The notes beneath the pieces were generated by a model that saw nothing but the letters and a program-made list of their open reading frames with translations, was not told the DNA's origin and ran no database searches. Position numbers and translations under genes: made by a program. From Sulfurospirillum deleyianum DSM 6946 (GTDB lineage: Bacteria > Campylobacterota > Campylobacteria > Campylobacterales > Sulfurospirillaceae), in contig NC_013512.1 in NCBI RefSeq assembly GCF_000024885.1, forward strand, positions 558,001-622,000: a DNA stretch of 64,000 nt, in the 5' to 3' direction. Position 1 is the stretch's first letter, and each line of letters opens with the position of its first letter. Positions 1 through 64,000 of this stretch are shown in pieces.

Positions 1-325
1 ACCCATCCACAAATCCTACCCCTAGCTCTTTGGCTTTGGCTTGATAAAAGGGTTGATCTAAGCTTTTGTAACGCTCTTTTAAATAAGGGAAAGGGCTATT
101 GCCTAAAGGATGGGTGTTGCCTGATTCATCTATGTGAAGGCTTGTATGATGATGGTGGATAATGCGTTCATGCGCACCAATAAAGAGAAAGCTGAAATTG
201 CCATCGTTATTATTGATGGCACTTTCAAATAAAAAACAGAGTTCCCCATCAAAATAGTTTTGCAATTTAGCAAAAATAGTGATGGGAGTGAGTTGGTCAA
301 AAAGGATTTTTCGAGCGTATAACAC
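1..325 (-). CDS. trpE: Anthranilate synthase component I, N-terminal part (runs off window)
   Basis: The reading frame is open from a GTG at 325 down to the window edge, giving about 108 residues. Segments such as FDQLTPITIF, LCFLFESAIN and FSFLFIGAHER resemble the N-terminal domain of TrpE, which makes anthranilate from chorismate in tryptophan synthesis. GTG is the earliest possible start: an in-frame TGA lies only three codons upstream, and the sequence AAGG sits directly before the GTG. The start falls 1 base beyond the stop of the SPOR gene, so the two are probably co-transcribed. The related PabB or a TrpE/PabB hybrid cannot be excluded because the catalytic C-terminal part is outside the window. 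Confidence 0.7.
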   Translation of the reverse strand, partial: MLYARKILFDQLTPITIFAKLQNYFDGELCFLFESAINNNDGNFSFLFIGAHERIIHHHHTSLHIDESGNTHPLGNSPFPYLKERYKSLDQPFYQAKAKELGVGFVDG

Positions 326-326
326 C

Positions 327-1052
327 TTATTTCACCCGATAAATAAATGCATTTTTGTTAAGATTCGCACGTATATTTTTAAGCGCATTGTCCGCTTCCG
401 CACTGTTGGCATATGGACCTACAAGTAGCTTGATCACTTTATTGCCATTGACAACGGTAGAATAGGCTTTACACTCATATCCTTTGGCTTTAAAATCAGC
501 TAATTGTTTTGCAGTTGGAGTCGTTGCGACGGCACCCACTTGAACATAAATGCCCGCACTGACTGCTCCGCCACTTGTAGAAGGCGTATCAATCTCTGTG
601 CTTCTTAGCATCGTTTGTGGTTTGCTCGCCTCTTTTTTAGCTTCTTCTTTTACCTTTTGGACAGGAAGTGTTGCAACAGCTGTTTCTGTTGTTGTTGAGG
701 TGCTGGTTTCTGGCGTATTTTTAGTCTCTTCTTGTTTTTGTGCCTCTTTTTCTTTGAGGGTTTTAATCATATCTTCAAAACTCTCTTTTTTAGGGTTTTC
801 TTCAATGATAGGCACTTGTTTAAAGAGCTGGTCATCTTTTGGAATTTGTGTCTCTTGGGTAGGCTCTGGGGGTAAAATCAATTTAGATGCCTCTTTATTT
901 GCATCTTTGTTAGCGACTTTCATACTAGCAAGGGCTACTAAAAAGACAAGAATCAAAAAAGCAACTAAAATCAAGATACGCTTTACTTTAAGGGTTTTGT
1001 TGTCCCCTTTTTCTAAAACAATATCGCTAAGTTCATTTCTATTTTCCATCAT
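327..1052 (-). CDS. SPOR domain inner-membrane protein
   Basis: A 241-residue bitopic protein. A short cytoplasmic N-terminus is followed by one membrane segment (about residues 24-44, ILILVAFLILVFLVAL). Next comes a long Lys/Glu/Thr-rich linker with low-complexity Thr/Glu runs (about 75-160). The C-terminal SPOR domain (about 165-241) contains YVQVGA and LLVGPY, the usual hallmarks. SPOR domains bind denuded septal peptidoglycan, so a role in division or cell-wall remodelling is inferred. It sits between the DUF1882 gene and trpE in a minus-strand operon. A SPOR protein follows DUF1882 at the matching place in C. jejuni as I recall. Confidence 0.88.
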   Translation of the reverse strand: MMENRNELSDIVLEKGDNKTLKVKRILILVAFLILVFLVALASMKVANKDANKEASKLILPPEPTQETQIPKDDQLFKQVPIIEENPKKESFEDMIKTLKEKEAQKQEETKNTPETSTSTTTETAVATLPVQKVKEEAKKEASKPQTMLRSTEIDTPSTSGGAVSAGIYVQVGAVATTPTAKQLADFKAKGYECKAYSTVVNGNKVIKLLVGPYANSAEADNALKNIRANLNKNAFIYRVK

Positions 1053-1102
1053 TTCTCCTTTGGAGTGATCATACTAAAAAGTTGTGTGATGCAAAGCAAG
1101 CT

Positions 1103-1645
1103 TTACATATGTTTTGACCATGAGGCACCGCGTTCTTTTTGGTAGAGCTCATAGGGCAATGCCAAAATATTAAACTCACGAGGAAGTTCTTGTGTGGGAA
1201 ACATACGCCATTCACGGGGAAGCTTTTGTGAAAGTTTTGCAGAGAGCATTTTAGCAATCTGGTATCCCTCTTGCAGGGTAGTATGCCCTTTATGAACATA
1301 CAAATGCAAATGCCCTTCCGTTTTACTTGTAAACGCCGTGAAATTGATGAACCCTTCTTCCCTAAGCAAAAGCTGTGCCCTATGCCAAAATCGTTCAGTA
1401 TTGCGTCCATTATAATCAAAAACAATATTTTCAACTTTATCAAAACGATTGATCAATGAGTGCGCAACGGTGATTTTACCGTCCAAATGGTCTTTAATAA
1501 TGCTGTTGCTTAAAGGTTGGTCAATACGCTCAAATTTGTCAAAAAAAACTCGACCTCCAAAATCAATTTTTTGGACAATGGCGTCTCGCTTTATCCAATA
1601 ATGGTCTGTAATCATTTTAATAAGAGAGACGTCCATTGTGTACAT
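1103..1645 (-). CDS. DUF1882 family protein
   Basis: A 180-residue soluble protein with no signal peptide or membrane segment. Its position directly after glyA and before a SPOR gene, and its N-terminus ([15 protein letters not shown]), match the Campylobacterota-restricted DUF1882 family. The molecular function is unknown. The start at 1645 is favoured over the Met three codons in because AAGG lies 6 bases upstream of the first ATG only. Only 9 bases separate it from the glyA stop, implying co-transcription. Confidence 0.75.
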
Positions 1646-1654
1646 TATTGAGCC

Positions 1655-2902
1655 TTAGTAGGTTGGTCTATCGTAAATGATGAAGTGACTAGCAAGTGCT
1701 TTCATCTCTGCTTTAATCGTTACATGTAACGCTTCATCATAAATATTATCCAATACATCAGCGATTTTATTTGCAATGATTTCGAACTCTTTTTCTTTCA
1801 TACCACGTGCGGTTAGGGCAGGTGCGCCAATTCTAACACCACTGGTAACAAAAGGACTTCTGGTTTCACCAGGTACGGTGTTTTTATTGACGGTGATACC
1901 TGCTCGGCCAAGAGCGGCATCGGCATCTTTACCACTAAACGCTTTGTTAAGGAAAGAGACAAGCACAAGATGGTTATCCGTTCCGCCACTAACGATATCG
2001 TATCCTCGTTTCATCAACACATCCGCTAAAACCTTTGCGTTGGCACGGACTTGTTTGGCATAAACTGTCCACTCAGGTTTTAAATTTTCAGCAAACCCAA
2101 CCGCTTTGGCTGCGATAACATGCACCAATGGACCACCCTGAATTCCTGGGAAAATAGCGCTGTTCACTTTTTTAGCTATCTCTTCATCGTTGGTTAGGAT
2201 AATACCACCACGAGGACCACGAAGTGTTTTATGGGTGGTTGATGTGACAATATGGCAGTGTGGAAATGGGCTTGGATGCTCTCCTGCTGCAACGAGTCCT
2301 GCGATATGTGCGATATCGGCAAAAAGATAAGCGCCTACTTCATCTGCGATTTCTCTAAATTTGGCAAAATCAAGCTCTCTTGGGTATGCACTGGCACCAC
2401 AAACAATCATTTTTGGTTTGACAATATGAGCGATTTCTCTGACTTTTTCGTAGTTAATACGACCATCTAGCTCCACGCCATAGAAAAAGCTTGAGTAAGT
2501 TTTTCCCGAACTACTGACTTTCGAGCCGTGGGTTAAGTGACCGCCGTGGCTTAAATCCATTCCTAAGATTTTATCGTAAGGATTGAGGAGCGCTTGGTAA
2601 ACACCTTGGTTGGCTTGACTTCCTGAATTCGGTTGGACATTGGCATAGGCACAACCAAAAAGTTGGCACACTCTATCTATGGCTAGTTGTTCAACCGCAT
2701 CCGCAAATTCACATCCACCATAGTAGCGTTTACCAGGGTATCCTTCCGCGTATTTGTTGGTGAAGACACTTCCCATGGCTTCCATGACCGCAGGATAGGT
2801 GAAGTTTTCACTGGCAATCATCTCAAGATGGTCACATTGACGCTCCAACTCTTTAACGGTTAGTTCATAAACAACAGGGTCAACAGTTTTTAAAATACTC
2901 AT
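1655..2902 (-). CDS. glyA: Serine hydroxymethyltransferase
   Basis: A 415-residue cytoplasmic PLP enzyme that interconverts serine and glycine while charging tetrahydrofolate with a one-carbon unit. The family signature around the Schiff-base lysine is present ([13 protein letters not shown], about residue 225), and so is the substrate/PLP region [11 protein letters not shown] near residue 90. Length matches the bacterial family exactly. It follows lysS after only 3 bases, so the two genes are translationally close. A copy of the TTACATGTAA palindrome lies near the 3' end, at 1720-1729. Confidence 0.98.
1720..1729. repeat. Iterated palindrome TTACATGTAA (31 copies; first copy)
   Basis: Exact copies start at 1720, 4033, 9867, 10454, 17561, 17651, 18460, 19018, 19873, 23441, 23761, 24069, 24243, 32885, 36347, 36369, 41677, 42307, 44073, 49988, 50251, 50984, 54296, 54325, 55710, 56148, 60296, 60686, 60877, 61384 and 63322. 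Most extend to TTTACATGTAAA on one or both sides. A near copy (CTACATGTAA) lies at 37788. The element is neither clustered nor array-like, so it is not CRISPR. Confidence 0.95.
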
Positions 2903-2905
2903 TTT

Positions 2906-4426
2906 TCATTCCTCATCTTTTTGTGTTGGTTCATCCGCTTCATTGAGTGGTTTCATGGCAGGGAAAAGAATCACATCTTTAATCGATGCTTCATTGGTTA
3001 AAAGCATGGTTAAACGATCAATACCCATTCCTTGTCCCGCCGTTGGCGGTAAGCCATACCCAAGTGCGTGAACATAGTCTTCATCCATCTCATGCGCTTC
3101 GTCATCACCCGCATTCTTCGCTTGGAGTTGTTTCGCAAACCTCTCATATTGGTCAATCGGGTCATTGAGCTCATTAAATCCATTAGCAATTTCTCGCCCC
3201 GCAATAAAGAGCTCAAAACGCTCTGCAATATGTGGATTGCTCTCACTTCTTCGAGCCAACGGACTAATTTCAATAGGATAGTCAATAATAAACGTTGGAT
3301 CAATCAGTTTTTCTTCAACAAAAAGATCAAACAGCTCTTCATAGAGTTTGCCAAGACTGAGGTTACTTTCAACACTCAAACCTTTACTTTGAATGTAAGC
3401 AATAATCTTTTGGCAATCGTCTAAGATTTTATCAGGCACACCACCAATCTCACTAAGTGCGGCTCGAAAAGCAATTTTACGAAATGGTTTAGAAAAGTCG
3501 ATTTCAATATCACCATAAGGTAGTTTTTTAGGGAGTTTTAACTTTTTAAGGAGGACATCAAACATCTCTTCACTCAAGTGCATTAAATCGTGGTAATTAT
3601 GATACGCCCAATAAAACTCAATCATGGTAAATTCTGGATTGTGGGTTTGATCCATCCCCTCATTTCTAAAGTTACGATTAATTTCAAAAACAGCTTCAAA
3701 GCCACCGACCACTAAACGTTTGAGGTAAAGCTCAGGTGCAATGCGAAGGTATCTATCCACACCTAGTGCATTGTGATGGGTAACAAATGGTTTGGCGTTT
3801 GCTCCCCCTGCGATAGGATGCATCATTGGTGTTTCGACTTCAAGAAAATCTCTCTCTTCAAAGAAATGACGAATTTCACTAACGATTTTGCTTCTGATTT
3901 TAAATGTTTTTCGAACATCACTGTTCATAATCATATCAAGGTAGCGTTTTCGATACCGAAGTTCTTTATCTTGAAGACCATGAAACTTCTCTGGTAGAGG
4001 AATAATAGACTTTGTCGCAATATCAAGCGCTTTTACATGTAACGATAATTCACCTGTTTTAGTGACAAAAGGAAAACCTGAAACAGTGATAATATCACCG
4101 ACTTCAATCAGCTTTTTCGCCTCATCAAACCATGCTTCTCCTATGGATTCACGACTGAAATAAATTTGCAAAATGCCATGTTCATCTTCGATTTTAGCAA
4201 ACGCAGCTTTTCCCATATGGCGCAAAAATTTAATACGTCCAACAATAGTATTGTTTTTATTCTCATCGCGTTTGAGTTCACTCTCAATCACATAATCATA
4301 ACATTCTAAAAACTCTTTTGTGCTCGTGTCTTTAATAATATTATGTCGATAAGGGTTGTGTCCTAGAGATTGAAGTGCTTTACCTTTTTCAATCCGTTGT
4401 TGTTGGTATTGGTCTTGAAATATCAA
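2906..4426 (-). CDS. lysS: Lysyl-tRNA synthetase (class II)
   Basis: About 506 residues. An OB-fold anticodon-binding domain (residues ~60-160) precedes the class II catalytic domain, with motif 2 near [18 protein letters not shown] and motif 3 [10 protein letters not shown] near the C-terminus. I place the start at a TTG at 4426. AGAAGGA lies 7 bases upstream, and this start gives the usual N-terminus ([14 protein letters not shown]). An in-frame ATG at 4471 lies inside fur, lacks this spacing and adds an atypical 15-residue extension. The gene sits in the fur-lysS-glyA block conserved in Campylobacterota and contains a TTACATGTAA copy at 4033-4042. Confidence 0.95.
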
Positions 4427-4449
4427 AATAGTATCCTTCTTGTGAGGGG

Positions 4450-4920
4450 TTAATGTTTTTCTTTCGCACACTTTTCACACAATCCACGCAGTTGCATCAG
4501 ATGGCTTGTGATATGAAAATTATGTGCTTTGGCAATATCCAGCTGTAATTGCTCAATTTTATCGTTTTGGAATTCGATGATAAGCCCACAGCTTTTACAA
4601 ATCATATGGTCATGATGTGGCTTATTGGCTAGTTCAAATTTCTTTCCCGCAACACCAAATGAGATGGATGTGACCATAAGGGACTCTTCTAAAAGGTTTA
4701 GCGTACGATAAACGGTTGCAATGCCAATATTGAGTTCGGGATATTTGGTTTTAAGATAAATATAAAGATCTTCTGGTGTAAAGTGCTCGTTTTGTTCATA
4801 GAGTGTTTTGAGAATCACTTCACGTTGTTTGGTAAATTTCAGTTTATTCTCTTTCAGTAACTCTTTAAAAGTGGAAAGCAAAGATGCATACTCAAGGTTT
4901 TCAAAGGTATCATTAATCAT
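4450..4920 (-). CDS. fur: Ferric uptake regulator Fur
   Basis: A 156-residue metal-dependent repressor. The N-terminal winged helix (about 20-95) holds the conserved [14 protein letters not shown] recognition region. The hinge and dimerisation domain contains the HHDHMIC metal-binding motif and CxxC pairs (CKSC, CEKC) for structural zinc. The Fur position rather than PerR/Zur is supported by the cvpA-fur-lysS synteny; specificity itself cannot be read from sequence. The ATG at 4920 overlaps the end of cvpA by 8 bases. Confidence 0.92.
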
Positions 4921-5467
4921 TGGGTTTTCCTTCTGAAGAGGTGTTGTTTTCTTTAGCTTGAATGCTTTCTAACATCGTATGGGTATCTAGTTTTACAATA
5001 GCTTTTCCTGTTTCTAAAAAGAGGGGGAACATCATGCTTTGTTGGACATAAGGCTCAATACGAGATTTAACAAACTCAATGTTGTTAAGAGCTACAGAGA
5101 GTGCTGAAAAAACTAAAAAGATTTTCATACTTCCTACGGCAAATCCTAAAAGTTTGTCAATAATACCAAGACCACTTAAATTGATAATATGTGAAAGAAG
5201 ATAACCCAACAAAAGAGCACTGATCCAAAAAAGAATTAACACAGCGATAAAACCAAAAAGGTAGAGGGATGCTTTGTTTCCGAATGCGAAAAGGTGTGCG
5301 TGGATGAGTTCTCCTGCTTCAGAGGCATACCGTGATGCAAAAAAGATACCACCAATAATTCCTAAAAGACCAAAAACTTCTTTGATAAAGCCATTGATAA
5401 TACCTTTGATTCCGAGAATAAGTACCAAAGCTAATGCAATAAGATCAAACATTACAACATGTGTCAT
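4913..5467 (-). CDS. CvpA family membrane protein
   Basis: A 184-residue protein with four predicted membrane segments (about 8-28, 30-50, 65-90 and 100-125) and the family's N-terminal pattern [16 protein letters not shown]. CvpA proteins were first linked to colicin V production and later to envelope stress tolerance; the mechanism is unclear. GGAG lies about 9 bases before the ATG, which overlaps the stop of the upstream GGDEF gene by 1 base (TAATG). It is followed by fur, as in C. jejuni by my recollection. Confidence 0.88.
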
Positions 5468-6414
5468 TAAAACGCACTCCTAAAACAATTTTTACCACTT
5501 TTTTTTGCTTCATACAGTGCCTTATCAGCTTTGTCTAGTATTTCATCTACGCTCATGTTTTGTCTATGGGAACAAATACCTGCACTGAGGGTCAGATGAA
5601 TATCATGATTTTTGTAAAGCAGTTTACTATCACTGGTCTCTTTTAAAATACGGTCGATAATTTTAATGGCTTCATCAAGGGATGTTCGATTTAAAATGAC
5701 AACAAACTCTTCCCCTCCATAACGATAAATACGCGTACCACGTCTCAGTGAGTTTTGAATGAGTTTTGAGAGAAAAATGAGTGTTTTATCTCCTGCAATA
5801 TGTCCAAACGCGTCGTTGATACTCTTAAAATCATCCGCATCAAACATGACAAGGTGCATATCAAGGTCTTTCTCTTTTCCAAAACTTAAAACTTCTTCAA
5901 GGTCTTTAACCAAAACTCTTCGATTGTGTGTTTTTGTCAATGGATCAATATTGGATTCACGCTCCAACCTCTCCACTTCAAGTTTTAATTTGGCAATCGT
6001 TTCATCAGCGACTTGAAGTTCTTGAAAAATTTTAGTTTGGAAATTATCAAATGCTTGAAGCACATAGTTTGTATCGATGCTGTTATACCCTTTTTTAATA
6101 GCATCAATATCGACAGCAGTTTCATCGGAAATAAATTTTAAAGTATCATTGGTTTTGACAAACTCTTCCAAGCCTTTTTTGACCAATCCAAAGCATGTTT
6201 CACTCACCATCTCTTCTTGAGAGGCGTTAGAAAAGAGATAACTGTGTTTTTTGGGGAGATCCAAAATCTCATCGTTACCATTTTTTTCTAATGTTTCAAT
6301 GAACATGTCATGGTAATACTTAGGATAAGGAGGAATCTCTAAGGTATGTAATTTTTGAAATGTCTCTCCAGCAATTTGAAAAATAAGTGTTGAAATATGA
6401 TTATTATTGTTCAT
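5467..6414 (-). CDS. GGDEF diguanylate cyclase
   Basis: 315 residues. The C-terminal GGDEF domain (about 155-315) has an intact active-site loop GGEEF in RYGGEEFVVIL, preceded by the usual DxLTxxxNRR entry (DPLTKTHNRR). It should therefore make cyclic di-GMP. No I-site RxxD precedes the active loop at the usual distance (TRIYR occupies it). The N-terminal ~150 residues are helical with no recognisable sensor and end in a short coiled coil. There are no membrane segments, so it is cytoplasmic. It has its own promoter-like TATAAT upstream and reads into cvpA-fur-lysS. Confidence 0.92.
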   Translation of the reverse strand: MNNNNHISTLIFQIAGETFQKLHTLEIPPYPKYYHDMFIETLEKNGNDEILDLPKKHSYLFSNASQEEMVSETCFGLVKKGLEEFVKTNDTLKFISDETAVDIDAIKKGYNSIDTNYVLQAFDNFQTKIFQELQVADETIAKLKLEVERLERESNIDPLTKTHNRRVLVKDLEEVLSFGKEKDLDMHLVMFDADDFKSINDAFGHIAGDKTLIFLSKLIQNSLRRGTRIYRYGGEEFVVILNRTSLDEAIKIIDRILKETSDSKLLYKNHDIHLTLSAGICSHRQNMSVDEILDKADKALYEAKKSGKNCFRSAF

Positions 6415-6447
6415 GGTACCCTAATTTAGACAAATTAATTTTGTTCG

Positions 6448-6453
6448 ATTATA
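6448..6453 (-). promoter_or_regulatory. Promoter -10 for the GGDEF-cvpA-fur-lysS run
   Basis: On the minus strand a perfect TATAAT lies about 34 bases upstream of the GGDEF start, in the 87-base gap after the PilT-type gene. Campylobacterota sigma-70 promoters rely mainly on the -10 box, so no -35 was sought. Confidence 0.55.
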
Positions 6454-6501
6454 GCTTGAAGAAGCTGTAATCTTTGTAAAATAGTTTGATTATGCAAGAA
6501 T

Positions 6502-7569
6502 TTAAATGCCCATATTGTTTAAAAGTTCTTGAGGTTGGGTCGAATAACGAATCGCATCTTCTTTGGTAATAAAGTTGGCTCGAAGATGTTTCATCATTGC
6601 TTGTGTCTGCGTAATCATGCCTGTTTTTTGTTGGTTGAGTTGCATTTGTGAATAGATTTGGTGCATTTTATTTTCACGGATAAGGTTCGCAATAGGCGCA
6701 TTATTGATCATAATTTCGTGAATAGCCACCCTTCCTCCGCCAATACGAGGGAGGAGACTTTGTGAAATAACAGCATATAATGAGGATGCTAGCATATTTC
6801 TCACTTGTACCTGTTCTGCACCTTCAAAACTATCGACGATACGATTAATCGTTTGAACAGCAGAGTTTGTATGCAATGTTCCTAGTACCAAGTGACCTGT
6901 TTCAGCTGCGGTAATAGCGGTACTAATCGTTTCTTGATCACGCATTTCCCCTACAAGGATGACATCGGGGTCTTCACGTAAAGAAAATTTAAGTGCACGT
7001 GCAAAGCTTTTGGTATCATCCCCCACATTGCGGTGGGAAAAGAGAGCTTTTTTGTTATTGTGAATAAATTCGACAGGATCTTCGATGGTAATAACGTGAC
7101 GATGTTCATAAAGGTTGATTTCATTCAGGAGGGCAGCTAGGGTCGTTGACTTTCCGCTACCTGTTGGCCCAGTAACTAAGATAAGTCCTTTTTCTCTTTT
7201 AACAACATCTTTAAAAACAATAGGCGCATTGAGTTCATCTAACGAGGGAATTTCTATGGGGATAATTCTAAATGCCGCAGCTAATTCGCCTCCCATCGTA
7301 TAGTAATAATTCGCACGAAAACGTCCAATATCTGGGAACATAATGGCAAAGTCGAGTTCTTTTTCTTCTTCAAGTTTCTTTTTTTGTTTATCGGTAATGA
7401 GGGTATAGCAAATTTCTTCGATGATATTACCATCAAGTTTTTCCATATCAAGAGGAACTAGTTTCCCATCGATACGAATTTGAGGTTCACTACGGCTGAC
7501 CAGATGTAAATCAGATGCTTTATACGCAACAACATTTTTCAATAATGCCTTAATGTTAATTGATGCCAT
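6502..7569 (-). CDS. PilT-type retraction/secretion ATPase
   Basis: A 355-residue cytoplasmic hexameric ATPase of the type II/IV secretion superfamily, PilT branch. It has an N-terminal PAS-like domain (1-100), Walker A GPTGSGKST (about 138-146), an Asp box (HVITIEDPVEF), Walker B (DVILVGEMRD) and a His box (GHLVLGTLHTN). AIHEIM near residue 285 is the PilT-type AIRNLI-region equivalent. It would power pilus retraction or DNA uptake, but no pilin or PilB/C genes are nearby, so its partner machine is unknown. It lies between gatC and the GGDEF gene. Confidence 0.88.
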   Translation of the reverse strand: MASINIKALLKNVVAYKASDLHLVSRSEPQIRIDGKLVPLDMEKLDGNIIEEICYTLITDKQKKKLEEEKELDFAIMFPDIGRFRANYYYTMGGELAAAFRIIPIEIPSLDELNAPIVFKDVVKREKGLILVTGPTGSGKSTTLAALLNEINLYEHRHVITIEDPVEFIHNNKKALFSHRNVGDDTKSFARALKFSLREDPDVILVGEMRDQETISTAITAAETGHLVLGTLHTNSAVQTINRIVDSFEGAEQVQVRNMLASSLYAVISQSLLPRIGGGRVAIHEIMINNAPIANLIRENKMHQIYSQMQLNQQKTGMITQTQAMMKHLRANFITKEDAIRYSTQPQELLNNMGI

Positions 7570-7598
7570 AGATTCCTCTTTTTTAGCTAGTTTGATAC

Positions 7599-7889
7599 TT
7601 ACTCAATAATTTTTGGAACGACAAAAAAACCATTTTCACTCTGTGGGGCATGCTGTAAAATTGTTTTCACAATGTTGGAATTTAAAGCAGGAACATCTTC
7701 TCGAAACGGTGTTCCTCCCTGAAGCGTTGTAAAGGTTGCTTCTTCGCCTTGAAGATCGAGTTCATTGAGATTTTCAACAAAATTTACAATTTCACTGAGT
7801 TGTTGAATCACGCCTTCTCTTTTTTCGTCACTAATACGTAGTGAAGAGAGCTTTTCGAGTTTTGTCAGTAAGGTGTTATTAATTTTCAT
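7599..7889 (-). CDS. gatC: Asp/Glu-tRNA amidotransferase subunit C
   Basis: A 96-residue small subunit of the GatCAB complex, which converts misacylated Glu-tRNA(Gln) and Asp-tRNA(Asn) to the glutaminyl and asparaginyl forms. The family pattern is present: N-terminal LxKLExLSxLxIsdEE-like helix, LNELDLQGEE in the middle and the conserved FREDVP near residue 60. It is the first gene of the long minus-strand run, and a TATAAT lies 33 bases upstream. Confidence 0.93.
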   Translation of the reverse strand: MKINNTLLTKLEKLSSLRISDEKREGVIQQLSEIVNFVENLNELDLQGEEATFTTLQGGTPFREDVPALNSNIVKTILQHAPQSENGFFVVPKIIE

Positions 7890-7921
7890 TCGTAAAAAGC
7901 CTTAAGTTATTTTAAAGAGGC

Positions 7922-7927
7922 ATTATA
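7922..7927 (-). promoter_or_regulatory. Promoter -10 for gatC
   Basis: TATAAT on the minus strand (GCTATAATGCC), 33 bases before the gatC ATG, in the divergent gap with the YfgM-like gene. Confidence 0.6.
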
Positions 7928-7971
7928 GCAAATTCTCTATTGTGAGATACTGAAATACGAATCTGCAAACA

Positions 7972-7977
7972 TATAAT
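7972..7977 (+). promoter_or_regulatory. Promoter -10 for the YfgM-like operon
   Basis: TATAAT on the plus strand in the divergent gap. A start site about 7 bases on would give a leader of roughly 55 bases before the TTG at 8040. Confidence 0.5.
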
Positions 7978-8039
7978 CTTTTTATATTTCTTGTGATAAA
8001 CTTTTGGAAGATTATAAAAATTCGTAGTAAGGAAACCGT

Positions 8040-8621
8040 TTGGGACTTAAAGAAAATATTCAAGTGGTTAAAGAAGAGATGAGTACAGAAGAGCAATTTC
8101 TTGAGGGAATCATCAAGGGAGAGCGTTTCTTTAAGCGTAATAAAAAATATATTCTTTCGGCAGTGGTACTCGCATTTCTTGGTATTGGAGCATATGGTAT
8201 CAATGACATGATTGTTTCACAGCAACTTAAAGCTTCCAATGAAGCCTACGCACTTCTTTTAAAGGATGCTAATAATACAGCAGCTAAAGAGGTATTGCAG
8301 CAAAAAAATCCAAAGTTATATACGCTTTTTCTTTTTGAACAAGCTCTTTTTCAAGGAGATAAAGCGACACTTGTTCAGGTGGCTTCGTCGAAAGAAGATG
8401 CTATTTTACACGATATCGCTTTGTATCAATTATCGCAACTTGATGCGAATGCTACTGAAAAAGGAGCATTGATGGGTGGGATGATTTTGCTTCAGGAAGG
8501 TTATACGCTTTTAAAAGAGGGAAAAGTTGATGAGGCGAGGTTGAAGTTTGCACAAATTGATGTGAATTCACCTTTAAAACAGATTGCAAAAAATTTAGAA
8601 CACTATCAAGGTTTGAAATAA
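8040..8621 (+). CDS. YfgM-like single-pass membrane TPR protein
   Basis: 193 residues. A cytoplasmic N-terminus is followed by one membrane segment (about 37-57, YILSAVVLAFLGIGAYGI) and a helical periplasmic domain with TPR-like helix pairs (60-193). The TTG start is supported by AAGGA 6 bases upstream. Topology and size resemble YfgM of gamma-proteobacteria, an ancillary SecYEG/periplasmic chaperone factor. The next gene, as in the yfgM-bamB arrangement of E. coli, is a propeller-like lipoprotein. The family link is inferred from architecture and context, not from clear sequence identity. Confidence 0.6.
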   Translation: MGLKENIQVVKEEMSTEEQFLEGIIKGERFFKRNKKYILSAVVLAFLGIGAYGINDMIVSQQLKASNEAYALLLKDANNTAAKEVLQQKNPKLYTLFLFEQALFQGDKATLVQVASSKEDAILHDIALYQLSQLDANATEKGALMGGMILLQEGYTLLKEGKVDEARLKFAQIDVNSPLKQIAKNLEHYQGLK

Positions 8622-9631
8622 TGAAATACGCAAAAATTGTTTTTTCACTTTTGGCTTTAGCATTTATCGTAAGTGGTTGTGGTACCAAACGTCAATATTT
8701 TGAGCCTGAAACGCTTTCTGGAAAATTGAGTTATGATGGTTCTTTGCCTGCGTCTATTGTGGATACCGTAAGGGATGGTGCAACTTTAGAAAATGGTCAA
8801 GTTGTCACGAAAAAAGGACTCTCATCGGTTATTTTACCTAAAGATTATGTCTATTATGGCGAAAATAATGGACGTTATATTGCTGCATCAAAATGTGGAG
8901 CTTTGGTGATTGTCGATGAGAAAAAAAATACGCTTTTCCAAAAAGCGTGTGATATTTCTATCGCCTCAGCTGCTTTGAAAGGCAATTTATTAGCGCTTGT
9001 TTTAGCTTCGAACGAACTGGTCTTAGTTGATATTAACGAAGGTAAAGAGGTTATGCACCTTTCGCAAGAAAATGTGTATGCGTTAGATTCACGGATCGCA
9101 GCACCTCATTTTTTAGGGGATCTTATTATTTTCCCCACATTAGATGGAAAATTGGTGATTGTGGACGAAGTGACAAAAAAACCGATTCGTGATGTTGTGG
9201 TTAGTAATGAAAAGTTTTTTGGTAATGTCATCTATCTTCAGGTCTTAGGTGATCGTTTAGTGGCTGCAACCAAAAGTAAAGTCGTTTCTATTAGTCCTCG
9301 TTCAATTAACTTTTTAGAAGCAGATGTCAGGGATGTGATTGTATTAAAAAATCGTATTTTTGTTTTCACCAAAGATGGTAAAGTCATGTTAACAGATGCA
9401 GATCTTAAAGTGCTCAAAGATAGAAAATTTACTTTTGCGACATTTGCAGGAACAATTTATGGTGATTTCATTTATATGATTGAGAAGGGTGGATATGTGA
9501 TAGCAACGGATATAGATTTAATCTCTACCAATGTTTATAAACTGCCTGATGAGATTGAAAGTTATCTGTTTACAACAGAAGATACGCTTTACTACGAAAA
9601 TCACTTTTTTAAACTCAATCGAAAACCCTAA
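8621..9631 (+). CDS. Beta-propeller-like lipoprotein, possible BamB counterpart
   Basis: 336 residues. The signal peptide ends in a lipobox (IVSGC, Cys about residue 20), so the mature protein is lipid-anchored. The rest is built of repeated beta-rich units with the pattern GK-hydrophobic-hydrophobic-x-D (for example DGKLVIVDEVTKK and DGKVMLTDADLK), typical of PQQ/WD-like propellers. BamB of the outer-membrane beta-barrel assembly machine is such a lipoprotein. The overlap of 1 base with the upstream YfgM-like gene (TAATG) supports the comparison. The assignment is inference; C. jejuni has an unassigned lipoprotein at the corresponding place as I recall. Confidence 0.6.
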   Translation: MKYAKIVFSLLALAFIVSGCGTKRQYFEPETLSGKLSYDGSLPASIVDTVRDGATLENGQVVTKKGLSSVILPKDYVYYGENNGRYIAASKCGALVIVDEKKNTLFQKACDISIASAALKGNLLALVLASNELVLVDINEGKEVMHLSQENVYALDSRIAAPHFLGDLIIFPTLDGKLVIVDEVTKKPIRDVVVSNEKFFGNVIYLQVLGDRLVAATKSKVVSISPRSINFLEADVRDVIVLKNRIFVFTKDGKVMLTDADLKVLKDRKFTFATFAGTIYGDFIYMIEKGGYVIATDIDLISTNVYKLPDEIESYLFTTEDTLYYENHFFKLNRKP

Positions 9632-9650
9632 TCGTTAGTCTAGTGTTATC

Positions 9651-9983
9651 ATGAAAGAGATGTTAGAACGTATTTGCAATAAACATATCGTTTTTACATC
9701 TCTACACGTAATAGACCCCAAGGTGTTGAATAGCCGTAAAAAAATAGCTATTTTCAGCGGTGTTGATCAAAAATCTTTTTATCATCTCATGATACGTTCT
9801 GAGCAAACAAGTCGATTTATTCGAAAAAATGCAGACGAGATAGTGCATTTATATGGTCTCATCTCTTTACATGTAAACCATCAGTATAAATATAAACATT
9901 TGATGATACAAGCCCCTTTGTGTTCTAAAGCGGCGTCTCTTCTTCACGAAAAAGGTTGGAAAATTTACAATGATGTTGTGTGA
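9651..9983 (+). CDS. Conserved hypothetical protein before coaX
   Basis: 110 residues, soluble and basic, with no signal peptide or membrane segment. I recognise no domain. Alternating beta and alpha segments (KIAIFSGVD, FYHLMIRSEQTSRF, EIVHLYGLI) suggest a small alpha/beta fold. The start is uncertain: ATG at 9651 or ATG at 9660, and neither has a well-spaced Shine-Dalgarno. The 3' end overlaps coaX by about 11-14 bases, implying coupling. TTACATGTAA at 9867-9876 is read here as Leu-His-Val-Asn. Confidence 0.7.
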   Translation: MKEMLERICNKHIVFTSLHVIDPKVLNSRKKIAIFSGVDQKSFYHLMIRSEQTSRFIRKNADEIVHLYGLISLHVNHQYKYKHLMIQAPLCSKAASLLHEKGWKIYNDVV

Positions 9984-10593
9984 TATTGGTAATTCCAATG
10001 CAGATTTTTATCAAGATGGAAAGGTATGGACACTCTCACATAAAGAGTTTGAACACTTTACGCCTAAAGAGAAAGTGTATTATATTTGTGTGAATGATCC
10101 GATTCAAAAAAGATTAAAAACAAAAGAGTTGTTTATTGACCTAGAGCCTTACTTTGAGTTTGACACCATTTATCAAGGGATGGGAATTGATAGAATTGCG
10201 GCATGTTATACGATTAAAGATGGAATGATTGTGGATGCAGGAAGTGCCATTACGATTGATATTATGTCCGCAGGAATGCATTTAGGTGGATTTATTTTGC
10301 CAGGACTGAGTGCGTATGAAAAAGGATATGCCTCCATTTCTGAGCGTTTAAAGATGCCACTTAATCCTAGCATTGCGCTGGATGCTCTGCCTCAAAAAAC
10401 GAGTGATGCACTCTCTTATGGCGTCATTAAATCTATTATTACTCTTTTAGAGATTACATGTAAAGATAAACGAATCTTTTTTACAGGTGGAGACGGGAAG
10501 TTTTTTTCTAAATTTTTTAGTAATGCGATTTTTGATCGTACACTTATTTTTAGAGGAATGCTGAAAGTCATTCAAGAAGCACATTTAGATTAA
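9973..10593 (+). CDS. coaX: Type III pantothenate kinase
   Basis: About 206 residues, the short Campylobacterota form. It catalyses ATP-dependent phosphorylation of pantothenate, the first step to coenzyme A. The acetate-kinase-superfamily phosphate loop is DIGNSN near the N-terminus. The pantothenate/adenosine region appears as GMGIDRIAA and DAGSAITID, and GGFILPG follows. FFTGGDGKFF is the C-terminal nucleotide-binding element. Two adjacent ATGs (9970, 9973) are possible; the second gives the usual MLCDIGN start. Confidence 0.92.
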   Translation: MLCDIGNSNADFYQDGKVWTLSHKEFEHFTPKEKVYYICVNDPIQKRLKTKELFIDLEPYFEFDTIYQGMGIDRIAACYTIKDGMIVDAGSAITIDIMSAGMHLGGFILPGLSAYEKGYASISERLKMPLNPSIALDALPQKTSDALSYGVIKSIITLLEITCKDKRIFFTGGDGKFFSKFFSNAIFDRTLIFRGMLKVIQEAHLD

Positions 10594-10604
10594 AAGGAAA
10601 ACCT

Positions 10605-11216
10605 ATGTTAACTGTTGCATTACCTAAAGGTAGAATTGCAGAAGATACCCTTGCTATTTTTGAAAAAATTTTTGGAACAGAATTTCGTTTTGATGATCGT
10701 AAGCTCATTTTAGAGGCAGATGGATTTCGCTTTTTGTTGGTGCGCAATCAAGATGTCCCTGCGTATGTTTTACATCAATCCGCTGATATTGGTGTTGTAG
10801 GCTTGGATGTTTTAGAAGAGAAAGATGAAGATTTATTGCGATTATTAGATTTGGGTATTGGTAAGTGTAAGGTGTGTGTGGGGATTCAAGAAGGTAAAGA
10901 GATTGATTACAGTGCTCCTGAATTAAAAGTTGCAACGAAAATGACCCATATTACTCAAAAGTATTTTTCAAAAAAAGCGATGGCAGTAGAGATTATTAAA
11001 CTCTATGGCTCGATTGAGTTAGCTCCTCTTGTTGGGCTTTCAGATGTGATTGTGGATGTCGTTGAAACGGGAAGTACGATGAAACAAAATGGCTTAAAAG
11101 TAGTCGAAACGATTTTGGAATCATCGGCGTATTTAATTGCGAATAAAAATAGTTTTATTGAAAAAAAAGAAGAAATCACATCACTTTATTATAAGATTAA
11201 TGCGATTGTAAATTAA
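10605..11216 (+). CDS. hisG: ATP phosphoribosyltransferase, short form
   Basis: 203 residues, catalysing the first step of histidine synthesis (ATP + PRPP to phosphoribosyl-ATP). It begins MLTVALPKGRIAE, contains the periplasmic-binding-like fold and ends with the PRPP motif region VVDVVETGSTMKQNGL (about 145-160). The C-terminal regulatory ACT-like domain of the long form is absent, so activity should need a HisZ partner encoded elsewhere. AAAGGA lies 7 bases upstream of the ATG. It closes the plus-strand operon at a strong hairpin. Confidence 0.95.
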   Translation: MLTVALPKGRIAEDTLAIFEKIFGTEFRFDDRKLILEADGFRFLLVRNQDVPAYVLHQSADIGVVGLDVLEEKDEDLLRLLDLGIGKCKVCVGIQEGKEIDYSAPELKVATKMTHITQKYFSKKAMAVEIIKLYGSIELAPLVGLSDVIVDVVETGSTMKQNGLKVVETILESSAYLIANKNSFIEKKEEITSLYYKINAIVN

Positions 11217-11247
11217 AGGTTGCTGATCAAAAAAGATCAGCAACCTT
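11216..11247. terminator. Bidirectional hairpin between hisG and the response regulator gene
   Basis: A perfect 13-base inverted repeat (AAGGTTGCTGATC and its complement, arms 11216-11228 and 11235-11247) surrounds a 6-A loop. It begins at the hisG stop codon and also encodes the last five residues (VADLF) and stop of the convergent response regulator. T-rich tracts flank it on both strands. Confidence 0.75.
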
Positions 11248-11607
11248 AGCAATTTTACTGCTTAAATCATTCTCTCGAATAGGCTTTACCAAAAAATCAA
11301 ACGCTCCATGTTCAAATGCTTCATTTTTACGTGTTTCATCTGTGGTGAGAACAATAATAGGAATTTTTTTAAATTCTAGCATAGATTGAATGTTTGTCAA
11401 AAATTCGATGCCATCCATAACAGGCATTTTGATGTCTAGCAATACAAGGTCAATATCGCCTTGTGTCTTAAGAAGATTGATAGCATCGAGTCCGTTGGTG
11501 GCTTCCATAATCACATCAACGGTTTGATTTTTGCGCAACATGGAACTAATTAATTTCAGATTAATAAAATCGTCATCAACGGCTAAAATTTTTAACTTTT
11601 TTTGCAT
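11227..11607 (-). CDS. Single-domain response regulator
   Basis: A 126-residue stand-alone receiver. All phosphorylation residues are present: acidic pocket D11-D13, phospho-acceptor D58 in LLDIKMP, the switch Thr in VLTTDE and the Lys in LVKPIR. There is no output domain, so it must act by protein contact, in CheY fashion. It is the last gene of a signalling cluster, 12 bases after the hybrid kinase, and probably takes phosphate from that kinase. Confidence 0.92.
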   Translation of the reverse strand: MQKKLKILAVDDDFINLKLISSMLRKNQTVDVIMEATNGLDAINLLKTQGDIDLVLLDIKMPVMDGIEFLTNIQSMLEFKKIPIIVLTTDETRKNEAFEHGAFDFLVKPIRENDLSSKIAKVADLF

Positions 11608-11619
11608 TAGAGTACCTTT

Positions 11620-14600
11620 TTAAATAAACTTGTGAATGAGTGTTTCTAAATCTTTTTTGCTAATTTGATTTGGTAAGATAGCGTCAAATGCAACCGTGCT
11701 TTCTAGATTTTTATCTTTTGGATCAACAAACATAACGGTATGTATTTTACCTAAATTTTGTTCATTTGTGATGGATTGAACAATCGATGCGAAGCTCTCT
11801 AAATCTTCTAAAAGCATCTCTTTATCAAACAGAACTAATTTATAATGGTTGGATTGAAGCTTGTTTTTAAGATCATTATACGATGTCGAAGCGTCAACAT
11901 TTTCACACATTTTACTGAGTACGCTGGTGAAAATTTTTGTTTCAATCGGGCTTTTTTTCAAAACCAAAATATCTTTTACGACAACGGAAGATAACGCTGG
12001 GATGATTGGTTCATTTGACTCATTTTCATTTACTGTAAGAGCCTCAAAAGAGGGAGAGTGCTCTATAGTCTCTTCTACTTTTGTCTCGGGATTTGATATC
12101 GGTGCTATCTCTGGTTGTACCTCATTGGTGGTTGCTTCATTGTCTATTTTATTGTGCATAAAAACATTGAGGATGTTAATGATATTATCTTTTTTAATAG
12201 GTTTTGTGATGTACTCATCCAATCCCTCTTTCATAAAACGCTCACGATCACCTTTAAGTGCGTTAGCGGTAATAGCAACGATAGGTATGTGCGTTTGATG
12301 ATTTTTTTCTTCATACTCTAAAATTTTATGGGTCGCTTCAATACCATCCATAACAGGCATTGCAATATCCATAAAAATCATATCAAACGTATCTGTTTTT
12401 CTGCGCTCTAATGCTTGAAGACCATTGGGTACGATAGTGATATTTAAGCCTAAATCTTCTAAGGTACGACGGATGAGCTTTTGGTTGATTTCATTATCTT
12501 CTGCCACTAATACATTGGCTTTAAATTTTTTACCAATCGCTCCTTTTGGAAGAGGTTGTACTTCAACTCTATTCTCTTTAGCTGGTAAAAACTCGCGTTT
12601 TGCTTCGAGTGCTTTGACGAGTTTTGTAATATTAATTGGCTCATAAATCGGGGTGATATAGCGTGTGTTGTATTCACCAAATTTTGATTGTTGTGAAGAT
12701 TTAAAAATGAGTAGAATAGGAAGTTTGATTTTTTTGTACTCTTCGAGTTCTTCTTTGGTTAAATTATTATAATCCGCCACAATGATATTGCTTCCAGATT
12801 TAAAAATAAGATTTTTAAGTGCTGGAAAGTCACTGTAGTAGCGAACTTGAGAACCAAAATATTTGAAATAATCGTACATAAATTCGGTATGCGCTTTAGT
12901 ACTATTCAGTGGAGAGTAGAGCGCACAATTAAAGTCACTGAAGTGATTCTTGTAATCGGTTCCACTCGCGCTGGATTCTGGAAGATCTAAAATAAAGAAG
13001 AAACGGCTACCTTGTCCTTCTTCACTTTCAACGTCAAGTTTTCCTCCCATGAGGGCGATATATTTTGAAGAGATAGTAAGACCAAGTCCTGTTCCTCCAA
13101 ATTTTCGAGTAATGGTAGAATCTGCTTGATTAAATGCGTCAAAAATACCTTCAATTTTCTCTTTGTTAATACCGATTCCAGAGTCACGGACACTAAAGAG
13201 CACTTTTGCTTTATCCAGAGGGGCATTTTCTAAACGTTTAATTTCAACCGTAATTTGACCATTGTTGGGTGTAAATTTAACAGCGTTACTCATAAGGTTA
13301 ATGAGAACCTCTTTGATTTTAACCGAGTCCCCTTTAAGGTAATTGTGAAGACTTGGATCCATATAAAGAGAGAGTTGAATATTTTTTTCTGCCGCTTTAG
13401 GTCCATAGACTTCAACAGCATTTTCAAATTCATCAATAGGAGAAAAAAGACTTTCATCGATTTCAATTTTATTACTTTCCACTTTTGAAAGGTCAAGGAT
13501 ATTATTAATAATCGCTAAAAGATTTTCTGAACTTTTCTCAATAACATCTACAAATTCACGTTTTTCTTCATCTAAGTCAGAATTTTTGAGTAATTCTGTA
13601 AAACCGATAATGCCATTAAGTGGCGTTCTGATTTCGTGTGACATGTTAGCAAGAAAGATACTTTTTGCTGCACTTGCTTCTTCTGCATTTTTCTTCTCTT
13701 TGGCAATATTTTCAATCGCTTTATCAATGATGCCATAAGCGACGTTCATACCTTCTGCCGTATTAAAGTCAACTTTTTCTTTTGTCTCAGCCAATTCTTC
13801 AACACGTGTGAAAATATTTTCAAGTCCTTTAACATTCTTTCTAAATTGTGCTGAAAGCCCTAATCCTAAGAACATTAAAACAATAGAAATAACCCAAATA
13901 AGACCTGTGAGAACAAGTTGAATTTGATTTTGGTTGTTGTAGTTCATCTCTTCGTTATTTAAAGAGAGTTTGATAATTTGTGCAGATTTGTCTAAAAGAT
14001 CAATTTTTTTGGTGAGAAGATTGAACCATAATGTTGGATCAATCAAATATTCACCACTTTGTGCTGCGGTCATCAGTTCAGCTTTAACCCGAGTGATGTC
14101 TTCTTCTAGCTTTAAGTTTTCAGGAAGTTTATAAAGGTTTTCGATACTTGTTTTTGTTGCGATGTCGTTAATAGTTGTATGATCGAATGTATTTGAAACA
14201 CTTAAAATACTAATCCATATTTTAAGATCTTCTGGACTAAAAGGAACATATTGACTTAGAATTTTAGAAACAAATCCCCTCTCTTGTCCTAAGTACTCTA
14301 TATTTTTGTACAAAGCAATAAGAGAATAGCTTAAGTTTGAAATAGTGGAGTTGGTATTAATCGTTCCAATCGACTCTACTTCTTTAAGTAAATGGGTATT
14401 AAGTTGGCTATAGTAACCAAAAAAGACGTCATTAAAATTGATGGAAAAATTATCAATTTTTTGACGAATTTCAACAATTTTTGTGAGAAGCGCAACCGAA
14501 TTTTTAACAGAAGATGACATCTCACGTGTTTGAAAATAATCATGAAATTCTTTAATCGCTTTATTGACATTAATGCGTTGTTCTTGGAGTGCCTCCTTAG

Positions 14601-14826
14601 CAATACCGCCTTCGCTTGAAAGGTATGAAGCACTTAACCCTCTCTCTTTTGCAAGTTCAATAGAGAGTGCACTGAGAACTTTAGTGCTTTCAAATTTGCT
14701 TTTGTGTTGTAAAGTCGCATCAAATTGCGTGTAAGTCACAAAGAAAAAATAACTTGAAAAAATAAAAAGAATAATCAACGGATATTGACTAATCATCCTC
14801 AACGTGTTTTGCATGGTTAATTTCAT
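11620..14826 (-). CDS. Hybrid sensor histidine kinase with NIT-like sensor and receiver domains
   Basis: 1068 residues. Order: TM1 (about 13-31); a periplasmic all-helical region (35-300) resembling the nitrate/nitrite-sensing NIT domain, with the hallmark ELAKERGLSASYLS near 58; TM2 (303-325); HisKA with phospho-acceptor H397 (NMSHEIRTPLNG); HATPase_c with N-box near 510, DSGIG near 550 and GGTGLGL near 580. A receiver-like segment lacking the acceptor pattern follows (630-745). Next is a complete receiver (770-890, D820 in FMDIAMP), and a second degenerate receiver closes the protein (945-1068). AAAGGA lies 8 bases before the ATG. The ligand is inferred from the fold and no nitrate-metabolism gene is nearby. 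Confidence 0.9.
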   Translation of the reverse strand: MKLTMQNTLRMISQYPLIILFIFSSYFFFVTYTQFDATLQHKSKFESTKVLSALSIELAKERGLSASYLSSEGGIAKEALQEQRINVNKAIKEFHDYFQTREMSSSVKNSVALLTKIVEIRQKIDNFSINFNDVFFGYYSQLNTHLLKEVESIGTINTNSTISNLSYSLIALYKNIEYLGQERGFVSKILSQYVPFSPEDLKIWISILSVSNTFDHTTINDIATKTSIENLYKLPENLKLEEDITRVKAELMTAAQSGEYLIDPTLWFNLLTKKIDLLDKSAQIIKLSLNNEEMNYNNQNQIQLVLTGLIWVISIVLMFLGLGLSAQFRKNVKGLENIFTRVEELAETKEKVDFNTAEGMNVAYGIIDKAIENIAKEKKNAEEASAAKSIFLANMSHEIRTPLNGIIGFTELLKNSDLDEEKREFVDVIEKSSENLLAIINNILDLSKVESNKIEIDESLFSPIDEFENAVEVYGPKAAEKNIQLSLYMDPSLHNYLKGDSVKIKEVLINLMSNAVKFTPNNGQITVEIKRLENAPLDKAKVLFSVRDSGIGINKEKIEGIFDAFNQADSTITRKFGGTGLGLTISSKYIALMGGKLDVESEEGQGSRFFFILDLPESSASGTDYKNHFSDFNCALYSPLNSTKAHTEFMYDYFKYFGSQVRYYSDFPALKNLIFKSGSNIIVADYNNLTKEELEEYKKIKLPILLIFKSSQQSKFGEYNTRYITPIYEPINITKLVKALEAKREFLPAKENRVEVQPLPKGAIGKKFKANVLVAEDNEINQKLIRRTLEDLGLNITIVPNGLQALERRKTDTFDMIFMDIAMPVMDGIEATHKILEYEEKNHQTHIPIVAITANALKGDRERFMKEGLDEYITKPIKKDNIINILNVFMHNKIDNEATTNEVQPEIAPISNPETKVEETIEHSPSFEALTVNENESNEPIIPALSSVVVKDILVLKKSPIETKIFTSVLSKMCENVDASTSYNDLKNKLQSNHYKLVLFDKEMLLEDLESFASIVQSITNEQNLGKIHTVMFVDPKDKNLESTVAFDAILPNQISKKDLETLIHKFI

Positions 14827-14848
14827 GGTAAGCGTCCTTTACTAACGG

Positions 14849-15244
14849 TTAATTTAATGTTATTTTGTAAGTGGAGGCAATCTCTTGACATAAGGGACTG
14901 TTTTTTGAACCTTCTTTTAAAAGCAAAATGGCTTCATCTTGTTTGGTGTGATTTTTAAGATAAGCTTCTGCAAGATAGCATTTTGCTTTAACATTTCCTT
15001 TCATAACGGCTTGTTCTAAATAGGGAATGGCAAGGGCAGCATTGGCTTCTAATCCTTCTCCATAAAGGTACATTTTTCCTAGGTAAAAGTAACTTTGCAT
15101 ACTACTTTCTTGTTTAATAGAGCGTTCAAATAGCTCCTTGGCATCGCTATAATGACCACTTTTGTATGCCAATACCGCTTCTCTAAAAAGGTCTGCATGA
15201 GCAAACGAGAGAAGAAAAAGGGTCGAAAACAAAACTTTTTTCAT
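14849..15244 (-). CDS. Secreted Sel1/TPR-repeat protein
   Basis: 131 residues with a signal peptide (about 1-17, KVLFSTLFLLSFAHA, cleavage after AHA). At least two Sel1-like repeats follow (AVLAYKSGHYSDAKELFERS; YFYLGKMYLYGEGLEANAAL), each a helix pair. It is probably periplasmic and a protein-protein contact module. The start overlaps the stop of the upstream PAS/Hpt-like gene by 4 bases (ATGA). Position in the signalling cluster suggests it may contact the kinase's periplasmic sensor, which is speculation. Confidence 0.8.
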   Translation of the reverse strand: MKKVLFSTLFLLSFAHADLFREAVLAYKSGHYSDAKELFERSIKQESSMQSYFYLGKMYLYGEGLEANAALAIPYLEQAVMKGNVKAKCYLAEAYLKNHTKQDEAILLLKEGSKNSPLCQEIASTYKITLN

Positions 15245-16416
15245 AAAATACTTTCCTTAAATGTTTCAATGCTGTGTTGAAGTTTTTCTAAGATATGTAA
15301 GATTTCATCTTTGGTATCAAAATCTAAGCTGGTTTCAAGATGCTCAAAATGATGATATAGCGAAAGGATATGTAAGTGTAAAGCAACACTTTTTAATTTA
15401 TTAAGCTCTTCTTTTGCTTGAAAACGATCATTGATCGTAATCGCTTGTGTAATGAGTGGCATAGATGTGCTAAGGGTTTCAAGATATTCTTCCATAATCT
15501 GTGCGAGAGTACTAATATCAAGCCCCAGAGATTCTGCGCATTCTGACAAATCAAATGTTTCATCATACTCCTCTTGCTGGGGTAGCGTTTTTTCATCTGC
15601 AAAAAGGGTGGTGTCTTTGAGTAAATCTTCGTAGTTATCTTCTGGGTACGCTTCATCAACAGGAGATGAGACTGTTTCAAATGTTAAATCGTGAGGCTGA
15701 ATCTGATCAATAGAACAATATTCAACAGGCGTAACGCTCTCTTCTTCCAAGGGTTTGTCTGCTTTTTTTGTCTCTAAAATTGCTTCGTCGAATTTTAATT
15801 TGAAGGAAGAGGGCTCCTCTTCATCTTCTATAACGCTCTTGAGTGGAAGCCCCAATGAGCTCTCCTCATCGCGTGCATCACTCTCTTGTGCTATAGGTGC
15901 TTCAAAAAGAGAGGTGGCGTCTTGAGGGGTGAATGAGAAATCTTCTTCTATCGTCTCCTTGGATGAAGTAAAAGAGGGACGCTCAAAAGAAGAGGAGAAC
16001 GATTCACTCAGGGTTGTTTCTTCTTTGGGGGGAACGGGAATTGCAAGAACAGGCTCAAAAGCAATAGTGTGTTCAAAATCATGTTGCATAAGAGGGTGCG
16101 TCACTTCTATTCCATAAAAAAGGGTGTTGCCATTGATCTCGTGTTGTAGATAGATCTCATGGATACTTAGTGTTGTTTCAATCTCTTTGCCATTTTTAAG
16201 TTTGATCAATGCTTTTTTATGGGGAGTGCCACTGTGCAGGGCATAATCAATCCATGAAAAATTTTTAAATTTAAAAATAAAACCGGGTTTATTCATAAAA
16301 AGATCGGCAAAATCGTTGTGATAATTGCGGAATTCTTCCATATCTTCGTACCCTAAAAGGGACAACTCTTCATTCCCGATCCCTAAAAATAAACCATTTT
16401 TGTCATAAAGTACCAA
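15241..16416 (-). CDS. PAS-like protein with acidic linker and degenerate Hpt domain
   Basis: 391 residues. The N-terminal ~110 residues look PAS-like (starts YDKNGLFLGIGNEELSLLGY). The middle (about 120-290) is a long low-complexity Glu/Ser/Asp-rich linker, likely disordered. The C-terminal ~95 residues form an Hpt-like helical bundle. The signature helix reads NKLKSVALHLHILSLYHHFEHLE, where Hpt domains normally have AHxLKG: the phosphorylated His is replaced by Asn. It may therefore bind receivers without relaying phosphate. It is the first gene of the four-gene signalling cluster, with ATGA coupling to the next. Confidence 0.65.
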   Translation of the reverse strand: MVLYDKNGLFLGIGNEELSLLGYEDMEEFRNYHNDFADLFMNKPGFIFKFKNFSWIDYALHSGTPHKKALIKLKNGKEIETTLSIHEIYLQHEINGNTLFYGIEVTHPLMQHDFEHTIAFEPVLAIPVPPKEETTLSESFSSSFERPSFTSSKETIEEDFSFTPQDATSLFEAPIAQESDARDEESSLGLPLKSVIEDEEEPSSFKLKFDEAILETKKADKPLEEESVTPVEYCSIDQIQPHDLTFETVSSPVDEAYPEDNYEDLLKDTTLFADEKTLPQQEEYDETFDLSECAESLGLDISTLAQIMEEYLETLSTSMPLITQAITINDRFQAKEELNKLKSVALHLHILSLYHHFEHLETSLDFDTKDEILHILEKLQHSIETFKESIL

Positions 16417-16481
16417 ACGAAGATCCTTTATTAAGTGAACATTAATTTTCTCATTCTAGCCCACCTATGCTTAAGATTAAC

Positions 16482-18281
16482 CTACTTATTTAAGCTTTGA
16501 AAGAGTTTTTCTCCCATCTTTTTACCGATGGTGACCTCAAGTTCTTCTTGTGTGGCAGCATAGATAGCTTCGAAGGTTCCAAAATAACTTACTAACTTTT
16601 TAAGGGTTGCTTGACCCATTCCTTCAATGCTAAGCAATTCCATACTTAAATCTTTGGAGCGTTTTTTCTTTTGGTGAAAACTGATAGCAAAACGGTGTGC
16701 TTCATCACGCAATTTTTGTAAAAATTGTAGTCGTTTATCTGCGGGTGCTAGTTTTAAAGCGGAAGATTTCCCATAAACAAGATCATGCGCACTTCCTTTT
16801 GCACGGTGCGCTTTTGCGTCAATTTTTTCTTTGGCAATGGCAAGAACATCAAGCGAGATACGTGCTTCTTTTAAGAGCCCTAATGCTAATTGTCGTAGGG
16901 TTTTGCCTCCATCTAAAAGCCATAAATCAGGGGGAGATTCTTTTTTAAAATCTGCAATACGGCGTTCTAGCATTTCACGCATTTGGGCATATTCATCTTT
17001 ATGATGCAAAAGATAGTGACGGTAGGAAGCTTTGAGAAATCCTTCATCCCAGACGACCATAGCGCCCACAGGAGAAGTGCCGCCAAGATGCGAATTATCA
17101 AAGATTTCAATACGCTTTGGCAGAGCAGTTAAATCAAAAAGGGCATGGAGTTGCTCGGTGATAGACGTATGCTGTTTTGTGATATGTTGCAAGAGAAGAA
17201 GGTGGGCATTCTCTTTTGCAAGGGAAATGAGGTGTCGCTTTTCTCCCTTTTGGGGTGTTGAAATAGTGATTTTTTGGTTAAATTTTTCACTTAAAAACAC
17301 TGCTAGGGCATCTGCTTCTTCAAAGGATTCTGCGACGAGAATATGGTGTGCGAACGTTTGATGCATGGGTTGATAAAATTCAAACAATGCTCGCTGGTAG
17401 AGTTCTTCTTTATCAAATCCATGCACGTGATGCAAGAAGGAGTGTGAGGTGGAGACGATTTTCCCCGCACGAATAAACAGACGCATAATCACCGCTGTTT
17501 TTTCCACTATTTCAATCGCAAAAACGTCATAATTCTCCAAAGTTGAGAGTTCCACATGCGTTACATGTAAAGATTCTTTGATAGAGCGCATCAGGTCTCG
17601 AAGTTTTGCGGCTTCCTCAAAATTGAGCTTTAAAGAAGCCTCTTCCATCTTTACATGTAAAAGATGTAAGAGCTTTTTTTGCTCACTTAAAGATTCAAGG
17701 GCTTGTTGTACAATTTTTGCATAAGAAGCTGTCTCTATTTTTGCTTCACAAGGGGCTAAACAACGTCCAATTTGGTAAAATAAACACGCTTTTTTCTCTT
17801 TTAAACACCCTTTTTTTTGCACCAGCGGAAACGCTAAATAGAGTGCTTCAAGAAGAGCTTTGGCAGAGCCTGAAAGAGGACCAAAATATTTCATATTTTT
17901 ATCATTCGTAATTTTACGGGTGATTTCAAAACGAGGGAAAGGGTCTGCTAAATTGATGGCGATATAAGGATATGTTTTGTCATCTCTGAGCAAAATATTG
18001 TATTTGGGTTTGAGTTGTTTAATCAGAGAGTTTTCCAAAATCAGTGCATCGTGTTCACTTTGCACCACAATATACTCAACATTTTCAACTTCATGAATCA
18101 TTTTTGTAATACGAGCAGAAAGAGTAGGCGATGCAGAGAGCTGTTCTGAAAAACGAAAATAACTTTTGACACGGTTATGGAGATTTTTGGCTTTGCCTAC
18201 GTAAAGGAGTGCTCCTGAAGCATTGAAGTACTGATAAATCCCCGCACTTTTAGGGGCGTTTTTTATTTTCTGCGCTAACAT
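16482..18281 (-). CDS. uvrC: Excinuclease ABC subunit C
   Basis: 599 residues, the nuclease that makes both incisions in nucleotide excision repair. Order: GIY-YIG domain (AGIYQYFN, LLYVGKAKNL, 1-95), Cys-rich segment (CLFYQIGRCLAPC near 170), UVR motif for UvrB contact (NFEEAAKLRDLM, about 218), RNase-H-like C-nuclease (EIFDNSHLGG, about 395; LLDGGK, about 455) and C-terminal helix-hairpin-helix (LLSIEGMGQATLKKL). Length is normal. It begins 5 bases after the DUF721-like gene. Two palindrome copies fall in it (17561, 17651). Confidence 0.97.
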   Translation of the reverse strand: MLAQKIKNAPKSAGIYQYFNASGALLYVGKAKNLHNRVKSYFRFSEQLSASPTLSARITKMIHEVENVEYIVVQSEHDALILENSLIKQLKPKYNILLRDDKTYPYIAINLADPFPRFEITRKITNDKNMKYFGPLSGSAKALLEALYLAFPLVQKKGCLKEKKACLFYQIGRCLAPCEAKIETASYAKIVQQALESLSEQKKLLHLLHVKMEEASLKLNFEEAAKLRDLMRSIKESLHVTHVELSTLENYDVFAIEIVEKTAVIMRLFIRAGKIVSTSHSFLHHVHGFDKEELYQRALFEFYQPMHQTFAHHILVAESFEEADALAVFLSEKFNQKITISTPQKGEKRHLISLAKENAHLLLLQHITKQHTSITEQLHALFDLTALPKRIEIFDNSHLGGTSPVGAMVVWDEGFLKASYRHYLLHHKDEYAQMREMLERRIADFKKESPPDLWLLDGGKTLRQLALGLLKEARISLDVLAIAKEKIDAKAHRAKGSAHDLVYGKSSALKLAPADKRLQFLQKLRDEAHRFAISFHQKKKRSKDLSMELLSIEGMGQATLKKLVSYFGTFEAIYAATQEELEVTIGKKMGEKLFQSLNK

Positions 18282-18286
18282 GATAC

Positions 18287-18730
18287 TTACTTGGAAATAG
18301 TCTCTTGAATGGCTTTAAAAAGCGCTTGAAGTTTTGGGTCTTCACACTCTATTTTAAACCCTCCTGTGGCTTGTTCTGGATAAGAAATATGCGAAGAATA
18401 AGCATTTTGGAGAGTATTTGTTTCGTGGGGTTGATTGCTCACGAAGGCTTGAATCTCTTTTACATGTAACGCCTCACATTCAGGAAAACGGATGCAAATT
18501 TCTTTTAATAGACTCTTTATTAAATTACGTTTATAATTGAACTCCATTTTGGCACAGGGATGATTGAGTACAAAAAAAAGGGTTTCGTTTTTAGTGTACA
18601 CAAAACGTATCATACTTGTGAAGCTTTTGGGTAGCACACTGAGCAATCTGTCATAACAGCGCATCTGCTCATATTTCTTCATAGAAGGTTGTTGTACGAG
18701 ATGAGAAATTATACTTTTAGAATCTTTCAT
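18287..18730 (-). CDS. DUF721 (DciA-like) protein
   Basis: 147 residues. The middle part (TLFFVLNHPCAKMEFNYKRNLIKSLLKE) resembles DUF721/DciA, where a KH-like fold is followed by a DNA- or DnaB-binding tail; DciA is a helicase loader in many bacteria. Similarity is modest and restricted to the fold core, so the function is inferred. An extended -10 (TGCTATAAT) ends only 6 bases before the ATG, so the mRNA may be leaderless. The gene overlaps the divergent LptM-like gene by 30 bases. Confidence 0.6.
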   Translation of the reverse strand: MKDSKSIISHLVQQPSMKKYEQMRCYDRLLSVLPKSFTSMIRFVYTKNETLFFVLNHPCAKMEFNYKRNLIKSLLKEICIRFPECEALHVKEIQAFVSNQPHETNTLQNAYSSHISYPEQATGGFKIECEDPKLQALFKAIQETISK

Positions 18731-18835
18731 GCGTTGATTATAGCATGTTTAGGCTTTGCGCTCTTTGGATGTGGCTACAAAGGTCCTCCTGTTTATAAAG
18801 ACACCAATACGACAAACACGTTAAAGAAATTTTAA
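18701..18835 (+). CDS. LptM-like small lipoprotein
   Basis: A 44-residue open frame: a short basic N-terminus, a hydrophobic stretch (ALIIACLGFALF) and a lipobox GC, immediately followed by GYKGPPVY. The pattern CGxKGPxxxP directly after the lipidated Cys is the LptM (YifL) signature. In E. coli this tiny lipoprotein stabilises the LptD/LptE outer-membrane LPS translocon. It ends 5 bases before nadB. Its start lies within the opposite-strand DUF721-like gene. GAAGG is present upstream but spaced 12 bases from the ATG. Confidence 0.75.
   Translation: MRNYTFRIFHALIIACLGFALFGCGYKGPPVYKDTNTTNTLKKF
18737..18742 (-). promoter_or_regulatory. Extended -10 for the DUF721-uvrC operon
   Basis: On the minus strand TGC-TATAAT ends 6 bases before the ATG at 18730. 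A normal start site would coincide with the A of that ATG, giving a leaderless transcript. Confidence 0.6.
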
Positions 18836-18840
18836 TACCC

Positions 18841-20298
18841 ATGAAAACATCGTACGATGTGCTCATTATTGGCACGGGTATTGCAGGGCTTCATACCGCA
18901 TTGGCGTTACCAAAATCTTTGAGTGTGCTGGTTATCTCTAAAGATTATGCATGGGAATGCAATACCTTTTATGCTCAAGGCGGTGTTGCGGTCGCCAAAG
19001 ATGAAGCGGATATTGCTTTACATGTAAAGGATACCCTTGAAGCAGGCGCTGGGCATTGTAACCCTGAAGCAGTTACTGTTTTGTGTTCTGAGGGCCCTCT
19101 TGCCATTAAACACTTGATTGAAAAAGGATTTTGTTTTGATACCGATGAAGCGGGTCAATTACTCTATACCAAAGAAGCCGCTCACAGCACCAATCGCATT
19201 TTACACGCAGGAGGTGATGCTACGGGGCGGTATATTCACCTTTTTTTAATGCAGCAACTTCCTTTTCCTATTTTGTATAACACGCAAGTTACCGATTTGT
19301 TAATAGAAAAAGGTGTTTGTTATGGTGTGCGGGTGTTTCACGCCGATAAAATTTTTAATCTCTATGCAAAAAAAGTGGTGATTGCCAGTGGTGGTGTGGG
19401 TTCACTCTATGAGTATCATACTAACGCTCGAACGATTAGTGCAGATATGCAAGGGGTCTGTTTAAGTCGTGGTTTATCTTTAGCGGATATGGAAATGATG
19501 CAGTTTCACCCCACAGCGTTTGTCTTAAGCCCTACCGTTCGTAAACAGCTCTTAAGTGAGTCTTTACGAGGTGAGGGTGCTAAAATCGTTGATGAAGATG
19601 GTGTGCGATTTACGTTTGAGTATGACCCACGGGGTGAATTGGCGCCTAGAGACGTGGTAAGTCGTGCCATTTTTCAGCATAAACAAAAAACAGGCAAAGA
19701 GGTCTATTTGGACTTAAGTGCTTTTTCTTCTGAACACTTCAAAAAACGCTTTCCAAGCATCTATTTTAATATGACCAATATTGGCTATGATGTCCCTTCT
19801 CAAAAAATTCCTATTTCTCCTGCTTTTCACTATTCGATGGGGGGTATTCAAACTGATTTGTATGGGCATGTTTTACATGTAAAAGACCTTTATGCTGTGG
19901 GCGAATGTGCTCATACGGGCGTTCATGGGGCTAATAGGTTAGCTAGCAATTCGTTGTTGGAAGGGTTGGTCTTTTCAAAACGTGTTGCTTTGGATAGTGT
20001 GAAAACGATGGATGCCGATAAAAAAATACCTTTTTTTAGTGAAGAAGAAGAGGTTTTAATACACGAAGGAGATAAAGAGTTAAAAAATGAACTGCGTCAT
20101 TTGATGTGGTCTTATGCGGGTATACAACGTGAAGAGAAGGGGTTACGTCAAGCGAAAAAACGGGTAGAAGAGATGTCGGAACGTCCTATTGGAAAGTTAT
20201 TGAGGTTACGTCTTTTGGTGTCACAAGAGATTATAACAAGCGCACTGAAACGAAAAAAATCATTAGGTGCACATTATGTAATAGAGGGGAAAGAATAG
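18841..20298 (+). CDS. nadB: L-aspartate oxidase
   Basis: 485 residues. A FAD enzyme oxidising aspartate to iminoaspartate, the first step of de novo NAD synthesis. N-terminal FAD-binding GTGIAGLHTALAL, then QGGVAVAKDEAD, the His-Arg active region (HSTNRILHAGGDATG), MMQFHPT, and the C-terminal FAD-contacting HGANRLASNSLLEGLVF. It is slightly shorter than the E. coli enzyme. The quinolinate synthase and NadC partners are not in this window. Two palindrome copies are read as ALHVKDT and VLHVKDL. Confidence 0.96.
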   Translation: MKTSYDVLIIGTGIAGLHTALALPKSLSVLVISKDYAWECNTFYAQGGVAVAKDEADIALHVKDTLEAGAGHCNPEAVTVLCSEGPLAIKHLIEKGFCFDTDEAGQLLYTKEAAHSTNRILHAGGDATGRYIHLFLMQQLPFPILYNTQVTDLLIEKGVCYGVRVFHADKIFNLYAKKVVIASGGVGSLYEYHTNARTISADMQGVCLSRGLSLADMEMMQFHPTAFVLSPTVRKQLLSESLRGEGAKIVDEDGVRFTFEYDPRGELAPRDVVSRAIFQHKQKTGKEVYLDLSAFSSEHFKKRFPSIYFNMTNIGYDVPSQKIPISPAFHYSMGGIQTDLYGHVLHVKDLYAVGECAHTGVHGANRLASNSLLEGLVFSKRVALDSVKTMDADKKIPFFSEEEEVLIHEGDKELKNELRHLMWSYAGIQREEKGLRQAKKRVEEMSERPIGKLLRLRLLVSQEIITSALKRKKSLGAHYVIEGKE

Positions 20299-21648
20299 AT
20301 GCGAATTATCTTGCTTTTATTAGCATGTTTTAGCACCATTTGGGCGTCCAATGGGGAAGATTTAACAACAACATGGGTGGGAATTCTCTCCTTGATTATC
20401 TTTGTTGTTGGGTATTATATGGTTGCAGCAGAAGAGAATTACCATATCAACAAAGCAAAACCTGCTCTGTTTATGGGTACGTTTATTTTTCTTTTGATTG
20501 GTATCTATAATTTTAGTAATGGTATTGATCCTAGTGCGCTTACGCACAGTGTGGAACATTTGATTTTGGAAATTTCACAAATTTTCTTTTTCCTATTGGT
20601 TGCGATGACTTACATAGAAGTCTTGATTGAGAGACAGGTCTTTGATACATTAAAATACAATCTTGTTTCTAAAGGGTATAGTTATAAAAAATTGTTTTGG
20701 TTAACAGGCGCATTAGCCTTTTTTATTAGCCCTGTGGCAGACAACTTAACAACAGCGTTAATTTTATCAACCGTGTTAGTCACCATTGAAAAAGAAAATC
20801 CACGTTTTCTAGTGCCTGGTGCAATTAACATCGTCGTTGCTGCCAATGCAGGAGGTGCATGGAGCCCTTTTGGAGATATTACAACTCTCATGACATGGAT
20901 GGCAGAAAAAGCTCCTTTTACAGATTTCTTTTACCTCTTCCCAGCTTCGTTTTTGGGATGGTTAGTAACAGCATGGTTACTTTCATTGTACGTTCCTTCT
21001 GATAAACCACATTTTGATGTAACCACAGAACCTAAGGTTTCTGTCTTAATGGGTGGAAAAGTAGTGATTGCATTAGGGGTTCTTACTATTGTATCAGCCG
21101 TCTTATGTCAGCAACTCTTTAAATTGCCTCCTATGTGGGGAATGTTATTTGGATTGTCTTTGTTAAAACTCTACAGCTATCGACTTAAACGCAAAAAAGG
21201 TGAAGAGCTTAATACCTTTAAAATGATTGGAAAAATTGAACACGATACCTTGCTCTTCTTCTTTGGTATTTTAGCGGCGGTGGGTGGACTTCACTTTTTA
21301 GGATACTTAGATTTAGCCGTAAAATTGTATGATAGCGCAGGTCCTACGGTGGTCAACATTGGCGTTGGATTTTTATCGGCGATTGTGGACAATGTTCCTG
21401 TGATGAGTGCGGTTTTAAAAGCCAACCCAGACATGGGAATGGATCAATGGTTATTGGTCACGATGACCGCAGGTATTGGTGGCAGTTTGATTAGCTTTGG
21501 CTCGGCTGCAGGTGTGGGCGTGATGGGAAAACTTCGAGGTATTTATACCTTTGGTTCACATATGAAGTACGCATGGACAGTACTGGTAGGATATCTGCTC
21601 TCCTTAATCATTTGGTATGTGCAGTTTGAAATGCTTGATTTATATTAA
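20299..21648 (+). CDS. nhaD: NhaD-type sodium/proton antiporter
   Basis: 449 residues with a signal-like first helix (about 1-16, cut after IWA) and about 11-12 membrane segments, ion-transporter superfamily. NhaD hallmarks are visible: SPVADNLTTALI (about 145) and NAGGAWSPFGDITTLM (about 185), plus FLSAIVDNVPVMSA (about 355) and GGSLISFGSAAGVG near the C-terminus. It exchanges Na+ or Li+ for H+ across the inner membrane. It starts one base after the nadB stop. Confidence 0.93.
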   Translation: MRIILLLLACFSTIWASNGEDLTTTWVGILSLIIFVVGYYMVAAEENYHINKAKPALFMGTFIFLLIGIYNFSNGIDPSALTHSVEHLILEISQIFFFLLVAMTYIEVLIERQVFDTLKYNLVSKGYSYKKLFWLTGALAFFISPVADNLTTALILSTVLVTIEKENPRFLVPGAINIVVAANAGGAWSPFGDITTLMTWMAEKAPFTDFFYLFPASFLGWLVTAWLLSLYVPSDKPHFDVTTEPKVSVLMGGKVVIALGVLTIVSAVLCQQLFKLPPMWGMLFGLSLLKLYSYRLKRKKGEELNTFKMIGKIEHDTLLFFFGILAAVGGLHFLGYLDLAVKLYDSAGPTVVNIGVGFLSAIVDNVPVMSAVLKANPDMGMDQWLLVTMTAGIGGSLISFGSAAGVGVMGKLRGIYTFGSHMKYAWTVLVGYLLSLIIWYVQFEMLDLY

Positions 21649-21661
21649 CAGAAGGAAATAA

Positions 21662-23197
21662 ATGAAAGAAGTACCTATTTTAGTTTTAGATTTTGGGTCG
21701 CAATACACACAGTTGATTGCACGTAAACTCCGTGAAAGTGGGGTGTATTGTGAAATTGTGCCTTATAATGAAAAGATTGAAGATATTCAAAAACGAAATC
21801 CTAAGGGAATTATTTTAAGTGGCGGTCCAGCATCGGTGTATGCTAAAGATGCGTATCATCCTGATGAAAAAGTCTATGAATTAGGTCTGCCTATCTTAGG
21901 TATTTGTTATGGTATGCAACTTTTGACACAGCATTTTGGTGGAAGCGTTATTCCTGCAACCCATCAAGAATATGGCAAAGCTGAGCTTAAATTTGAGAGT
22001 GACCATAAAATTTTTAAAGACACGACATGCGGTCAAATTGTCTGGATGAGTCACGGGGACAGAGTCGAGGCATTGCCTCAAGGGTTTGAAAAAATTGGGT
22101 TTAGTGAGAATTCTCCGTATGCGGCGATTGCTGATGAAAAGCGCAATATGTATGCGTTTCAATTTCATCCAGAGGTTTACCATTCAGAGCAAGGAACAAA
22201 GCTTCTGAAAAACTTTGCAAAGCATATTTGTGGCTGTGAAAGTACATGGAACATGGGTTCATTTGCCAAAGAGCAAATCGCTAAAATTCAAGCGCAAGTA
22301 GGGGATAAAAAAGTACTGTGTGGTGTCAGTGGTGGTGTCGATAGTTCTGTGGTCGCAACACTTTTAGCCGAAGCGATTGGGGATAAGCTTGTTTCTGTTT
22401 TTGTGGACAATGGATTACTTCGTGCCAATGAACGTGCGCAAGTCGAAGCGATGTTTAAAAGCCGTGGGGTACCTTTGATTACCGTGGATGCGAGTGAGAA
22501 ATTTTTAAGCCGTTTAGCAGGGGTGAGTGATCCTGAGAAAAAGCGTAAAATTATTGGTGAAACATTCATCGAAGTTTTTGATGAAGAGGCGAAAAAGCAC
22601 AATGGTATTCAGTTCTTAGCACAAGGGACACTCTATACGGATGTGATTGAGTCTGTCTCTGTAAAAGGTCCTTCTAAAACCATCAAGTCGCATCACAATG
22701 TTGGGGGCCTTCCTGATTGGATGAGTTTTGAATTGATTGAGCCGTTGCGTGAAATTTTTAAAGATGAAGTACGTACTCTTGGTGCGGAGCTTGGATTGCC
22801 ACGCGATATGTTAAATCGCCATCCTTTCCCTGGTCCTGGTCTTGCGATTCGTATTATGGGTGAGGTCACAAAAGATGATTTGACACTGTTGCGTGCGGCG
22901 GATGTCATTATGCTTGAGGAGCTTCGTTCAACAGGCTATTATGAGAAAACATGGCAAGCTTTTACCGTACTTTTAAATGTAAAAAGCGTGGGTGTCATGG
23001 GCGATAATCGAACCTATGATAATACCATTTGTGTCAGAATTGTGGATGCAACGGATGGTATGACTGCCACGTTTGCACACATTCCTCACACCATTTTGGA
23101 GAATATCTCCAGACGTATCATTAATGAAGTCAGTGGCATTAATCGTGTCGTCTATGATATCTCTTCAAAGCCACCTGCCACAATCGAATGGGAATAA
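21662..23197 (+). CDS. guaA: GMP synthase (glutamine-hydrolysing)
   Basis: 511 residues, converting XMP to GMP. The N-terminal class I glutaminase (1-190) has catalytic Cys in GICYGMQ and the His-Glu pair in [10 protein letters not shown]. The ATP pyrophosphatase domain has the P-loop SGGVDSSV (about 224), and the C-terminal dimerisation domain contains [13 protein letters not shown]. Length is that of the family. AGAAGGAAATA precedes the ATG. Confidence 0.98.
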
Positions 23198-23832
23198 AAA
23201 CGCCTATCTACCTCTTTAGCGATGAAACACGCTCTAAAGAGGTCGTCCATCTTCCTCTTTTTGAAATCTGCTATACCCAAGCTTTCGTAGATATAGAAGC
23301 CTATGATGCGATTGTTTTTACGTCTAAAAATAGTGTTAAGGCACTCGAGCGCTTAGGGGTTGCATGGCAGACAAAAGCTGCGTACGCAATTGGAGAAGGA
23401 ACCGCACAGACAATCATGCACTATGGTGGCAATCTGCTCTTTACATGTAATCATTCGTATGGTGACCTCTTTGCTGAAGAACTTATTCCATTATTGCAAG
23501 GTAAACGGGTTTTTTTCCCACGTGCGAAAGAGGTTATTTCGCCATTGTTTGAAATCTTAACAAAGGCGGGGATAACCATTTCGCAGTCGGTGATGTATGA
23601 AACTGTATGTAAAACCTATGATGCTTCTTTGACTCCACCACCTAAGGCTATTTTGATTTTCACCTCACCTTCAACGGTGCACTGTTTTTTGAAAAATTTT
23701 TCGTGGGATGCGTCTTATCGTGTGGTTGTAATTGGAACGAAAACAGCTGCTGTTTTGCCGTTACATGTAAAACCCGTGATCGCTGAAATTCAAACGATAG
23801 AACACTGCATTACTTTGGCAAAAGCTCTTTAG
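23188..23832 (+). CDS. hemD: Uroporphyrinogen-III synthase
   Basis: 214 residues. It cyclises hydroxymethylbilane to uroporphyrinogen III in tetrapyrrole synthesis. Family features: the two-domain Rossmann-like layout, [13 protein letters not shown] near 45, YAIGEGTA near 67, and [16 protein letters not shown] near 155. The sequence is divergent, as usual for HemD. The ATG overlaps guaA by 10 bases without an evident Shine-Dalgarno, suggesting coupled translation. Palindromes at 23441 and 23761. Confidence 0.88.
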
Positions 23833-23846
23833 AAGCTAAGATTATT

Positions 23847-23852
23847 TATAAT
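23847..23852 (+). promoter_or_regulatory. Promoter -10 for the 6S RNA
   Basis: A perfect TATAAT in the gap after hemD, with a start site expected near 23859, about 20 bases before the closing stem of the RNA. Confidence 0.6.
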
Positions 23853-23858
23853 GAGAAA

Positions 23859-24070
23859 TAACAAGTTATTTACTGTGCCTGGGTGAAGCGACAACCGTTT
23901 TCATGAGGGTCCAACGATTAGTATAGGTGGAGTTTCGTACGTTTTTGGTGTGTCTGTGGTTTCGTTTGAGCTTTGTTGCAAGGCGAGAAATTGCAGCCTA
24001 AAAAAAAGGTCAATTCCCAGAAGTTGGCTTATTAGGGCCGCTTCAATCTCGGAACGCTCACTTGGGTTTT
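23859..24070 (+). ncRNA. ssrS: Probable 6S RNA
   Basis: This gap contains no coding frame but folds as one long interrupted hairpin. The closing stem pairs 23878-23890 with 24055-24066 (12 pairs with one bulged A). CCG/CGG continues it, then an open central region follows. Inner helices pair CCAAC with GTTGG, GGAGTT with AATTCC, and an apical GCTTTG-TTG-CAAGGC. The rod-like fold with an open centre, the ~190-base length and the TTTT after the closing stem fit 6S RNA, which binds sigma-70 RNA polymerase. I recall 6S RNA lying upstream of purD in epsilonproteobacteria. SRP RNA, tmRNA and RNase P signatures are absent. Exact ends are estimates. Confidence 0.72.
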
Positions 24071-24112
24071 ACATGTAAAGCACGGATAAAGATTTTTTTG
24101 GAGAGAACATTG

Positions 24113-25387
24113 ATGAAAGTTATGGTTGTTGGAAGCGGTGGAAGAGAGTATTCGATAGGTTTAGCGCTTAAGAGAGACCCTAATGTCAGTGAACTTTTTT
24201 TTGCACCAGGTAATGGTGCTACCCCTTGGTTGGGGCAGAATGTTACATGTAAAGATTATGAAGAACTCGCTGCGTTTGCTAAAGAAAAAGGTATTGATTT
24301 AACGGTTGTTGGTCCAGAGACGGCGTTGGTTGAAGGTATCGTTGATATTTTTAGAGCCAAAGGTTTAGTCATTTTTGGTGCCTCACAAGCAGCCGCTCGT
24401 TTAGAGGGCTCAAAGATTTTTATGAAAAATTTTCTCTCTTCTTATGGCATTCCCACAGCGAAATATATAGAGACGCATGATGCCAACAAAGCCAATGCAT
24501 TTATTGAAACGTTAGCGCTTCCGATTGTAGTGAAAGCGGATGGATTGTGCGCAGGCAAGGGTGTGATTATTGCACAGAGCAAGGAAGAAGCAAAAGAAGC
24601 TGTTGCGGATATGCTCAGTGGTAAAAGCTTTGGTGATGCAGGACATGGCGTTGTCGTTGAGGAATTTTTAGATGGTTATGAACTTTCCTTATTTGTCGTT
24701 TGTGATGGTATTGATTATAAAATTTTGCCTGCCGCACAAGATCATAAACGTTTAAAAGATAATGATATAGGACCTAACACAGGTGGTATGGGTGCGTATG
24801 CTCCAACGCCTTTGATTGATGATGTGCTTTATAAAAAAGTAGAAGAACGTGTGATTAAACCAACGTTAGCAGGGATGCAAAAAGAGGGAACGCCATTTGA
24901 AGGTGTTTTGTTTATTGGGTTAATGATTGTAAAAAATGAACCGATTGTTTTAGAATACAATGTCCGTTTTGGTGACCCTGAGTGTGAAATTTTAATGCCT
25001 TTATTAAAAACACCTGCGAGTGAGCTTTTTTATAAAGCAGCAACACAAAATCTTAAAAATTTAGAGATAGAGTTTTACGATAAATACGCTATTGCTGTGG
25101 TGATGGCAAGTGAAAACTATCCTTATGGCACGTCAAAACCTTCTGAGATTATTATCGATAAAAGTGCCCATGAAGCGCTTGAACATACCCATATTTCGTA
25201 TGCGGGTGTGAGTTTGGAAGAGGGTACGTTGTATGCGACGGGAGGTCGTGTGCTTTTATGTGTAGGTGTAGGTGATACGATTAAAGAGGCGAGAGAGAGA
25301 GCCTATTTACTCTGTGGTCAAGTTCATTTTGCAGGAAAACAATTTAGAAGCGATATCGCGTATCAGGCACTTCAATATGACAAATGA
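24113..25387 (+). CDS. purD: Phosphoribosylamine-glycine ligase
   Basis: 424 residues. ATP-grasp enzyme of purine synthesis (GAR synthetase). It begins [14 protein letters not shown], the family N-terminus, then has [13 protein letters not shown] (about 145), [22 protein letters not shown] (about 215-236, the PurD signature) and [10 protein letters not shown] (about 283). I chose 24113 over an in-frame start at 24062, which would lie inside the 6S RNA and gives a non-family extension; GGAG precedes 24113 by 9 bases. Palindrome at 24243. Confidence 0.97.
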
Positions 25388-25832
25388 AGAGTTAATTGAA
25401 AAGTTTGAGCGTGAAAATATAAGCTTAGCGACACTTCAAAAGCGTGGCTTTGCATATGCGATTGATGAAATTTTGATTTCTCTTCTCTTTGCGTTTATTT
25501 ATATTGACCAAATTCCTCAAACTGCAAGTACCGAAGAGATGATTGAGATGATTAATGGGTTGTTTTTCTATGTTGTGCTTTTGAAAGTCATATATCAGAC
25601 ATTTTTTGTATGGATGTATGGTGCGACATTGGGTAGAATCGCTATGAAAATTAGGGTTATTTCAACAGAAGATTTGGAAAAACCTTCGCTTCTTCTCTCT
25701 TTAAGTCGTGCGTCGTTTCGTATTATTAGTGAATCAATTTTTTATTTAGGTTTTGTATGGGCTGCATTAAATCCAAAAAGAGAGACATGGCATGATAAAG
25801 TTGCCAATACGTTGGTGGTCAATGCGCATTAA
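25377..25832 (+). CDS. RDD family membrane protein
   Basis: 151 residues with three or four membrane segments. The RDD pattern begins at [19 protein letters not shown] (Arg-x(5)-Asp) and continues with [14 protein letters not shown] and [19 protein letters not shown]. The role is generally unknown; some members are transporters. The ATG overlaps purD by 11 bases and the gene overlaps lptD by 11 bases, so purD-RDD-lptD form one transcription unit. Confidence 0.85.
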
Positions 25833-27924
25833 AACACTTATCCTTTTAGGGCTTTCTTTGTGTAGTCTTTGGGCAGCACCGCAAGAAGTTCAAGATGTTG
25901 AGGTTTTGGCGCAAACGGTAACAAAAAATGGAACACTCGTTCATGCCGTAGGTAATGTTGTTTTGTATAGCCCCAAATATCTCATTACAGCCGATGAAGC
26001 GTATTACGATTATGAGAGCGGTGATGTTGAATTATTTGGAAATATCACGACACTTGAAGGTGTGGACTATGCTTCTAGAAGTGGTCATACCAAACTCAAT
26101 TTAAATACAGATAAAGGTGTTTCTACACCCCTTTTCTTTTTTGAAGAGAAATCAAATCTATGGATTAAGTGTGAGAATGCGATCTTAAACCCCGATACTT
26201 ATATCACACAAAAATCAATTGTTTCGAGCTGTAATACGCAGGACCCTGATTGGAAGATTGCGTTTACAACAGGTGAATTTAATAAAGAGAGCAAATGGCT
26301 ACATATCTATAACCCTGTTTTTTATGCGAATGATATCCCTGTGTTTTATCTTCCTTATTTTTCATTTTCAACAGATACAACTCGTCGTACGGGGCTCTTA
26401 CCTCCTCAAATTGGAATAGGAGGCTCAGAGGGATTTTATTATTTACAGCCTATTTATTTTGCACCTGCAGAAAACTGGGATTTAGAAGTACGTCCACAAA
26501 TACGAACAGAGCGTGGTGAGGGTATTCATAGTACCTATCGTTTTGTAGATTCTCCGTACTCTTCAGGTCAAATAACGGCGGGTTATTTTAAAGAACAGAG
26601 TGATTATGCTAAAGAGGAAGAATTAAGCAATGATGCACACTATGGTGTACGTGTTTCGTATGATAGAAGTGCTTTGTTGAGCACAAAATACAGTGGCATT
26701 GAAGATGGTTTATGGGTAGATATTAACTATCTTAATGACATTGATTACTACAATACGATCGATGCTGATTCAAGCACCTCTGATAAACTTGTCACCTCAC
26801 GTGTCAATTATTATGTTAAAAAAGACGAAGATTATTTGGGTATTTATGCAAAAAATTACATTGATACTTCCAAAGAATCAAATGATGATACCTTGCAAGA
26901 ATTACCAACACTACAGTATCATCACTTCTCAAATCCTTTTTTATTAGACAATCTTTTTTATTCGGTGGATTATAAAGCTAAAAATTATACACGCCAAGAG
27001 GGGGTGACTGCATTTCAAAATGAAGTTCGAACCCCTGTAAGTCTCTATTTCTCAGTTTTAGAAGATTACTTACATGTCAATGTCTCAGAGAATGTTTATA
27101 TGACACAGGTTTCTTATGGGAATGATTCGGATGAGGGAAGCTCAGGAGAGTATTTTAATAACTACCATACGTTTTCACTCTATACGGATCTTTCAAAAGG
27201 GTATGATACCTTTTTCCACACGATGTATATGGGTGTGGAACATACGGTTCCTAGCTATGATAAACAAAGCGGAGCATGGAGTTATACGTATGCTAATAAT
27301 GAGTTGATTCCTTTAGAATTTGAAGAGAAAAATACGGCATTAAAATTTAGACAATTTTTTTATGATATGGACGGTGAAAAGAAGTTTAGCCATACGATTA
27401 AACAAGCCTATTATTATGATAGAGAAGATGAGTATGGGGATTTAGAAAATGATATGAAATACTATCTAACGGATCGTTTTTATGTCGGTAACACAGTAAA
27501 TTACTCCAACACTTTTCATCAACTCTCCCGTAATCAAGTCTCTTTGACGTATAAAGATTCGATATATACAGGGGCTATGCGTTATACGTATGTGGATAAA
27601 TCGTATGAACATAATAATGAAGGTAAAGATTATAGTTATGTGACGTTTAGTGCAGAAACACGTTATTTTGAAAACATTGATTTGTTTGCAACGGTCAATT
27701 ATGATATCGAGGAAGATATTTTTAAATCATGGAGTATGGGTATTAAAAAGTTTAAAAAATGTTGGGATTATTCACTGGTGTATAAAGATGTTACGAACCC
27801 TAAACAAACCAGCTCAGGTGTAGATTCCACCAATAAAAAAGGTGTCATGTTAATGTTTACACTCTATCCAATGGGAAGTATGAATTACAAACTGTTTGAA
27901 CAAGAGAGTGAACAAAGGTTATAA
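25822..27924 (+). CDS. lptD: LPS assembly outer-membrane protein LptD
   Basis: About 700 residues. Signal peptide ([18 protein letters not shown]), then an OstA/jellyroll domain (about 22-150) that receives LPS from LptA, then a long aromatic-rich beta-barrel (about 190-700). NPVFYANDIPVFYLPYFSF and RRTGLLPPQIG match the strongly conserved LptD junction. I use the ATG at 25822; an in-frame ATG 30 bases earlier would put a charged extension before the signal peptide. LptE is not seen here, but an LptM-like lipoprotein lies at 18701. Confidence 0.93.
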   Translation: MRIKTLILLGLSLCSLWAAPQEVQDVEVLAQTVTKNGTLVHAVGNVVLYSPKYLITADEAYYDYESGDVELFGNITTLEGVDYASRSGHTKLNLNTDKGVSTPLFFFEEKSNLWIKCENAILNPDTYITQKSIVSSCNTQDPDWKIAFTTGEFNKESKWLHIYNPVFYANDIPVFYLPYFSFSTDTTRRTGLLPPQIGIGGSEGFYYLQPIYFAPAENWDLEVRPQIRTERGEGIHSTYRFVDSPYSSGQITAGYFKEQSDYAKEEELSNDAHYGVRVSYDRSALLSTKYSGIEDGLWVDINYLNDIDYYNTIDADSSTSDKLVTSRVNYYVKKDEDYLGIYAKNYIDTSKESNDDTLQELPTLQYHHFSNPFLLDNLFYSVDYKAKNYTRQEGVTAFQNEVRTPVSLYFSVLEDYLHVNVSENVYMTQVSYGNDSDEGSSGEYFNNYHTFSLYTDLSKGYDTFFHTMYMGVEHTVPSYDKQSGAWSYTYANNELIPLEFEEKNTALKFRQFFYDMDGEKKFSHTIKQAYYYDREDEYGDLENDMKYYLTDRFYVGNTVNYSNTFHQLSRNQVSLTYKDSIYTGAMRYTYVDKSYEHNNEGKDYSYVTFSAETRYFENIDLFATVNYDIEEDIFKSWSMGIKKFKKCWDYSLVYKDVTNPKQTSSGVDSTNKKGVMLMFTLYPMGSMNYKLFEQESEQRL

Positions 27925-27958
27925 GTTAAATTGAGTTAAATCACGAAGGAGTGAAAAA

Positions 27959-30199
27959 GTGGAATATAAAATTTATGTGAACAATCAAGAAGAGATTTAT
28001 GATATAGGCAAAGTTGCCAAACAAGCAGCGGGTGCTGCTTTATTGAAAATTAAAAATACGGTTATCCTAGCGACCGTTGCACGTGATGATACGCAAGTCT
28101 CTGAAAATTTTGTGCCTTTGACGGTTCAATATGTCGAAAAAAGTTATGCTGTAGGTAAAATTCCTGGCGGATATATTAAACGAGAGACAAAACCAGGTGA
28201 TTTTGAAACACTAACCTCCCGTATTATTGATAGAAGTTTACGTCCACTTTTCCCAAAAGGGTATGCGTACCCAACACAAATTACCGTTTTTGTTTTAAGT
28301 TGTGATGCTGAAGTTGATCTTCAAGTTGCAGCACTAAACGCAGCAGGTGCTGCATTGTACCTTTCAGATATCCCTGTAAATAAAGCAGTTGCAGGTGTTC
28401 GTATTGGTTATGTTGATGGAGCGTACGTGGTGAATCCATCTAATTCTCTCCTCAAAAAAAGTACGTTGGATTTATATGTGGCTGGAACAAAAGAAGAGTT
28501 GTTAATGATTGAAATGCGCTCTATTGCTTCTATGGAAAGTGTTAGCCTACCTGTTATGGCAATTGACCCGATGTTAGATCCGACTTTAGCAGAAAATATG
28601 ATGGCTAAGCAAGTCATCAATGAATTTCCTGAAGATGCAATTTTAGCTGCGATTGATACAGCACAAAATGCTATTACTGAAGCGACAACGGCGTATGAGA
28701 ACACATTTGTTTCCTTGAAAAAAGAGGACGCCATTCTTGATTATAAACAAGATTTGACCAGTGATGCGATTTTTGCTTATATTGATGAGTTTTACAAAGA
28801 GGCTGTTTATGACGCTATCAATCAAATGGCAAAAAGCGAGCGAGCGAGTGAATTAAGTAAGATTGTAGATGCGATTTTAAAAGACAATATTGCTACGCTC
28901 GAAGGTTGGGATAAGGCACTTGTTGATAGCGTTCTTCAAACGTATAAAAAGAAGATTGTGCGTGAGATGATTGTTGAAAAAAGAGTACGTGCGGATGGAA
29001 GAAAATTAACAGAAATTAGACCTATTAGCATTGAAACAAATCTGTTGCCTCTTGCGCATGGTTCATGTCTTTTTACACGAGGTCAGACACAAGCATTGGT
29101 TATCGCAACATTAGGTAATGACAAAGATGCACAAATGTACGACTTATTAACCGAAAAAAGTAGTGTAAGCGATACTTTTATGGTCAATTATAACTTCCCA
29201 GGCTTTTCAGTAGGAGAAGCTTCTCCTTTACGTGCGCCAGGACGTAGAGAATTAGGTCATGGTAATCTTGCACGACGTGCTTTAGAACCCGTTGTGGATA
29301 TCAACAGACTACAAACAATTCGTTTAGTCTCTGAAATTTTAGAATCCAATGGATCTTCTTCTATGGCAACGATTTGTGGAGGAGCACTTGCTTTAAAAGC
29401 AGCAGGTGTTGAAATTGAAAAATTGGTTGCAGGTATTGCAATGGGACTGGTTTTTGAAGGGGATAAACACGCTGTTTTAAGTGATATCATGGGATTAGAA
29501 GATCATGATGGTGATATGGATTTTAAAGTGGCTGGAACAAAAGATGGTATTACGGCACTTCAAATGGACATTAAATTGGGTGGAATTTCTAGGGATGTTT
29601 TAAAAGAGGCACTTTATCAAGCAAGAGAAGGACGTGAACATATCCTTGCAATTATGGAAAAAGCAAGTGAAGAAATAGTTATTAACAATGCCGTACTTCC
29701 TAAATTAGAGCTGTTTAATGTTGATCCTTCTAAAATCGTAGATATTATAGGGCAAGCGGGAAAAACCATTAGAGAAATTATTGAAAAATTTGAAGTTTCG
29801 ATTGATTTGGATCGTGAAAAAGGTGAAGTTAAAATTGCGGGAGAAAATAAAGAAAAAGTGGATGCCGCAAAAGAGCACATTATTCAGATTACGAACAAAG
29901 CCTCTTTTGGTGGTCGTGGTGGACATGGTCGAGATAGAGACAATAAGTATCCTACAAAAGAGAGTAAACCAGTGCCAACATTTATTCAAGATGAAGTTGT
30001 GGATGGTACCGTAAAACGTATTGTAGATTTTGGTGCTTTTGTTGAATTGCCTGGCGGTATTGATGGTCTTTTACATGTTTCAAAAATTGCGGATCATCGT
30101 GTTGATAAAGTCAGTGATTATCTCGCATTAGAGCAAAAAGTACGTGTAAAAATTTTAAAGCAAGCAGGAAATAAAATAGAACTAGAGCTTGTACGCTAG
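27959..30199 (+). CDS. pnp: Polynucleotide phosphorylase
   Basis: 746 residues, a 3'-5' phosphorolytic exoribonuclease. Two RNase PH domains (1-230 and about 330-560; catalytic stretch [20 protein letters not shown]), a KH domain (about 575-640, [12 protein letters not shown]) and an S1 domain (about 665-745, [18 protein letters not shown]). The GTG start has GAAGGAG 7 bases upstream. It is the last gene before a probable promoter for atpE. Confidence 0.97.
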
Positions 30200-30300
30200 T
30201 TTAAAGGCTTTTTAACAATTAGTTCGATAAAATATCGCCTACAAAGTGGAAAGTAGGGGTTTTATCCGAACAGACTTTGAAAAAAAATGAGGAGTAATCT

Positions 30301-30603
30301 TTGAAAAAGATTCTTTTTTTAATGGCTGCGTTTGCAACATTTGCATTTGCTGGTGAAACTGAAACTATTAAAGCGTATTCAGTTCTTACTGTTGGTATCG
30401 TTTTAGGTCTTGCTGCGTTTGGTGCTGCTATTGGTATGGGAAACACTGCATCTGCAGCTATTTCTGGTACAGCAAGAAACCCAGGTATTGGTGGTAAACT
30501 TGTAACAACTATGTTTATTGCACTTGCGATGATTGAAGCACAAGTTATTTATGCACTTGTTATTGCTTTGATTCTTCTTTACAAAAATCCATTACTTGGT
30601 TAA
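30301..30603 (+). CDS. atpE: ATP synthase subunit c
   Basis: 100 residues, two-helix hairpin of the Fo rotor. It has an N-terminal signal-like extension (about 1-17, ending FAFA), as is usual in Campylobacterota. Helix 1 has GxGxGxG-like GAAIGMGNTASAA, the polar loop has ARNPG, and helix 2 carries the ion-binding Glu in IALAMIEAQVIYAL. Ala rather than Ser/Thr follows that Glu, which points to H+ rather than Na+ coupling. TTG start with GAGGAG 5 bases upstream. It stands alone, away from other ATP synthase genes. Confidence 0.95.
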   Translation: MKKILFLMAAFATFAFAGETETIKAYSVLTVGIVLGLAAFGAAIGMGNTASAAISGTARNPGIGGKLVTTMFIALAMIEAQVIYALVIALILLYKNPLLG

Positions 30604-30618
30604 TAAAAAGTAAATCCT

Positions 30619-30647
30619 GAAGGAGCACTTAAGCTCCTTCTTCTTCT
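30619..30647 (+). terminator. Terminator after atpE
   Basis: GAAGGAGC and GCTCCTTC (8 pairs) around ACTTAA, followed by TTCTTCT. It ends only 2 bases before the tRNA, so the tRNA needs read-through or its own weak promoter. Confidence 0.75.
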
Positions 30648-30649
30648 AT

Positions 30650-30734
30650 GCGGTCGTGGTGGAACGGTAGACACGCTACCTTGAGGTGGTAGTGCCTTAC
30701 GGGTGTGGGGGTTCAAATCCCCCCGACCGCACCA
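30650..30734 (+). tRNA. tRNA-Leu (anticodon GAG)
   Basis: 85 bases with a full cloverleaf: acceptor GCGGTCG/CGACCGC, anticodon stem CTACC/GGTAG around TTGAGGT (anticodon GAG at 30683-30685), a variable arm of class II size, T-loop TTCAAAT, and CCA encoded at the end. It reads CUC and CUU codons. Confidence 0.97.
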
Positions 30735-30876
30735 TTTTCTCTCTTTTAACTTTTTAATTTTACTCCATTTGAAAAACTAATCAGAATGATATTTTTAGAA
30801 CTTTGGATTCTTTTTTAGTTAAGTCATTGCTCACTTATGCTACCATTTTCTCATCAAAATTTTAAAAAGGTTGTTT

Positions 30877-31137
30877 ATGCGTGAATTAGAATTGAAGAAT
30901 ATCTTAAAAATTGGAGATAAAGAATTTTTAGTTTCTACGATTAGCATGCATGTGCGTCACTCCTTTTTTGATGGAGATTCTAAAAGACTTGTCTATGAGA
31001 CCATGGTTTTTGAAATTATTAATGATGAAGTACAATTTCATCATTCTATTTTCAATGAGAGGTATAATATGGCAGATGAAGCGATTGCTGAACATGGTGC
31101 TATTATTAAAAATCCTAAAAATTTCTTTATTATTTAG
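30877..31137 (+). CDS. Small conserved hypothetical protein
   Basis: 86 residues, soluble, starting MRELELKNILKIG. AAAAAGG lies 6 bases before this ATG, which I prefer over a TTG two codons earlier. The protein is rich in charged residues with alternating strands and helices and ends NPKNFFII. I recognise no family. It stands between tRNA-Leu and oadG with gaps of 140 and 210 bases, so is probably transcribed alone; a TGCTACCAT extended -10 lies about 30 bases upstream. Confidence 0.65.
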   Translation: MRELELKNILKIGDKEFLVSTISMHVRHSFFDGDSKRLVYETMVFEIINDEVQFHHSIFNERYNMADEAIAEHGAIIKNPKNFFII

Positions 31138-31288
31138 CTTCTAAATCTCTTTTTTAATTATCCTCAGATTTTGTGCACATTTATCGTGAACTTTCATTGA
31201 AATAATTTTGTAATATTAGCTGCATTAAACTCTTTTTTCTCTCTATTTTAAGCTCTTTGTTATAGGTTTGATTTAATAAAAGAAATGA

Positions 31289-31294
31289 TAAAAT
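31289..31294 (+). promoter_or_regulatory. Promoter -10 for oadGAB
   Basis: Extended -10 TGA-TAAAAT about 55 bases before the oadG ATG. The rest of the 210-base gap is AT-rich with no other clear structure. Confidence 0.5.
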
Positions 31295-31348
31295 ACCTAA
31301 CTTTTGACTATATTTTTTAGTTAAATTTAAACAAAAAAGGTTGCGTCT

Positions 31349-31594
31349 ATGGAAGTTAATCTGATTGCGGAAAGCTTAAAATTTCTTGTTTTAGGTATGT
31401 CTACGGTATTTATGTTTTTAGTTTTGATGGTTTTTGTGTTAAATCTTCAAGCTCAAATCATTACAAAATATTTTCCTGCCAGTAAGGAGAATATCAATGT
31501 AGGTAATTCTACTTTAGAATTATCACAAAAAGGTAACTTGGCAATTGTCGCAGCTATTGCTGCTTCTCTCAAATCTTACAAACAATCAAAATAG
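31349..31594 (+). CDS. oadG: Oxaloacetate decarboxylase gamma subunit
   Basis: 81 residues: one N-terminal membrane helix (about 10-31, FLVLGMSTVFMFLVLMVFVL) with the OadG pattern G-M-x-x-V-F-x-F-L, then a short cytoplasmic tail. In the Na+-pumping decarboxylase it holds the alpha and beta subunits together. It lies 18 bases before oadA, consistent with a gamma-alpha-beta operon. Identity rests on the helix pattern and context because the family is short and variable. Confidence 0.85.
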   Translation: MEVNLIAESLKFLVLGMSTVFMFLVLMVFVLNLQAQIITKYFPASKENINVGNSTLELSQKGNLAIVAAIAASLKSYKQSK

Positions 31595-31612
31595 CATAAA
31601 GGGCGAGATAAG

Positions 31613-33418
31613 ATGGCTAAAAAATACATCGATGTGATGGATACAACGTTTAGAGATGGATTTCAGTCTGTTTTTGGTGGACGTGTACTGATGGATGATT
31701 TTCTTCCAGCAGTAGCAGCAGCGCGTGAGGCGGGTATTAGCCATTTTGAATTTGGGGGAGGGGCACGTTTTCAAAGTCTCTATTTCTACCTCAATGAAGA
31801 TGCTTTTGTCATGATGGACAAATTTAGAGAAATTGCAGGACCAGATGCAAATTTACAAACCCTTGCTCGTGGAGTCAATACAGTAATGCTCGATACAGGT
31901 AATCGGGAACTGATTGATTTACACGCTAAAATGTTTAAAAAACATGGTACGACAACCATCCGTAACTTTGATGCCCTCAATGATGTTGAAAATCTTAAAT
32001 ACAGTGGTGAACGTATTGTACATCATGGATTAAAACATGAAATTGTTGTGACGATGATGGATTTACCTCCTGGATGCGTTGGTGCCCATGATGTTGCTTT
32101 TTATGAAAAAACCCTTCGTGAAATTTTAGACTCAGGTATTCCCTATCATAGTATCTGTTTTAAAGATGCCAGTGGAACATCAAGCCCTCAAAAAGTTTAT
32201 GAAACTATCAAAATGGCACGTAAACTTGTTCCAGAAGGAACCCATTTACGACTTCATACCCATGAAACTGCGGGTGTAAGTGTTGCCTGTTACTTAGCTG
32301 CGCTTGAAGCAGGGGTTGATGGTATTGATATGGCAGCCAGTCCTGTGAGTGGTGGTACTTCTCAACCAGATATTTTAACCATGCTTCATGCCGTTAAAGG
32401 CAAAGAGTATGATTTAGGTGGGTTAGAGTTAGAAAAAATCCTCAAATACGAAGATGTTTTACAAGGGTGCTTAAAAGATTATTTTATGCCACCTGAAGCC
32501 ACCCAAGTTTCTCCACTCATTCCTTTTTCGCCAATGCCAGGTGGTGCGTTGACTGCCAATACGCAAATGCTTCGTGATAATAACATCTTACATAAGTTTC
32601 CAGACGTGATTAAAGCGATGCGTGAAGTGGTTGAAAAAGGCGGATACGGTACCAGTGTGACGCCTGTTTCACAATTTTATTTTCAACAAGCATTTAACAA
32701 CGTGATGTTTGGACCATGGAAAAAAATTGCAGAAGGTTATGGCAAAATGGTCTTAGGTTATTTTGGGAAAACACCTGTTGCACCTGATTCTGAGGTTGTT
32801 TCTCTCGCCAGCGAACAGCTTAAACTTCCTCCTACAACAAAAAATGCACTTGATTTAGCAGATGCGGACGATACCAAATCTTTGTTACATGTAAAACAGA
32901 TTTTAGAAAAAGAAAACCTTGAAGTAAGCGAAGAAAACCTTTTGATTGCTGCTGCGTGTAAAGAAAAAGGTATTGCTTTCCTAAAGGGTGAAGCTAAAGT
33001 GAATGTACGAAAAGTCTCAGCGAAAAAAGAGGAGACACCATCGTGTATTACAGATTTTACAGTAAGCGTGAATGGTGAAAAATATCATGTTAAATCTGAT
33101 AACGATAGTACTACTATTGTGATTAATGGAGAGAGTTATGATATAGAAATTTCAGAAGGCTGCGAGGAAGGCGTTTGTGCATCTACCCCTCATACCAGTG
33201 CTTCTTCTGGTCTTGAAATTAAAGCAGGGCTTCCTGGTACTATTTTTAAGGTCTTAGTGAATGTTGGCGATAAAGTCTCAGAGGGTCAAGCTGTAATTGT
33301 GATTGAGGCAATGAAAATGGAAATTGAAGTAGCCTCTCCAAGCAGTGGTGTTGTGAAAGCAGTGAAAGTCAAACAAGGCGATACCATTGTCAATAATCAA
33401 GTGCTTGTTGTCCTATAA
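31613..33418 (+). CDS. oadA: Oxaloacetate decarboxylase alpha / carboxyltransferase with biotin domain
   Basis: 601 residues. The carboxyltransferase TIM barrel (1-~300) has TTFRDGFQS, metal ligands in the LHTHETAG segment and the carboxybiotin Lys in CFKDASGT. The conserved PYC/OadA domain follows (to ~465). The C-terminal biotinyl domain (~530-601) has the lysine in EAMKMEIEV. The homologous C. jejuni subunit is annotated PycB of pyruvate carboxylase. Here the flanking OadG and OadB genes favour the membrane Na+ pump (oxaloacetate to pyruvate + CO2). Palindrome at 32885. Confidence 0.9.
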   Translation: MAKKYIDVMDTTFRDGFQSVFGGRVLMDDFLPAVAAAREAGISHFEFGGGARFQSLYFYLNEDAFVMMDKFREIAGPDANLQTLARGVNTVMLDTGNRELIDLHAKMFKKHGTTTIRNFDALNDVENLKYSGERIVHHGLKHEIVVTMMDLPPGCVGAHDVAFYEKTLREILDSGIPYHSICFKDASGTSSPQKVYETIKMARKLVPEGTHLRLHTHETAGVSVACYLAALEAGVDGIDMAASPVSGGTSQPDILTMLHAVKGKEYDLGGLELEKILKYEDVLQGCLKDYFMPPEATQVSPLIPFSPMPGGALTANTQMLRDNNILHKFPDVIKAMREVVEKGGYGTSVTPVSQFYFQQAFNNVMFGPWKKIAEGYGKMVLGYFGKTPVAPDSEVVSLASEQLKLPPTTKNALDLADADDTKSLLHVKQILEKENLEVSEENLLIAAACKEKGIAFLKGEAKVNVRKVSAKKEETPSCITDFTVSVNGEKYHVKSDNDSTTIVINGESYDIEISEGCEEGVCASTPHTSASSGLEIKAGLPGTIFKVLVNVGDKVSEGQAVIVIEAMKMEIEVASPSSGVVKAVKVKQGDTIVNNQVLVVL

Positions 33419-33427
33419 AGAGGTAAA

Positions 33428-34738
33428 ATGAAAAAACTACTCCTATCATTTTTCGTTCTCTTAAGCCTTAGTTTTATGACGCATTCACTATCCGCTAATG
33501 AGGTGAGTAAAGAAAATCTTAATGAAGATTATAAATCAAAGAGTATCACAGAACTTTTTGGCGCTCTGTATGAATCCACTGGGCTTAATGCGATGCTCAA
33601 TCCGCAAGAAGGTTTAAAAAGCCATGGTGTAGAAGTCTCTACGTTTAATCAGGGTTTGGGACGTATTATTATGATAGGGGTTTGTTTTACACTTTTTTAT
33701 TTGGCAATTGCAAAAGGGTTTGAGCCTCTTCTACTTATTCCCATAGCCTTTGGTGGGTTTTTAGCCAATATCCCTGTCGCAGATATTGCAGGTCCTGAGG
33801 GATTTTTAGGGATTTTATTTAATATGGGAATTAGTTCAGGGCTTTTTCCTTTATTGATTTTTATGGGCGTTGGCGCCATGACCGATTTTGGTCCCCTGCT
33901 TGCCAACCCCAAAACGGCTCTTTTAGGGGGTGCGGCACAACTGGGTATTTTTGGTACGATTGTTGGTGCAGCGGTCTTAACTGAATATACAGGGTTTATT
34001 AACTTTTCCCTCAAAGATGCATGTGCGATTGGTATTATTGGTGGGGCGGATGGTCCAACATCTATCTTTGTAGCAACACGATTAGCGCCTGATTTACTCG
34101 GGGCGATTGCGGTTGCAGCGTATTCTTATATGGCGTTGGTGCCTATTATTCAACCTCCTATTATGCGTGCGCTAACCACCAAAGAAGAGCGTAAAATTAA
34201 AATGGAACAGTTACGTGAAGTATCAAAATTAGAGAAGATTATTTTTCCTCTGACCGTGATGATTTTATGTATTTTAATGCTTCCTGATGCAACGCCACTA
34301 ATTGGTGCGTTGGCATTTGGTAATTTAGCACGTGAATCGGGTGTGGTCAAAAGACTTTCTGAAACGATGGAAAATGCATTAATTAATATTGTCACTATCT
34401 TTTTAGGTCTCTCTGTTGGGTCTAAATTAGCCGCTGAAAAATTTTTAGTACCTGAGACAATGGGTATTATTGTTTTAGGGTTGATTGCTTTTTCCATAGG
34501 TACAGCAGGTGGTGTGATTATGGCTAAAATTATGAATAAGTTTAGTACGCAAAAAATCAATCCGTTGATTGGCTCAGCAGGTGTGAGTGCAGTTCCTATG
34601 GCGGCTAGGGTTTCGAATAAGGAAGGTATGAAAGAAGATCCAACGAATATGCTTTTAATGCATGCAATGGGTCCAAATGTGGCGGGTGTTATCGGGTCGG
34701 CGGTTGCAGCGGGTGTGCTGTTGTCAATTTTTAAATAA
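33428..34738 (+). CDS. oadB: Oxaloacetate decarboxylase beta subunit (sodium pump)
   Basis: 436 residues. An N-terminal signal-like segment (about 1-23, ending LSA) and nine or so membrane helices. The key intramembrane motif [13 protein letters not shown] (about 200-212) carries the Asp that is essential for Na+ binding in the Klebsiella enzyme. [18 protein letters not shown] and [18 protein letters not shown] near the C-terminus are family hallmarks. It decarboxylates carboxybiotin and drives Na+ export. It starts 9 bases after oadA. Confidence 0.95.
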
Positions 34739-34759
34739 GATTTTTTAAGGGTAAAGGGT

Positions 34760-36337
34760 ATGTCAAAGATTAATGAAATAGAAAAGCTTGGTTTAACCAA
34801 TATTGGTAAAGTGCATTACAATATTAGCTATGATGAATTGCTTGAACATGAAATCAAAAATAAAGAAGGTTGCGTTACACGTAATGGTACTTACAGTGTC
34901 GATACAGGGATTTTTACAGGAAGAAGTCCGAAAGATAAATACTTTGTTGATCAAGCCCCGTCAAACCAATACATTTCATGGGGAAAAATTAATCAAAAAA
35001 TTACAAAAGAGATTTTTGATGAACTGTTTGAAAAAGTCAAAAATCAGCTTTCCAACAAAGATATTTATATTCAAGATGCGTACAGTGGTGGAAGTTTAGC
35101 CAGTCGTAAAAGTATTCGTATGGTGACAGAAGTGGCATGGCAAGCACATTTTGTTAAAAATATGTTTATTCGTCCTACGGAAGAAGAGTTGGCGACATTT
35201 AAGCCAGACTTTACGCTCTATAACGCATGTAAAGTGGTAGATGAAGATTATAAAAAGCATGGGTTACATTCAGATGTTTTCGTAGTTTTTAATGTGGAAG
35301 AGAATGTTGCTATTATCGGTGGAACATGGTACGGTGGAGAGATTAAAAAAGGTATTTTCTCTATGATGAATTACTGGTTGCCATTAGAGGGTAAACTCTC
35401 GATGCACTGTTCTGCCAATGTGGGTGAAAAAGGTGATACAGCACTTTTCTTTGGACTCTCTGGGACAGGAAAAACAACCCTTTCCACAGACCCAAAACGT
35501 AAATTAATTGGTGATGATGAGCATGGTTGGGACGATGAGGGCATTTTCAATTTTGAGGGTGGCTGTTATGCAAAATGTATTAACCTTGACCCAAACAGTG
35601 AGCCTGAAATTTATGGTGCGATTAAAAAAGACGCACTTTTAGAAAATGTCGTGATTGATGAAAACGATGTGGTTGATTTTGCAGATAGTTCTAAAACAGA
35701 AAATACCCGTGTCTCTTATCCTATTTATCACATTGAAAATCATGAAAAAACACTTCAAGCAGGACATCCTAAAAAAATTATCTTTTTAAGTGCGGATGCT
35801 TTTGGTGTTTTACCTCCTGTTTCAAAACTGACTAAAGAGCAAGCGATGTACTACTTCTTAAGCGGTTATACTGCCAAAGTGGCAGGAACAGAGCGTGGTA
35901 TAACTGAGCCTGTTGCAACGTTTAGTGCATGTTTTGGTGAAGCTTTTTTACCCTTGCATCCAACCGTTTATGCAAAGCTATTGGGTGAAAAAATTGATAA
36001 ATATGGCGTAGATGTCTATTTGGTCAATACAGGCTGGAGTGGCGGTGGTTTTGGTGTGGGTAAACGTATGAGTATTAAAGCAACACGTGCGTGTATCAAT
36101 GCTATTTTGGATGGAAGTATTAATGATTCAGATTTTGAGTCTATTCCTGTCTTTAATATTCAAGTACCTAAAACACTTGAGGGTGTGCCAACAGAAGTTC
36201 TAAATCCTAAAAATACATGGGAGAACAAAAGCCTTTATGATGCAACCAGAGATGAGCTTGCTGGCATGTTTATCGAGAACTTCAAAAAATATATTACCCC
36301 AGATTCTGACTTCTCAAGTGCGGGTCCAAAACTCTAA
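34760..36337 (+). CDS. pckA: Phosphoenolpyruvate carboxykinase (ATP)
   Basis: 525 residues. Interconverts oxaloacetate + ATP and PEP + CO2 + ADP. The kinase P-loop is [11 protein letters not shown] (about 233). The metal/substrate motif [19 protein letters not shown] follows, as does [11 protein letters not shown]. It lies 21 bases after oadB, so oxaloacetate can be routed to pyruvate (OadGAB) or PEP (PckA) from one operon. The unit ends at an inverted pair of TTACATGTAA. Confidence 0.97.
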
Positions 36338-36345
36338 TTTTACTC

Positions 36346-36379
36346 GTTACATGTAAAGGTTAAACCCTTTACATGTAAC
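36346..36379. repeat. Inverted pair of TTACATGTAA after pckA
   Basis: Two palindromes (36347-36356 and 36369-36378) are arranged so that the 14 bases GTTACATGTAAAGG and their complement form a perfect stem with a 6-base loop, 8 bases after the pckA stop. No T tract follows. It may act as a terminator or mRNA-stabilising hairpin between pckA and argH. Confidence 0.8.
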
Positions 36380-36452
36380 CCCTAAGCCTTTGTGTTAAGG
36401 CACACGATTCTTGCCAAAAGCAGGACGTTTATTTATCCAAGGAGACGTGTCA

Positions 36453-37844
36453 ATGTCAAAACTATGGTCTGGGAGATTTGCCCAAAGTGGTGCCCAATTA
36501 CTTGATGAATTTAATGCTTCATTACCTTTTGATAAAAAGTTGTATGAAGAAGATATTAGAGGCTCTATCGCCCACGCAACCATGCTTGCAAAACAGGGCA
36601 TTTTAACGCAAGAAGAAGCAGAAGAGATTGCCAAAGGTTTGATGCAAATTAAACAAGAGATTGAAGAGGGTCTGTTTGAATTTTCCATCGCACACGAAGA
36701 TATTCATATGGCGGTGGAGAGTCGTTTAATTACACTGATTGGCGAAGCAGGAAAACGTTTGCATACCGCTCGAAGCCGTAATGATCAAGTCGCCCTTGAT
36801 TTTCGTTTATACGTTCAAAAGCAGACATTAGTAATTGTCAATGTTCTGGAGTCTTTAATTGATGTCTTAATGCAGATTGCCAAAGAGCATACAAATACAC
36901 TTTTACCTGGTATGACACATCTTCAGCATGCACAGCCTATTAACTTTGCGTTTCACCTCTTAGCCTATGTCTCGATGTTTAAACGAGACATTGAGCGTTT
37001 GGAAAGTTCACATAAACGCAATAACATTTTACCTTTAGGGTGTGCTGCCTTAGCCGGAACTCCACACAATATCGACCGTGAATACGTTGCAAAACTTTTA
37101 GGATTTGATGGTGTGAGCGTGAATTGTTTAGATACCGTTAGTGATAGGGATTTTGCTTTAGAAATTCTCTTTAACATTTCAACCATTATGATGCATGTTT
37201 CTCGTTTTGCTGAAGAGCTAATTTTGTGGTCAAGTTATGAGTTTAAATTTATCACGCTTAGCGATGAATACTCAACGGGAAGTTCTATCATGCCACAAAA
37301 GAAAAATCCTGATGTGCCTGAACTTTTACGTGGTAAAACAGGACGTGTCAATGGTAATCTGATTTCACTTTTAACGGTGTTAAAAGGACTTCCTTTGGCG
37401 TACAACAAAGATATGCAAGAGGATAAAGAAGGGGTTTTTGACAGTGTTGAAACCGTTTTTATCTCTTTAAATATTCTCAAAGAGGCGATTCGTACGATGA
37501 GCATTAATCATGAACGTATGCGTCAGGCCTGCGAAGTTGGGCATTTAAGTGCCACTGATTTGGCGGATTATTTGGTTCAAAAATGCAATATTCCCTTCCG
37601 TGAGGCGCATTTTATTACAGGGCGTGCGGTTGCCCATGCGGAGAGTTTAGGAATAGATTTGAGTAAACTCAGCGTGGAAGAGCTTCAAAAAGTAGATGCT
37701 CGCATTGGTGAAGATGTGCTAGAAGTTTTGAGTTTAGTCCATTCAATGAATGCAAGAACCTCACAAGGTGGAACAGCAACCAGTTCTACATGTAAACAGA
37801 TTGAACTTCTTGAAGCGTGGATACAATCACGAAAAGAAGCCTAA
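36453..37844 (+). CDS. argH: Argininosuccinate lyase
   Basis: 463 residues. Last step of arginine synthesis. Contains the superfamily signature [12 protein letters not shown] (about 275), [13 protein letters not shown] (about 105) and [11 protein letters not shown]-like [12 protein letters not shown] (about 150). I start at the ATG at 36453 ([10 protein letters not shown]), with AGGAGA 9 bases upstream. An in-frame ATG at 36411 adds a non-family tail. Confidence 0.97.
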
Positions 37845-37868
37845 GAAGAGGCTATGCCTCTTCTTTTT
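37845..37868 (+). terminator. Terminator after argH
   Basis: GAAGAGGC and GCCTCTTC around TAT, directly after the argH stop and followed by TTTTTT. It lies between convergent genes. Confidence 0.9.
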
Positions 37869-37872
37869 TATG

Positions 37873-38229
37873 CTAAATAAATTGGCGAGAATCACTGTCA
37901 CTTAAATGATCCCAAGAGAGTTTCGCCCCTCCTAAAAGATGGAAATGAAGGTGTAAAACTTCTTGTCCACCATCGCTGCCGTTATTGGTAATCAATCGAT
38001 ACCCGCTCTCATCTAAACCCAAAAGTTTTGCGACTTGATGGGTAAACTCTGTCAATCCCACCATGATTTTTGGATCAACCTCTTGAAAACATTGATACTC
38101 TTTTTTGGGAATAATCAAAATATGAACGGGTGCTTTGGGATTGATGTCATGGAAGGCTAAAAAATCACTATTTTCAAGAACTTTATTGCAAGGAATCTCT
38201 CCGCTAACGATTTTACTAAAGATGGTCAT
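37873..38229 (-). CDS. HIT family (histidine triad) hydrolase
   Basis: 118 residues, cytoplasmic. The triad motif HLHFHLLGG (about 98-106) is intact, and the N-terminal IFSKIVSGEIPCNKVLE is typical of the HINT branch, which hydrolyses nucleoside phosphoramidates such as adenylated lysine. GGAG lies 6 bases before the ATG. It is divergent from pheS, as in C. jejuni by my recollection. Confidence 0.93.
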   Translation of the reverse strand: MTIFSKIVSGEIPCNKVLENSDFLAFHDINPKAPVHILIIPKKEYQCFQEVDPKIMVGLTEFTHQVAKLLGLDESGYRLITNNGSDGGQEVLHLHFHLLGGAKLSWDHLSDSDSRQFI

Positions 38230-38264
38230 CTCTCTCTCCTCTTTTTTAGACGATTTTAACCTTT

Positions 38265-38270
38265 TATAAT
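38265..38270 (+). promoter_or_regulatory. Candidate -10 in the HIT/pheS divergent gap
   Basis: TATAAT about 72 bases before the pheS TTG; a TAAAAT at 38282-38287 is an alternative. No T-box or phenylalanine leader peptide is visible in this gap. Confidence 0.4.
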
Positions 38271-38342
38271 TAAAGTTTGACTAAAATGGGACCTTGAATA
38301 GACTAAGGATAGAGTGAAAATCCTGTGATGAAAGGCTGATCT

Positions 38343-39335
38343 TTGAAAGAGATAGAAAATGCGATTGTTGCATGTGAGTCGCTGGGGGAATTAGACAAAA
38401 TAAGAGTCTCTCTTTTTGGAAAAAAAGGGCATTTTGCTGCACAGTTTGAAGCGCTCAAAAAGTTAGAAGGTGATGCAAAAAAAGAGTTTGCACAGACACT
38501 AAATGTCACCAAAGAGAAATTTTTAGACCTTCTGAATGAAAAAAAGAGTGCGCTTGAAGCCATTATGATTGAATCAGAAATGAAAAAAAGCAGTGTGGAT
38601 GTAACACTGTTTAACCAAGAGAGCAGTGCAGGGGCTTTGCATCCTGTGATGGATACAATGGATAAAATCATTGAATACTTTGTCAGCATGAATTTTTCAA
38701 TCGAAGAAGGACCTTTGGTTGAAGATGATTTTCACAATTTTGAAGCGTTGAACTTGCCAAAGTACCATCCTGCACGTGATATGCAAGATACCTTTTACTT
38801 TAAAGATTCGATGTTGCTTCGTACGCACACCTCTCCTGTACAAATTAGAACGATGCTTAAACAAAGTGCACCTATTCGGATGATTTGTCCAGGGGCTGTT
38901 TTTAGACGTGATTTTGATATTACCCATACACCGATGTTTCACCAAGTCGAAGGGTTGGTCGTTGATAAAGCGGGAAAAGTCTCATTTGCTCATTTAAAAT
39001 TTATATTGGAAGACTTTTTGAAGTATATGTTTGGTGATGTTAAAGTGCGTTTTCGTCCTAGTTTTTTCCCTTTTACAGAGCCTAGTGCAGAGGCAGATAT
39101 TAGTTGTATTTTCTGTAAAGGTGAGGGGTGTCGTGTCTGTTCGCATACAGGTTGGCTCGAGGTTTTAGGCTGTGGTGTTGTGGATCCTAATGTTTTTAAA
39201 GCTGTGGGTTATAAAGATGTGAGTGGGTATGCGTTTGGCTTGGGCGTAGAGCGTTTTGCGATGCTTTTACATCAAATTCCAGATTTGCGGTCTTTATTTG
39301 AGGGTGATTTGAGATTATTGGAGCAATTTAAATGA
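38343..39335 (+). CDS. pheS: Phenylalanyl-tRNA synthetase alpha subunit
   Basis: 330 residues. N-terminal coiled coil for tRNA binding (1-90), then the class II core with motif 2 region [19 protein letters not shown] (about 180), a Cys-rich segment [14 protein letters not shown] and motif 3 [11 protein letters not shown] near the C-terminus. TTG start with AAAGG 7 bases upstream. Its stop overlaps the pheT ATG by 4 bases. Confidence 0.97.
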
Positions 39336-41671
39336 TAGTAACAAAACAGTGGTTAAATGAATGGATTGAAATTGATGCGATTGATACTGACAAAATTGTT
39401 CTAGCCTTAAATGCTATTGGTCTTGAAGTTGATGGTGTTCATCAGCTTCGTTTACCTCAAAATGTCGTCGTAGGGGAAGTGCTCTCTTGTGAAAAACACC
39501 CCAATGCAGATAAACTCAATGTTTGTCAGGTTAATGTGGGTGAGAGTGTTCAGCAAATTGTCTGTGGTGCTAAAAATGTTGCTGCGGGGCAAAAAGTTGC
39601 CGTTGCTTTAATAGGAGCAGAGCTTCCAGATGGTATTAAAATCAAAAAAGCAAAATTGCGTGATGTAGAGTCTTGCGGTATGATTTGTTCTTCTACCGAA
39701 TTGGGACTTCCTAAAATCAATGATGGCATTATGATTTTAGATGAGAGTATTGGCGCACTTGAAATTGGAAAACCTTTATGCGACTATCCTCTTTTGAATG
39801 ATGATGTGATTGAAATTGGGCTTACCCCTAATCGAGGTGATTGTCAGAGTATTTATGGGGTTGCAAGAGATCTAAGTGTTTATTTTGATTTGGAAGTTAA
39901 AACGCTCAATCAAAAAGAAGAAGAGGAAAATCAGCCAGGAGTGGGTCGTGTGCTTCATCTTCAAGGCAGTGAAGCGCTTAATAGCTCTTACATGTACAAA
40001 GTGTTTGACAATACTGAAATTGCCGTACCCCTATTGGTTGAGCTTCGTTTAGGTATTGCAGAAGTTGAATCTTCATGTCTTTTAGGTAAGCTCATTGATT
40101 ATTCGACGTATGTGACAGGCGTGTTGTTACGCGCTTATAATCATGCTTGCTTTTGTGAACAAGAAGATAAAGCAAAAATTGTTATTATCAAAGATGAAAA
40201 TAATTTAGATGCTCTTTATGCGCTAGATAAAGAAAAAGTGGCGATTACAGGCATAGCACAGATGAGTCAATGTAAAGCAAATGCGTTAGATAAACGTATT
40301 ATTGTGGAGGCTAATTATACGCATCCAGAGATTATTGCTTCGCTAAGTGCCAATAAAAAATTGGGTGCGGATAAACATCTCTACCGTTCATCAAGGGGCA
40401 GTGAGCCTTCGTTGGGTTTTGGAATTCATTATTTTATGAAGATGCTAACCAAACGCTCTTCCGTGATGTTCTATGCAGATGCGCAACAGATGATACATGA
40501 TGTTGAAGAGCGTGTGTTAAATGTACACCAAAGTGATTTAACCGCTATGATTGGTGAAGAAATTCCTAAAAGTCGTATTATTAAAATCTTGAAGCATTTA
40601 GGATTTGGTGTAAATTTTGCGTTTGAACAAGATGTGATGAATGTTAAAATCCCTCAATTCCGTACAGATGTGGTTAATGTTCAAGATATTTGTGAAGAGA
40701 TTGTGCGTATTGTCGGGATTGATAATATTACCTCTAAGCCATTTGAATTTGCAGAAAAATCAAAAATCAACCAGCCATACCTTGATTTTAAAAAGAGACA
40801 AATGTATCGGTATCGTGCGGTTGCTGCAGGCTTTTTTGAGACCCTGCATTTTGTCTTCGATGACAGTGAAAAAGCAAAACAGTTCCATTTACCTCGATTA
40901 GAAGAAGCGCTTGAAGTTGCTAATCCTATTACTAGTGAGCTGAATACCCTTCGTAGTTCTTTGATTCCCAACATCTTAAATGCGGTGTCAAATAACTTAA
41001 AATTTGGTAAAAAACGTGTGGCTCTTTTTGAAGTTGGTAGTGTTTTTAGTGCCAAAAGAGAAGAGTCAAAAAAGATAGCTTTTGTTTTTAGTGGTGAAAA
41101 TGGTCTGCCTGAAATTGCCAATCATGGTAAGCCAAGTGAGATTGATTTCTTTGCATTTGCAAGTAAAATTCAAAATGTTTTAGGTCATTTTACCTTGCTC
41201 CCTTTTGTCGAAGTCAATGGTTTGTGCAGTCCTTATGAAGCCGCATGCGTGATCATTGATGGGGTAGAAGCTGGATTTATGGCCAGAGTCAATGTCCAAG
41301 TAGAAAAAGAGCTTGATTTAGCACGTACGTATATCTGTGAGCTTGATTTTAATGCGCTCTCTTATGGACGTAAAATTGCCAAAGAGTACTCAAAATTGCC
41401 TTCCTCTTCAAGGGATTTAAGTCTTTTGGTGGATGTGACGATGCAATATGCCCAGTTAGAAGCGTTTATAAATACCATCGCTCCAAAAGAACTGATAAAA
41501 TTTGCAGTGATTGACCGTTATGTGCATGAAAGTTTAGGAAATAAAGTGAGTTTAACACTTAAACTTCAATTTCAATCCATGGATAAAACTTTTGAAGAAG
41601 AGGAAATTGCTTCTATGGTTGAAAAATTGTTGCTACAAATTCAAGAAAAATTTGGGATTACGATTCGATGA
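39332..41671 (+). CDS. pheT: Phenylalanyl-tRNA synthetase beta subunit
   Basis: 779 residues. tRNA-binding EMAP-like domain at the N-terminus (about 40-150, [19 protein letters not shown]), then B3/B4 editing region, B5, the catalytic-like core and the C-terminal anticodon-binding domain (about 690-779, [16 protein letters not shown]). The B3/B4 region (about 200-400) is atypical in sequence, so proofreading capability cannot be confirmed by eye. It is coupled to pheS and aroA by 4-base overlaps. Confidence 0.95.
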
Positions 41672-42954
41672 AAACCTTACATGTAAAACCAAAAGGAGAC
41701 TTTGCTTTTGCAACGGATAAGATTGCTAGTGATAAGTCAATTTCGCATCGGTGTGCTATTTTTTCACTCTTAAGTGACCAACCTTCTTTGATTCAAAACT
41801 ATCTTTTAGCAGAAGATACGCTCTGTACCCTTAAGATTGTGGAGGCTTTAGGTGTGACGATTCAGACGCATGAAGAGAAGGGTGTGTTTACCATTACGCC
41901 TCCAATAAAAGTAGGTGAACCACCGTTGATTTTGGATTGTGGGAACTCTGGTACGGCGATGCGACTGCTTATGGGGTTTTTAGCAACCTGTGAAGGTTTT
42001 TTTGTTTTACATGGAGATAAATATTTAGCTAGTCGTCCAATGCGACGTGTTGCGGATCCTTTGCGCAGTATTGGAGCGCATATTGATGGAAGAAATGACG
42101 GCAATTTTGCACCTTTAGGTATTCGAGGAGAAAAACTCAATGCTTTTCATTATGAAAGTAAAATTGCTTCTGCTCAGGTGAAAAGTGCTCTGATTTTGGC
42201 CGCACTTCAAGCCAATGGCATTTCAACATTTTGTGAACCCGAGTTGAGTCGAGATCACAGTGAGCGAATGCTTCGGGGTATGGGAGCAAAAGTGATTTCA
42301 GAAGGGTTACATGTAAGCATTTATCCTCAAGAAAAACCACTTCAGCCTTTAAATATACGTGTACCAAGTGACCCTTCGAGTGGCTTCTTTTTTGCCGTGG
42401 CCGCAGCCATTCATGAAGGATGTATGGTTACTTTACACAACATGCTCCTAAATCCCACACGTATTGAAGCCTATAAAGTACTTGCACGTATGGGCGCAGA
42501 GGTCTCTTTTATCGAAAAAGAGAGTCAGTATGAGAGTGTGGGAGATATTGTAATCAAGGGAAAATCATTACAGGGGGTTGAGGTCAGTGAAAATATTTCG
42601 TGGCTCATTGATGAACTTCCCGCCCTTTCCATTGCATTTGCCTGCGCTAAAGGAAAAAGCGTGGTTAAAAATGCTGAAGAATTACGTGTTAAAGAGAGCG
42701 ATAGAATTTCAAGTGTGGTTAAAAATCTTCGATTATGTCATATTGAAGTTCAAGAATTTGCAGACGGTTACGAGGTAGAAGGTGGTATGCTTCAAAGTGC
42801 TACGATTAATAGCTTTGGAGACCATAGAATTGCGATGAGTTTTGCGATAGCAGGGACAAAAACAGCGATGTGTATTGAAGATATTGAGTGTATTAATACC
42901 TCTTTCCCCAATTTTATTGAGCTTCTCTCTCAGATAGGAAACATTGAGCTATGA
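41668..42954 (+). CDS. aroA: EPSP synthase
   Basis: 428 residues, sixth step of the shikimate pathway. Signature stretches: [13 protein letters not shown] (about 20), [15 protein letters not shown] (about 90), [11 protein letters not shown] (about 168), [14 protein letters not shown] and RVKESDRIS (about 340). The palindrome at 41677 falls in the first codons ([10 protein letters not shown]) and another lies at 42307. 4-base overlaps on both sides suggest tight coupling. Confidence 0.97.
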
Positions 42955-43784
42955 AAATTAAATTAGCAACGAGTTATGGGTTTTGTTTTGGGGTTAAACG
43001 TGCGATTAAAATTGCTGAAAATACGCAAAATGCCTCTACCATTGGACCCCTCATTCATAACAATGAAGAGATTAATCGTTTGCGTGAAAATTTTAATGTT
43101 AAAACTTTACATGATATTTCCGAAGCCAGTGGGGTTGAAAAAGCGATTATCAGAACGCATGGCATTCCCAAAAATGATTTAGAAACCTTAGTGCAAAGCA
43201 ATGTTGAAGTGATTAATGCAACCTGCCCGTATGTGACAAAACCTCAAGAAATTTGTGAAAAAATGAGTAAAGAGGGGTATGAAATTGTCATTTTTGGTGA
43301 TGCAAATCATCCTGAGGTTAAAGGGGTAGAAAGTTATGCCATTCATGGTGCACATGTGATTCAAAGTGTCGATGAATTAGCAGATGTCAAATTTAAACGC
43401 AGTAAAATTGCAGTGGTCTCTCAAACAACACGTAAAGTGAGTGAATTTTTAGAAATCACCAGTTATTTAATTACCCATTACAAAGAGGTACGTGTTTTTA
43501 ATACCATTTGCAATGCAACGTTTGAAAATCAAGATGCTGCACGCGAACTTGCGAAAGAGGCGGATGTTGTCGTGGTGATTGGAGGGAAGAACTCTTCTAA
43601 TACAAAACAACTTCACAGTATTTGTAAAGAGTACTGTCCTGATAGCTTTTTGGTAGAGAGCGAAAAAGATTTGGATCCTTCATGGTTTGAAGGAAAAATG
43701 CTGTGTGGAGTAACCGCAGGTGCTTCCACGCCTGATTGGATTATTGAAAAAATAATTGGAAAAATAAGCGAAATTAAAGTATAA
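42951..43784 (+). CDS. ispH: HMBPP reductase (IspH)
   Basis: 277 residues. Last step of the MEP isoprenoid pathway, forming IPP and DMAPP with a [4Fe-4S] cluster. The three cluster cysteines are visible in [10 protein letters not shown] (about 12), [10 protein letters not shown] (about 96) and [11 protein letters not shown] (about 190). Catalytic Glu lies in the last of these motifs. The rpsA promoter overlaps its stop codon. Confidence 0.97.
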
Positions 43785-43785
43785 T
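43780..43785 (+). promoter_or_regulatory. Promoter -10 for rpsA inside the ispH stop
   Basis: TATAAT overlaps the ispH stop codon (GTA TAA). The start site would fall near 43792, giving a leader of about 58 bases. That leader contains a 7-pair hairpin at 43795-43812 (TTGCATG-GTTA-CATGCAA). Confidence 0.55.
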
Positions 43786-43849
43786 AGACAACTTTTGCAT
43801 GGTTACATGCAACTAAATGTGTTAAAAATCAATCAAAAAAGGGTAGCAA

Positions 43850-45526
43850 ATGGTAAAAGAGGCGAACAAAACTGTTCATACTGACGCCGTAGACGAGCAT
43901 GAGGAGATGGATTTTGCGGCGATGTTGGAAGAGTCTTTTAAAGATTCTGAAAAAGATGCACTCATCAATGGTGTTGTCGTAGCAATTAAAGAAGATGTTA
44001 TTTTAGTAGATGTGGGCAAGAAGTCTGAGGGACGCCTGAATGCTTCTGAGGTAACAGATGAGAATGGTAACATTACATGTAAAGTGGGTGATGTTATTCC
44101 TGTAGTGATTACAGGATTCAGAAATGAAAGACCAGCGGTTTCGCACAAAAAAGCCCTTCGTAAAGATCGTATTAAAGCATTTATCGCAGAGTTTAAAGAA
44201 GAAGACGATGCTGTTTTAGATGTTAAAATCACAGGCAAAAACAAAGGTGGTTTTATTGCAGAGAATAAAGAAGGCATTGAATTCTTCTTACCACGTTCTC
44301 AAGCGGCTGTGAAAGATATGAATAGCCTTATGGGTAAAACACTCAAAGTTAAGGTGATTAAGATTGATGGTGATACAGAGTCTATCATCGTTTCTCGTAA
44401 AAAATATTTGGATGATGATCGCAAAAAGCGTAAAGAGATTGTTCAAGAATTGATTGATCGTGATGAAGTGGTTGAAGGAACGATTAAAAAAATTACAACG
44501 TATGGTATGTTTGTCGATGTAGGTGGCATTGATGGATTGGTTCATTATAGTGAAATCAGCTATAAAGGTCCAGTTAATCCAGGAACACTCTACAAAGAAG
44601 GTGAAGTGATTCCTGTTAAAGCTATCAAATACGATAAAGATAAACGTCATTTATCACTTTCAGTCAAAGCTGCGATGCCAGATCCTTGGGATGAGATTAA
44701 AGATGAGCTTGAAACAGGTGATTCTATTCAAGTCACAATTAGCAATATTGAACCGTATGGTGCGTTTGTTGATTTGGGTAATGACATCGAAGGCTTCTTA
44801 CACATTTCTGAAATTTCATGGGATAAAAATATTAAACATCCACGTGATTATATTGAAGAGGGTCAAGTGGTTGATGTTGAGGTTATTGAAATTGATGCCA
44901 AAGAGAGACGTTTACGTGTTTCTTTAAAAAATGTACTTGCAAAACCATTTGATGAATTTACCAAGAAATATAAAGTAGGGGATGTTGTTAAGGGTGAAAT
45001 TACAACTATTACTGCTTTTGGTGCGTTTGTAAGAATTGGTGGTATTGAGGGTCTTTTACACAATGAAGATGCTTCTTGGGATCGTAACAATAAATGTAAA
45101 GAGCTTTTCAAAGTGGGCGATGAAGTAGAAGTTAAAATCGTTAAAATTGATGAAGAAGCAGAGAAAGTTTCTTTGAGTAAAAAAGAGCTTGAAGATAGTC
45201 CAATTCAAAAATATGCTAAATCACATGAAAACGGTGATATTGTGCATGGTAAAATCAGAGATATTAAAGAGTTTGGTATTTTTGTGGAATTGGAAGAAAA
45301 TGTTGATGCATTAATTCGTAAAGAAGATTTAGGTCAAGTCAATGAGGCTGACTTAAAAGTAGGCGATGAAATCGAAGCGGCTATTACCTTTATTGATGAC
45401 AAGAAAAATCGTATTCGCCTTTCTGTTAGACGATTGTCTAAAATGAAAGAGAGAGAAGCGTTGAAAGAGATTAATAAAGATGAAAAAATGACGCTTGGAG
45501 ATATTTTAAAAGATCAATTAAAATAA
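43850..45526 (+). CDS. rpsA: 30S ribosomal protein S1
   Basis: 558 residues with six S1 RNA-binding repeats. The repeat motif is visible in GMFVDVGGIDGLVHYSEIS, GAFVDLGNDIEGFLHISEIS, GAFVRIGGIEGLLHNEDASW and GIFVELEENVDALIRKEDL. The two N-terminal repeats are the divergent ribosome-binding ones. It follows ispH as in other Campylobacterota, where the two genes adjoin. AAAGGG precedes the ATG. Confidence 0.97.
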   Translation: MVKEANKTVHTDAVDEHEEMDFAAMLEESFKDSEKDALINGVVVAIKEDVILVDVGKKSEGRLNASEVTDENGNITCKVGDVIPVVITGFRNERPAVSHKKALRKDRIKAFIAEFKEEDDAVLDVKITGKNKGGFIAENKEGIEFFLPRSQAAVKDMNSLMGKTLKVKVIKIDGDTESIIVSRKKYLDDDRKKRKEIVQELIDRDEVVEGTIKKITTYGMFVDVGGIDGLVHYSEISYKGPVNPGTLYKEGEVIPVKAIKYDKDKRHLSLSVKAAMPDPWDEIKDELETGDSIQVTISNIEPYGAFVDLGNDIEGFLHISEISWDKNIKHPRDYIEEGQVVDVEVIEIDAKERRLRVSLKNVLAKPFDEFTKKYKVGDVVKGEITTITAFGAFVRIGGIEGLLHNEDASWDRNNKCKELFKVGDEVEVKIVKIDEEAEKVSLSKKELEDSPIQKYAKSHENGDIVHGKIRDIKEFGIFVELEENVDALIRKEDLGQVNEADLKVGDEIEAAITFIDDKKNRIRLSVRRLSKMKEREALKEINKDEKMTLGDILKDQLK

Positions 45527-45529
45527 TCC

Positions 45530-46015
45530 ATGCAAAAAAAAGTACTGGGTGCATTTTTTTTATTGCTTTTTGTAGGGGTGGGATTTTTTTTATCCCATCT
45601 TCTCGATAAAGAGGTAGAAGTAAAAATAGATAGTGCTCAGTACGAACCCTCCCCATTGCCAAAAATCAATCAAACTTCTCAAGAAACCGCATGGATTAAA
45701 GAAATGGCACAAAAAGATTCTCGTGAATTTATTTTTCCCGTGAATGAACTTTTTATGCAGATTGATTTGAACAACGCACCATCAGGGAGTGGGAAAACGA
45801 AATCTTTTCGTTTGGTGATTGATCGAGCGGATCGGTATTCGCTTTTTTGTATTATTCAGACACTGACGGCTTTACGTATGCCTTACATTGTGATTAAGGA
45901 GGATAAAGTTCCCTCCATCTTTGTTGAGGCAAAAAGTGAAAAGACGTTAGAAAATGTTGTGTTAGAGCTTGAAAAATATGATATAAAATCAAAAATTGTC
46001 GAGGTTTGGTTATGA
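45530..46015 (+). CDS. Conserved single-pass membrane protein between rpsA and serA
   Basis: 161 residues. One N-terminal membrane helix (about 4-23, VLGAFFLLLFVGVGFFLS), then a ~135-residue periplasmic domain with alternating beta/alpha segments (KSFRLVIDRADRYSLFCIIQTL; VPSIFVEAKSEKTLENVVLELE). The latter resembles the repeated half of a small ferredoxin-like or SPOR-like fold, but I assign no family. It begins 3 bases after rpsA and overlaps the region before serA. A protein of this type occupies the same place in C. jejuni as I recall. Confidence 0.75.
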   Translation: MQKKVLGAFFLLLFVGVGFFLSHLLDKEVEVKIDSAQYEPSPLPKINQTSQETAWIKEMAQKDSREFIFPVNELFMQIDLNNAPSGSGKTKSFRLVIDRADRYSLFCIIQTLTALRMPYIVIKEDKVPSIFVEAKSEKTLENVVLELEKYDIKSKIVEVWL

Positions 46016-47598
46016 AAACAAAAAAGATTATTGTATGTGATGCGATCCACGAAAAAGGTTTTGAAATCTTACGTGCGGAAAAAGATATTGATGTTGTGGA
46101 TGCAGTCAAGCTTCCAAAAGATGAATTGTTGAAAATCATAGGCGACTGTGATGTTGCGATTACTCGCAGTTCTACGGACGTGGATGAAAAATTTTTGAAC
46201 GCTGCAACAAATCTTAAAGCTATTGTGAGAGCAGGTGTGGGTGTTGACAATGTGGATCAAGAAGGATGTTCTCGCAGAGGTATCATTGCAATGAACGTTC
46301 CCACTGCCAATACCATTGCTGCTGTTGAACTGACTATGGCACACATGTTAGGTTGTGCAAGAAGCTTTCCTAATGCCAATAACCACCTAAAAATTGATCG
46401 TATTTGGAATCGTGAAAAATGGTATGGTGTAGAGTTATGCGATAAAAAGTTAGGAGTGATAGGGTTTGGTAACATCGGCAGTCGTGTAGCGATTCGTGCA
46501 AAATCATTTGGCATGGAGATTGTGGCGTATGATCCTTATATCCCTGCCTCAAAAGTGACAGACCTTGGCATGACATACACTACCAATTTTAATGACATCT
46601 TAGCGTGTGATTTTATTACGATTCATACTCCTAAAAACAAAGAAACACTCAATATGATTTCTCACGATGAAATTGCAAAAATGAAAGAGGGTGTGCGACT
46701 GATCAACTGTGCACGTGGTGGCTTGTACAATGAAGATGCGTTGTATGAAGGGTTGAAAAGTGGCAAAATAGCTTTTGCTGGTATTGATGTTTTCTCTAAA
46801 GAACCCGCAACTAACCATCCTTTGCTGGATTTAGAAAATGTCTGTGTTACCCCTCATCTTGGTGCAAATACCCTAGAATCTCAGGAAAAAATTGCGATTC
46901 AAGCTGCTGAAAATGCGGTGAGTGCGGCACGTGGTATCAGTTATCCTAATGCACTTAACTTACCTATTAAGGCTGAAGATATGCCAGCCTCTTTGAAACC
47001 TTACCTAGAATTAGTCCAGAAAATAGGCTTTTTAGCTGCTCAACTCAATCGTTCTGCAATTAAATCCATTCGTCTTGAACTGGAAGGGGATGTTGCTGAA
47101 TTTGGTAAATCTCTTTTAACCTTTGGTATTGTGGGTGCACTTAGTGAGACCAATACGACAACCGTCAATTATGTGAATGCAGAATTTGTGGCGAAAGAAA
47201 AAGGGATTGAAAGTAAATTTGAAGTGCTAGGCAGTACGAGTGGTTATAAAAATAAAGTCACATTGGTACTGGTTACCGATAAAGATGCCATTAGTATTAG
47301 TGGTACAGTATTTGGTGAAGATGAACAACGTATTGTTGGCATTAATGGATTTAAGTTTGACTTTAAACCAAAAGGTAAAATGATTATCTTTAAAAATAAC
47401 GATGTTCCTGGCGTTATTGCCAATATTACTTCTATTTTGGCAAAAGAGGGAATCAATATCGCGGACTTTAGATTAGGTCGTGGAGCACATCAATTTGCGA
47501 TGGCGGTTATCTTAGTCGATACGGATATTGACAAAAAAATTATTACAGAACTCAATAAACTAGAAACATGCGTTTGGGTTGAGTACGCTGTTTTATAA
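46012..47598 (+). CDS. serA: D-3-phosphoglycerate dehydrogenase
   Basis: 528 residues. First step of serine synthesis. Substrate and NAD domains (1-~310) with Rossmann GVIGFGNIGSRVA (about 145), NCARGGLYNEDAL (about 230) and the catalytic His in TPHLGANTLE. The intervening domain (~310-450) and C-terminal ACT domain (~455-528, FKNNDVPGVIANI) make it the long form, often serine-inhibited. I use ATG 46012, with GAGG 7 bases upstream. Confidence 0.96.
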   Translation: MKTKKIIVCDAIHEKGFEILRAEKDIDVVDAVKLPKDELLKIIGDCDVAITRSSTDVDEKFLNAATNLKAIVRAGVGVDNVDQEGCSRRGIIAMNVPTANTIAAVELTMAHMLGCARSFPNANNHLKIDRIWNREKWYGVELCDKKLGVIGFGNIGSRVAIRAKSFGMEIVAYDPYIPASKVTDLGMTYTTNFNDILACDFITIHTPKNKETLNMISHDEIAKMKEGVRLINCARGGLYNEDALYEGLKSGKIAFAGIDVFSKEPATNHPLLDLENVCVTPHLGANTLESQEKIAIQAAENAVSAARGISYPNALNLPIKAEDMPASLKPYLELVQKIGFLAAQLNRSAIKSIRLELEGDVAEFGKSLLTFGIVGALSETNTTTVNYVNAEFVAKEKGIESKFEVLGSTSGYKNKVTLVLVTDKDAISISGTVFGEDEQRIVGINGFKFDFKPKGKMIIFKNNDVPGVIANITSILAKEGINIADFRLGRGAHQFAMAVILVDTDIDKKIITELNKLETCVWVEYAVL

Positions 47599-47615
47599 TC
47601 GAAAGGATTTATGAG

Positions 47616-48770
47616 ATGTTACGAGAGAAATTTACCCCTATTTGCTTTTTATCGGCGTTAGGAGCGGGAGGTCTCTCCGTCTCCTTTTTTATCTATTTGA
47701 TGTTTATGGTACCTCACGATGGGGTACCTATGACAACCTTTGAATTTTTTTATGCTGCATTGCAACAAAAAGATTGGCTCTGTGTTGTTTCTGCTTTGAG
47801 TGCGTTTGGTATTCTCTTTTTTGCGTTTTACCATTTTAAGCTTTTGGTATGGAATATCAAACAATATAACCTTTATAAAAAAACAGAAGCGTATCAGCAT
47901 TTGATTCAGTCCAATGCTGAAGTGACGCTGATGACATTGCCATTAACCTTTACAATGACGATTAATGTTTGTTTTGTTTTAGGTGCGCTTTTTGTTCCAA
48001 AATTATGGAGTATTGTAGAGTATCTTTTTCCTTTTGCGTTAATAGGATTTGCTCTTTGTGGCTATTTTGCTTTAAAATTTTTCATTGATTACTTTACACG
48101 TTTAATTGTCAAGGGTGATTTTGATTTTGCCAATAATAACAATCTCTCACAGATGATTTCGATTTTTTCATTTGCGATGATAGCGGTTGGTTTTGCAGCG
48201 CCTGGAGCGATGAGTCACTCTTTGGTAATTAATGCGATTGGTATTTTTTGTGCTATCTTTTTTAGTGCGATTGCGCTTTTGTTACTGTTGATTAAGATGG
48301 TTTTTGGTTTCCAAAATATTTTTCAACAAGGTATTTCCAATGAGGCGAGTCCTTCCTTGTGGATTATGATACCTATCTTGACTCTTTTAGGCATTACTTT
48401 TATTCGTGTGAGTTTTGGATTGGATCATCACTTTGATCAAAAAATGGCCAATGCTTCTATGTTTACGTTTACCAGTTTAGTGGTTTCTTTACAGCTAATC
48501 TTTGGTGTGATTGGGTATAAAGTCATGCGTAATATTGGTTATTTTGAAATATTTGTCAATTCAAAAATGCTTTCACCGACGAGTTTTGCGCTGATTTGTC
48601 CAGGGGTTGCGTTTATGGTTTTTGGTATGTTTTTTATCCATACAGGTCTGGTGGCAAATCAGGTTTTAACACAAAATTCGCTTTTTTATTTTCTGATAAT
48701 GGCGCCTTTTGTATACATTCAATTTAAAACCATTTACTACTTTTTTAAACTAAAGAATAAATTTTTTTAA
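47616..48770 (+). CDS. Polytopic membrane protein, possibly TsoY family
   Basis: 384 residues with about ten membrane helices and short loops. The overall layout recalls the TDT/SLAC transporter fold. The length and N-terminus (LSALGAGGLSVSFFIYLMFMV) suggest the TsoY family that I recall from Campylobacterota, where some members are selenoproteins; no in-frame UGA is needed here. Substrate and role are unknown. It follows serA by 17 bases and ends before a promoter-bearing gap. Confidence 0.6.
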   Translation: MLREKFTPICFLSALGAGGLSVSFFIYLMFMVPHDGVPMTTFEFFYAALQQKDWLCVVSALSAFGILFFAFYHFKLLVWNIKQYNLYKKTEAYQHLIQSNAEVTLMTLPLTFTMTINVCFVLGALFVPKLWSIVEYLFPFALIGFALCGYFALKFFIDYFTRLIVKGDFDFANNNNLSQMISIFSFAMIAVGFAAPGAMSHSLVINAIGIFCAIFFSAIALLLLLIKMVFGFQNIFQQGISNEASPSLWIMIPILTLLGITFIRVSFGLDHHFDQKMANASMFTFTSLVVSLQLIFGVIGYKVMRNIGYFEIFVNSKMLSPTSFALICPGVAFMVFGMFFIHTGLVANQVLTQNSLFYFLIMAPFVYIQFKTIYYFFKLKNKFF

Positions 48771-48901
48771 TAGATAATTATTTAATTCTAAAAGAGTTAT
48801 CTTAATTTTTCCTAATTAATAAAGCTACACACAAAATGTGATACCATCTCCCTTACAGTGTCTGTACAATCGTACATTGATTAAAAAAGGGAGATGTGTG
48901 C

Positions 48902-50245
48902 ATGAAAGTTTTTCTATCTATCTGTTTTTCCTTCTTATTTTTATTTGCCCAAGAGCCTTTGAGTCTTGATAGGGCGATTCAAAAAGTCAAAGAGAAAAAC
49001 AGAGAAATTGATATCGCAAAGATGGATGAATTGCTCAAAACGCTTGATGCACAAATTGCTTCAGCGAGCCATTATGGTGCGCTTGATTTTGCGCATAATG
49101 CTTTGAGGAGTAATGATGCTCTTAATGTATTTGGCTATAAACTCCAATCCAGAGAAGCAACGTTTGCTGATTTTGGGTTTAAACAGCTCGATATGAGCAA
49201 TCCTAATTACCAATCAACGCCAAGTGATTTAAATGAGCCTCAAGATCGTAACCATTTCTCCACTACATTAACCTATACTCTCCCTTTGTACACAGGGGGA
49301 AAAATAACTCAGCATGAGAAAATTACCAAAGCCTTACGTTATCTTAGTTCTTTAAGTAAAGAAGAGGTGCGTCTTCAAAAAATCTATGAAGTCAAAAAAA
49401 GTTTTTATGACATTGCCTTAATGCAAGCGTATCGTGTTGATTTAGAAGAGATTGAAAAAACTATGCAGCGGATGTTAGAAACCACACACGCTTTTATGGA
49501 TGAGGGGTATGCTAAAAAAGTAGATATTCTTGAAGTAGAGGCTCGTTTAGCGCATGTTCAACGTCAGCTTATCAGTACGAAAGCCAATACGCAACTGCTC
49601 TATCATTATCTCTCTTTTTTGCTTGATGAACCTGTTACACACATTGTCACACAAGAGCATGATGGCTTAGATTTTGAGCTCAATGATGCTCAAATCCTCC
49701 ATGACAATCTCTCGGTGAAAAAAGCAGAACAAGCGGTGGAGATTGCGAAGATGAATATTGCCCTTCAAGAGAGTGCGTATTTGCCTCAAATTGGAGCGTT
49801 TGCACAGTATGGTAGTGCGGATAATCGCTGGATGGGGGAATGGTCTCAAAACGATGCTTATACGGTAGGCGTTCAGATGAAATGGAACCTTTTTAACGGT
49901 GGTGCGGATAGAGCCTCAATCGAAAAAGCACGGGTAGGGCATCTTAAAGCAGCACAAGAGTTGGTCCTTTCGCAAAAAAGTCTTCTTTTACATGTAAAAC
50001 AGCTCCAAACCAAACAAATAACCTATGCCCAAGAGGTTCTTAGTTTGAAAAAAGAGGTAGCACTCTTAGACGTTATTTATGAAAATTATGTCGCTCGCTA
50101 TGCGCAACGTCTTGCTTCTATCAATGATGTGATGTTAAAACACAGTGATTTGTTGCAAACAAAGTTAAAACTCAAAGAGGCGCAAAACGCTTATTATGAA
50201 ATTATTTTTGAATTGGAAAAAATTGCATCGAAGGATGAAGTATGA
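48902..50245 (+). CDS. TolC-family outer-membrane efflux protein
   Basis: 447 residues. Signal peptide (VFLSICFSFLFLFAQ), then two structural repeats of long coiled-coil helices with the TolC beta-strand joints (PLYTGGKITQHEKITKAL near 140; KWNLFNGGADRASIEKAR near 325). Forms the trimeric exit duct of a tripartite pump. I start at ATG 48902, with GGGAG 8 bases upstream. A separate promoter is likely in the 130-base AT-rich gap before it. The ATG of the adaptor overlaps its stop by 4 bases. Confidence 0.93.
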   Translation: MKVFLSICFSFLFLFAQEPLSLDRAIQKVKEKNREIDIAKMDELLKTLDAQIASASHYGALDFAHNALRSNDALNVFGYKLQSREATFADFGFKQLDMSNPNYQSTPSDLNEPQDRNHFSTTLTYTLPLYTGGKITQHEKITKALRYLSSLSKEEVRLQKIYEVKKSFYDIALMQAYRVDLEEIEKTMQRMLETTHAFMDEGYAKKVDILEVEARLAHVQRQLISTKANTQLLYHYLSFLLDEPVTHIVTQEHDGLDFELNDAQILHDNLSVKKAEQAVEIAKMNIALQESAYLPQIGAFAQYGSADNRWMGEWSQNDAYTVGVQMKWNLFNGGADRASIEKARVGHLKAAQELVLSQKSLLLHVKQLQTKQITYAQEVLSLKKEVALLDVIYENYVARYAQRLASINDVMLKHSDLLQTKLKLKEAQNAYYEIIFELEKIASKDEV

Positions 50246-51048
50246 AATCATTACATGTAACTCTGATAGCATTTTTGCTAGGGGGAAGTTTTTTAAGTGC
50301 AGAGCCTTTAGTCTTAAGTGGAAGTGTCATCTCTGATAATGAAAAAAGTATCAGTAGCCGTTACATGGGCTATGTCAAAGAGGTGTTTGTCAAAGAAGGG
50401 GATGTGGTCAAAAAAGGGCAAGTGTTGTACCGTATTGACTCCAAAGAGATAGACAGTGCATTGGAGCAAAGCCGATTGGCTATCGAACAAGCACAGCTCT
50501 CTTATGTAATGTATGAAGCCCAGTATACCAATGCAAAATTAAATTTAGAACGTCACCAGCGTTTGTATGCCAAAGATATGGTTTCAAAGTTTGATGTTGA
50601 AAATTTAGAGCTTTCGTGCAATAACCTAAAGACAATGCTCCATATTGCACAAAAGCAAATTGCAACAGCCAAGCAGAAACGTTTGGAAGTAGAAAACCAG
50701 TATCACTATTTGGATGTGAAAGCACCTAATGATAGTGTGGTGATTAAAAAGCAGATTCATGCGGGGGAAATGGCATTAGCAGGTGTTCCCGCTTTTGTCC
50801 TTTCAGATATTTCGCATCTTAAAATTAGTGCGGAAATAGCAGAGGCGTATCTTAAAACGATTCATATAGGCGATAAAGCCGTCGTTGAAATTCCTTCCAT
50901 TGGGTGTCAAAGTGAGGGTGTGATTGAAGCGATTGTCCCAAGTTCCAATCCCATGACGCATGCTTTTCGTATTAAAACGAGTTTTACATGTAAAGAGCGC
51001 ATGGCGTATCCTGGGATGTATGCGACACTTCTTTTAGGTCAACAGTGA
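50242..51048 (+). CDS. RND efflux periplasmic adaptor
   Basis: 268 residues, short for the HlyD/AcrA family (usually 350-400). Signal peptide (AFLLGGSFLSA), a lipoyl half-motif (VKEGDVVKKGQVLYRID), an alpha-hairpin (about 75-145), the second lipoyl half (VKAPNDSVVIKKQIHAGEMA) and a beta-barrel domain. The membrane-proximal domain is missing or minimal, and there is no lipobox. It lies between the TolC-like gene and the split permease with overlaps on both sides. Palindromes at 50251 (read SLHVT) and 50984. Confidence 0.9.
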   Translation: MKSLHVTLIAFLLGGSFLSAEPLVLSGSVISDNEKSISSRYMGYVKEVFVKEGDVVKKGQVLYRIDSKEIDSALEQSRLAIEQAQLSYVMYEAQYTNAKLNLERHQRLYAKDMVSKFDVENLELSCNNLKTMLHIAQKQIATAKQKRLEVENQYHYLDVKAPNDSVVIKKQIHAGEMALAGVPAFVLSDISHLKISAEIAEAYLKTIHIGDKAVVEIPSIGCQSEGVIEAIVPSSNPMTHAFRIKTSFTCKERMAYPGMYATLLLGQQ

Positions 51049-52637
51049 TGCGTACGTATAAAGAAAAATATTTAGCGGGTTATTTGGCTCGTCTTTTTTT
51101 ACGTAATCCTTTAACGATGATTTTAGGTGTAACGCTTATCAGCTTAGGTGTCATAGCACTTTTATTGATGCCTCGTGAGGAAGACCCGCAGATTTCGATT
51201 AGCGGGGGTATGGTGATGGTCAGTTTACCCGGTGCGAGTGCGGCAGAAATAGAGCAAGTGGTGGTGCGCCCTTTGGAGCGCCGCATTAAAGAGATTAAGG
51301 GCGTGGAACATATTTATGGAATTTCTAGCGATAACGTGGGGATTGTGAATGTGATGTATTACATTGGAGAAAACCGAGAAGCTTCCAATCTCAAACTCTA
51401 TGATAAAGTGATGCAAAATATGAATCAACTCCCAAAAGGTGCTTCCACACCATTAGTGAAACCCTTTGATATTGACATTGACATTCCCATTTTATCCATT
51501 GCTTTTTATGCGAAAGATAGCAATCAACAAGAGAGTGTGAAGCTCTATAAACACGTTGAAGCCTTTCGTAATACGTTGGGTGATGCGCCAAATTTGGCTA
51601 AAACAGAACTCAAAGGAGAGCATAAAGAGCAGTTTAACATTGAAGTTGATCTCTTCAAATTAGGGGCGTATCATTTGGGGTTGGAGCAGATTAGCTCAGC
51701 GCTTAGTGCGCTGAGTACACAAATGCCAGAAGTAAGCAATCATACCAAAGAGGGGAAATGGGTTGTTTTTGGTGTTAAAAATGTGCTAGAGAGTGTTGAG
51801 GATATTGAAAATGTGATGGTAGCACATGTGGGTGGTTCTGCTATTTATCTTAAAGATGTGGCTCGTATCTCGCTAGGATATGATCAACAAAATCTTAAAA
51901 ATGCGCAGATGACGTATCGCCAAAGCGATGGCTCTTTTACTCCTTTGCAAGAGCAGGTGACACTGAGTATCTCTAAACTTAAAGGCTCCAATGCGGTGGT
52001 GATTGCCGAGGATGTTTTAGCCCGTTTAGAGGCATATAAAAGTGAATTCGACCAAGAGGGCATTGGATATATTGTGACACGCAATTATGGTGAACGAGCC
52101 AATGAAGCCGTGAATGAATTGGTGTTTCACTTATTGATTTCCATTGTGATTATTGCGCTTTTGCTGATTTTTATTTTGGGATGGAGAGAGGGGATTATTG
52201 TTATTTTGACCGTTCCTGCTATTTTGGCGATTACCATTTTTATTGCGTATATGAGTGACCAGACGATTAATCGTATTACACTCTTTGCATTTTTGCTCAG
52301 TCTGGGGCTTTTGGTAGATGATGTGATTGTGGTGATTGAAAATATCCATCGCCATTTGCACAGTAAATTTTCAAAAGAGAAATCAATGGATGAGTTGTTG
52401 ATTGAAGCGACTGATGAGATTGGTGCACCCACGAATCTGGCGACTATTGCGATTATCTTAACGATGGTTCCTATGGCGTTTGTAGGGCAAATGATGGGTG
52501 AGTTTATGAAACCTATCCCGTTAAATGTACCTGTTGCGATGTCCGCTTCGTTGCTGATTGCGTACATTTTTACCCCTTATTTGGCACGAAAATTTTTAAA
52601 AAAACCAACAGCTCCTCAAGGAGAAAACCATGACTGA
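51048..52637 (+). CDS. RND permease, N-terminal half (split)
   Basis: 529 residues covering TM1 (about 20-40, MILGVTLISLGVIALLLM), the first periplasmic porter region (40-340) and TM2-TM6. TM4 carries the proton-relay Asp pair in GLLVDDVIVVIENI. The frame stops after TM6 at KKPTAPQGENHD, the linker between the two pseudo-symmetric halves of AcrB-type pumps. Start may be ATG 51048 or the overlapping GTG 51045. An AAGGAG for the second half lies within its 3' end. A frameshifted single gene is the alternative. Confidence 0.88.
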   Translation: MRTYKEKYLAGYLARLFLRNPLTMILGVTLISLGVIALLLMPREEDPQISISGGMVMVSLPGASAAEIEQVVVRPLERRIKEIKGVEHIYGISSDNVGIVNVMYYIGENREASNLKLYDKVMQNMNQLPKGASTPLVKPFDIDIDIPILSIAFYAKDSNQQESVKLYKHVEAFRNTLGDAPNLAKTELKGEHKEQFNIEVDLFKLGAYHLGLEQISSALSALSTQMPEVSNHTKEGKWVVFGVKNVLESVEDIENVMVAHVGGSAIYLKDVARISLGYDQQNLKNAQMTYRQSDGSFTPLQEQVTLSISKLKGSNAVVIAEDVLARLEAYKSEFDQEGIGYIVTRNYGERANEAVNELVFHLLISIVIIALLLIFILGWREGIIVILTVPAILAITIFIAYMSDQTINRITLFAFLLSLGLLVDDVIVVIENIHRHLHSKFSKEKSMDELLIEATDEIGAPTNLATIAIILTMVPMAFVGQMMGEFMKPIPLNVPVAMSASLLIAYIFTPYLARKFLKKPTAPQGENHD

Positions 52638-54288
52638 GCGTTTTGAGCATTTTATTTATGCTATTTTGCGTGATAAGGTTAAAAAACGCTGGGTGCTTAT
52701 CATTACGTTTTTGGCTTTTCTTGCTTCTATTTTAATGTTTCCAAGCGAGATTGTTTTAGCCAAAATGCTTCCTTCTAAAAGTACCAATACTTTCTCTATA
52801 TATGTTGATTTGCCCAATGGAAGCTCCTACTATGAGACGCAAAAAGTAAATCAATGTGTGGTTTCATGGTTGCAAAAAGAGAAAGAGATAGAGAATATCG
52901 AAGTGTTTAATGGCATGGGCGCTCCTTTGGATTATGCGGGCTTAGTCAAAGGCTCAAGCTTTAAAAGTGGAGAGCATGTCAGTGAAATTGTGGTCAATCT
53001 GAGTCATGCGCATGATCGAGATGAATCCTCGTATGCAATGGTGCATCGCTTGCGTCCTATTATTCAAAAAACATGTGAGCCATTGGTTGAAAAAACATCT
53101 ATCAAAATGGTAGAGCAACCAGCAGGACCTCCAACACAAGCGGCCATTGTTATTGAGCTTTATGGCGATGAGAGTCACTCTTTAAATGCATTGGCTGATG
53201 AAATTAAACGAAGTGTTGTGCAGCATCCTGATTTGGTGGATGTTGATATTATGCGAGATGAAGTGCACCCAAAGCTCTCTTTGCACATTGATCAAGAAAA
53301 GGCTTTACGTGCAGGCTTAAGTATAGAGTATATTCATAAGATGCTGTACATGGGCTTTGAAGGAATGGACGTGAGTTACAAGAACAGTGAGCACTCTCCT
53401 TCACAGATTCCTTTGTACATGGTTTTGAGTCATGATTCCAAAGCTTTATCAACGATGAGCAAAGAGGCGCTCATGGCAAAATTAAGTGCTTTTTCCCTAC
53501 GCAATGCACAGGGTATGTTAGTGCCTTTAAGTGAAGTAGTGCGTATTGAAGAAGTCTCTTCGACGCCTACGATTCTCTCAAAAAATTTGCAAAAGATGGT
53601 AAGCATTGTGGCTGAAGCAGATTTAGTCTCACAAGTGTATCCTTTGCTGGATGTTAGAAGTGCGATTAAAGAGGCACTTAAAGAGCGTTATGAGGTAGAA
53701 AACACACATCTTTTTGATTTGCGCTTACGTGATAAACATAGCGGCGAAGTCTTTGATTTGGTGTGGGATGGTGAGATGAAAGTTACCATGGATACCTTTA
53801 GAGATTTGGGTGGGGCGTTTATTGCCGCACTGGTGCTTATCTTTTTATTGATGGTGGTTTATTATAAAAGTTTTGCGCTTTCTGGTATTGTACTTTTAGG
53901 AAGTTTTCTCTCGATTATTGGGGTAATTTTTGGACATTGGCTGATGGATCTTTTTTCTAAAGAGACGTTTTTTTTAACAGCAACATCCTTAATTGGTTTT
54001 ATTGCTCTCATGGGAATTAGCTCTCGCAATTCTCTTTTGCTCATTGATTTTACCGAGTCGATGATGAAACTAGGCATTGAGAAAAAACGTGCCATTGCGC
54101 TTGCGAGTGCCACACGGGCTAAGCCTATTTTCTTAACGGCTGCGGCGATTATTTTAGCTAGCACACTTTTGGCGACAGATCCTATTTTTGGAGGATTGGG
54201 TGTGGCGCTTATCTTTGGAACGATAGCAGCAGTGATTGTCTCTTTAGTTGTTGTGCCAGTACTCATGGACAATACCAAAGCAATTTAA
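52630..54288 (+). CDS. RND permease, C-terminal half (split)
   Basis: 552 residues starting MTERFEHFIYAILRDKV, then TM7 (about 20-40), the second porter region (45-380) and TM8-TM12. The TM10 region reads GISSRNSLLLIDF, where AcrB has Lys940 in GLSAKNAILIVEF, so Arg replaces that Lys. The ATG overlaps the first half by 8 bases in a different frame and has its own AAGGAG 6 bases upstream. Together the halves sum to about 1080 residues, the size of a normal RND pump. Confidence 0.88.
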   Translation: MTERFEHFIYAILRDKVKKRWVLIITFLAFLASILMFPSEIVLAKMLPSKSTNTFSIYVDLPNGSSYYETQKVNQCVVSWLQKEKEIENIEVFNGMGAPLDYAGLVKGSSFKSGEHVSEIVVNLSHAHDRDESSYAMVHRLRPIIQKTCEPLVEKTSIKMVEQPAGPPTQAAIVIELYGDESHSLNALADEIKRSVVQHPDLVDVDIMRDEVHPKLSLHIDQEKALRAGLSIEYIHKMLYMGFEGMDVSYKNSEHSPSQIPLYMVLSHDSKALSTMSKEALMAKLSAFSLRNAQGMLVPLSEVVRIEEVSSTPTILSKNLQKMVSIVAEADLVSQVYPLLDVRSAIKEALKERYEVENTHLFDLRLRDKHSGEVFDLVWDGEMKVTMDTFRDLGGAFIAALVLIFLLMVVYYKSFALSGIVLLGSFLSIIGVIFGHWLMDLFSKETFFLTATSLIGFIALMGISSRNSLLLIDFTESMMKLGIEKKRAIALASATRAKPIFLTAAAIILASTLLATDPIFGGLGVALIFGTIAAVIVSLVVVPVLMDNTKAI

Positions 54289-54292
54289 ATCA

Positions 54293-54337
54293 TTTTTACA
54301 TGTAAAGGGTAAGATATTATCGCTTTACATGTAAAAA
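54293..54337. repeat. Inverted pair of TTACATGTAA between the RND operon and the XRE operon
   Basis: Two palindromes (54296-54305 and 54325-54334) extend to 15-base inverted arms (TTTTTACATGTAAAG and its complement) around a 15-base loop, between convergent units. The right arm also encodes the FLHVK tail of the 54-residue protein. TTTT follows on the plus strand. A bidirectional terminator is likely. Confidence 0.8.
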
Positions 54338-54481
54338 TTTTCGACGTGCCATCATCAAAAGTCTCATAATGCGATGAGAAAAAATCCTTCTATTAAAACT
54401 CATTTTTCGGCAATGTGTATCTTTTAAACACTCAAATACCTCTTCAAGCGCTAGCTTTTCACTCACGGATAGATTTGTCAT
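54317..54481 (-). CDS. Small basic protein coupled to the XRE regulator
   Basis: 54 residues. The ATG overlaps the stop of the XRE gene as ATGA, strong evidence of a real coupled gene. An acidic/hydrophobic N-terminal helix (SEKLALEEVFECLKD) is followed by a strongly basic helix rich in Arg and Met (RRIFSHRIMRLLMMARRKF). It ends LHVKR, where the palindrome is read. I recognise no family. A small DNA- or nucleic-acid-binding role, or the partner in a regulator pair, is only conjecture. Confidence 0.6.
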   Translation of the reverse strand: MTNLSVSEKLALEEVFECLKDTHCRKMSFNRRIFSHRIMRLLMMARRKFLHVKR

Positions 54482-54726
54482 ACCGCCCCTTTTTGCCCGT
54501 CATTAATTTTGCGTACTAACCTTACAATATCTGCATCACTGAGCATCCCTAGCATATTAAAAACCACAGGAATTGCCATCGGAGCGCTACTGCCAAGACG
54601 CCACTCCTGATAGGTTCTCATGGAAATGCCACAGTTCTCTGCCATCTTTTTTTGAGAAATTTTTTTCCCCATATTTTCGGCTTCTATGGCGTTATGCAAA
54701 AGATTAATAATATCGTTGGTTTTCAT
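54478..54726 (-). CDS. Small helix-turn-helix regulator
   Basis: 82 residues. The centre (KKISQKKMAENCGISMRTYQEWRLG, about 21-45) is an XRE-type helix-turn-helix. It is followed by a short helical tail that may dimerise (SDADIVRLVRKIND). It heads a two-gene unit with a 54-residue protein. The 220-base upstream gap to efp is extremely AT-rich and holds palindromic sites that could be its operators. Confidence 0.75.
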   Translation of the reverse strand: MKTNDIINLLHNAIEAENMGKKISQKKMAENCGISMRTYQEWRLGSSAPMAIPVVFNMLGMLSDADIVRLVRKINDGQKGAV

Positions 54727-54861
54727 TCGTAAGATTGTAGTTTAAAATGTATTAAACATAAATTAAATAGTATAAAATATACAAATAAATTTATAATATA
54801 AACTATTTTAAAGACTAAATATAAATTATTTGAGATTTATTATACATTTAAACATAATAAA

Positions 54862-54879
54862 TATACAATATATTGTATA
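54862..54879. promoter_or_regulatory. 18-base perfect palindrome, candidate operator
   Basis: TATACAATATATTGTATA is a perfect dyad in the AT-rich gap between the XRE gene and efp. A related site, GTATA-AAA-TATAC, lies at 54770-54782, about 45 bases before the XRE start. The shared TATAC half-site suggests one regulator binds both. Confidence 0.4.
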
Positions 54880-54914
54880 AAAATAGCCTGTTTTGTTGTC
54901 ACTCTTTTTTTCGC

Positions 54915-54920
54915 TATAAT
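54915..54920 (+). promoter_or_regulatory. Promoter -10 for efp
   Basis: TATAAT, 27 bases before the efp ATG, sits inside a small dyad (TTCGC-TATAATG-GCGAA). TTAGGAG precedes the ATG. Confidence 0.65.
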
Positions 54921-54947
54921 GGCGAAAACTAAATTTTAGGAGAATAT

Positions 54948-55511
54948 ATGGCCTCTATTTCAATGGGCGATTTAAAAAAAGGGTTAAAAATCGAAATCAA
55001 CGGTACTCCGTATAAAATTGTTGAGTATCAACATGTCAAACCTGGTAAAGGTGCGGCGTTTGTACGTTGTAAAATCAAGTCGTTTATGGATGGCAAAGTG
55101 ATTGAAAAAACATTTCATGCGGGCGATAAGTGTGAAACCCCAAATCTTGAAGATAAAATCATGCAGTTTTTGTACGATGATGGTGAATTTTTACAGTTCA
55201 TGGACAGCGCAACCTATGAGCAAATCGCATTAACACACGACCAAGTGGGTGAGGCGGCTGATTGGATTATTGATGGGATGAATGTGGATATGTTGTACCA
55301 CAACGGTAAACCTATCAGTGTGGAAGCCCCTCAGTTTGTAGAACTTAAAATTGTCGAGACCCCACCGAATTTCAAAGGGGATACACAAGGCGGTAAAAAA
55401 CCAGCAACCCTAGAGAGTGGTGCGGTGGTTCAAGTACCTTTCCACGTGGTTGAAGGCGATGTCATTAAAGTCGATACTGTTCGTGGCGAATACTTAGAAA
55501 AAGTAAAATAA
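54948..55511 (+). CDS. efp: Elongation factor P
   Basis: 187 residues. Relieves ribosome stalling at polyproline. The tip loop of domain I is KPGKGAAF with Lys34, the residue modified by EpmA-type enzymes in many bacteria. Domains II and III ([20 protein letters not shown] near the C-terminus) are complete. Whether Lys34 is modified cannot be read here. Confidence 0.98.
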
Positions 55512-55592
55512 TTTTTATCTTTACACAGTGTGTTGTGACGCACTGTGTCCTCTTTGTTTTTCCTTTCCACGTTTCATTTCAAGGAGTTTAAA

Positions 55593-56141
55593 ATGCATAA
55601 AAAAGTCATTGTTCCCTTAGCCGAAGGCTTTGAAGAGATTGAAGCACTTAGCATTGTGGATATTCTAAGACGTGCCAATGTTGAAGTGAGTATTGCGGCG
55701 TTAGAATCTTTACATGTAAAAGGCGCACACGGTGTCATCGTCGTTGCGGATGCCTTTTTAGCGGATATGGATGCTTCTACCTACGATATGATTGCTCTGC
55801 CAGGGGGACTTCCAGGTGCGACCAATTTAGCAAAAGATGCAACCCTCCAAGGCATACTTAAAGCTTTTGATGCGAAAAAAAAGGCGATTGCCGCCATTTG
55901 CGCTGCGCCGTATGCCTTACATACTGCTGGAGTGCTTAAAAAGCGCTATACCTGCTATCCAGGGTTTCATACCAACATTGCCCATGAGGGCTACGACGCT
56001 TCTAAAAGAGTGGTCGTAGATGAAAATATTACCACCTCACAAGGCCCAAGCACGGCGATGCTTTTTGCGCTTTCTCTCGTTGAGCAGTTGTGTGGAAAGG
56101 GTGTGCGTGAGCAACTCGCTAAGGATTTACTTTTAGGCTAA
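55593..56141 (+). CDS. DJ-1/PfpI family protein
   Basis: 182 residues. Flavodoxin-like fold with the nucleophile-elbow Cys in AAICAAPYAL (about 106), the nearby Glu in AEGFEEIEA (about 15) and PGGLPGATNL (about 70), as in the DJ-1/YajL branch linked to protein or glyoxal damage control. Start at ATG 55593 with AAGGAG 6 bases upstream. An in-frame ATG 48 bases earlier gives an unrelated extension. Palindrome at 55710 (SLHVKG). Confidence 0.92.
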   Translation: MHKKVIVPLAEGFEEIEALSIVDILRRANVEVSIAALESLHVKGAHGVIVVADAFLADMDASTYDMIALPGGLPGATNLAKDATLQGILKAFDAKKKAIAAICAAPYALHTAGVLKKRYTCYPGFHTNIAHEGYDASKRVVVDENITTSQGPSTAMLFALSLVEQLCGKGVREQLAKDLLLG

Positions 56142-56147
56142 AAGGGT

Positions 56148-56182
56148 TTACATGTAAAGCGTGTTAAAGCGCTTTACTTTTC
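56148..56182 (+). terminator. Terminator after the DJ-1 gene, built on a palindrome copy
   Basis: A TTACATGTAA copy (56148-56157) contributes the left arm of GTAAAGCG / CGCTTTAC with an 8-base loop, followed by TTTTC. The right arm encodes the last codons of convergent mutS. Confidence 0.65.
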
Positions 56183-59107
56183 TTCATAATGCAGTTTTAA
56201 TCCCTCACTGCTCATCACAAATCCACTAATGACAATTTTCCCCTCATGCACCATCTTATGGTGTTTTGCACAGAGTGGAATGAGGTTGTAACGGTGGTTT
56301 TGGTGAAAATGCTCAATGTTGCCATGTTTATCAGCCATCTCTTGCGCATGAATGTGATGCACCTCTTCGACGTACGCATCGCATAAAGCGCATTTGGCGA
56401 GGTAGAGATTTTTATTGTATTTGCTACGTTTTTTCTGTTTTAAAAGCTCCATCTCGCCCAATTCACCCGCAAGGTTGCGTCGAATTTCATACGCCATTTT
56501 AATAAACTCACTGTCCATATGTAAGGATTTGGCAAATTCCAACCCATACAGGGAACTTCCACTGCCAATGTCGAGTTTTCGGTTATAGAGCAGTTTGTCC
56601 TGTTCTTCATCGTAACTCACGCCTAAATGAAGCGCAATGACCTCTTTAAGTTCGGTAATGAGCGGTAGCTGGATGAGCTGGTGCAAATGGGTCGCAAAGA
56701 CAAATAAAGCACCCCTAGCGTGGAGTTTTTTAATGCTACTTGCCACAATGGCTAGGGCTGATTCGGTCTCTGTTCCATGGCTGATTTCATCGCCTAAAAC
56801 GAGGGAATAGGGCGTGGCTCGATTGAAAATATTTTTAAGTTCTAACATCTCAACAGTAAAAGTCGAAAGCCCTTTGTAGAGGTTGTCCGCACTCATAATG
56901 CGGGTAAAAATTTTATCGAACAGATGAAAACGAAGGCTTGCGCAGGGGACAAAAAAGCCAGATTGCGCCATGATAATCGCCATGCCAAGGCTTTTCATCA
57001 ACGAAGATTTACCGCTAGAGTTAATGCCATAGAGCAACATGCCTTGCACGGTGTTGATGGAGGAGGCTTCAAGGGTAATGTGATTGTGTGGCATCTCTTT
57101 AGGACATTGACCTAAAAAGAGGTCGTTGGGAATGTAGATGCCATTTTCCTCACGGGATTCAATGAGTGGGTGACGAAGCCCAATGGCTTCTAAAAAACGC
57201 TCTTTCTCATCCATGGGCAAAAGCTCAGGGCGAGTGTAGTTAAAATGCACCGCACATTTGGCATTGCTCAGGGCGACATCCAGCGTTCCCACAAAGGAGA
57301 TGAGATGCTCTAAGGTGAGTGAAAAATGGGTCTCAATTTTCTCTAACATCTCATCGTAACGCTCTTTGACTAGAGCTATCATTTGAAGATTATTTAGGGT
57401 GATGTCGTGGGATATCTCTTCAATCAACGAGGCGGAGATTTTGACACTGTTTTTGAGATGCCTAAAGGTAAAATCTTTGAAAAAGTAGTGTTTATCGCCG
57501 ATGGTGAGAAAACTTTGCATCAGTTTCTCTTCAATGAGGGCAAAACGATTTTTACTCATCAAAATATAATGCCCCTCGCTCTCAAGCCACTCAATGCTAA
57601 TCATCGAGCGATTACTCTCCTCAAAAAGCGCTTCCATATGCGAGACAATATGCTCTAAGGCACTAAAGCGTTCATTTTTGTTTTGCTCAATTTTATCAAT
57701 GTGCGGATAAACGCCTGTCAGAAACAGGTTTTCATTGATTTGGTCTTTGCGAAACTTAGCGCACACATCAAGGACAAACGTGCTTTGAAGCATGGAAAAA
57801 AGCGCTTCGGTTTCATCCAAAAGGCTTTTGGGAAGGTTCATTTTTTTAAGCTCTGCTTCTTTTAAAATCCCTAAAATAGCCTCTAAAGAGGTGCTTAAAT
57901 ACGCCAATTCTAAAGGGTGCAGTTTCTTAAGGGCAATGCGTCGTAAAATGCGCTCCAAATCATAAACCTGTTTAAGAGCGATGTCAAATTTTTTATAATC
58001 CTCCATTAGTTTTGAGCTCAAATCAAAGCGTTCGTTGAGGGTTTTTAAATCGCAGATGGGATTAAGCAGACGCTCTTTTAAGAGCCGTTTGCCCATCGCC
58101 GTTGAGCTTTGGTCGATGAGATTTAAAAGCGTCATCTCCATAGGATTGCGTGAGATGATGTCTAGCTGTTCAAGGGCGTTATTGCCCATGTAGAGGTAGC
58201 GATTATTGCCAAGAAGGATAGGTCGGCTCATTTTCTCAATGATATTGGCATCGTGTTCAATGATAAAATCGCATAAAATCGCCAGCGATTCACTGGCATA
58301 GGGGTAGCGTTCAATGTCCAAATACTCAATGGGTGAAAGGAGGGAACGGATGGCGTAAATACGTCCAAAAAGCTCATTTTGATAGGCGACTTTATGACGC
58401 TCTTTGTTATGACTGTGCGGTGTGTTTTGAGTGATTTCAAGGTAGCTTTGCACCCACTCTTTATCGATGCTTTCACTGTTATAGGTAAGGACAATTTCGC
58501 TGGTTTTATAGGTTTGCAGAAGGTTGAAAATCTCATCTAAGGCGTAGGTTTTATCTTCTCTGGTGCCATGCACTTCGTTAATAATGGTCTTACCCGTGCT
58601 GACATCAATCGCTGCGTAGCCAATGGAGTAAATTTGATGATTGCAGTCAATGAGCAAGGAGACCAAATAGTTCTCACTCGATTCCATGACATAATCAAAA
58701 TTGGTTCCGGGGCTAATGATATTGGCGATGTAACGCTTGACATGCGGTGGCTCACCTTTTTGGCGCACTAGAACGATGGTGTATTTTTTGGTTTGTACTA
58801 AACGAGCAAGGTAGCGATCTAAAGAGACGGCTGGAATACCCGCAAGCAGAGGATTTTGCAAGGAGTTTTCTAAAATGGCTTTATTTTTGCGTGTGAGTTG
58901 AATGTTCAAGAGTTCTGAAACCTCTTTGGCTTTACCGATTTGGTGGGTTTCATTGTTCACTTCGTAGGTTTCAAAAAAAGAGCCAATCTCCATAAAAACA
59001 ATGGTATTTTTACCATACTTCTCTTCAAAAAAGCGTTGCAAATCAAAATAGATTTCGGTGAGAAGTTTCTCTTTAGAGTTTAGCAATTTAGCGATATTTT
59101 CGAGCAT
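56174..59107 (-). CDS. MutS7-type mismatch-repair ATPase fused to an HNH nuclease
   Basis: 977 residues. The N-terminal mismatch-recognition domain has the F-x-E reading motif in GSFFETYE (F44, E46). A connector, lever/clamp helices (about 300-640), the ATPase with Walker [11 protein letters not shown] (about 690) and [14 protein letters not shown] Walker B/signature follow. The C-terminal ~80 residues form an HNH domain: [27 protein letters not shown]. This architecture defines MutS7, known from Campylobacterota, octocoral mitochondria (mtMutS) and some giant viruses. It differs from canonical MutS, which lacks a nuclease. Its ATG has a TATAAT 32 bases upstream. Confidence 0.93.
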
Positions 59108-59139
59108 TCTAACCTTTACACAGCATGGTTTAAGGTTTT

Positions 59140-59145
59140 ATTATA
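59140..59145 (-). promoter_or_regulatory. Promoter -10 for mutS7
   Basis: TATAAT on the minus strand in the 103-base divergent gap between mutS7 and the DUF2721 gene. Confidence 0.5.
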
Positions 59146-59210
59146 CACAAAGGAAGCATAAAAAAAGGGGTTGTTGGGTAGAATAAAAGCATATTTTTTT
59201 AAGGATAGGT

Positions 59211-59621
59211 ATGGAAATTGAAATTTCAACACCCGCACTTTTGTTTCCTGCGGTTTCACTGCTTTTGCTCGCATACACCAATCGTTTTTTAGCCGTAGCG
59301 CAACTCATTCGTATGTTGCACCGCCAATCCAATGAGCGTGAAAATTGTGAAGAGTATCAACAAATTGCCAATCTCAAACACCGTTTGGAACTCACCAAAT
59401 GGATGCAATTTTTTGGAGTGCTCTCGTTGTTACTCTGTACGCTTTCGATGACAGAGCTTTTTATGGGGTATTTAGAGATAGGTAAAAAGATTTTTGGCTT
59501 AAGTTTGATTGCGATGTGTCTTTCATTGCTGATCTCTCTTTGGGAGTTGATGATTTCAACCAAAGCCCTTAATATGGAACTGAGCGACATGCATAATAAA
59601 TGTAAAACAGGAAAAAAATGA
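59211..59621 (+). CDS. DUF2721 membrane protein
   Basis: 136 residues. Three membrane segments (about 8-26, 62-84 and 92-114) and a cytoplasmic helix pair between the first two. The N-terminal STPALLFPAVSLLLLAYTNRF and the later FFGVLSLLLCTLSM match DUF2721. The function is unknown. AAGGA precedes the ATG. The stop overlaps the next gene by 4 bases. Confidence 0.82.
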   Translation: MEIEISTPALLFPAVSLLLLAYTNRFLAVAQLIRMLHRQSNERENCEEYQQIANLKHRLELTKWMQFFGVLSLLLCTLSMTELFMGYLEIGKKIFGLSLIAMCLSLLISLWELMISTKALNMELSDMHNKCKTGKK

Positions 59622-60457
59622 ATCAGTACTTACTTGTAGGTGAGAAAAATCGCCTGAAAATTAGCCGTTACACCGATAATGGTGTTTATTTGATTTGTGA
59701 AGATAAGGATGAGGTTTTACTCCCCAATGCTTATGTGAGTTATGCGATGAAAGAGGGCGATGAAATCGACGCATTTGTCTATTTTGACTCGGAAGATCGT
59801 ATTGTGGCAAGTACAGTGTTTCCTAAAGCGATGCTCGATGAATTTGGCTGTTTTGAGGTGGTCGATGTCACTCCTTTTGGAGCCTTTGTGGATTGGGGTT
59901 TGCCCAAAGATTTACTCGTTCCAAAAGCGCTTCAGAAGTTTCCTTTTCATGTGGGAATGAAGGTGGTGGTGCGTGTCTGTTTGGATGATGAGACAGGACG
60001 GATTATTGGTTCACAAAAGTACAACGACCTCTTAAGCAAAGACTTAAAAGCGCTTAAACTCCATCAAGAGGTGAAACTTTTGGTGCGTGAGCGAACGCCT
60101 CTGGGCTTTAAAGTGATTGTGAACAATCTCTACGATGGCATGATTTTTCACAGTGAAATTTTTGAAGCGATTGAGGTGGGTGATGAGAAGAAAGGGTTTA
60201 TTAAAACTTTGCGCAACGATGGCAAACTGGACATTTCTCTTCAGCCCATTGGCGATAAAAATGAGGAATACGCCACTCAAAAAGTTTTAGAGTTTTTACA
60301 TGTAAAAGGTGGCGTAAGTGAGCTTCATTATAAGAGTGAGCCTGAGGAAGTTCAAGCGCAGTTGGGGCTCAGTCGTAAAGCGTTTAAGAGAGCTTTAACA
60401 CGTTTGGTGGAGATGAAGAAAATTGCAGTGAGCGAAGAGGGTATGAAGCTTATATGA
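59618..60457 (+). CDS. cvfB: S1 RNA-binding protein, CvfB family
   Basis: 279 residues. Three S1-like barrels in tandem (about 1-65, 70-135 and 145-215), with GAFVDWGLPKDLLVPK in the second, and a C-terminal winged helix (about 225-279, LGLSRKAFKRALTRLVE). This is the CvfB/YitL layout, linked to virulence regulation in Staphylococcus. It lies between ATGA overlaps with DUF2721 and the flavoprotein gene. Palindrome at 60296 read FLHVKG. Confidence 0.9.
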   Translation: MNQYLLVGEKNRLKISRYTDNGVYLICEDKDEVLLPNAYVSYAMKEGDEIDAFVYFDSEDRIVASTVFPKAMLDEFGCFEVVDVTPFGAFVDWGLPKDLLVPKALQKFPFHVGMKVVVRVCLDDETGRIIGSQKYNDLLSKDLKALKLHQEVKLLVRERTPLGFKVIVNNLYDGMIFHSEIFEAIEVGDEKKGFIKTLRNDGKLDISLQPIGDKNEEYATQKVLEFLHVKGGVSELHYKSEPEEVQAQLGLSRKAFKRALTRLVEMKKIAVSEEGMKLI

Positions 60458-61668
60458 AGCGTGTTGGGATTGTAGGTGCGGGTGCTTCTGGGTTGGTGTG
60501 CGCCATAGAAGCGGCTCGAAAAGGGCATGCGGTTTTTGTCTTTGAGAAAAACAGTAAAGTCGGGCGAAAAATTTTAGCCACGGGCAATGGCAAGTGCAAT
60601 ATCTCCAATCAAAATATCACGCTTGAAGCTTATCATGGCGAGGCAATTTCTGGTATGAAAGAGGTTTTAAAGCGCTTTGACACCTTTACATGTAAAGCTT
60701 TTTTTGCAAAATTAGGCTTAGAATTTCGTGAGGGCGAAGAGGGAAAATTGTACCCGATGAGCCATCAAGCCTCCAGTGTGGTCGATCTGCTTTTGCATGA
60801 GGCACGAAGCTTAGGCGTGCATTTTTTCTTAGAGAATGAGGTGGTGGCGATTGAGAAAAAAGAGGGGCAATTTGCTTTACATGTAAAGGAGCAAACCCAT
60901 TTGTGCGATGCTTGCGTCATTGCCACAGGAAGCCTTGCCATGCCCAATCTTGGAAGTTCTGGAAGCGGGTATGATTTTGCCAAAGCCTTTGGGCATCAGG
61001 TGATTGAGCCTTTTCCTTCTTTGGTGCAGTGCGTCTGCGAAGAGGCGCATGTGGCACTCGCCAGTGGTGTGAAGATGGAAGGTGTGGTAGAGCTTTTTGT
61101 GGAAAATCAAAAGGTGCAACGTGCCACGGGTGATCTTTTGTTTACCGCTTATGGACTCTCAGGTTCAGCTATTTTAGAAATCAGCCGAAAAGTCTCGCTG
61201 GCGAGTGTGCGAGGTGAAAAAGTACATGTCGTGCTTGATCTGATGCCAACACTCAGCAAAGAGGCATTGCAGAGTCTGCTTCAAAAAAGAGTTGCCACAG
61301 CCCAAGGCAAATCGCTCTCTTTGTGGCTTGAGGGGATGATTCCTAAGAAATTAGCCTTGTTGATTATTCATCATGAAAAACTTTTACATGTAAAAGAGGC
61401 GTCAGAGCTGAGTGCTAAAGAGCTTAAAAAGCTTGTATTTGCGCTCAAAGCTTTGCGCTTATCTGTTACTAAGACCAAAGGTTTTGAGAGTGCTGAGGTA
61501 TGTGCGGGAGGGGTTGAACTTCGAGAAATTGAGACGAAAAGTTTACAGTCTCGCCGTGTGGAAAATCTCTATTTTTGTGGGGAAGTATTGGATGTGGATG
61601 GAAATTGTGGAGGGTTTAACCTCCACTTTGCATGGGCTTCAGGCTTTTGTGTGGGGCAAAGCCTCTAG
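60454..61668 (+). CDS. BaiN/HI0933-type flavoprotein
   Basis: 404 residues. N-terminal FAD dinucleotide motif GIVGAGASGLVCA, then GRKILATGNGKCNISN, which is the family hallmark, and a C-terminal FAD contact VDGNCGGFNLHFAWASG. HI0933-like proteins are soluble FAD-dependent oxidoreductases; BaiN acts in bile-acid reduction in gut clostridia, but this cannot be assumed here. Three palindrome copies (60686, 60877, 61384) make it the densest gene in the window. Confidence 0.9.
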   Translation: MKRVGIVGAGASGLVCAIEAARKGHAVFVFEKNSKVGRKILATGNGKCNISNQNITLEAYHGEAISGMKEVLKRFDTFTCKAFFAKLGLEFREGEEGKLYPMSHQASSVVDLLLHEARSLGVHFFLENEVVAIEKKEGQFALHVKEQTHLCDACVIATGSLAMPNLGSSGSGYDFAKAFGHQVIEPFPSLVQCVCEEAHVALASGVKMEGVVELFVENQKVQRATGDLLFTAYGLSGSAILEISRKVSLASVRGEKVHVVLDLMPTLSKEALQSLLQKRVATAQGKSLSLWLEGMIPKKLALLIIHHEKLLHVKEASELSAKELKKLVFALKALRLSVTKTKGFESAEVCAGGVELREIETKSLQSRRVENLYFCGEVLDVDGNCGGFNLHFAWASGFCVGQSL

Positions 61669-62184
61669 TTAGCCTATCTTCTCTTTTTGTTGCATAATCA
61701 TATAAATAATAAACGCAAAAATGCCAATGGAGATAGACGTAAAAAGCAAGGAAAAGGTTTTCAGCACCACATAGCCAACAATTAAAAGTGAGAGTAGTGT
61801 TGGTACTTCATTGTACGCTCTAAAAAATTTACCACTGCGTTCGCATTCCCCTTTTTCAAGTTTAACACGAAAATATTCCAGTGAAAAAGAGTAAGCGCTT
61901 AGAAGAACAACCATAGTAATCTTCGCATGTAACCATGTGCCTGTTTCAAATAAGACAGGATTGACAATGAGCATGGCAGCACCACTGAGCAGTGTTGCCC
62001 AAAAAGCAGGTAAACCAATGTATTTATAAATTTTGTACTCTTGAATTTTGACTACTTCTACAAATTCGCTTTTATGAGCATGTTCCACATGGTAAACAAA
62101 AAGCCGTGGGAGATAAAAAAGCATCGCCATCCATGACATAAACGACATCACGTGAAAGCTTAGTATCCAACTGTAATATTCCAT
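61669..62184 (-). CDS. hemJ: HemJ-type protoporphyrinogen oxidase
   Basis: 171 residues with four membrane helices and a fifth hydrophobic C-terminal stretch. The conserved heme-ligand His in SFHVMSFMSWMA and the Lys in LHAKITMVVLL match the HemJ/UPF0093 family, which oxidises protoporphyrinogen IX in bacteria lacking HemG/HemY. Function by family membership. Converges with the flavoprotein gene with no gap; TATAAT at 62220-62225 precedes it. Confidence 0.88.
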   Translation of the reverse strand: MEYYSWILSFHVMSFMSWMAMLFYLPRLFVYHVEHAHKSEFVEVVKIQEYKIYKYIGLPAFWATLLSGAAMLIVNPVLFETGTWLHAKITMVVLLSAYSFSLEYFRVKLEKGECERSGKFFRAYNEVPTLLSLLIVGYVVLKTFSLLFTSISIGIFAFIIYMIMQQKEKIG

Positions 62185-62219
62185 TTCTCTTCCTCAAACA
62201 TCATTAAAAATATGAGGGC

Positions 62220-62225
62220 ATTATA
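62220..62225 (-). promoter_or_regulatory. Promoter -10 for hemJ
   Basis: TATAAT on the minus strand, about 35 bases before the hemJ ATG. Confidence 0.5.
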
Positions 62226-62279
62226 ACAATTATAAGAGCTTTTTGCGAGACTTTATTGGATAGAGTTCTTGCAGAACAT

Positions 62280-63311
62280 TTATCTCTTCTCCCAAATCCC
62301 TTCTATACTATAGCCACAATGCGGACAGGCTCCATTTTGGGTTAATGTATTGCTCACCTTTTCTCCTAGATGTCCTTTACGTTGAATGACTTTTGTGTGA
62401 CAGTGTGGACAGTAGGTAGACTCGTGTGCGGAATCTTCCACGTTGCCTACATAGACATATTTTAGTCCCGCTTCTTTGCCGATGGCATAGGCACGTGTAA
62501 GCGTCGCATGGGGTGTGGGTGGAAGATGGAGCATTTTATAGGTAGGGTGAAATGCACTGATATGCCACGGCATCGCAGGATCAAGGTTTGCTTGAAAATG
62601 TGCGATTTCTCGAAGCATATCATCGCTGTCATTGAGGGTGGGGATAATGAGTGTGGTGGTTTCTATCCAAATGCCCTTTTGGTGAGCATAGGTGAGGGTA
62701 TCAAGGACGGGTTTTAAAGAAGCGCCACATACCTCTTTGTAAAAGGATTGTGAAAAAGCCTTGATATCAATATTCATGCCATCTAAAAAAGGTGCGATGG
62801 CATCAATGGCCTCATGGGTTTCATATCCGCTGGTCACATAGATATTTTTAAGCCCTGCTTCATGGGCGAGTTTTGCGGTATCGTAGGTGTACTCAAAAAA
62901 GACGGCAGGTTCGTTGTACGTGTAAGCAATGCTTTGGCATCCTTGCTTTAGCGCTAAAGCGACAATCATCTCTGGCGTGAGCGTTTCTCCAAAAATGCGG
63001 TGTTCTTTGGTTTTTGGGTATTGAGAAATATCATAATTTTGGCAAAATTGACAGGAAAAATTACATCCAACGGTTCCAAAAGAGAAGACGTGGGAGTTTG
63101 GGAGAAAGTGAAACATAGGTTTTTTTTCAACGGGGTCGATGTGTGCGGCAGCCGCTTTTGCATAAACTAAAAGGCGCAATTTTCCCTCTTCAACCTTGCG
63201 CACGCCACAGATGCCATACTCTCCCTCATGCAGTTTGCAATGATGATGACAGGCATCACACGCTACTCTTCCATCGTTTAGAGAATGGCTTAACCATGCA
63301 TGTGAAGACAT
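62280..63311 (-). CDS. amrS: AmmeMemoRadiSam-system radical SAM enzyme
   Basis: 343 residues. An N-terminal Cys pair region (CDACHHHCKLHEGEYGICG) precedes the radical SAM cluster motif CNFSCQFCQNYDIS (CxxxCxxC, about 83-90). TIM-barrel strands follow, then a C-terminal rubredoxin-like zinc motif (CPHCH..CPHCGYS). This layout is that of the radical SAM member of the AmmeMemoRadiSam trio. The AMMECR1 and Memo partners are not in this window. A palindrome copy (63322) lies just upstream of the start. Confidence 0.9.
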   Translation of the reverse strand: MSSHAWLSHSLNDGRVACDACHHHCKLHEGEYGICGVRKVEEGKLRLLVYAKAAAAHIDPVEKKPMFHFLPNSHVFSFGTVGCNFSCQFCQNYDISQYPKTKEHRIFGETLTPEMIVALALKQGCQSIAYTYNEPAVFFEYTYDTAKLAHEAGLKNIYVTSGYETHEAIDAIAPFLDGMNIDIKAFSQSFYKEVCGASLKPVLDTLTYAHQKGIWIETTTLIIPTLNDSDDMLREIAHFQANLDPAMPWHISAFHPTYKMLHLPPTPHATLTRAYAIGKEAGLKYVYVGNVEDSAHESTYCPHCHTKVIQRKGHLGEKVSNTLTQNGACPHCGYSIEGIWEKR

Positions 63312-63336
63312 ACCTACTCCTTTACATGTAAACGCT

Positions 63337-63374
63337 TAAGAAGAAACGAAGCAGAAATGTTATCTCTACTTCGT
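63337..63374 (-). terminator. Terminator after the host-attachment-like gene
   Basis: On the minus strand ACGAAG-T-AGA and TCT-G-CTTCGT pair (9 pairs, one mismatch), followed by TTCTTCTT. A second dyad, AAAGATTCC..GGAATCTTT, lies upstream near 63391-63423. Confidence 0.5.
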
Positions 63375-63474
63375 CTTAAAAAAGCGTTGCTTTAAAGATT
63401 CCTTTCATATTGGGGAATCTTTCGTAGCATACTCATGCGTCTTTGCTTCTTTCAAACTTGGGAGTGCAAGACGT

Positions 63475-63909
63475 CTACTGTTTAAAATGCTCTAAAATCT
63501 CATCAGTAGGTGTTTTGGTTAAATCAAGCAAAACATGGGATGCGAGATTTTTAGTCAATGCCAAATCCAAGTTTTCAAGAATCGTATGATACATAGCTTT
63601 GGGCGCAGCAAAATACCATGCTTCATGAGGATATTCAAGCAGTGCTTTAGAGATGGTTTCGCTAAGCTCTTTAAAGCGTTTTCGCTCCTCTTCCATTTCC
63701 ATGGCATGATTTTCTCCGCCACCTTGAATTCCCCACGCTGTTTTACAATGACCTTGTTGATCGGAGAGCTTTTCGCTTGGTTTTTGATGAATATCTAAAG
63801 AGTCACTACTAAGGAGACATTCAAGGGACTCTCTACCTAAAGGGTCTACGTTGATACGAAAAAGTTTAAAGTGTTGTAAATCAACCACCACAACAAGTTT
63901 AGATGACAT
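63475..63909 (-). CDS. Host attachment family protein
   Basis: 144 residues. It begins VVVVDLQHFKLFRI, has a Gly-rich segment with GGGENHAMEMEEERKRF (about 63-80) and ends AWYFAAPKAMYHTILENL..NLASHVLLDLTKTPTDEILEHF. That C-terminus matches the Host_attach family (eRF1-like fold), first noted for host-attachment phenotypes in plant-associated bacteria. In a free-living epsilonproteobacterium the true role is unknown. It appears monocistronic. Confidence 0.75.
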   Translation of the reverse strand: MSSKLVVVVDLQHFKLFRINVDPLGRESLECLLSSDSLDIHQKPSEKLSDQQGHCKTAWGIQGGGENHAMEMEEERKRFKELSETISKALLEYPHEAWYFAAPKAMYHTILENLDLALTKNLASHVLLDLTKTPTDEILEHFKQ

Positions 63910-63936
63910 GTGAACTCCTTTGAAAAGATAAGAATT

Positions 63937-64000
63937 TTAAACATTTAAAGGCACAAGAACCTCTGTATTTTTAGAAAATACAATCCGTTTTTGCCATCTA
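63937..64000 (-). CDS. C-terminal end of an unidentified protein (runs off window)
   Basis: One minus-strand frame is open from the window edge to a TAA at 63937-63939, giving about 20 residues (WQKRIVFSKNTEVLVPLNV at the end). Too short to identify. Another frame closes at once. Confidence 0.4.
   Translation of the reverse strand, partial: RWQKRIVFSKNTEVLVPLNV

Follow-up and report, generated by a model that had tools for sequence, protein, structure and literature searches.

The Hpt domains of RcsD, BarA and ArcB carry a phospho-His; FimL, a ChpA-like Hpt protein that serves as a scaffold, lacks this residue and is not known to have a PAS head. In a 2025 survey, the His is missing from 90 of 10,312 bacterial Hpt domains (about 0.9%); the survey describes the pseudo-receivers of ShkA and CikA as inhibitors of their own kinases, with a bound ligand lifting the block in ShkA, and terms pseudo-receiver mechanisms a mystery (excerpt of PMC12632262). 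AHP6 is a plant pseudo-HPt that has Asn in place of the phospho-His and may compete with working Hpts (excerpt of PMC7402358). The non-phosphorylated Xpt domains of ChpA from Pseudomonas aeruginosa are suspected protein-binding scaffolds, and FimL is called a hub protein of Pil-Chp in the same account (excerpt of PMC12632253).

Here, we describe a PAS-Hpt protein encoded in a 64,000 nt stretch of the genome of Sulfurospirillum deleyianum DSM 6946 (the window; GCF_000024885.1, NC_013512.1, 558,001-622,000 of the forward strand). It resembles AHP6 in being an Hpt protein with Asn at the phospho-His position, but AHP6 is a lone Hpt, whereas the window protein adds a PAS head and a linker; moreover, Asn is one of nine residues found at the site in this family, and in relatives of the window protein a His-bearing Hpt is part of the same chain. 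These multi-copy relatives are like ChpA in that a single chain holds Hpt-type domains of both sorts, dead and working, although ChpA is the CheA-type kinase of a pilus chemosensory system, whereas the PAS-Hpt protein is itself no kinase and is encoded beside an NIT hybrid kinase. FimL, likened here by description only, shares an Hpt without the phospho-His but differs in its system and in the absent PAS head. ShkA and CikA, like the neighboring kinase with its C-terminal domain REC2, hold a pseudo-receiver inside a hybrid kinase; REC2 differs in having Lys-Lys for the acidic pair and in keeping its Asp. RcsD, BarA and ArcB share the fold of their Hpt domains with the window domain. Dead Hpts are a known kind, but a phylum-wide PAS family that pairs dead and His-bearing Hpts beside a kinase ending in a pseudo-receiver did not turn up in the literature searched, and no paper on the PAS-Hpt family was found in that search, which lay mostly outside subscription journals. 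Within one orthologous block, some loci combine His-bearing and dead Hpts in one chain, others have just the dead Hpt and still others have lost the kinase, and this natural range makes the role of the dead Hpt testable against natural variants.

Layout and fold of the PAS-Hpt protein

The protein and its parts occupy the following window positions:
15241-16416, minus strand: PAS - acidic linker - His-less Hpt protein, 391 aa, TTG start
16099-16416, minus strand: PAS-like head, residues 1-106, the most conserved part of the protein (FKNFSWIDYALHSG)
15562-16098, minus strand: acidic, mostly disordered linker, residues 107-285
15244-15561, minus strand: Hpt-fold domain, residues 286-391, from AlphaFold2 and VIA-align
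15400-15402, minus strand: Asn339 codon at the phospho-His position (N-K-L-K-S), from sequence and alignment

The ORF starts with TTG at 16416, its upstream sequence being AAAGGATC; TTG or ATG is aligned at the start codon position in 29 of 30 loci, and the 30th locus is truncated at a contig end. At E<=1e-3, 44 of 60 relatives have a match to the protein. It is missed by every Pfam and NCBIfam model, Hpt domain and head included; its fold was assessed from an AlphaFold2 model built on 35 input sequences. The pLDDT is about 90-97 both for residues 1-106 (PAS-like) and for residues from about 290 to 391, which form five helices, and residues 115-201 of the linker are disordered. VIA-align of residues 286-391 returned 3myf_B as the best match (Z 14.2, 2.2 A over 105 residues), followed for Hpt domains by AHP1, HptB, BarA and ArcB (Z 13.1-12.1); Hpt domains fill all of the top 13 rows, and designed or fusion four-helix bundles score lower (Z about 10-11.8). 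The five predicted helices and the match to 3myf_B bear out the preliminary description, made from the DNA letters alone, that the Hpt fold appears intact, and the linker is long and acidic, as was stated there. The PAS-like head that it also proposed stands in part: the predicted fold is confident and the nearest Foldseek matches are PAS, LOV and heme-PAS domains (DosP, YtvA and FixL), but these matches are weak (E from 1.9e-3, target TM about 0.5-0.6) and Pfam gives none.

A sequence profile searched against the PDB gave no significant match, the top row being the Hpt domain of RcsD (YojN) at E 0.54. The profile of the window Hpt domain also matches Hpt copies in relatives that Pfam does recognize: L063, L077, L079, L081 and L082 are above the Pfam Hpt cut-off, with L050, L060 and L083 below it, and L077, L079, L081 and L082 each contain two or three Pfam Hpt stretches. 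These stretches tie the window domain, itself unseen by Pfam, to the Hpt family. Compared with a functional phosphotransferase of PF01627, the window domain has the fold but neither the phospho-His of HxLKG nor a score above the Pfam cut-off; with an Hpt fold and no phospho-His, it has the structural mark of a pseudo-HPt of the AHP6 type, whose functional mark would be inhibition of a phosphorelay through competition.

Within the linker, a YxSIDQI stretch (YCSIDQI in the window; about 15697-15729, minus strand, residues about 230-240) has a pLDDT of about 84 and is retained in many members of the genus, including the shortened proteins of L152 and L153. It is possibly a binding motif.

The phospho-His site in single- and multi-copy proteins

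The signature helix of the window domain is EELNKLKSVALHL, in which Asn339 stands in the column where relatives have the His of SHKLKGVAANL. Across 30 orthologues from the genus and family of the window, the site is occupied by Leu (5), Ala, Ser, Thr, Tyr and Ile (4 each), Met and Val (2 each) and Asn (1), and never by His (0/30). The missing phospho-His of the preliminary description is thus a property of the family, and no His-based phosphotransfer can proceed via the window domain, again as proposed there. The check that it proposed, whether the Asn is fixed across orthologues, turned out negative: Asn is found in the window protein only, and at 1/30 it is ruled out as a conserved functional residue. 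A His nearby, named beforehand as the finding that would speak against the idea, was sought by sequence, and no replacement column is conserved, the best being H347 (H+8) with His in 16/30. Phosphorylation of Ser, Thr or Tyr at the site is conceivable in single proteins; many others carry Leu, Ile, Val, Ala or Met.

Around the site, L341 is present in 30/30 orthologues and K342 in 29/30, and position 343 is Ser (19) or Gly (11) in all 30. The dN/dS ratio ranges from 0 to 0.21 for the Hpt domain and from 0.06 to 0.30 for the linker (9 of 10 pairs computable in each case); the Hpt domain is under purifying selection. As the His is absent family-wide and dN/dS is low, the missing residue cannot be put down to a sequencing error or to recent loss.

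Scanning of genome contigs gave 48 loci, attributed to Campylobacterota or to MAGs of this type except for one labeled only Proteobacteria bacterium. When 398 genomes of the order were scanned, 224 had a match at E<=1e-10, although some of these matches are probably no more than PAS heads of other proteins. From 132 PAS-head proteins, 106 remained once those with identical last 60 residues had been dropped; six have no Hpt match (four truncated at contig ends, L072 and L147 not), leaving 100 proteins with head and Hpt, a set that lies apart from the short variants (L159, L161, L163, L164, L178-L185 and L187) and from loci with REC2 only. Among the 100, 46 have a single His-less copy, 32 a His-bearing copy followed by a His-less one, nine two His-bearing copies followed by a His-less one, and nine a His-less copy followed by a His-bearing one; the rest are three single-copy proteins with His (L062, L068 and the contig-end-truncated L073) and one truncated protein (L146). 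With L073 and L146 excluded as truncated at contig ends, all complete multi-copy proteins (50/50) have exactly one His-less copy accompanied by one or two His-bearing copies; these proteins come from distant relatives, in Campylobacterota families other than that of the window.

Most His-bearing copies read SHKLKGVAANL or a near variant. In the His-less copies, Lys is found at H+3 in 38/46 single-copy and 47/50 multi-copy domains, and Gly, Ser or Ala at H+4 in 45/46 and 47/50, respectively; the H+4 residue of L152 is Asn. L062 and L068 have His at the site, with LKG changed to VLG/LLG, and the LKG is lost in the short variants. A tree of 130 Hpt domains (95 columns, His column omitted) is poorly resolved: the His-less copies in second place in Sulfurimonadaceae-type proteins group apart from most His-bearing copies, but neither a tree constrained to hold all His-less copies together (p-AU 0.198) nor one placing the family copies with the His copies (p-AU 0.332) was rejected. 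With both constraints allowed, the tree does not place the Sulfurospirillum copy with a His-bearing or a His-less ancestor.

Several variants were observed alongside these counts. The L062/L068 domain groups with the first copies of f19 proteins (support 95/81). The PAS head and the long acidic linker are present in L072 and L147, but no Hpt was detected there and the free receiver is absent. At L187 (genus g56 of f6; 5255-6517), a 421-aa protein with a diverged head lies in the same place, its first Hpt degenerate and its second His-bearing (GHLLKGTSSNL). In L075-L077 and L080 (Sulfurimonas/Arcobacter-type), the linker between the two Hpt copies contains repeated DDLYDDLL-type motifs.

The gene block and the pseudo-receiver REC2

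Downstream of the PAS-Hpt gene, the window contains:
14849-15244, minus strand: Sel1/TPR-like protein, 131 aa, between the Hpt gene and the kinase; its 5' end overlaps the 3' end of the Hpt gene
11620-14826, minus strand: hybrid histidine kinase with NIT, HisKA with SHEIRTP, HATPase, REC1 with intact Asp, and C-terminal REC2
11623-11985, minus strand: REC2 pseudo-receiver at the kinase C-terminus, AlphaFold2 pLDDT 92
11227-11607, minus strand: free receiver, all catalytic residues present

The cluster with a hybrid kinase and a free receiver that had been described at the outset is therefore present, but the kinase is not the immediate neighbor, as the Sel1/TPR-like gene separates it from the Hpt gene. 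The order uvrC - PAS-Hpt - (TPR) - NIT hybrid kinase - free receiver is conserved. In two locus sets that share some genomes, and wherever enough flank was available, uvrC lies upstream of PAS-Hpt in 44/44 and 52/53 loci and a hybrid kinase like that of the window lies downstream in 40/40 and 52/52; the Sel1/TPR-like gene is found in some families of the block and is absent from others. The entire block is missing from G014, a one-contig genome within the genus of the window, where uvrC adjoins hisG. A gap of roughly 480 bases separates uvrC from the PAS-Hpt gene in many Sulfurimonadaceae-type loci (L119-L138); no Rfam or ARAGORN (tRNA) match was found in the uvrC/PAS-Hpt gap of six loci (L120, L124, L128, L133, L075 and L103).

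The free receiver retains its Asp in 76/77 and its Lys in 77/77 orthologues. After removal of duplicate proteins, and counting only loci with enough downstream DNA, it is present in 48/48 loci with a His-bearing Hpt versus 24/33 without one (naive Fisher p 1.5e-4, kinship ignored); of the nine loci without a free receiver, seven are His-less and two Hpt-less. The pattern fits a relay from REC1 via the His-bearing Hpt to the free receiver in the His-bearing group, with the receiver dispensable in the other. The genome of the window has five other Hpt matches, one of them within a 143-aa protein, and another cellular Hpt could serve the window's free receiver.

Pfam reports no domain at REC2 (KKSPIETKIF...FDKEM...PNQISKKDL), which nevertheless has a receiver fold (CosR, Z 16.6; Spo0F, Z 15.9). 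Its acidic pair is replaced by Lys-Lys, with K10 invariant and K11 nearly so in 37 rows; E15 and D54 are also invariant in these rows, so the Asp is retained, and Asn106 stands for the strand-5 Lys, a position assigned by reading. Judged from these residues, REC2 lacks the catalytic set and is a pseudo-receiver.

REC2 survives in lineages without a kinase core. L160 and L162 have the full kinase with REC2 and the receiver but no PAS-Hpt protein, and in all seven loci of genus g28 of family f11 (L169-L175), uvrC is followed only by a protein of 346-411 aa that ends in REC2. These nine loci indicate that REC2 does not need the PAS-Hpt protein, and an exclusive pairing of pseudo-Hpt and REC2 is ruled out by its occurrence there. 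The g28 protein, which has an apparent N-terminal membrane segment, occupies by gene order what we take to be the position of Campylobacter jejuni Cj1245c. In the excerpt of PMC5135748, Cj1245c is given as a hypothetical protein.

Other lineages have lost phosphotransfer chemistry while keeping the PAS-Hpt protein. The kinase of L152 (G013, a 10-contig genome of the same genus) has 515 aa, in which an acidic linker lies between the sensor region at the N-terminus and REC2; HisKA, HATPase, REC1 and the following free receiver are all absent and the His-less PAS-Hpt is retained. In L153 (G001, 86% complete), the kinase core and the free receiver are gone, and REC1, REC2 and PAS-Hpt are retained. 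All nine loci of genus g15 of family f11 (L161 and L178-L185) encode a short PAS-Hpt protein and a kinase-like protein of 950-971 aa with REC2, and none has an adjacent free receiver (9/9). In the three g15 loci examined by reading, the HisKA His is missing (L161, L178 and L183), and the REC1 Asp is missing in L161 and present in L178 and L183.

Role of the His-less domain

We put at slightly better than even (roughly 55%) the probability that the C-terminal domain is a degenerate Hpt that takes no phosphate on His and is kept as a protein-binding module for docking or co-sensing, the docking and its partner being what we infer. What is observed is the Hpt fold, the absence of the His, selection, synteny, the pairing of dead with His-bearing copies, and the association of the free receiver with the His-bearing copy. 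In multi-copy relatives, the His-bearing copy would relay phosphate from REC1 of the kinase to the free receiver, and the His-less copy would dock the PAS protein on the kinase complex, making the docked PAS head a co-sensor of the kinase. The docking partner would most likely be REC2, although this step is the least certain of the scheme and a guess. Several observations speak against this reading: REC2 occurs without the PAS-Hpt protein in L160, L162 and L169-L175, His stands at the site in the single-copy L062 and L068, the head is found with no Hpt in L072 and L147, H+4 is Asn in L152, and the tree leaves the Sulfurospirillum copy unplaced. In the family of the window, which has no relay copy (one was either lost or never gained), the docking copy would stand alone, and the free receiver would have to draw its phosphate straight from the kinase or from another cellular Hpt. 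We tentatively extend this to a possible conserved core of the phylum-wide block, not phosphotransfer but a phosphorylation-dead interface between pseudo-Hpt and pseudo-receiver that would couple a PAS sensor in the cytosol with an NIT sensor in the membrane, and that would have been kept as lineages shed the relay Hpt, the free receiver, the kinase His and the whole kinase core stepwise.

The preliminary description had proposed a decoy or a scaffold. A decoy, in which the His-less Hpt would damp the relay by vying with functional Hpts for REC1 or the free receiver, has a precedent in AHP6, which carries the same lesion (His to Asn) and may compete with AHP1-5 (excerpt of PMC7402358); the surroundings of the site are conserved in His-less copies, the window has an intact REC1 and an intact free receiver, and its genome has the five other Hpt matches. 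We nevertheless consider it unlikely, as a functional copy is present in the same chain in 50/50 complete multi-copy proteins and the His-less copy persists in lineages that have lost the kinase chemistry or the free receiver, which leaves it few targets for competition. Persistence of the PAS-Hpt protein where kinase chemistry has been lost favors a scaffold or co-sensor over a decoy.

Somewhat more doubtful is a gating role, by analogy with the pseudo-receivers of ShkA and CikA, in which the pseudo-Hpt would bind REC2 and thereby switch the autokinase activity. Pseudo-receivers that inhibit hybrid kinases are known (excerpt of PMC12632262) and REC2 is conserved at the C-terminus of the kinase, but in L169-L175 it outlasts both the kinase core and the PAS-Hpt protein, so gating the kinase is not its sole job. 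That the Hpt is a relic, decaying after loss of the relay copy and without a role beyond carrying the PAS head, is improbable: the PAS-Hpt protein has gone from L160, L162 and L169-L175, the Hpt from L072 and L147, and the LKG from the short variants, but dN/dS is low, the predicted fold is intact, and this is the weakest rival because every one of the 50 complete multi-copy proteins retains a dead copy along with at least one that bears His.

A further point against the docking reading is that the packing of helices, and not docking, may explain the conserved LK[G/S]; in Ypd1, a small residue at H+4 is of more consequence for transfer than for binding (excerpt of PMC6341664).
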